From IMG/VR virus record IMGVR_UViG_3300037119_009977, positions 1-20,720 of that record: a DNA stretch of 20,720 nt. One strand, given 5' to 3'. The first letter of the stretch is position 1. Every line of letters starts with the position of its first letter. The position numbers and the translations under genes were made by a program. Source of the DNA: a virus. The notes beneath the pieces were generated by a model. It was given only the letters and a program-made list of their open reading frames with translations, did no database searches and had not been told where the DNA came from. Below are positions 1 to 20,720 of the stretch, in pieces.

Positions 1-359
1 AGATCATAGTCACCCGTGAGGCGATAGTTGAGGGTTTGGCTCAGGATGCGACGGTATGAATGATACGCGAGGATGTGTTTGCAGAAGTACCCGGGCGGAT
101 CCTCGTGCAAGGGCGTTCGGTTGTGCTCGAAGTCGGGGCAAGTGCAAGCGGAGTGACCAAACGGGCAACCTACCAGATAAGAGTTGGCGGGGTTGGCGGC
201 GGAGATGAAGCGCCAGGGATCTTTCGCGGTGTCGATCGATGTATTCACGTCTTCAAGAATCGTGGCGGCTTTGTCCAGTCGGCTCCCCAAGTATTTGAAA
301 CGGGCGCGGGCTGCGTTCAGGGTCGATGTGATTTCGATGGCGGTCGGTTGGTAGATCAT
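1..359 (-). CDS. SWIM zinc-finger protein, N-terminal part (gene crosses the circular join)
   Basis: Joined to 20272-20720, this makes a 226-aa protein starting at the ATG at 359-357. An AAAGGAG ribosome site lies 8 bases upstream and overlaps the stop codon of the preceding gene, so the two are translated together. The zinc finger is visible: C72-x-C74, 18 residues, then C93-K-H95 followed by ILAY, which is the CxCxnCxH signature of SWIM domains. Residues 1-59 are helical and charged, with no domain I recognise. SWIM fingers are known to bind DNA or protein partners, in recombination-linked Shu2/SWS1 proteins, transposases and SWI/SNF-like proteins. A role in phage recombination or in binding nucleic acid is inference. 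The finger is close to certain; the function is not known. It is the second gene of a three-gene minus-strand operon. Confidence 0.88.
   Translation of the reverse strand, partial: MIYQPTAIEITSTLNAARARFKYLGSRLDKAATILEDVNTSIDTAKDPWRFISAANPANSYLVGCPFGHSACTCPDFEHNRTPLHEDPPGYFCKHILAYHSYRRILSQTLNYRLTGDYD
2..127. repeat. Terminal direct repeat, left copy (circular join)
   Basis: These 126 bases are identical to the last 126 bases of the window. A minus-strand gene reads in frame through the join. The simplest explanation is an assembly overlap of a circular or circularly permuted genome of about 20,593 bp. Base 1 (a) does not match its counterpart at 20594 (c), so the exact match stops one base short of the edge. 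A genuine short terminal redundancy of a linear virion genome would look the same. Confidence 0.93.
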
Positions 360-371
360 CGGTGTGCTCCT

Positions 372-833
372 TTAGGCGTGATAAGGTACTTTGGACTCGT
401 CGAATTTGGTGTATTCTTTGGCATAGTTCAGGAGGGCGGGGTAGTCGTGGATCATTTGCGCCGGCGGGGCGGACGGGGCAAGGCGGAACAAGCGCATGGC
501 GGGGACGCGGCCATAAGTTTCACCCGGGACCGGCTCCGTCATGGCGACAAAAGCGTCAAGCGTGTCCCAATCAAAGCTAGAGTAGATTCGGCCGTCGCGC
601 ACGACAGAAACAACGATGTCGGATCCAGCGTGGCTGATGATGCAGATCTTCCCAACGTGATGCAGCTGGTGTTCACCTGCAGGGCGGGAGGGTGGTTCGG
701 GGATCGTGAGGGTCGGCGACGCGGGGCGCAAGGTCGTGGTGATCTCTGCAAGGGTGACAACTTCAGGCGTGGGATCGGGTTCAAGCGAAAAAAGATCGGA
801 CTGGCGGTGGGTCGGGTATCGTCGTGGTTTCAT
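372..833 (-). CDS. Hypothetical protein, first gene of the SWIM operon
   Basis: A 153-aa protein of a family I do not recognise. The ATG at 833 is preferred because GGAG sits 6 bases upstream. An in-frame ATG at 845 has no such site, and the more distant one at 917 lies upstream of the promoter. The N-terminal half is basic and then proline/threonine-rich (several P-rich stretches to about residue 55), probably disordered. The C-terminal half (about 60-153) looks folded, with alternating hydrophobic beta-type segments (KICIISH, IVVSVV). It is separated by 12 bp from the SWIM gene and lies 36 bases or so downstream of the predicted start site of the 876-904 promoter. No cysteine cluster, membrane segment or signal peptide is present. 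It could be a regulator or an early anti-host protein, but nothing decides this. Confidence 0.72.
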   Translation of the reverse strand: MKPRRYPTHRQSDLFSLEPDPTPEVVTLAEITTTLRPASPTLTIPEPPSRPAGEHQLHHVGKICIISHAGSDIVVSVVRDGRIYSSFDWDTLDAFVAMTEPVPGETYGRVPAMRLFRLAPSAPPAQMIHDYPALLNYAKEYTKFDESKVPYHA

Positions 834-875
834 TGTCGGCTCCATGTAGCGGCTATGTGCGAGTGTCACAGCACA

Positions 876-904
876 AGTGTACCACAAAACCGCACAAAAA
901 ACAA
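876..904 (-). promoter_or_regulatory. Promoter PA of the SWIM operon
   Basis: On the minus strand: TTGTTT (904-899), a 17-base spacer, then TACACT (881-876), with TG one base before the -10 (extended -10). Transcription should start near 869 and run into the gene beginning at 833. The element is a near duplicate of promoter PB at 1828-1856, which lies inside the T-free island. Confidence 0.7.
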
Positions 905-908
905 GGTG

Positions 909-927
909 CGACAGCAAACCGACAGCA
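909..927 (-). promoter_or_regulatory. Two phased TGCTGTCG repeats upstream of PA
   Basis: Two direct copies of TGCTGTCG (minus strand; 909-916 and 920-927) are spaced 11 bp apart, one helical turn. The first lies 4 bases upstream of the -35 hexamer. The same motif in the same position upstream of PB suggests a common binding site for a regulator acting on one face of the helix. Confidence 0.5.
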
Positions 928-959
928 AAGGATCGCAGCGTCAGCGGGCCAGGACGGGG

Positions 960-1029
960 AAAAAATTTTGAATGTTGTCCACCTCCTGGCTTTCATCTAC
1001 TCGCCTCTCTCCGTGGACAACATTCAAAA
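960..1029 (-). terminator. Long perfect hairpin with T-tract, minus-strand terminator
   Basis: A perfect 17-bp inverted repeat (966-982 with 1013-1029) encloses a 30-base pyrimidine-rich loop. Read on the minus strand, the stem is followed by six T (965-960). It lies downstream of the T-free island and upstream of promoter PA, so it would stop transcripts leaving the island before they enter the SWIM operon. The large loop is unusual for a terminator, and a protein-binding or replication role is possible. Confidence 0.5.
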
Positions 1030-1090
1030 AAACTTCCTCTGCTCTCCTCCTCGGGATTACGGCGACAGGCGGCCAGTGGAGATCATCACG

Positions 1091-1156
1091 CGAGCGGAGC
1101 GAGCCGCCGGCAGCGCCGGCGAAACCGAGCGGAGCGAGGCGGCGGCAGCGCCGGCG
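1091..1156. repeat. 31-bp direct repeat, two copies
   Basis: Bases 1091-1121 and 1126-1156 are near identical (differences only in the middle; both begin CGAGCGGAGCGAG and end CAGCGCCGGCG), with a 35-bp period. They sit at the left edge of the T-free island, just beyond the predicted RNA terminator. Role unknown. Confidence 0.8.
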
Positions 1157-1200
1157 GACGGCAGCGGCGAGCGCGGGCCACGACACCCAGGCGGGAGGGC

Positions 1201-1233
1201 AAAAAAAAGCGCCGCGGGGAACACCCACGGCGC
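1201..1233 (-). terminator. Intrinsic terminator of the adenine-free RNA
   Basis: On the minus strand a 10-bp stem (1233-1224 with 1218-1209, one G-U pair) closes a 5-base loop and is followed directly by eight T (1208-1201). This is a textbook Rho-independent terminator, and its RNA contains no adenine. It is oriented to end transcripts from promoter PB. Confidence 0.78.
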
Positions 1234-1821
1234 GGACCCAAACCAAACCGACGCGCTAGCAAGCGCAGGCGCCGAGGACACCGGCAGCGGCAGCGGCAGC
1301 AGCCACCCCACCAGAGACCGGCACCAGGGCGGGAACGAAACCCGGGACCACAGCGACCGGCACAGAGACGACCCAGACCCCACCGCGCCAGGGCGACCGG
1401 CGGACCACACAAACACCGGCGCCCGAGCGAGGACCCCAACGCACGGCAAACACGCGGGCGGCAGACAACGACCGGAACGCGCAGACGAGGACCGCACCCG
1501 AGAACGACCGCGAGGACGGGCGCAGGACCACACCGGCAAGACCGCCAGCACGAAAGGCAGACCACAGCACGCGCACAGGGGACGGGGCGACAGGACCGAC
1601 CGGCACGACAGGACGGCGACCCCAAAACGGAACCGACGCGCCCAAGCGGACCCAAAGCGGGACCGAAACGGCAGCGGCAGGACGGGACGAAACACCCAAA
1701 GAGGACGCACCCCACGAAACAACGCGCACGACAGGACGAAACGACCGAAACGAGCGGAAAGGCAGACGAGACACAGGACCCCCAAAGAGAAGAACAACAG
1801 CGCCAGAGAACCGAAACCCAC
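1201..1821 (-). ncRNA. Candidate ~620-nt adenine-free noncoding RNA
   Basis: The unit is bounded by promoter PB (-10 at 1833-1828, start near 1821) and the intrinsic terminator at 1233-1201. The predicted transcript of about 620 nt contains one adenine, at 1257 (within GCTAGC), and is otherwise only G, C and U. No credible protein is encoded: there is no ATG, all frames are open for compositional reasons, and any translation would use only F, L, S, C, W, P, R, V, A and G. I know of no RNA family with this composition. Large phage RNAs such as GOLLD and ROOL have ordinary base content. The promoter shares sequence and phased upstream repeats with that of the SWIM operon, so the RNA is probably made at the same time. 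Ends and existence are inferred; no function is known. Confidence 0.55.
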
Positions 1822-1827
1822 ACAACA

Positions 1828-1856
1828 AGTATAGCACAAGACCGCACAAAAAGCAA
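1828..1856 (-). promoter_or_regulatory. Promoter PB of the adenine-free RNA
   Basis: On the minus strand: TTGCTT (1856-1851), 17-base spacer, TATACT (1833-1828). The only two adenines on the minus strand between 1258 and 2123 are the two A of this -10 box, which argues that it is functional and kept by selection. It is a diverged copy of PA, with the same length, spacing and a shared spacer core TTTTTGTGCGGT. Confidence 0.75.
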
Positions 1857-1860
1857 GGGG

Positions 1861-1900
1861 GAACAGCAAACCGACAGCAAACCGACAGGAAACGACAGCA
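1861..1900 (-). promoter_or_regulatory. Four phased TGCTGTCG-type repeats upstream of PB
   Basis: Copies (minus strand) lie at 1861-1868 (degenerate), 1872-1879, 1883-1890 (TCCTGTCG) and 1893-1900, spaced 11, 11 and 10 bp. The array begins 4 bases upstream of the -35, exactly as at PA. Helical phasing suggests cooperative binding of a regulator. Further TCCTGTCG copies occur inside the RNA region (1588-1595, 1606-1613, 1729-1736). Confidence 0.5.
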
Positions 1901-1930
1901 CAAGCGGCGACGGGCGGCGGACACCCAGGA

Positions 1931-1963
1931 CGCAAGCAAGACACAAAGCCGCAAGCAAGACAC
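1931..1963. repeat. 14-bp direct repeat in the T-free island
   Basis: CGCAAGCAAGACAC occurs at 1931-1944 and 1950-1963, a 19-bp period, upstream of PB. The two copies are exact. Role unknown. Confidence 0.8.
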
Positions 1964-2123
1964 CACAGCGGAGACACCCGGCAGAGCGGGCACGGGCGCG
2001 GGGCAGGCACGCCCAAGAAGCCGCGCAGAAGCAGAAAAGCCAAGCGCGGAGCCCGACAGCAACGACGACGAGCGCACCCGGGGAAGCAGGACGCAACGAC
2101 GCGAAAAACCCACCCCCCCCCGC

Positions 2124-2398
2124 TTTAGAATTCTGGGGACTGTCCAAACGGCGCCGGAGATTTGGGCGGAGCACCCTGGTTTCCCTGAACCCGAACGCTT
2201 TACATCTTTCTACGGTTCAGAGGCCCGGGAAGCGCGGAGATACGTTGCCAACGTTCTGGTCGATAGCAAAAGGTGGCCTACCAACCACTTACGAACAGAG
2301 GTGTACTTCCCTTAGAGACTCGCTTGATCGGAGGAATATCAGTTACTTAGATACCACTGTTTATTCTAAAAAAAACGGGAAAGCGGCCTAGAAAACAA
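2124..2398 (+). other. Unassigned stretch; possible coding remnant ending at 2315
   Basis: Base composition returns to normal here. One + strand frame ending in TAG at 2313-2315 encodes a plausible protein-like tail (EIWAEHPGFPEPERF, then FYGSEAREARRYVANVL), but it has no start codon or ribosome site because it enters from the T-free island. It may be the 3' end of a gene whose front was lost or replaced. Eight A at about 2370-2377 read as a T-tract on the minus strand, but I see no clear stem before it. Confidence 0.25.
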
Positions 2399-2812
2399 TT
2401 AGCGACCATCGGCCCTCTGGGCACGAGGTACACGACGCATATACCCCTTCAACCACTCCTCAAACTGTCCCCGCGGCAACCACCACCGGCTCCCGCGCTT
2501 CTCCGCTCCCTCGATCTTCCCGCGTACAATTGCCATTCGCAGCGTCGATTCCTGGACCGTGACGCCATCCTCTGCGGCCTCTGCGCGCGCCTGATCGGCG
2601 GTGATCATTTCGTCGGGTGAGACGGCTTGTGCCGGCGGGGGTGGCGGCTGGACCACGCCATCTACTTGCAATGATTCGAGATAGGTATTGAGTCTGGCTC
2701 GCAGTAGCAATAGGTCGCGCTCATCGGCCAATAGCAGTTCATTATGACTGTCGGCGGTGCTGCGGATGATCAGCTGTCGTGTGCTGTCAACGGCGAGGAT
2801 GTGATAACTCAT
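2399..2812 (-). CDS. Excisionase-like helix-turn-helix protein
   Basis: A 137-aa protein starting at the ATG at 2812, with AGGAG 8 bases upstream; the longer in-frame start at 2851 has no such site. The N-terminal part (1-60) carries an amphipathic segment rich in leucine (ERDLLLLRARLNTYLESL), followed by a proline run. Residues about 68-125 form the DNA-binding domain: ITADQARAEAAEDGV, then STLRMAIVRGKIEGAEK, then RWWLPRGQFEEWL. This is the pattern of the Xis/MerR-type winged helix (helix_turn_helix_17), in which a short helix-turn-helix is followed by a wing and a terminal W/L helix. It may direct excision or act as a small repressor. The gene has its own consensus promoter at 2861-2889 and diverges from the lipoprotein gene. 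Which of the two HTH genes here serves as Xis cannot be decided. Confidence 0.78.
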   Translation of the reverse strand: MSYHILAVDSTRQLIIRSTADSHNELLLADERDLLLLRARLNTYLESLQVDGVVQPPPPPAQAVSPDEMITADQARAEAAEDGVTVQESTLRMAIVRGKIEGAEKRGSRWWLPRGQFEEWLKGYMRRVPRAQRADGR

Positions 2813-2860
2813 GTGTGGGCTCCTGCTGCGAATTTGCGTGTGAGTGAACAAGTTGTGCGG

Positions 2861-2889
2861 AATGTAGCATAATGTGTGCGGCGTGTCAA
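2861..2889 (-). promoter_or_regulatory. Strong promoter of the 137-aa HTH gene
   Basis: Minus strand: consensus TTGACA (2889-2884), 17-base spacer, TACATT (2866-2861). About 45 bases separate the expected start site from the ATG at 2812. Confidence 0.8.
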
Positions 2890-2919
2890 GCGTTGGGCGA
2901 GGGTCGCGTAATCAAAAAC

Positions 2920-2948
2920 TTGCGTCTCGTTCATACTCGGGATACAAT
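2920..2948 (+). promoter_or_regulatory. Promoter of the lipoprotein gene
   Basis: TTGCGT (2920-2925), 17-base spacer, TACAAT (2943-2948), about 37 bases before the predicted GTG start at 2992. It is divergent from the HTH promoter at 2861-2889, separated from it by 30 bp. Confidence 0.72.
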
Positions 2949-2991
2949 TGCAATCCCTCTTTACTGCGTCCATACCCAGGAGCGAACCCCG

Positions 2992-3399
2992 GTGCGAATC
3001 TTGTTACCGCTGCGACTGTTGCTACTGCTGATGCTGACTCTGTCAGGTTGCTGGTCCGCGCCTACCGCGCTGCAGATCTCACCTCTGCGCGCCTCTGATG
3101 CCTGGCCTCGTATGATCCTTTCCGTGCGCCTATATGATGCCACCACTGGCCGACCGGTCAACGACGGCGATATCTACTGGCTGCCGGGTGTGCAGCGACC
3201 TGTGACGGCGGCCGATCTACGCGCGCAGGATGGCTGGGGCGGCGATATCTACCTAAGTGGTGATGAGGATGGTTGGTTGATTATCCAGGCGCCGGGCTAT
3301 GAGGAGTATGCGCTGAGGGTGAAATATCAAATTGCCCGTGGGAGCCGGTGGCTTGATGTGCCGGTGCGGCTGAAGCGGATTGGCGAAGGTGGTGTGTAA
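2992..3399 (+). CDS. Small lipoprotein with a carboxypeptidase-regulatory-like fold (lysogenic cargo)
   Basis: A 135-aa protein with a GTG start at 2992, supported by AGGAG 9 bases upstream and by the signal peptide beginning exactly there. Residues 1-20 form a lipoprotein signal: basic start, leucine-rich core (RLLLLLMLT) and lipobox L17-S-G-C20. The mature part (about 35-130) has the look of a carboxypeptidase-regulatory or PEGA-like beta sandwich: SVRLYDATTGRPVNDG, then DEDGWLIIQAPGYEEY, then VPVRLKR. It would be exported, lipidated at C20 and anchored at the cell surface. It has its own promoter and is not part of the structural operon. That arrangement is typical of a prophage cargo gene altering the host surface, for instance for superinfection exclusion, but the role is inferred. 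Confidence 0.75.
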   Translation: MRILLPLRLLLLLMLTLSGCWSAPTALQISPLRASDAWPRMILSVRLYDATTGRPVNDGDIYWLPGVQRPVTAADLRAQDGWGGDIYLSGDEDGWLIIQAPGYEEYALRVKYQIARGSRWLDVPVRLKRIGEGGV

Positions 3400-3404
3400 G
3401 GGAC

Positions 3405-3433
3405 TTGACGCGCCGATTGGGCCGTGATAGGAT
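3405..3433 (+). promoter_or_regulatory. Promoter of the 70-aa HTH gene
   Basis: TTGACG (3405-3410), 17-base spacer, TAGGAT (3428-3433). It starts 6 bp after the lipoprotein stop and lies 40 bases before the ATG at 3473. Confidence 0.72.
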
Positions 3434-3472
3434 AAGCGCCAAGTTTACCAAGTTTGCCTAGGAGTGTGCGCA

Positions 3473-3685
3473 ATGGAATTAATGGAGTTGACCGCGGCTC
3501 AGGCTGGAATGGTGCTGGGGATGAGTGACGAGGCTATCCGAAATCATATCACGGCTGGACGGCTTGCGGCGAGGAGACACGGTATAAGAGGTCTTTATAA
3601 GATCATGGTCACGGATCTACGTAGCTTTGCGCGCCAATACAACTACACGGTGGATGAAGAGTACCTCTCGCGGCTGGCAAACTGA
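3473..3685 (+). CDS. Small excisionase/AlpA-like DNA-binding protein
   Basis: A 70-aa protein. The ATG at 3473 has AGGAG 9 bases upstream; the preceding in-frame GTG at 3464 overlaps that site. Residues 5-55 form a compact helix-turn-helix of the helix_turn_helix_17/Xis type: LTAAQAGMVLGMSDEAIRNHI, then TAGRLAARRHG, then YKIMVTDLRSFARQY. A 15-residue acidic tail follows. Such proteins bind and bend DNA next to attP to favour excision, or act as small regulators. The position next to the att site (3818) and integrase supports an excisionase role. It has its own promoter and is followed by a likely terminator at 3706-3749. Confidence 0.78.
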   Translation: MELMELTAAQAGMVLGMSDEAIRNHITAGRLAARRHGIRGLYKIMVTDLRSFARQYNYTVDEEYLSRLAN

Positions 3686-3705
3686 TAGCGAATTCCAATA
3701 GAAAA

Positions 3706-3749
3706 CGGCCCCGTACACCAGCCAAGATGATCGGAGCCGCTTTCTTTTT
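3706..3749 (+). terminator. Probable intrinsic terminator after the 70-aa HTH gene
   Basis: An imperfect 8-bp stem (CGGCCCCG with CGGAGCCG, one mismatch) around an 18-base loop is followed by CTTTCTTTTT. It starts 20 bases after the stop codon at 3685. Confidence 0.5.
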
Positions 3750-3751
3750 GA

Positions 3752-3813
3752 GTGCACCTTAACAACTACATAGTATATATCTGATACACGCTATGCGTTG
3801 TTTTGGTGTGCAC
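3752..3813. repeat. Large imperfect inverted repeat beside attP
   Basis: Left arm 3752-3773 and right arm 3791-3813 share GTGCAC, AACAAC and CATAG in complementary order, around a 17-base AT-rich centre. It ends 5 bp from the tRNA fragment. TCTGATAC in its centre (3780-3787) recurs in both arms of the hairpin at 3922-3956, so these could be arm-type integrase or excisionase sites. Confidence 0.55.
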
Positions 3814-3817
3814 AAGG

Positions 3818-3875
3818 GGCGCTTGATGGGGCTCGAACCCACAACATCTAGATCCACAATTTAATGCTCTGCCCC
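3818..3875 (-). other. attP candidate: 3' part of a tRNA-His gene
   Basis: On the minus strand this reads as a tRNA from the D-arm to the 3' end. In order it shows a D-arm-like GGCAGAGC, an anticodon loop TTGTGGA with anticodon GTG (His), T-stem GTGGG, T-loop TTCGAGC, T-stem CCCAT, acceptor strand CAAGCGC, and discriminator C73, which is characteristic of tRNA-His. The 5' half is missing (replaced by an A-run), so it is not a functional tRNA gene. Phages that integrate into tRNA genes carry such a 3' fragment to rebuild the gene. The integrase lies next to it. Confidence 0.82.
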
Positions 3876-3905
3876 TTTTTTTCTAGCAAGCATGCTAGAA
3901 AAAAA
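3876..3905. repeat. 13-bp perfect hairpin abutting attP
   Basis: Seven T plus CTAGCA (3876-3888) pair with TGCTAG plus seven A (3893-3905) around a 4-base loop. The T-run precedes rather than follows the stem on both strands, so it is not an ordinary terminator. It directly borders the tRNA fragment and may belong to the recombination site. Confidence 0.7.
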
Positions 3906-3921
3906 GTACATGAGAACATAT

Positions 3922-3962
3922 AGCGGAGTATCAGACTACATATCTGATACTCCGCTTTTTTT
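3922..3962 (+). terminator. Perfect 14-bp hairpin with T7, + strand terminator
   Basis: Arms 3922-3935 and 3943-3956 are perfectly complementary around a 7-base loop, followed by seven T (3956-3962). It would stop + strand transcripts from running antisense into the integrase gene. Both arms contain GTATCAGA/TCTGATAC, which also occurs at 3780-3787. Confidence 0.65.
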
Positions 3963-4002
3963 CATGTTGGGCTCCATCTCCGCCGCGAGCCCAACATGAA
4001 AA
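3959..4002. repeat. Perfect 15-bp hairpin with conserved 14-nt loop (copy 1)
   Basis: Arms 3959-3973 and 3988-4002 pair perfectly; the loop is CCATCTCCGCCGCG. A second hairpin at 6871-6910 has the identical loop on an unrelated stem. It lies 17 bases after the integrase stop codon and shares its T-tract with the adjacent terminator hairpin. Each copy is paired with a neighbouring 7-base-loop hairpin. Confidence 0.85.
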
Positions 4003-4018
4003 TTGTTTCCTTTTCCAA

Positions 4019-4957
4019 TCACTTGGCGCCACTGATGCGGCCGGCGATGTGCTGATGGACGCGGCGTAGTGGACCATCGACCCATTGGGCATAGTGGCGT
4101 TCTGTCGGTCGCATGGTGGTGTGGCCAAGCATCGTCGATACCGCTTTCATGTCTGCCCCGTTGTTGAGGTACTCCATCGCAAAACCGTGTCTGAACAAAT
4201 GTGGATGGACAAAGCGAATTTGGGCTCTGCGGCAGCGGCGGACAAGCATGAGCCGTAGACCTGTTTTGCTGAGAGCGCCGGCACACGCCGTTCTGGACTT
4301 ATTAAAGGCCAACCATAGTTCTGGGCCAGGCCACGGCGGGCGCACGCTTAGATAGGTGATCAGCCCTGATACTAGATCGTCAAGCAAAAACGCTGGTCGT
4401 GCCTTTCGATTCTTCGTTCGTCGTACCTTGGCTTCCTTCTTCGGCAGGATCAGATCTTCGGTTTCCATGGCTAGTAATTCCCCGCTGCGGAGACCACACC
4501 AGAACATGAGCCCGATCAGACACCAATCCCGATAGTCCAACCACGATCCAAGATCGATGGCGCCCTGCAGCGTGGTGTATTCCTCGAAGCTGACATAGTC
4601 CATGTCGGGCTCGTCGACGATGGGGCGTTCGATCTCTTTGTTGGGGCTGTGACCGAGGGGTGATGGTGGCTTTCCAACCGTGCTGGATCCTTCACACCAG
4701 TTAAAAAAGGCGGATAGGGCGCGGTAGTTGCCTTCGATGGTGACGGTGGATAGCGTTTGGTTTTGAGCGGTCTTTCTTTCTCGTTCGCGTGTTAGCCAGA
4801 GGGCGATGCACAGCGAATTGACTCCGGTGAGCTCTCGCTCACCAAGCCAGTCGCTAAAACGGCCGAGGGTGTATCTGTACCACTCGATTGACTCCGTGGA
4901 CAGACCTTTGGCGCTCTTGAAGGTCAGAAATAGTTGAATTGCGTGAGTCAGTAGCAT
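4019..4957 (-). CDS. int: Tyrosine-recombinase integrase
   Basis: A 312-aa phage integrase. The ATG at 4957 is chosen because GGAGG(AG) lies 7 bases upstream and the N-terminal SAM-like core-binding domain begins there; upstream in-frame starts fall in the control region. Residues 1-90 form the core-binding domain (LTHAIQLFLTFKSAKGLS, then LSAFFNWCEG). The catalytic domain (about 115-305) shows R157 (CGLRSGELL), a lysine near 182-185, H253-x-x-R256 (HPHLFRHGFA), H279 (MLGHT) and the nucleophile Y289 (TERHYAQW), a complete active set. There is no long arm-binding domain. It would integrate the phage at the host tRNA-His gene using the attP just downstream (3818-3875). Inverted repeats at 5005-5121 probably control it. 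Confidence 0.95.
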   Translation of the reverse strand: MLLTHAIQLFLTFKSAKGLSTESIEWYRYTLGRFSDWLGERELTGVNSLCIALWLTRERERKTAQNQTLSTVTIEGNYRALSAFFNWCEGSSTVGKPPSPLGHSPNKEIERPIVDEPDMDYVSFEEYTTLQGAIDLGSWLDYRDWCLIGLMFWCGLRSGELLAMETEDLILPKKEAKVRRTKNRKARPAFLLDDLVSGLITYLSVRPPWPGPELWLAFNKSRTACAGALSKTGLRLMLVRRCRRAQIRFVHPHLFRHGFAMEYLNNGADMKAVSTMLGHTTMRPTERHYAQWVDGPLRRVHQHIAGRISGAK

Positions 4958-5004
4958 GGGACTCCTCCGAGTGTGAGTTTGGATGTGGTCTGCATAACAC
5001 ATCT

Positions 5005-5048
5005 GGAGGTTTAACACGATTGCTTTGCCGGGCGTCGTGTTGACCTCC
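5005..5048 (-). promoter_or_regulatory. Inverted repeat in the integrase leader
   Basis: Arms 5005-5019 and 5035-5048 match GGAGGT(T)NAACACGA and its complement with one indel. In the integrase mRNA the 5' arm starts GGAGGT (Shine-Dalgarno-like) and the 3' arm ends ACCTCC, which is also complementary to the integrase ribosome site (GGAGG at about 4965-4969). It could be an operator, a leader hairpin affecting translation, or both. Confidence 0.5.
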
Positions 5049-5057
5049 ATTGTATCA
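5049..5057 (-). promoter_or_regulatory. Extended -10 of the integrase promoter
   Basis: On the minus strand TGATACAAT gives an extended -10 (TGN plus TACAAT). The -35 position (5077-5072) is poor, and the inverted repeat 5059-5121 covers it, as expected for a repressible promoter. Confidence 0.45.
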
Positions 5058-5058
5058 C

Positions 5059-5121
5059 AAAACGTGTTGGCCCGCCATTGGGAACGGTTGGCCGAGAGTA
5101 CTCTGCGGGCCAACACGTTTT
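5059..5121. promoter_or_regulatory. 17-bp perfect inverted repeat, divergent operator candidate
   Basis: Arms 5059-5075 and 5105-5121 (AAAACGTGTTGGCCCGC and its complement) flank a 29-base centre. It lies between the divergent integrase and replication genes. The core CGTGTTR occurs four times in 5013-5118, twice in each orientation, which fits a repressor operator cluster. Arm length resembles the 17-bp hairpin at 966-1029, but the sequence differs. Confidence 0.6.
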
Positions 5122-5160
5122 ATGACTGATTATTACCAGTAGAGAAATGGAGCTTTTGAC

Positions 5161-6111
5161 ATGGACCGTTCTTTCAATATGGAAAGATATTTGATGGCGC
5201 ACAGCCAGATCCTGAATGCTAATTTGTCGCCGCGTACTGAACTGCTGGCACATCGTCTGTTGGCCCTCTGTGGTGGGTCTGACGGCCAGGTCAATTTAAG
5301 TTGGGAGGAATTTAGTTTTATGACGGATTGTTATAATGTCAATGCGGCGCGGCGGCATCTGACGAGACTCAGCCAGAGGGGGATTATTCATTATTCGACT
5401 AAGGATGTTGTTTATATCGGCTTCGTGGCGTGGGGCCTAGGGGGCTCCCCGGGCGGCGGCCCGCTGCGGGCTTACGCGCTGCCAGTGGTGAGTGCGCGCG
5501 CTGCCAGGGGGGGGGCTGAGGCGATGGAGGAGCTGTTGTTTGGGGTGGTCGACGCGCCGGTAGTGGCGCGGAATGATGGGAATTTGCAGGTAGGCGCGCT
5601 GCCAATGGCGCGTGAGGAGGGCTCTCACTCACACGCGCGGATGTTAGTTAGTTTGTTAGATCCTCCTCCTGGTAATGAGGAAGAAGAACTAACTAACTGC
5701 CCGGAACCCGGGAGCCCTTTGGGCGCGGATCCGGAACCGGGTCCCGAGAATGTCGACGAAGCCAAGCGCACACTGCGGCTGTTGATGGACCGACAGGTCG
5801 GCGTGGACTTTCAGGCGGCCAGGCGGATTGCGGGGAGTTACAGCTTTGAGTTGGTCGAGCGCCATGTCTTCTCGTGGCGGCGTGATATTGAGGCGGGGAA
5901 AGTCAATGGGCCTGGGGCGTTGGTGCATCGGATCAAAGTTGGTTTTGGGGCGATAGTGACCAAACAGGATAGATGTTCTGTGCTCTATCGGCGCCATCAC
6001 CCTGACTGGCAGCGGGAGGAGGAGGATAGTTGCCGAAAGCAGTATCGGGTAGAGTTTCCCAATGACCGCCGCTATAATCGGCCTGAAGATTACACAGATT
6101 TGGAGATTTAG
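5161..6111 (+). CDS. Replication initiator/replisome-organiser-like protein
   Basis: A 316-aa protein starting at the ATG at 5161, with TGGAG 8 bases upstream. Residues about 20-85 form a winged helix-turn-helix (RTELLAHRLLAL, then NAARRHLTRLSQRGIIHYSTKDVVYIGF). Residues 90-190 are a low-complexity glycine/alanine/proline-rich linker. The C-terminal domain (about 195-265) has TLRLLMDRQVGVDFQAARRI, then YSFELVERHVFSWRRDIEAGK, then GPGALVHRIKVGF, a helical domain resembling those ending phage replication initiators. Winged helix, linker and helical domain is the usual architecture of lambda O-type and DnaD-like proteins that open the origin and load the host helicase. No helicase or polymerase gene is present, so host machinery must be used. 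The linker DNA contains three iterons and an AT-richer inverted repeat. Confidence 0.68.
   Translation: MDRSFNMERYLMAHSQILNANLSPRTELLAHRLLALCGGSDGQVNLSWEEFSFMTDCYNVNAARRHLTRLSQRGIIHYSTKDVVYIGFVAWGLGGSPGGGPLRAYALPVVSARAARGGAEAMEELLFGVVDAPVVARNDGNLQVGALPMAREEGSHSHARMLVSLLDPPPGNEEEELTNCPEPGSPLGADPEPGPENVDEAKRTLRLLMDRQVGVDFQAARRIAGSYSFELVERHVFSWRRDIEAGKVNGPGALVHRIKVGFGAIVTKQDRCSVLYRRHHPDWQREEEDSCRKQYRVEFPNDRRYNRPEDYTDLEI
5475..5697 (+). other. Possible replication origin inside the initiator gene
   Basis: Three direct copies of a GCGCTGCCA-centred motif occur at 5476-5484, 5498-5506 and 5596-5604. Two share an extended CGCGCTGCCARTGGYG pattern. After them comes a less GC-rich stretch with a perfect 11-bp inverted repeat (5643-5653 with 5687-5697, GTTAGTTAGTT). 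Iterons plus an AT-richer stretch in the middle of the initiator gene is the arrangement of the lambda origin within gene O. Confidence 0.42.
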
Positions 6112-6120
6112 GAGCTGAAG

Positions 6121-6363
6121 ATGACGAAGGATGAGTTGCAGGCCAAATTTATTGTGGCGTACCGCATCGTCGTGAGGGAACGGACGTGGCGTGAGCGTGT
6201 GTTTCCTGAGGGTGACGCTCGGCGAGATGAGAAGTTGCGTGAGATGGATCGGCTGCTCGAGGTGATGGTGGAGATGAAGGATGAGATCAAGGCGTACATG
6301 GAGAAGGATGATTTGACCCAGCCGAAGTTGTTGGATGTGCCGAGACGTGCCAGTTATGAATGA
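6121..6363 (+). CDS. Small charged helical protein of unknown function
   Basis: An 80-aa protein. The ATG at 6121 follows TAGGAG by 6 bases, and that site overlaps the stop of the replication gene, so the two genes are an operon. It is highly charged (many K, R, E and D) and almost entirely helical. Heptad-like hydrophobics run through KLREMDRLLEVMVEMKDEIKAY at about residues 39-60, so a short coiled coil is likely. There are no cysteines or membrane segments. I do not recognise it; it could be an accessory of the replication protein or a small regulator. Confidence 0.7.
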   Translation: MTKDELQAKFIVAYRIVVRERTWRERVFPEGDARRDEKLREMDRLLEVMVEMKDEIKAYMEKDDLTQPKLLDVPRRASYE

Positions 6364-6372
6364 GTCGAAAGG

Positions 6373-6750
6373 GTGGTGTCTGTGTGCAAATGTGTGGGTG
6401 TAGATCGCTGTGATCAGCATAAGGCGCATCACGAGTTAGAAGTGTGGTCGATGGAGGAAGTGCGTGTGCTGCCGCTGCCGCTGGCGGATGTGCTGTGGGT
6501 TGAACGCTGTGGCTTGGTGGTGGACTTGGAAACGGGCGAGCGCTTCTTCCCGGTGGACAAATGGAGTGACTTCGGCGACCGTTGGGTGAGGGAGATTGTG
6601 CGGCGGGGTGAGCGTCCGACGGTGGAGCGCTTTGCCTCGGCGATACAGCGGGCGTGTGAGTACCAGTATGGGGACGAGCTCTGTCGTGCGATGGCGGAGG
6701 GGATCTTACAGAGGGCTATGGATAAAGTCTGCACCGTCCAAGTTGCCTAG
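6373..6750 (+). CDS. Hypothetical protein with N-terminal Cys/His cluster
   Basis: Up to 125 aa. The start is uncertain. GTG codons at 6373, 6376 and 6382 are possible; 6382 is best placed after AAAGGGTGG, and an internal ATG at 6451 has no better site. The upstream starts are favoured because they include CKCVGVDRCDQHKAHH, a C-x-C-x5-C-x2-H pattern that could bind zinc. The rest is acidic and helical (VERFASAIQRACEYQYGDELCRAMAEGILQRAM), with a beta-like middle section (VERCGLVVDLETGERFF). It begins 9 bp after the preceding gene. The stop codon lies inside the loop of the hairpin at 6729-6769. Family unknown. Confidence 0.62.
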   Translation: MVSVCKCVGVDRCDQHKAHHELEVWSMEEVRVLPLPLADVLWVERCGLVVDLETGERFFPVDKWSDFGDRWVREIVRRGERPTVERFASAIQRACEYQYGDELCRAMAEGILQRAMDKVCTVQVA

Positions 6751-6769
6751 AGAGCTCTGGACGGTGCAG
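6729..6769. repeat. Perfect 12-bp hairpin spanning the end of the 125-aa gene
   Basis: Arms 6729-6740 and 6758-6769 (CTGCACCGTCCA) are perfect around a 17-base loop that contains the stop codon TAG. No T-tract follows, so it may protect or process the mRNA 3' end rather than terminate it. Confidence 0.7.
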
Positions 6770-6870
6770 GAGGGCTGTGTCGATGCCCGCGGCTATTTTA
6801 ACATGCTTGTATGTTTTTTGTGTATGATGTGGGCGCCGGGTTCTTCTAAATCCTCTTTGTTCTTCGTGGG

Positions 6871-6910
6871 TTTGTGTCCGCAGCCATCTCCGCCGCGCTG
6901 CGGACACAAA
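6871..6910. repeat. Perfect 13-bp hairpin with conserved 14-nt loop (copy 2)
   Basis: Arms 6871-6883 and 6898-6910 are perfect; the loop CCATCTCCGCCGCG is identical to that of the 3959-4002 hairpin, while the stems are unrelated. It is followed by a 7-base-loop hairpin at 6914-6946, mirroring the pair at 3922-4002 in reverse order. The 6751-7061 interval holds no gene. Confidence 0.85.
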
Positions 6911-6913
6911 GTC

Positions 6914-6946
6914 GGTTATCCAGTGGTTTCTCGCCACTGGATAACC
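6914..6946. repeat. Perfect 13-bp hairpin with 7-nt loop
   Basis: Arms 6914-6926 and 6934-6946 (GGTTATCCAGTGG and complement) surround TTTCTCG. It lies 3 bp after the conserved-loop hairpin and about 50 bp before the late promoter. No T-tract follows on the + strand. Confidence 0.8.
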
Positions 6947-6997
6947 AAAACTTTATGCATCTAGTGGACAAACCTTCTCCAATGTCTATATGTAGTG

Positions 6998-7026
6998 TTG
7001 CGTTGCCGGTAGTGCTGTGCTATACA
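6998..7026 (+). promoter_or_regulatory. Late operon promoter
   Basis: TTGCGT (6998-7003), 17-base spacer, TATACA (7021-7026). It is the only good promoter upstream of the terminase genes, with an expected start near 7033, about 30 bases before the first possible start codon of the small terminase gene. Confidence 0.62.
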
Positions 7027-7061
7027 GGTTGTACTTCGTGTGATTTTTCCGGGCTGATATC

Positions 7062-7652
7062 TTGGATACAGAGCTTTCATGGCGGCGAGTGTCGCAGACC
7101 TACACCAAACCATGGCTCAGACTTGAGGCGGAGGGGGAGCCCTCGGTCTGGTTTGCGCGCTTCGAGAAGTTCAGGTTGATCGGACCGGCGCGCACCTTTG
7201 ACGAAGTATTTCGGCGGGTGAGTGGGGCGGAGCGTCTGTCGGCCAAACGGCCTGGCCAGGCGTGGTATATCGCTGCGGATCGTTGGCTGTGGGTGGAGCG
7301 TGCTGAAGCCTGGGACGAAGTAGAGCGGACGAGGTTGCAGGCGATAGAACAGCGGCGGCGCTTTGACGCTCGTGAGCAGCGTCTTCGCATCATCGGCGAT
7401 CAGATTGTGTTGATTGAGGAGGCGTTGGGCGTGGCGGATCTGTCTTCGCTGACAGTGGCGCAGGCTCGTGAAGCGTTGCCGACGTTGCGCTTGTTTCTAC
7501 GGGATATGCTGGCGGCGCAGCGGGTGGAGTTGGGGCTGCCTGTGCCTGTGGCCAGCGGTGACGGCGTGGCGGTTTACTCGGCTGATGAACTGGCCTTGGC
7601 GTATCGTGAGTTATTGGTGGCGATGAATGGATACGGGGCAGATCAGGATTGA
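7062..7652 (+). CDS. terS: Terminase small subunit (probable)
   Basis: Up to 196 aa, immediately upstream of and overlapping (26 bp) the large terminase, where small subunits sit. The start is uncertain: TTG at 7062 is the longest, GTG at 7089 (giving SQTYTKPWLRLE) is another choice, and neither has a strong ribosome site. The N-terminal part has PWLRLEAEGEPSVWFARFEKFR and GPARTFDEVFRRV, patterns often seen in putative small terminases that act on incoming DNA with a 'WF.RF..YR..GP.R' helix-turn-helix-like region. A long helical segment follows (about 85-160, ERTRLQAIEQRRRFDAREQRL), probably for oligomerisation. The role would be to recognise viral DNA and load the large subunit. Assignment rests on position and general pattern. 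Confidence 0.65.
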   Translation: MDTELSWRRVSQTYTKPWLRLEAEGEPSVWFARFEKFRLIGPARTFDEVFRRVSGAERLSAKRPGQAWYIAADRWLWVERAEAWDEVERTRLQAIEQRRRFDAREQRLRIIGDQIVLIEEALGVADLSSLTVAQAREALPTLRLFLRDMLAAQRVELGLPVPVASGDGVAVYSADELALAYRELLVAMNGYGADQD

Positions 7653-9087
7653 GTGGTTGAAGTGTAAGCGCAGTGTAGGGTATTTCGTGCTCTTTTACGT
7701 GTGGATCTACAACGCAACGCTCAAGGACTGGATACGCTTTGAGCTGTGGCCTGCACAAATTGTCACACTGGGTCGTATGGCGGATGAGCGTTTGCTTGTG
7801 TTACTGAAGGCTCGGCAGTTGGGGATGAGCTGGTTGTGTTTGGCCTATGCGCTCCATGTGTTGCTCTTTCAGTCGCCGGCGACGGTGTTGCTGTTTAGTA
7901 TGCGTGAGGCGGAGGCGGTGGAGTTGCTGGCGCGGTTGAAGGAGATGCACAGTCGATTGCCGGCGTGGATGCAGGCTAGGAGTATCGTACGTGAGAATGA
8001 CACGACCTATGTACTCTCCAATGGTAGTCGGGCGTTGGCCTTTAGCACCAAGGGCGGGCGCAGTTATACGGGGACGTTGGCGATTGTCGATGAGGCTGAC
8101 TTTGTGCCGGATCTCAATGGCTTTCTCAGCGGTGTGAAGCCTACCATTGACGCCGGCGGTAAGTTGTTCCTGGTCTCCACCAGCGACAAGACTCGGCCAG
8201 TGAGTACCTTTAAGAATTTATTTCGGGCTGCTCTTCAAGGTATTGGCGACTATAGGGGTGTGTTCTTGCCCTGGAGTGCTCGGCCTGGACGGGATGCCGC
8301 TTGGCATGAGAGGACAAAGGCGGAGATGTTTGCACAGCGTGGGACCAACGATGACTTCTATGCGGAATACCCAGCGTCGGCGGAAGAAGCGTTGGCGCCC
8401 GAGCAGTTTGATCGCCGCATTCCCTTCGACTGGCTGAAGCTCGTGATTGACGAACTGCCGGCAGTGCGAGATCTGGCGGCGCCGGCGATCCCTGGGCTGA
8501 CGATCTATGTGAAGGCGGAGTTGGGGCGGCGCTATATTGTCGGCTGCGATCCGGCTGAGGGTAATCCCAACAGTGACGATAGCGTGGCGACGGTGCTCGA
8601 TTGCAGTCGTGGTGGGGCGTGGGCGGAAGTGGCCAATCTGGTGGGCAAGTTTGAGCCTTCGGTGATGGCGGCCATTGTCGATCTGTTGGCTCACTACTAT
8701 AACGATGCGGACCTGATGGTGGAACGAAACAATCATGGCCATACGGTGATCCGTGCGCTGCGGGAGAATGGGCGACAGAGGCTACTCAATGGCTTTGACG
8801 GTAAGGCTGGCTGGCTGAGTAACATCAAAGGCAAACCACTAATGTATGACGCTTGTGCGGAGGCGGTGCGGGATGGCGCTTGCCTGGTGCGGTCGGCGGA
8901 AACCGCCAGTCAGTTGGCCAGTATTGAAGCGAGTACCCTGCGGGCTCCTGAAGGGTTGAAGGATGACCGGGCGGATAGCTTTGCGCTGGCGATTGCGGCC
9001 TTGGCTTTTGGCGCAGGCTTTGGCGAGGGCAGTGTGGCGTTGGCGGCGGTTGATCCTTTGCATGGCGTTGATGAGGATGATTGGTAA
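7627..9087 (+). CDS. terL: Terminase large subunit
   Basis: A 486-aa packaging ATPase and nuclease, of full family length. ATPase domain: Walker A-like K61-ARQLGMS (LLKARQLGMSWL), Walker B at 151-158 (LAIVDEAD, with D155-E156), then a coupling motif region near STSDK (184-188). Nuclease domain (RNase H fold): D308 in VGCDPAEG, E366 in MVERNNHG, D450 near DDRADSF. Every catalytic acid expected of the family is present. It pumps DNA into the prohead through the portal and cuts it. The start overlaps the end of the small subunit gene, so translation is probably coupled. The gene is intact and is the best anchor for the phage's classification. Confidence 0.95.
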   Translation: MDTGQIRIEWLKCKRSVGYFVLFYVWIYNATLKDWIRFELWPAQIVTLGRMADERLLVLLKARQLGMSWLCLAYALHVLLFQSPATVLLFSMREAEAVELLARLKEMHSRLPAWMQARSIVRENDTTYVLSNGSRALAFSTKGGRSYTGTLAIVDEADFVPDLNGFLSGVKPTIDAGGKLFLVSTSDKTRPVSTFKNLFRAALQGIGDYRGVFLPWSARPGRDAAWHERTKAEMFAQRGTNDDFYAEYPASAEEALAPEQFDRRIPFDWLKLVIDELPAVRDLAAPAIPGLTIYVKAELGRRYIVGCDPAEGNPNSDDSVATVLDCSRGGAWAEVANLVGKFEPSVMAAIVDLLAHYYNDADLMVERNNHGHTVIRALRENGRQRLLNGFDGKAGWLSNIKGKPLMYDACAEAVRDGACLVRSAETASQLASIEASTLRAPEGLKDDRADSFALAIAALAFGAGFGEGSVALAAVDPLHGVDEDDW

Positions 9088-9090
9088 TTT

Positions 9091-9468
9091 ATGGCTAGCG
9101 TAATCTGGGAGCGTTGGGTTGCTTCGCTTGATGCCAGTACCTGCCTGGTTTGTTTGGGCTTACATGGTCAATTGTTCCGGCAGGGCGAGGGTCCGCGTCC
9201 AGGGCTGCATATCAACTGTCGCTGTGTACGGGTCTTTCACTATGAGGAAGTGGGTGAGACGGTGGTGGGTCCGCTCGTGCCCGCTCCTGATCCCATTGCT
9301 CCTGCGCCAGTTGAGGCTGCGCCGTTGCCGCCTCCTCCTGTTACGCCTTCGCTGCCGCCTGATGTTCCGCCTGGTGGTCCTATTTTGCCGCCACTGATTC
9401 CCATTTCCGGGGGCCCTTGGGGCGCGGTCCCGATTTCGCCGACGGTTGCGCCTAAGGAGGAAGAATAG
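9091..9468 (+). CDS. Stand-alone MuF-type zinc-binding minihead fragment
   Basis: A 125-aa protein. Residues 7-48 (WERWVASLDASTCLVCLGLHGQ, then GLHINCRCVRV) match the C-terminal signature of phage Mu gpF/SPP1 gp7-like head morphogenesis proteins, with C18-x2-C21 and H40-x-x-C43-x-C45. The usual 200-residue N-terminal region of those proteins is absent. Instead there is a long tail of proline-rich sequence (residues 60-125), probably disordered. It lies between terminase and portal, where MuF genes are normally next to portal. It may be a trimmed functional domain that tethers capsid and portal. The ribosome site is weak, and coupling to the terminase stop 3 bp upstream is likely. Confidence 0.75.
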   Translation: MASVIWERWVASLDASTCLVCLGLHGQLFRQGEGPRPGLHINCRCVRVFHYEEVGETVVGPLVPAPDPIAPAPVEAAPLPPPPVTPSLPPDVPPGGPILPPLIPISGGPWGAVPISPTVAPKEEE

Positions 9469-9470
9469 AT

Positions 9471-10865
9471 ATGAGTTGGCGTGAGAACGTTGTGAGGCTG
9501 TTGGGCTTTACGGTGACTCCCAGTATTGGGACGAATGCTGCCGTGGTCTCTATCCCGATCGGCCGCGAAGATGATGGGCTGGTTTCCACCTCGGGCGGCT
9601 CCAGGATCGACAAACCTTGGTATGAGCTCTTCCAAGAGTTTGAGGATGCGCGGGAGGCTTGGCGCAAGAATCCACTCGCTCGGCGACTTGTCGGTTTGGT
9701 GACGAGCTATGTTGTAGGCGGTGGGATCTCGCTCACCAGTGAGAAGCGCCATCTGCAGAACTTTATCGCCGAATTTTGGCAGCACAATCAAATGGGGCTG
9801 CGCGTCGATGAGTGGTGTGATGAGCTCAGTCGGAGCGGTGAGTTGTTTCCGGTGCTTTTCACCAATGAGATCACAGGCATGTCGTCCATTCGGACGGTGC
9901 CGGCATCGATGATTCGTTTTGTAGAGTACGATTCAAACGACTATGAAAAGGAATTGCGTTATCAGGAAGTGACGGGACCCGGTGAGGTGGAAAAGTGGTG
10001 GATGGGTCCGGGTTCTGATGCCGCTGCGGATTCTAAGTCTCCCTTGATGTTGCATTATGCGGTCAATCGGCCTACGGGTGCGGTGAGAGGTGAGTCTGAT
10101 CTTGCGCCAATCCTGCCGTGGCTGCGGCGTTACAATCGCTGGCTGGAAGATCGGGTGAGGCTCAATGCGGCGGTGCGGGCGTTCCTGTGGGTGATCAAGG
10201 CGCCGGCCAGGTTACGGTCGACGTTGGAGGAACGCTATCGTAATCCACCTGAGCCAGGGACGATCATCATTGCCGAGGAGGGCGCCGAGACGTGGGAGGC
10301 GGTGACACCCAAGATTGCTGCCGGCGACGCGGAGAAGGACGGTCGGGCGATCAGGTGGATGATTGTGGCTGGTGGTCCTGGTACGGCGCTCTTAGATATT
10401 GGTGAGGGCGAAGATAGTAACTTGGCCAGTGGCCAGGCCATGCAGGAGCAGCGGCGTCGTTTCTTGCGTCGGCGGCAGGCTTATTTGGTGTGGTTGTTGA
10501 CGGATCTGACCTATCGTAGTTATGAGCGTTGGCGGTTGGCTACTAACAATCGGCAGAAGATCAGGCTCAGTGACATTACGGCGGTGACGCCTGACATATC
10601 GCCCGAGGACAATGCGAGTTTGGCAGCGGCGACGAGTGCGTTAACCGGTTCGCTGAATGGTATGGCCACTTTGGTCGGTGCGGGTCCAACCTATCGTTCG
10701 ATGGCATTGCGCTTGTTCGTGAAGTTTGCCGGCGAGACCATGAGCGAATCGGAAGCGAAGGCTATTTTAGAGGAGGGCGAGGTGGAGCGGGTGGCTGCGC
10801 AGGCGCGTCAAGACGAGCAAATGAGGCAGCAGCAGGAGAATAGGGGGGGCGATGGCGGAAAGTAA
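9471..10865 (+). CDS. Phage portal protein
   Basis: A 464-aa protein; the ATG at 9471 is preceded by AAGGAGG 10 bases upstream. Size, position between terminase and capsid, and internal patterns fit a portal: N-terminal KNPLARRLVGLVTSYVVGGG (about 62-81), AVNRPTGAVRGESDLAPIL (about 202-220), then RYNRWLEDRVRLNAAV, then a long helical C-terminal part ending in a polar QQ/E tail. Twelve copies form the ring at one capsid vertex, the channel for DNA and the connection to the tail. The last 14 bases overlap the start of the protease-capsid gene, so the two are co-translated. A family choice (Mu-like or HK97-like) cannot be made by eye. Confidence 0.88.
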   Translation: MSWRENVVRLLGFTVTPSIGTNAAVVSIPIGREDDGLVSTSGGSRIDKPWYELFQEFEDAREAWRKNPLARRLVGLVTSYVVGGGISLTSEKRHLQNFIAEFWQHNQMGLRVDEWCDELSRSGELFPVLFTNEITGMSSIRTVPASMIRFVEYDSNDYEKELRYQEVTGPGEVEKWWMGPGSDAAADSKSPLMLHYAVNRPTGAVRGESDLAPILPWLRRYNRWLEDRVRLNAAVRAFLWVIKAPARLRSTLEERYRNPPEPGTIIIAEEGAETWEAVTPKIAAGDAEKDGRAIRWMIVAGGPGTALLDIGEGEDSNLASGQAMQEQRRRFLRRRQAYLVWLLTDLTYRSYERWRLATNNRQKIRLSDITAVTPDISPEDNASLAAATSALTGSLNGMATLVGAGPTYRSMALRLFVKFAGETMSESEAKAILEEGEVERVAAQARQDEQMRQQQENRGGDGGK

Positions 10866-12996
10866 GGTTGATTATTCAGTATTAAGTTTAGAGAGTGATC
10901 CGTTTGGCGCTGAACTATTTATGCGTGGGCAGCGTGTGTCAGCGGATGATCGCTCGGAGATGCGAGCGGCTTTACGGGCGGGTGAGCTGGACGAGGTGGT
11001 GTTCTCGGCGGTTGTGTATCGGGATGGTCCCAATAGCAATCATACGCGCTTTCGGGCGGGGGATCTTCAGAAGTTTGCGTCTAGTTTTAGCGGCAAGCCT
11101 TTCTTGCGCAATCACGATGTGGCGGACATTGGCTCTAGGGATGGCGTGATCCTCAGCTCAACGTTGGTTGGCGGCGAGTTTCGGCAGGAGATCCGGTTGA
11201 CCACTGAACGGGGAATGCGGAGTTTCCTCGAGGGCGTGATAGACCGGTTTAGCATTGGCTGGTATTTCGAGGATGTGGATTGCTCGATTTGCGAGTCGAG
11301 TTGGTTTGAGTGTGGTCATTGGCCAGGGCAAAAGTACGATGGCGCCCGTTGCGAGTTGGTGTTTGTGGGTCCGCGTGGCAAAGAGACAAGTGCTGTCAAT
11401 GCGCCGGCGGTTGAGGGAACTAGGTTGTTGGATCAGTTGGCTAGGTTGAAGCGTTCCGCCATGGGGGCGGAACAGTTTAACAAGGAGCGAGGAATGTCGA
11501 AAGATGAGAATGTGATTTTGTTGCCGAACGGCAGTAGTAAAGTGGTGGCTGCGTTGGCTGATGCTCTCCCTGCGGCGCCGGCTGTGGAGAGCGCGCCTAC
11601 TGCGTCGGTGGCGCGGGAGGTGGTCTCCAGCGGCCTGGACGAGATCCGTACGATTCGGGCGCAGATTGAGGCGGACAGAGTTGAGCAGTTGATTGTAGAC
11701 TCTCGGCTGCGTGAGGAAGGGAAGGCGGTTGTCAGGCTTGCGGCTAAGGGTCAGACGCCAGAGTTTGCGGCTCAGCTGATTGAGGCGCAGCGTAAAGCGG
11801 ATGGAGCTAAATTCGAAGCGGGGCTGGTGCGCGGTATTCGACCGGTGGTCACGGAATCGATGATGAACACGCCGCTCGACCGTGTACAGGGCGCCTGGAA
11901 TTGGTTGCTCGGCGATACCTCGGAGGTTGCGCCTCCGCCTTCCCTGCGCAATGTGCGTGACTTGTATTTGGCGGTAACTGGTGACTTTGACTGGTACGGT
12001 AGATTCAACCCGGAGTGGTCGCAGCTGGCGGCTGCAACGACGACAACACTTGCCGGCATGACGGTCAACGCGCTGAACAAAGTAACGCGGCTGCACTATG
12101 ACAACATGGCGACCTATCGTTGGTATGAGAATATCGTGGCGGTTGATCCGCATGATGGCTCTACCCAGGCAGTTCAGCTGATCATGATGGATGGTATCGC
12201 CAACTTGCCCATTGTGTCTGAGGGTGCGGCTTACACAGAAGCGACGGTCGGCGATAGCAAAGAGGTGATGAACTTCACCAAGCGCGGTCATTATGTCGGC
12301 ATCACCTTAGAGTCGATCCGGCGCAGTGATGTTGTGCGGTTGCAGGCGGTTCCGCGGCTGTTGGTGCAAGGGGCGATTCGCAGTAGATCTGCGGCGATTG
12401 CCAGTATCTTCACGGTGAATACAGCGACGGGACCGGTGTTGGCTGATGATAGTACGGCGCTGTTCCATACCAATCATGGCAACACGGCGACCACTGCCTT
12501 TGATGCGCCGGGTGTGGCGTGGGCAGCTGCGCGTAATCGTATTTTCCGCCAGGCCATTCCGGGGACGGCCAAGCCTCTTGGGCTTTGGCCAAAGTGGGGT
12601 CTGTTCCCGATGGATCTCTATGACCAGGCTTTGACTTTGTTCGGTTATGGGTCGGGTGATGTGGGTAAGCCTGGACCTAGCTTTGGGCAGACGGTTAACC
12701 CTTATGGTGATAGTCGGGCGGCTGATCCTCGGCCAATTCCGGTGGTGGTGCCGGACTGGACGGACGTGACCAACTGGGCCTACATCGTCGATCCTCGCTT
12801 GCATCCTGTGATTCACATGGCCTATGCCAATCAACCGCAGGGTGGGGCGCACGCGCTGCCGGAGATCTTCGAGGTGACGGATGCCAGTAGTGGGTTGATG
12901 TTCTCGAATGACACCATGCCGGTCAAGATCCGGGATTGGTGGAGCTATGGTGTGTCGACGTATGTTGGTGTTGGTAATAATATCGTTGCTGGTTAA
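10852..12996 (+). CDS. Prohead protease-scaffold-major capsid fusion
   Basis: A 714-aa polyprotein with three parts. (1) Residues about 45-190: a prohead serine protease of the HK97/S78 type, with H88 (FLRNHD) and S134 (RFSIGW) as likely catalytic residues, followed by a Cys/His cluster (C144-x2-C147, C154-x-H156, C167). (2) About 215-335: helical, charged scaffold/delta-like region (DEIRTIRAQIEADRVEQL, QTPEFAAQLIEAQRKA). (3) About 340-714: a Mu gpT-like major capsid protein (TLAGMTVNALNKVTRLHY, LPIVSEGAAYTE, FTKRGHYVGI). These are usually two or three genes. A strong internal ribosome site and ATG in frame at 11494 (residue 215) should also yield a 500-aa scaffold-capsid product. The protease would process the assembling head. 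Confidence 0.88.
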   Translation: MAESKVDYSVLSLESDPFGAELFMRGQRVSADDRSEMRAALRAGELDEVVFSAVVYRDGPNSNHTRFRAGDLQKFASSFSGKPFLRNHDVADIGSRDGVILSSTLVGGEFRQEIRLTTERGMRSFLEGVIDRFSIGWYFEDVDCSICESSWFECGHWPGQKYDGARCELVFVGPRGKETSAVNAPAVEGTRLLDQLARLKRSAMGAEQFNKERGMSKDENVILLPNGSSKVVAALADALPAAPAVESAPTASVAREVVSSGLDEIRTIRAQIEADRVEQLIVDSRLREEGKAVVRLAAKGQTPEFAAQLIEAQRKADGAKFEAGLVRGIRPVVTESMMNTPLDRVQGAWNWLLGDTSEVAPPPSLRNVRDLYLAVTGDFDWYGRFNPEWSQLAAATTTTLAGMTVNALNKVTRLHYDNMATYRWYENIVAVDPHDGSTQAVQLIMMDGIANLPIVSEGAAYTEATVGDSKEVMNFTKRGHYVGITLESIRRSDVVRLQAVPRLLVQGAIRSRSAAIASIFTVNTATGPVLADDSTALFHTNHGNTATTAFDAPGVAWAAARNRIFRQAIPGTAKPLGLWPKWGLFPMDLYDQALTLFGYGSGDVGKPGPSFGQTVNPYGDSRAADPRPIPVVVPDWTDVTNWAYIVDPRLHPVIHMAYANQPQGGAHALPEIFEVTDASSGLMFSNDTMPVKIRDWWSYGVSTYVGVGNNIVAG
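11453..11496 (+). promoter_or_regulatory. Internal ribosome site and hairpin deciding a second capsid start
   Basis: An 8-bp hairpin (11453-11460 with 11466-11473, GTTCCGCC) is followed by AAGGAG (11482-11487) and, 6 bases on, an in-frame ATG at 11494. The arrangement copies that before the next gene (hairpin 13001-13017, AGGGAGG, ATG 13041). It looks like a former intergenic region that lost its stop codon and still directs capsid synthesis. Confidence 0.7.
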
Positions 12997-13000
12997 TCTG

Positions 13001-13017
13001 TCCGCCATTGGGGCGGA
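13001..13017 (+). repeat. TCCGCC hairpin before the decoration gene
   Basis: A 6-bp stem (TCCGCC, 13001-13006 with 13012-13017) and 5-base loop, beginning 4 bases after the capsid stop codon and ending 14 bases before the ribosome site of the next gene. The same CCGCCATNGGGGCGGAA pattern occurs at 11455-11472. No T-tract, so it is not a terminator; mRNA protection or processing is possible. Confidence 0.65.
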
Positions 13018-13040
13018 AGTAAAGAATAGAGGGAGGAAAC

Positions 13041-13415
13041 ATGCAAGGGAATATGATCCGCCATACCGCGCATCTGCACGGGACGTTGGCGGCCAATGCG
13101 CAGGGATATATCTATCTGCCCAAGGGCGGCACGTTGATTTCGGTGTGGGGTGTGGCCAGTAACGCCAGCAATGCGACGCTCTCTTTGGGGACGGTGGCCA
13201 GTGCGACGGGGATTAAGACGGCTTACGCTATTGGGCAGTCGGGTGTCACGATCGAGAAGAAGAAGGGCGATTGGGATGGTGTGTTGAATACACTCGGCGC
13301 TGACGAGAATTACTATGTGGCGCCGGGGACTACGTTGTTGTGGACGCTGGACTTTGACGGCGCTGCTGGTACGGCTGGTCAGAATGTCACGGTCGGTTTT
13401 GACTTCGCGGAGTGA
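13041..13415 (+). CDS. Capsid decoration/stabilisation-like protein
   Basis: A 124-aa protein with AGGGAGG close before the ATG at 13041. It is glycine, alanine and threonine-rich and almost wholly beta (GYIYLPKGGTLISVWGVASNA, ATLSLGTVASA, GTTLLWTLDFDGAAG). Size, beta content and the position just after the major capsid gene fit a head decoration protein or a small head-associated fibre. There is no signal or membrane segment. I see no family motif, so the call rests on position and fold type. It belongs to the late operon; 44 bp separate it from the capsid gene. Confidence 0.6.
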   Translation: MQGNMIRHTAHLHGTLAANAQGYIYLPKGGTLISVWGVASNASNATLSLGTVASATGIKTAYAIGQSGVTIEKKKGDWDGVLNTLGADENYYVAPGTTLLWTLDFDGAAGTAGQNVTVGFDFAE

Positions 13416-13420
13416 TGACT

Positions 13421-13609
13421 ATGAAAGAAGAAGATCTGCTTGTTACGATTGCGCAGGGTGGCGAGTTTGATGTAACCGAGGCGATCCGTGAGTTGTCGAA
13501 GCGGGTGCTGGCTTTGGAGGGTAATGGATCCATAAAGTCGGGGAAGATGCTCGGTGATGTGAGATCTGAAACGAGTGAGTCAGCGGCTGCGCGGGCTAGA
13601 GCGAAATAG
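13421..13609 (+). CDS. Small hypothetical virion-operon protein
   Basis: A 62-aa protein starting with KEEDLLVT. The ATG at 13421 is preferred since GGAG lies 8 bases upstream; an ATG at 13415 overlaps the previous stop but has the site too close. It contains a helical stretch FDVTEAIRELSKRVLALEGN that could form a short coiled coil, followed by a basic, serine/alanine-rich tail. Unknown function. It sits between decoration and lysin genes and could be a minor structural or assembly protein. Confidence 0.55.
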   Translation: MKEEDLLVTIAQGGEFDVTEAIRELSKRVLALEGNGSIKSGKMLGDVRSETSESAAARARAK

Positions 13610-13614
13610 GGTTT

Positions 13615-15504
13615 ATGGCGAATCTAATCGGCTTGCACGACAGGGAGGCGACGGCGTTAGCGGTAGCGGATAGCTGGATTGTCGATACGGTGGCGCTGTC
13701 GGAGAACCCGGTGGCGCCGGCGTATGATCCGCGCTTTCGGTGGCTGGTGCGGCTGAACTTTGGTTATGGCTCGACGGGTACGCTGCCGGCAGTTGGTGAG
13801 TACGATGATTTTGCGGCGAGGGTGGCGAGATATGTGGCGGGCTCGACCAATTGTACGCGCTGGATCATTGGCAATGAGCCCAATCTCTCGCGGGAGTGGC
13901 CAGAGGGTGAGCCGATTTATCCCTGGAATTATGCTGCCTGCTTTAAGAAGTGTAGAGAGGCGATCCGCGCTTTGCCTGGGCATGAGCGTGACGAGGTCCT
14001 GGTGGCGGCGAGTGGTCCGTGGAATGCGGAGCTGAAGTATGAGGTTAACCCAAATGGCGATTGGGTTATTTACTTCGGCGATCAGCTGGAATGGATCGGC
14101 GATGGGTTTGACGGTGTGGCCCTGCACGCCTACACGCATGGCTATGATGTTGGCTTGGTGAGTAGTGAAGCGGTGATGAATGCGCCTTTTGATGGGTGGC
14201 ACTATGAGTTTCGTTGCTATCGGGATTACCTGTGGAGAATGCCTGAGAAGTATGACAGCAAACTGATCTATATGACCGAGGCCAATGGCAATGGTGAGTG
14301 GCAGGCGGTCGGGTTGATGCCGGCGATGTTGGGTGAGATTGAGGCGTGGAATGCCGGCGAGTTTCCTCAGGTGAACTGTGTTTGCATGTTTAGGTATCCT
14401 GACTTCGACGATGGTTTTGCGATGGTCGGTCACGATGACGTGATGGCGGAATATCATACTGCGGCGCGGGCTGGGTATGAGTCTCCTGCGGGTGGCGCTG
14501 GCGTCGTGCTTCCTCCTGTAGATGCTGGTGACGGGATCGTTGAGGATGGGCTTCAGCATTGGGACCCTGCGCTGGATCTGCGGGGCACGGATCATCTGCT
14601 CGGCGAGGCGGCGGCTGGTGAATATGTTTGGCGTGTGATCGTCGGTGATTACTTTCCGCCGGGCGATGGGCCTGGGGAGGCGCAGGGTCGGGTGAATACC
14701 TTTCTGACGGTGGTGGATGAGAATGATCATTTGCTGTCTGATGTGCGAGTGCGTTGGTTTTGGGCGGATGGCGAGGAAATGAAAGTGACGACAGTTAAGA
14801 GCGATCCGTGGCTGGGTGGTGAATACAGTTTAGATTTCTCGATGTACGAGGGAGCGCCGGCGTATGGCTTCGAGATCTTGGAGGATGCTTCGGATATTAT
14901 TTGGGGCTTGGGACTTGGATCTGTGGAGCACCGGGGAAGCAAAGAGCACTGCGCTTATTATTTCAAGCTGCAACGTCAGCGGCAGGGTGTGGCGAAACCT
15001 CCTGTAATCGTGGAACCTCCATACTTGGGACCGCTGTTGATCTGGCCAGTTGCCGGCGAAGTGACGCAATGGTTCGGCGAGAATCCGGATCGCTATGTAC
15101 GTTTTGGCGAGCCCGGGCATAACGGGATTGACATTGCTTGTCCTGTTGGAACTCCTGTGCGGGCTGTGAGCGCCGGCGAGGTGATGTTTGCCGGGTGGGA
15201 CGAGAATTACGGCTGGTATATGCGGCTGTGGCACGCGGCGATCGAGAGTCACGCTTTCTATGCACACTTGGACGAGCTGGCGGCTACGGTCGGCGATGCG
15301 GTAGGGCGTGGTGATGTGGTGGCGCGCAGTGGCAATAGCGGGAATAGTTCTGGACCCCATTTGCACTATGAGCTCCGAGGCGGAACGCGTGAGGGCAACT
15401 ACTACGCGGTGAGTGTGGGCTATGGCAAGGGGCGCTACAATCCGCTGACGGCCTATGTGGTGACGGGATCTGCGCTTGATCCTGGTGTAGCGGTCGTGTT
15501 GTAA
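13615..15504 (+). CDS. GH clan A-like glycosidase fused to M23 endopeptidase (lysin)
   Basis: A 629-aa, two-enzyme protein. Residues 1-290 look like a TIM-barrel glycoside hydrolase of clan GH-A type: WIIGNEPN gives acid/base E88, and LIYMTEANGNGEW gives the likely nucleophile E222. Residues about 310-460 are a beta-rich linker domain with carbohydrate-binding-like character (WRVIVGDYFPPGDGPGEAQGR, WFWADG). Residues 473-620 form an M23 (lysostaphin-type) zinc peptidase: H502-x3-D506 (GHNGIDIACPVG), H551 (YAHLD) and H582-x-H584 (PHLHYEL). Together it could cut both sugar and peptide bonds of the cell wall. The holin-like gene follows immediately, so it is likely the endolysin, though a virion-borne lysin is also possible. 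The ribosome site is weak and start coupling is likely. Confidence 0.85.
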   Translation: MANLIGLHDREATALAVADSWIVDTVALSENPVAPAYDPRFRWLVRLNFGYGSTGTLPAVGEYDDFAARVARYVAGSTNCTRWIIGNEPNLSREWPEGEPIYPWNYAACFKKCREAIRALPGHERDEVLVAASGPWNAELKYEVNPNGDWVIYFGDQLEWIGDGFDGVALHAYTHGYDVGLVSSEAVMNAPFDGWHYEFRCYRDYLWRMPEKYDSKLIYMTEANGNGEWQAVGLMPAMLGEIEAWNAGEFPQVNCVCMFRYPDFDDGFAMVGHDDVMAEYHTAARAGYESPAGGAGVVLPPVDAGDGIVEDGLQHWDPALDLRGTDHLLGEAAAGEYVWRVIVGDYFPPGDGPGEAQGRVNTFLTVVDENDHLLSDVRVRWFWADGEEMKVTTVKSDPWLGGEYSLDFSMYEGAPAYGFEILEDASDIIWGLGLGSVEHRGSKEHCAYYFKLQRQRQGVAKPPVIVEPPYLGPLLIWPVAGEVTQWFGENPDRYVRFGEPGHNGIDIACPVGTPVRAVSAGEVMFAGWDENYGWYMRLWHAAIESHAFYAHLDELAATVGDAVGRGDVVARSGNSGNSSGPHLHYELRGGTREGNYYAVSVGYGKGRYNPLTAYVVTGSALDPGVAVVL

Positions 15505-15515
15505 AGGAGGGTTGC

Positions 15516-15698
15516 GTGGCTGGATTTCTTGGCTTGCTGATCTTGGTGATTGTGGTGGCGTTGGTGGCGTACTTGGCTTTTTATGCTTTGGCTCAGATTC
15601 CGTTGCCTGAACCGGTGCGTGTTGTGCTGGTTGTGGTGATGGCGCTGATCATCATTCTCTTTATTGTTCAGCGGTTTGGTTTGTTGGTGGGGGTGTAG
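15516..15698 (+). CDS. Holin-like two-span membrane protein
   Basis: A 60-aa protein with a GTG start at 15516 and a strong AAGGAGG 6 bases upstream. It has two hydrophobic segments (about 3-27, FLGLLILVIVVALVAYLAFY; and about 36-55, VVLVVVMALIIILFIV) joined by a short loop with PLPEP. There is no clear positive tail. Small size, two spans and the position directly after the M23 lysin fit a class II or minimal holin, which would form holes or pores in the inner membrane to release the lysin. A spanin or another membrane protein cannot be excluded. Confidence 0.68.
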   Translation: MAGFLGLLILVIVVALVAYLAFYALAQIPLPEPVRVVLVVVMALIIILFIVQRFGLLVGV

Positions 15699-15699
15699 G

Positions 15700-16311
15700 G
15701 TGGCCAATCTAATCGCCGATTACCGCACGGACATAGACAACTTACTGGCCACTGCTGTTGATTCGTCGACCTGGACCACAGCGATCAAAGATCAGGGTCT
15801 GCGCATGGCGTTGGACGAGCTCAACGATCATTTGATCTATGAGGCATCCTTTACGGTGACGATTGCGGGGTATGAGCAGGATCTCTCTGCCATCGTTGGG
15901 CTGAATCAGGTGCGTTTGGTCGCTTACCCTTGGGTCGATGGGTCGGACTTCTCTGGCTGTTTGGCGGAGTGGCGGGTGACGGGGATCAATAAGATCTATC
16001 TGACTCGGGTGCAACCGGCGGTGGGTGAGATCTTGCGTGTACGATATAGTAAATCGCATACGATCAGTGGGCTGGATGCGGCGGTGGCGACGACGGTGGC
16101 GGATCGGGATCGGTCTCTGGTGGGATGGTGGGGCGCGGCCTTTGCCTGTGATTTGCGCATTCGCCAGATCTCGGAGAATCCAGCGCTGCCGGCTGCGGCC
16201 GCGGGTACACTGCGGTTGACTTCGGCGCAGTACAAAGGGCGAGCGACGGAGATGATGAGCCATGTCCCTGTACTTGGGCGCACGCGTTGGGGATCGATTG
16301 GGCTGGAGTAA
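15700..16311 (+). CDS. Head-tail connector-like structural protein
   Basis: A 204-aa protein. The GTG at 15700 follows the holin stop by one base and has GGGGG 6 or so bases upstream; earlier in-frame starts lie inside the holin gene. N-terminal: LIADYRTDIDNLL, then TTAIKDQGLRMALDELNDHLIYEA, a helical opening common in phage connector or head-completion proteins. The middle is beta (YEQDLSAIVGLNQVRLVAYPWV, EWRVTGINKIYLTR, ILRVRYSKSH). The C-terminal part (ADRDRSLVGWWGAAFACDLRI) is helical. The pattern resembles head-tail connectors of the gp6 type, but I cannot place it firmly. It is the last gene before the terminator-like hairpin at 16332. Confidence 0.55.
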   Translation: MANLIADYRTDIDNLLATAVDSSTWTTAIKDQGLRMALDELNDHLIYEASFTVTIAGYEQDLSAIVGLNQVRLVAYPWVDGSDFSGCLAEWRVTGINKIYLTRVQPAVGEILRVRYSKSHTISGLDAAVATTVADRDRSLVGWWGAAFACDLRIRQISENPALPAAAAGTLRLTSAQYKGRATEMMSHVPVLGRTRWGSIGLE

Positions 16312-16331
16312 GCGCTTGGTGGCGTGGGCGG

Positions 16332-16366
16332 GGCTTCCGGTAGGGGTGGAAGCCTGTTTTTATTTT
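16332..16366 (+). terminator. Intrinsic terminator or attenuator in the late operon
   Basis: GGCTTCC (16332-16338) pairs with GGAAGCC (16348-16354) around a 9-base loop, followed by TGTTTTTATTTT. It lies 20 bases after the connector gene and before the tail genes, for which no separate promoter is apparent. Partial read-through would set the ratio of head to tail proteins. Confidence 0.7.
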
Positions 16367-16377
16367 GGGGGTGAGCT

Positions 16378-16437
16378 ATGACGATTACACGCGGTTACTT
16401 GCTGGTAAACGATGCCAGCAAGGAGAAGTTTCTATGA
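16378..16437 (+). CDS. Possible 19-aa leader peptide before the fibre gene
   Basis: ATG at 16378, with GGGGGTG just upstream, encodes a 19-residue peptide (MTITRGYLLVNDASKEKFL) ending in TGA at 16435-16437. That stop overlaps the fibre gene start at 16434 (ATGA). It lies immediately after the terminator hairpin. Such overlap is typical of translational coupling; the peptide itself need not have a function. Size gives little statistical support. Confidence 0.35.
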   Translation: MTITRGYLLVNDASKEKFL

Positions 16438-17867
16438 ATGAGGGATCTCTAGACGCTGGCTATCGTTTAGCCACCGACGCTCAGTTTAAAGAGCTCTCCA
16501 ATTTTAGTCTTCCGCCGCGGGCTGGGCGCATCACGGCGATTGAAGCGAGTGGACAGGTGCGGGTAGAGACGGACGATCCTGACGGCGGCGATGTGCTGGC
16601 CTGGCCACTGAACGGCTTCACCTATGCGGTGGATGATGTGGTGTACCTGGGCTTTGCGGTTAACTCTCCTGACTCGGCGATTGTGATTGGGAGCTTGGGC
16701 CATCTGCCGCTGCTGAGTCACGTGGTGGTGGGGACGCTGGATCATGGCAGTGAGTTGACGGGACTCAGCGGTGATGACCATGTGCAATATGCGCTGTTGG
16801 CGGGGAGATCTGGCGGTCAGACGTTAAGGGGGGATATTGGCAGCGCCGGCGCGCTGGTGCTGATGAGTACAGCGCACGCGACCAAGGGTAAGATCCTGTT
16901 TGGAACATCGGCCTATGATGAGGTCAATAACCGGCTTGGTGTGCAAACGGCGGCGCCAACGAAGCCGGTGCAGGTTGGCGCGGCGGTAACGGATATGCAC
17001 GCGGCGGGCGCTATGTCCGTGATAAACAATACTGCCGGCGCGGAGTTTTCAGCGGCGACGGCGGCGGGGAGTACCTCACGCTCCGGCTTCTCCTTAATTC
17101 GCTCGCGCGGTGACTTTACGACGCCAACAGCGGTGCAGGCGGACGATAGTTTGGGCTTTGTTGCCTTCAAGGGCTACGACGGCGCGACGATACAGGCGCC
17201 GGCTTTGCTCGAGGCCTTTGTAGATGGCATTGTAAGTAGCGGTGTGGTCCCAGCGCGCTTGTCCTTTATCACGGGTAGTAATGGGGCGACACGAGCGGCG
17301 CGGCTAACCATCTTCAATGACGGTACGATGGTAACGGGCGGTTTGACCAGTGTTGGCGCAAATCAACTTGGCGTCAAGGCAGGCGCTAGCGCCAACGATG
17401 CCGCGGTGGGTGGGACGCTCTATGAGACGCGCACGGCTACGGGGAATGCCGGCGCCGGCGAGACTGATTTGGCGGCGTATAGTGTGCCGGCCAATACGCT
17501 GAGTGTCGACGGCATGTCTGTGTGGTTCGAGGCGTCGGGGAGTTGCGCGGCGAACTTGAATGCGAAGACATTGCGGGTTCGGTTTGGTACGGCTGGCGTG
17601 AATCTGATCCTGTCGGCGACGGTGACGGGCAGTGGCGCCGGCGCTAAGTGGGTTTTGCAGGGCAGGGTGGTGCGTAGTGGCGCCTCGGCCGAGAAAGGCT
17701 ATGCCTCGGTCAGCGGGACGTTTATTACGGCGGCGGCTGATGTGGTGACGACACTCAATCAGGCAAACAATACGGCGACGACGTTGAAGATTACGGGTCA
17801 GGCGACGGCCAATAATGATATCGTGCTGGAAACCTTCCGGGCGGAGTGGTCGGACGCCAACGTATGA
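16434..17867 (+). CDS. Tail fibre/receptor-binding-type structural protein
   Basis: A 477-aa protein. The ATG at 16434 is preferred over the upstream in-frame TTG at 16365 since AAGGAG lies 8 bases before it. Residues 30-100 form a beta domain with VRVETDDPDGGDVLAW. Then comes a motif common in phage fibre and surface proteins: DDHVQYALLAGRSGGQ (about 115-130), followed by STAHATKGKILFGTSAYDEVN. The remainder is glycine, alanine, serine and threonine-rich beta structure, typical of trimeric fibres. The last 130 residues (GETDLAAYSVPANTLSVDGM onward) form a separate beta domain, likely the receptor-binding tip. Its stop overlaps the start of the next gene by ATGA, implying joint translation in fixed ratio. 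Confidence 0.72.
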   Translation: MNEGSLDAGYRLATDAQFKELSNFSLPPRAGRITAIEASGQVRVETDDPDGGDVLAWPLNGFTYAVDDVVYLGFAVNSPDSAIVIGSLGHLPLLSHVVVGTLDHGSELTGLSGDDHVQYALLAGRSGGQTLRGDIGSAGALVLMSTAHATKGKILFGTSAYDEVNNRLGVQTAAPTKPVQVGAAVTDMHAAGAMSVINNTAGAEFSAATAAGSTSRSGFSLIRSRGDFTTPTAVQADDSLGFVAFKGYDGATIQAPALLEAFVDGIVSSGVVPARLSFITGSNGATRAARLTIFNDGTMVTGGLTSVGANQLGVKAGASANDAAVGGTLYETRTATGNAGAGETDLAAYSVPANTLSVDGMSVWFEASGSCAANLNAKTLRVRFGTAGVNLILSATVTGSGAGAKWVLQGRVVRSGASAEKGYASVSGTFITAAADVVTTLNQANNTATTLKITGQATANNDIVLETFRAEWSDANV

Positions 17868-19852
17868 GACAAATTACGGCGGCTCTACAGGCGGTGCAGA
17901 AAGTACGTAGTCCACGCGCACGGGTGACGGTGACGGTGGAGGAGCGCGGTCAGAATCCGACTGTGCCGGCGCTGGCGTGGAGTGAGTTGGTGAGTAATGT
18001 TGGGCAGGTGACTTTTCGCCCGGTGGCTCTGGTGGGTCTTGCCAATGGCTCCGTGTTGAAGTTTCAGGCGATGGCCACTGAATGCAGGATGTATACAATC
18101 GCTTCGCCTGCGGTGGCGGCGAGCTGGACCGGGGCGACGTATAGCGTGGTGGTGGCGGCGGGGCTGATTACGATTGCAGCGCTGCGGGTCCCGGGATCTA
18201 GTACGATTCGGCTCTTTTATGTGGGCTCGGCCAACAATGTACTGTACATTGAATCGACGAATAACGGGGCGGCGTGGGGAGCTCCGGTTACGGTCTACAG
18301 TGGGGCCAATGCCGTGCTGGATCTGGTGGTGGCTTATATCAACAATGGGGTGACAACGCAGGGGCCGTGGTTTGTGGGCTTTACGACACAAACGGCAGGC
18401 ATCTATACGCCGCGCTTTGGCTATTTCAGCGGGGCGTGGGTGACGCACGCCTATGATCCGGACTGGCGCGCTGCGGGGATTGATGCCTATGGGACGGCGA
18501 CAGCGGCTCACCGCTGTTTGGTGGTTCGTACGCGCACGAAGGGGGCGAGTCGCCTGCGGGTGTTGGATAAGGCGGCTGGCGTCTTTAGCAATATACGAGA
18601 TCTGGACCAGACCCAGGCGGGTTTGTTTGGGCTAGAGTTGTCCTATTACCGTTTCTGCCAGTTGCCTGAGGCGGGTTGTATGTTGGGCGTTGCCGGCGAG
18701 GGCGCCTATGGGGCGGGGTTGCACATCGGCGTGGGTGGGATCTTTACCTCAACGAGTGTGCTGGCGGATGAGCCGATCATGTTTCCCAGTATCGCCGGCG
18801 TCAATAGTCAACCGTATACGGGGCTGTGTAGCGTAGGCTCTGATGTATACCTGGCGGGTGATACGGTAGTCTATCGTGGGGCTGCGCAGGCGGCGACAGC
18901 AACGACGTTAGAGGTTGTGCGGTATGAATATGACGAGAATCAATTTGAGCTCGAATTTAGCGCTCTGGTGGCGCAGCTCTATGTCGGCCAGATCCTTGTG
19001 ATTACGCGCACGCTCAGTTGGGGCGCACAGTCGGGGAGTCAAATTGTGCGGGCGCTGATCATACGGGTGGAGCAAGGGACGGATAAGGTCAAGGTGGTGG
19101 CGGTCGATGCGTTGGGTTTCCTCGGCACGGCGCGCTGCCGGCGGCCTAGTATCCTCAATGATGGGACGGCTGCGGGCGTGGCGCTGGTGGTGCGCAAGCT
19201 TGCGGCCAGGTTTGGGATTGCGGTCGGCAATGATCGGGCGACTTTGGAGAGTGCGGCGGTGATGCCCTTTACCTTGGCGCCGAGTGAGAGTTTAACCGGC
19301 GCCGCGTTCCGGGTGGGATCGCAGACAGAATTCTACTTGGTTCCTGACAATGGTGGGATCTTCCAACTGACGATGATAACTCCTGGCGTGAGCGATAGCG
19401 GCGATTACAATGACACTCATCATATCTATGGCGCCGGCGCAACACAGCAACCCGTGGCGAGGTCGGCGAGCGTGAGTGATTACAGGGTCTTGGCCTTTAG
19501 CTATGTGCTAGGCACGCGGTCGACAGATCCGGCGGATGGCGGGGCGCTGGCGATGGCGGCCGGTGCGGTGATCGACAACACGCGGCCACTGTCTTATTCG
19601 CTGACCAATTCCAGGTACAATACGACAGCTCGGGTTCGGGCTGCCGCTGCAGCTGAAGGTGGGCGGGAGATCAAGCTGCCGATTACTGGGATCATCGAAG
19701 GTCAAGCGAATTTGGCGTTGGAGTTATACGACAGGGTAGAGGTGACGGAGCCGTTGTTGGGGTGGGCGGCGAGGGTGTTTCGGGTGCGGCGCATTGTGGA
19801 GAAGTACGATCGTGGGCGGTTGACCCAGGTGGTTTATCTCGGAGATAGTTAA
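17864..19852 (+). CDS. Large tail-hub/beta-propeller structural protein
   Basis: A 662-aa protein. The ATG at 17864 overlaps the previous stop (ATGA), which is preferred over an upstream start at 17846. Residues 45-340 look like a sialidase-type beta-propeller: the Asp-box-like STNNGAAWGAPV (about 131-142) fits S-x-D-x-G-x-x-W with N for D, among repeated hydrophobic beta strands. The C-terminal 270 residues resemble phage tail hub or baseplate proteins: VVAVDALGFLG, then ELYDRVEVTEPLLGWAARVFRVRRIVEKYDR, then VVYLGD. It would form the tail tip or nozzle, with carbohydrate binding possible for the propeller. Without a tail-tube gene in this genome, it may be the main body of a short tail. The gene ends the late operon, 2 bp before the palindromic terminator. 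Confidence 0.62.
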   Translation: MRQITAALQAVQKVRSPRARVTVTVEERGQNPTVPALAWSELVSNVGQVTFRPVALVGLANGSVLKFQAMATECRMYTIASPAVAASWTGATYSVVVAAGLITIAALRVPGSSTIRLFYVGSANNVLYIESTNNGAAWGAPVTVYSGANAVLDLVVAYINNGVTTQGPWFVGFTTQTAGIYTPRFGYFSGAWVTHAYDPDWRAAGIDAYGTATAAHRCLVVRTRTKGASRLRVLDKAAGVFSNIRDLDQTQAGLFGLELSYYRFCQLPEAGCMLGVAGEGAYGAGLHIGVGGIFTSTSVLADEPIMFPSIAGVNSQPYTGLCSVGSDVYLAGDTVVYRGAAQAATATTLEVVRYEYDENQFELEFSALVAQLYVGQILVITRTLSWGAQSGSQIVRALIIRVEQGTDKVKVVAVDALGFLGTARCRRPSILNDGTAAGVALVVRKLAARFGIAVGNDRATLESAAVMPFTLAPSESLTGAAFRVGSQTEFYLVPDNGGIFQLTMITPGVSDSGDYNDTHHIYGAGATQQPVARSASVSDYRVLAFSYVLGTRSTDPADGGALAMAAGAVIDNTRPLSYSLTNSRYNTTARVRAAAAAEGGREIKLPITGIIEGQANLALELYDRVEVTEPLLGWAARVFRVRRIVEKYDRGRLTQVVYLGDS

Positions 19853-19854
19853 AT

Positions 19855-19886
19855 AAAGATCTCGCTAGGCGCCTAGCGAGATCTTT
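19855..19886. terminator. 32-bp perfect palindrome between convergent operons
   Basis: AAAGATCTCGCTAGGC (19855-19870) is followed by its exact complement (19871-19886) with no loop. It has A-rich and T-rich ends in both directions. It lies 2 bp after the last late gene and 7 bp after the end of the minus-strand operon, so it serves as a bidirectional terminator for both. Confidence 0.8.
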
Positions 19887-19893
19887 GGCTTGG

Positions 19894-20223
19894 TCATGAG
19901 GCTTTATCCGGGACCGGCGATATGACAATGGTGGCGGCGCGGTTGGGTGCGATGCCGGCAGATAGCACGACTTGGCGACCAATCCAGAGCATGTAATCTT
20001 CTTCGCCAGTAATATCGGCGATGGCTTGGGCCTGGGTCTTGTTGAGGGGCAGGCGTTTTTGTTTGCTCCAAAAGGAGAGGATGAGTTTGGGCTCGTTGCG
20101 TTTGGAGCGCGGATTGTAGAGGTCCTCGAGGGTGACGCGTTCAATGGTGACGATGGGCTTACGATCCTGCAGGTCCTCGGGTCGAAGCCATTTATCCGGC
20201 CATAGATCTTTGATGCTCGGCAT
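19894..20223 (-). CDS. Conserved phage protein of unknown function (109 aa)
   Basis: A 109-aa protein. The ATG at 20223 has AGGA 8 bases upstream. The pattern is one seen in many phage genomes next to replication or recombination genes: KDLWPDKWLRPEDL, then IVTIERVTLEDLYNPRS, then EPKLILSFWSKQKRLPLNKT, then QAIADITGEEDYMLWIGRQVVL. The last part (AATIVISPVP) is beta. It looks like a small OB-like or beta-barrel fold, but no enzymatic motif is visible. It is the third gene of the minus-strand operon after the SWIM protein, 48 bp away, and ends next to the palindromic terminator. A single-stranded-DNA or helicase-cofactor role is a guess. Confidence 0.68.
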   Translation of the reverse strand: MPSIKDLWPDKWLRPEDLQDRKPIVTIERVTLEDLYNPRSKRNEPKLILSFWSKQKRLPLNKTQAQAIADITGEEDYMLWIGRQVVLSAGIAPNRAATIVISPVPDKAS

Positions 20224-20230
20224 GGTTTTG

Positions 20231-20248
20231 TCCTATACGCGTGTAGGA
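20231..20248. repeat. 18-bp near-palindrome upstream of the 109-aa gene
   Basis: TCCTATACGCGTGTAGGA reads almost the same on both strands (one symmetrical mismatch pair). It includes the ribosome site of the 109-aa gene (AGGA on the minus strand), so folding in mRNA could limit its translation, or it could be a protein-binding site. Confidence 0.5.
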
Positions 20249-20271
20249 TGCGCGTCCCCCACCCCGTCAAG

Positions 20272-20720
20272 TTAGGCGATTGATCGAATGTTACCTGTAA
20301 AGGCGGAGCGCAAAGCGGCATCATCACGGCGCGCTGCCAGATCATTTAATGCTTCCTGCTCGTCGTAAGAGAGCGGGCGATCAAAAGAAGGGGCGCTGTA
20401 AAGCCAAGCGGCAAGGGCGGCGGCCTCGGTGTCGTTGCGCGGCAGCCAAGAATGATCGCGGGCGGCGCGGATGAAACAAATAGTAATCGGGAAGCGGTGA
20501 CCGGGGGGGTAGGTGATCACGCGGCATCCTTTTTCATCTCGTAGAATAATCAAGCTGCCTGGGTTCAGTTCGGCGTCGCGGCGTTCGTGGCGCCGATCAT
20601 AGTCACCCGTGAGGCGATAGTTGAGGGTTTGGCTCAGGATGCGACGGTATGAATGATACGCGAGGATGTGTTTGCAGAAGTACCCGGGCGGATCCTCGTG
20701 CAAGGGCGTTCGGTTGTGCT
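20272..20720 (-). CDS. SWIM zinc-finger protein, C-terminal part (gene crosses the circular join)
   Basis: This is the continuation of the gene beginning at 359; the window break falls within it, and the codon phase agrees exactly across the join (offset 20593). This part contains the last zinc ligands (C93-K-H95, encoded just inside the repeat) and residues up to 226. Beyond the finger there are basic and beta-like stretches (LSQTLNYRLTGDYDRRHERRD, SLIILRDEKGCRVITY, FPITICFIRAARDHSW), then an alanine-rich helical tail ending GNIRSIA. I do not recognise the second half. The 109-aa gene lies 48 bp downstream in the same operon. Confidence 0.88.
   Translation of the reverse strand, partial: HNRTPLHEDPPGYFCKHILAYHSYRRILSQTLNYRLTGDYDRRHERRDAELNPGSLIILRDEKGCRVITYPPGHRFPITICFIRAARDHSWLPRNDTEAAALAAWLYSAPSFDRPLSYDEQEALNDLAARRDDAALRSAFTGNIRSIA
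20595..20720. repeat. Terminal direct repeat, right copy (circular join)
   Basis: Identical to 2-127 of the window; see that entry. Offset 20593 gives the likely genome length. Features within it are the same as at the start of the window and should be counted once. Confidence 0.93.

Follow-up and report, generated by a model that had tools for sequence, protein, structure and literature searches.

A nearly adenine-free and very probably protein-coding island in a phage genome and its relatives

Phage morons and other accessory genes of the lysogeny region carry their own promoter and terminator and show variable content at a fixed site, as does the island described here. However, their base composition is ordinary or merely shifted, whereas the island does without one base; we know of no moron that lacks one. 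Diversity-generating retroelements single out adenine, as in the island, but they vary this base instead of excluding it, and they need a reverse transcriptase together with template and variable repeats; the former is absent from the five phage records, and no such repeat pair was found at the island.

Messages kept intact by the lack of a nuclease site have been engineered for single protein production, with ACA-less genes combined with MazF (PMC9102682, PMC3542334). This resembles the idea of a nuclease-proof message, although only one triplet is missing from these engineered genes and nearly all adenine from the island. Cas13a cleaves tRNAs whose anticodon contains U, and the toxin RNases that follow it act on A-rich sites of mRNA (PMC11042736). 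Exactly an A-free message, requiring no anticodon U and offering no A-rich sites, would be spared, but this is a defence system and is compared with the island phages by analogy only. Phages with 2-aminoadenine (Z) also do without adenine in DNA (PMC8599892); there the base is chemically replaced genome-wide, while in the island a coding letter is absent from one strand over 1 kb. As far as searched, genes that avoid one nucleotide at each dispensable position while their proteins remain conserved are undescribed, and the phage records, Chloroflexota genomes and open-access full-text literature searched held no counterpart of the A-free genes.

The island and its genome

The window, that is, the whole stretch of DNA analysed, is an IMG/VR record of 20,720 bases (G000). 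Its ends share a direct terminal repeat of 126 nt (2-127 = 20595-20720), which makes a complete circular genome of about 20.6 kb probable; the junction of the repeats lies within a SWIM-like zinc-finger gene. The genome has recognisable genes for integrase, terminase, portal, capsid and a peptidase. Relatives of the terminase were found in Chloroflexota genomes, Caldilineaceae and Litorilinea among them, pointing to that group as the likely host range. The phage is of temperate type, and its host is probably in Caldilineales or a near relative (Chloroflexota). Next to the integrase, a stretch of 47 nt (3824-3870) is 89% identical to part of the tRNA-His gene of Bacillus phage G and is possibly the attachment site; ARAGORN found no whole tRNA there.

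The island and the features around it, all on the minus strand, are the following:

867..929, minus: paralogous promoter region of the ordinary neighbour gene 372-845, 63 nt, 86% identical to the island promoter region
1087..2123, minus: adenine-free island (T-free on the plus strand), 1037 nt, with minus-strand A only at 1257, 1830 and 1832
1087..1208, minus: A-free DNA past the terminator, carrying GC-rich 35-nt repeats
1201..1233, minus: predicted intrinsic terminator, stem 1233-1209, 10 pairs, U8
1256..1258, minus: UAG stop, whose middle base, A1257, is the sole adenine of the transcript
1256..1774, minus: ORF of 172 codons with GUG start and UAG stop, all sense codons without A
1779..1783, minus: putative A-free ribosome-binding site GGGGG, within TTGGGGGT, 4 nt ahead of the GUG start
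1828..1856, minus: sigma-70-type promoter TTGCTT-17-TATACT, read from the sequence, -35 hexamer without A
1837..2123, minus: A-free DNA upstream, without codon periodicity (p=0.95), a stretch for which the ORF does not account
2399..2851, minus: conserved upstream neighbour gene with homologues in L011, L012, L016 and L020, matching phage DNA-binding/excisionase profiles weakly

T makes up 22-24% of the window outside the island, against three T in the 1037 nt within it, which excludes chance. The three longest T-free runs of the island measure 572, 291 and 170 nt, and no run in the remainder of the window exceeds 39 nt. The preliminary description had placed an A-free unit at 1201-1821, bounded by the promoter (1856-1828) and the terminator (1233-1209, U8), with a single A at 1257. 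Both signals are present, and a base count confirms the lone A of the transcript; the lack of A holds as well, but extends further at both ends. The other two A of the island, 1830 and 1832, belong to the -10 box. Outside the transcription unit, T is absent from the plus strand at all 287 nt upstream and all 122 nt past the terminator.

On its right side the island is bordered by a C run (2111-2123). On the other side, between the promoter of gene 372-845 and the island, lies a perfect 17-nt inverted repeat (966-982 / 1013-1029) with a 30-nt loop and A and T runs at its sides. Derivation of the island from another window segment, by deletion of T or its conversion to one other base, was rejected, the 63-nt promoter paralogue being the only segment found.

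Relatives and coding capacity

Scanning the IMG/VR terminase relatives for base-poor stretches revealed strong T-poor islands in L016, L020, L011 and L012, with T-free runs of 527, 292, 114 and 91 nt, respectively; that of L011 is cut by the contig end. All five contigs that extend over the region around the DNA-binding (2399-2851) and SWIM-like genes, window phage included, contain the island, and each time A is missing from the same strand (minus, sense). L016 and L020 are about 95% identical in the flanks and 66% in the island; counting them as sister phages leaves about four independent lineages among the five. Their comparison, and that of the five phages, indicates that the cargo varies whereas its site and the phage genes on either side are conserved. 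In the window, L016 and L020, the ORF or ORFs have their own promoter and terminator, and TTGGGGGT also precedes the first ORF in L016 and L020. Searches through the proteins or neighbour genes yielded no island-bearing phage past the five.

Conservation in the relatives follows the reading frame. ORF1 of L016 and of L020 share 71% identity over 91 aa (E 2.7e-18, composition-based statistics), with 23/18/52 changes at the three codon positions (p=2e-5). The ORF2 of L016 and the L011 ORF are 44% identical (49/51/84, p=0.002), and a cysteine-rich ORF common to L020 and L012 is 53% identical (30/34/54), the third position thus being the most changed in all three pairs. L020 has three consecutive ORFs, and the UGA of ORF1 overlaps the GUG of ORF2. 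These data also bear on an artefact of sequencing or assembly in which T calls were lost. Beyond the oddity itself nothing speaks for such an artefact, and it is extremely improbable: the feature recurs, with conserved proteins, frames, promoters and terminators, in contigs of four other metagenome datasets, and the 91 aligned codons of the ORF1 pair contain no frameshift.

In the window, the frame of the UAG at 1256-1258, read backwards, is stop-free up to 2212. The GUG at 1774 is the best start, although we infer rather than observe it, as UUG at 1825 or 1828 would also be possible. The ORF uses the residues A, C, F, G, L, P, R, S, V and W (start Met aside), its stop codon lies 23 nt from the terminator stem, and its codon-phase (period-3) bias is modest but significant (p=0.01). 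A close homologue was not found for it. Only in the coding frame is it similar to L020 ORF2 (LWSAFRAGGL / IWSAFRRGGL), with a score matched by 2/1000 shuffles, compared to 666 and 532 in the other frames; this is suggestive of homology rather than proof. Protein coding is therefore demonstrated by codon-level conservation in the relatives and strongly indicated for the window ORF.

The preliminary description had instead proposed a new class of noncoding RNA, free of start and stop codons, and had named translation with codon-level conservation as the observation that would speak against it. Such conservation is what the relatives display. GUG and UUG starts need no A, and the lone A1257 sits in an in-frame UAG. 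A noncoding A-free RNA, serving as decoy, scaffold or RNase-proof molecule, would agree with the promoter, the terminator and the lack of A, which are all real. It is nevertheless very unlikely given the codon-level conservation, the place of the only A in an in-frame stop, and folding no better than expected from composition (z -0.69 relative to composition-matched shuffles, of which 4/20 fold as well). Rfam contained no family match for the unit, the search giving nothing but two microRNA hits at chance level (E 0.8 and 0.91). The island unit thus very probably encodes a protein and not a noncoding RNA. Of the roles proposed in the preliminary description, resistance to A-dependent nucleases may still apply, but to an mRNA. 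The earlier impression that no RNA family has this property stands within the searches made as regards novelty, but the property belongs to a protein-coding unit and not to an RNA family.

L016 ORF2 and the L011 ORF contain GAD and SGSW motifs that recall SLOG/DprA-like nucleotide-binding proteins, a resemblance we treat as a lead only. Neither PF10686 nor PF02481 matched them, and the Pfam scan gave no such domain; the assignment was not confirmed. Helices and strands alternate in the predicted structure of a SLOG candidate, considered with regard to a Rossmann-like fold, but its pLDDT of 33 is too low for use; of the two AlphaFold models made for island proteins, the other reached 40 and is also too poor. 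Pfam, PHROG and NCBIfam profiles gave no convincing match for the island proteins, and for those of them that were searched, GenBank phages, plasmids and genomes of the order yielded no homologue.

Reach of the adenine exclusion

On the sense strand, A persists only at positions that cannot do without it, namely the -10 box, stop codons and a small number of key residues. The L016 message, counted from the -10 box as far as the terminator, measures ~1,065 nt and holds three A, located in the UAG of ORF1, in the UAG of ORF2 (within the terminator loop) and in the Asp codon GAC of the GAD motif. In L020, A remains where ORFs start and stop and around a cysteine/histidine cluster. None of the 502 fourfold sites of the window ORF, L016 ORF1 and ORF2 and L020 ORF1 uses A. 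Comparison of L016 and L020 ORF1 gives 35 synonymous changes at third positions, which are distributed over G/T (12), C/G (12) and C/T (11) and never involve A. Since C, G and T interchange at sites where A is absent, the exclusion is still in force and no frozen accident.

The proteins bear the mark of this exclusion. Residues requiring A make up 0.6-13% of the island proteins, compared to 36-43% of other window proteins, and the island proteins are built from about ten amino acids. Lys, Glu, Asn, Gln, His, Tyr, Ile and Thr are missing, and Asp and Met nearly so; avoiding one nucleotide at the dispensable positions thus costs about half of the amino-acid alphabet. A plain codon preference of the phage against A was rejected on these grounds, the other window genes having A at 7-26% of fourfold sites besides their normal share of A-requiring residues. 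Whichever cause applies, the island proteins offer a natural test of folding and function with a reduced alphabet.

Possible causes

Our preferred reading, which we consider somewhat probable, is a moron-like, protein-coding accessory operon of a temperate-type phage that has been purged of A, perhaps because its A-free message would be proof against nucleases and tRNases. A-directed mRNA interferases, together with nucleases cutting U-containing anticodons, would shut down other translation. An A-free message would then stay usable, offering the interferases no A to cut, and tRNAs whose anticodons lack U would suffice to read all its sense codons. The tRNA idea presupposes that such tRNAs exist; one Caldilineaceae genome that carries a related terminase has them for all the codon families concerned (ten amino acids). 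That this protection is the reason for the exclusion we put forward tentatively, and with far less confidence than the coding itself. That the islands form a natural class of adenine-free phage accessory operons, alone translatable under A-directed mRNases and U-anticodon tRNases and encoding ten-amino-acid proteins, seems unlikely on balance. Were the messages proof against defence RNases and tRNases, they would represent a new kind of counter-defence written in base composition.

The absence of T from the plus strand outside the transcript favours a cause at the level of the DNA strand over selection on the mRNA. The T depletion surrounds the operon on both sides in L016 and lies upstream of it in L020. 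A DNA-strand-level cause is also favoured by a small plus-strand ORF of L016 (1401-1583), in which T is avoided at third positions (p=0.005). This ORF, of 61 aa (MNKKLLIMLNQ...), is divergent from the A-free operon and has a ribosome-binding site and an ATGACA-17-TATAAT promoter of its own. If transcription reads through, the T-free flanks could still be consistent with message-level selection.

One cause of this kind would be targeted mutagenesis, in which an enzyme keeps destroying minus-strand A in this segment, for example a diversity-generating-type reverse transcriptase acting in trans, while selection restores the few essential A. The T loss on both sides of the transcript would fit, as would the inclusion of the opposite-strand L016 ORF and of the A-free -35 box, and the surviving A stand where selection would be expected to protect them. 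We nonetheless hold this account to be doubtful. Reverse transcriptase (PF00078) is absent from all five phage records, of which one is circular and the four relatives may be fragments, and at the island no long direct repeat was found besides the 63-nt promoter pair, observations on which a diversity-generating retroelement was rejected. The substitutions between the two promoter paralogues are of the ordinary sort and for the most part do not affect T; the synonymous changes involve C, G and T evenly, whereas adenine deamination would leave G in excess; and continuous action on about 1 kb only would be required. If a strand-specific adenine mutator does act, it would be a new mutational machine.

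Alternatively, selection could bear on the DNA itself, or on a single-strand intermediate of replication, packaging or recombination, that must have a plus strand without T. This would account for the flanks and for both gene orientations, but we know of no process demanding a T-free plus strand, the position and length of the island vary, and T depletion in L011 and L012 goes no further than the last stop codon, leaving normal 3' flanks. We regard it as quite improbable. Message-level selection, the reason given in the preferred reading, is placed slightly ahead of a DNA-strand-level cause, without conviction.

An origin of the island in T-free host DNA was also considered and rejected. Among the T-free runs of at least 124 nt whose sequences were retrieved, in 46 genomes of the order, most consisted of repeats or of coding DNA of low complexity, and the few non-repetitive ones measured 124-131 nt. 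The TATAAT-GGGGGT-A-free architecture is absent from 400 Chloroflexota genomes, while the same pattern recovers L016 and L020. About 195 nt of one Chloroflexota genome contig (L251, 14886-15086) are almost purely G and C and may be an assembly fault. In L016, T-poor tandem repeats of about 50 nt each (1-145) lie directly past the terminator of the A-free operon. Beside the island of L016 and L020, a conserved noncoding stretch contains a near-perfect 34-nt inverted repeat with arms about 76 nt apart (L016 1774-1917, L020 3606-3749).
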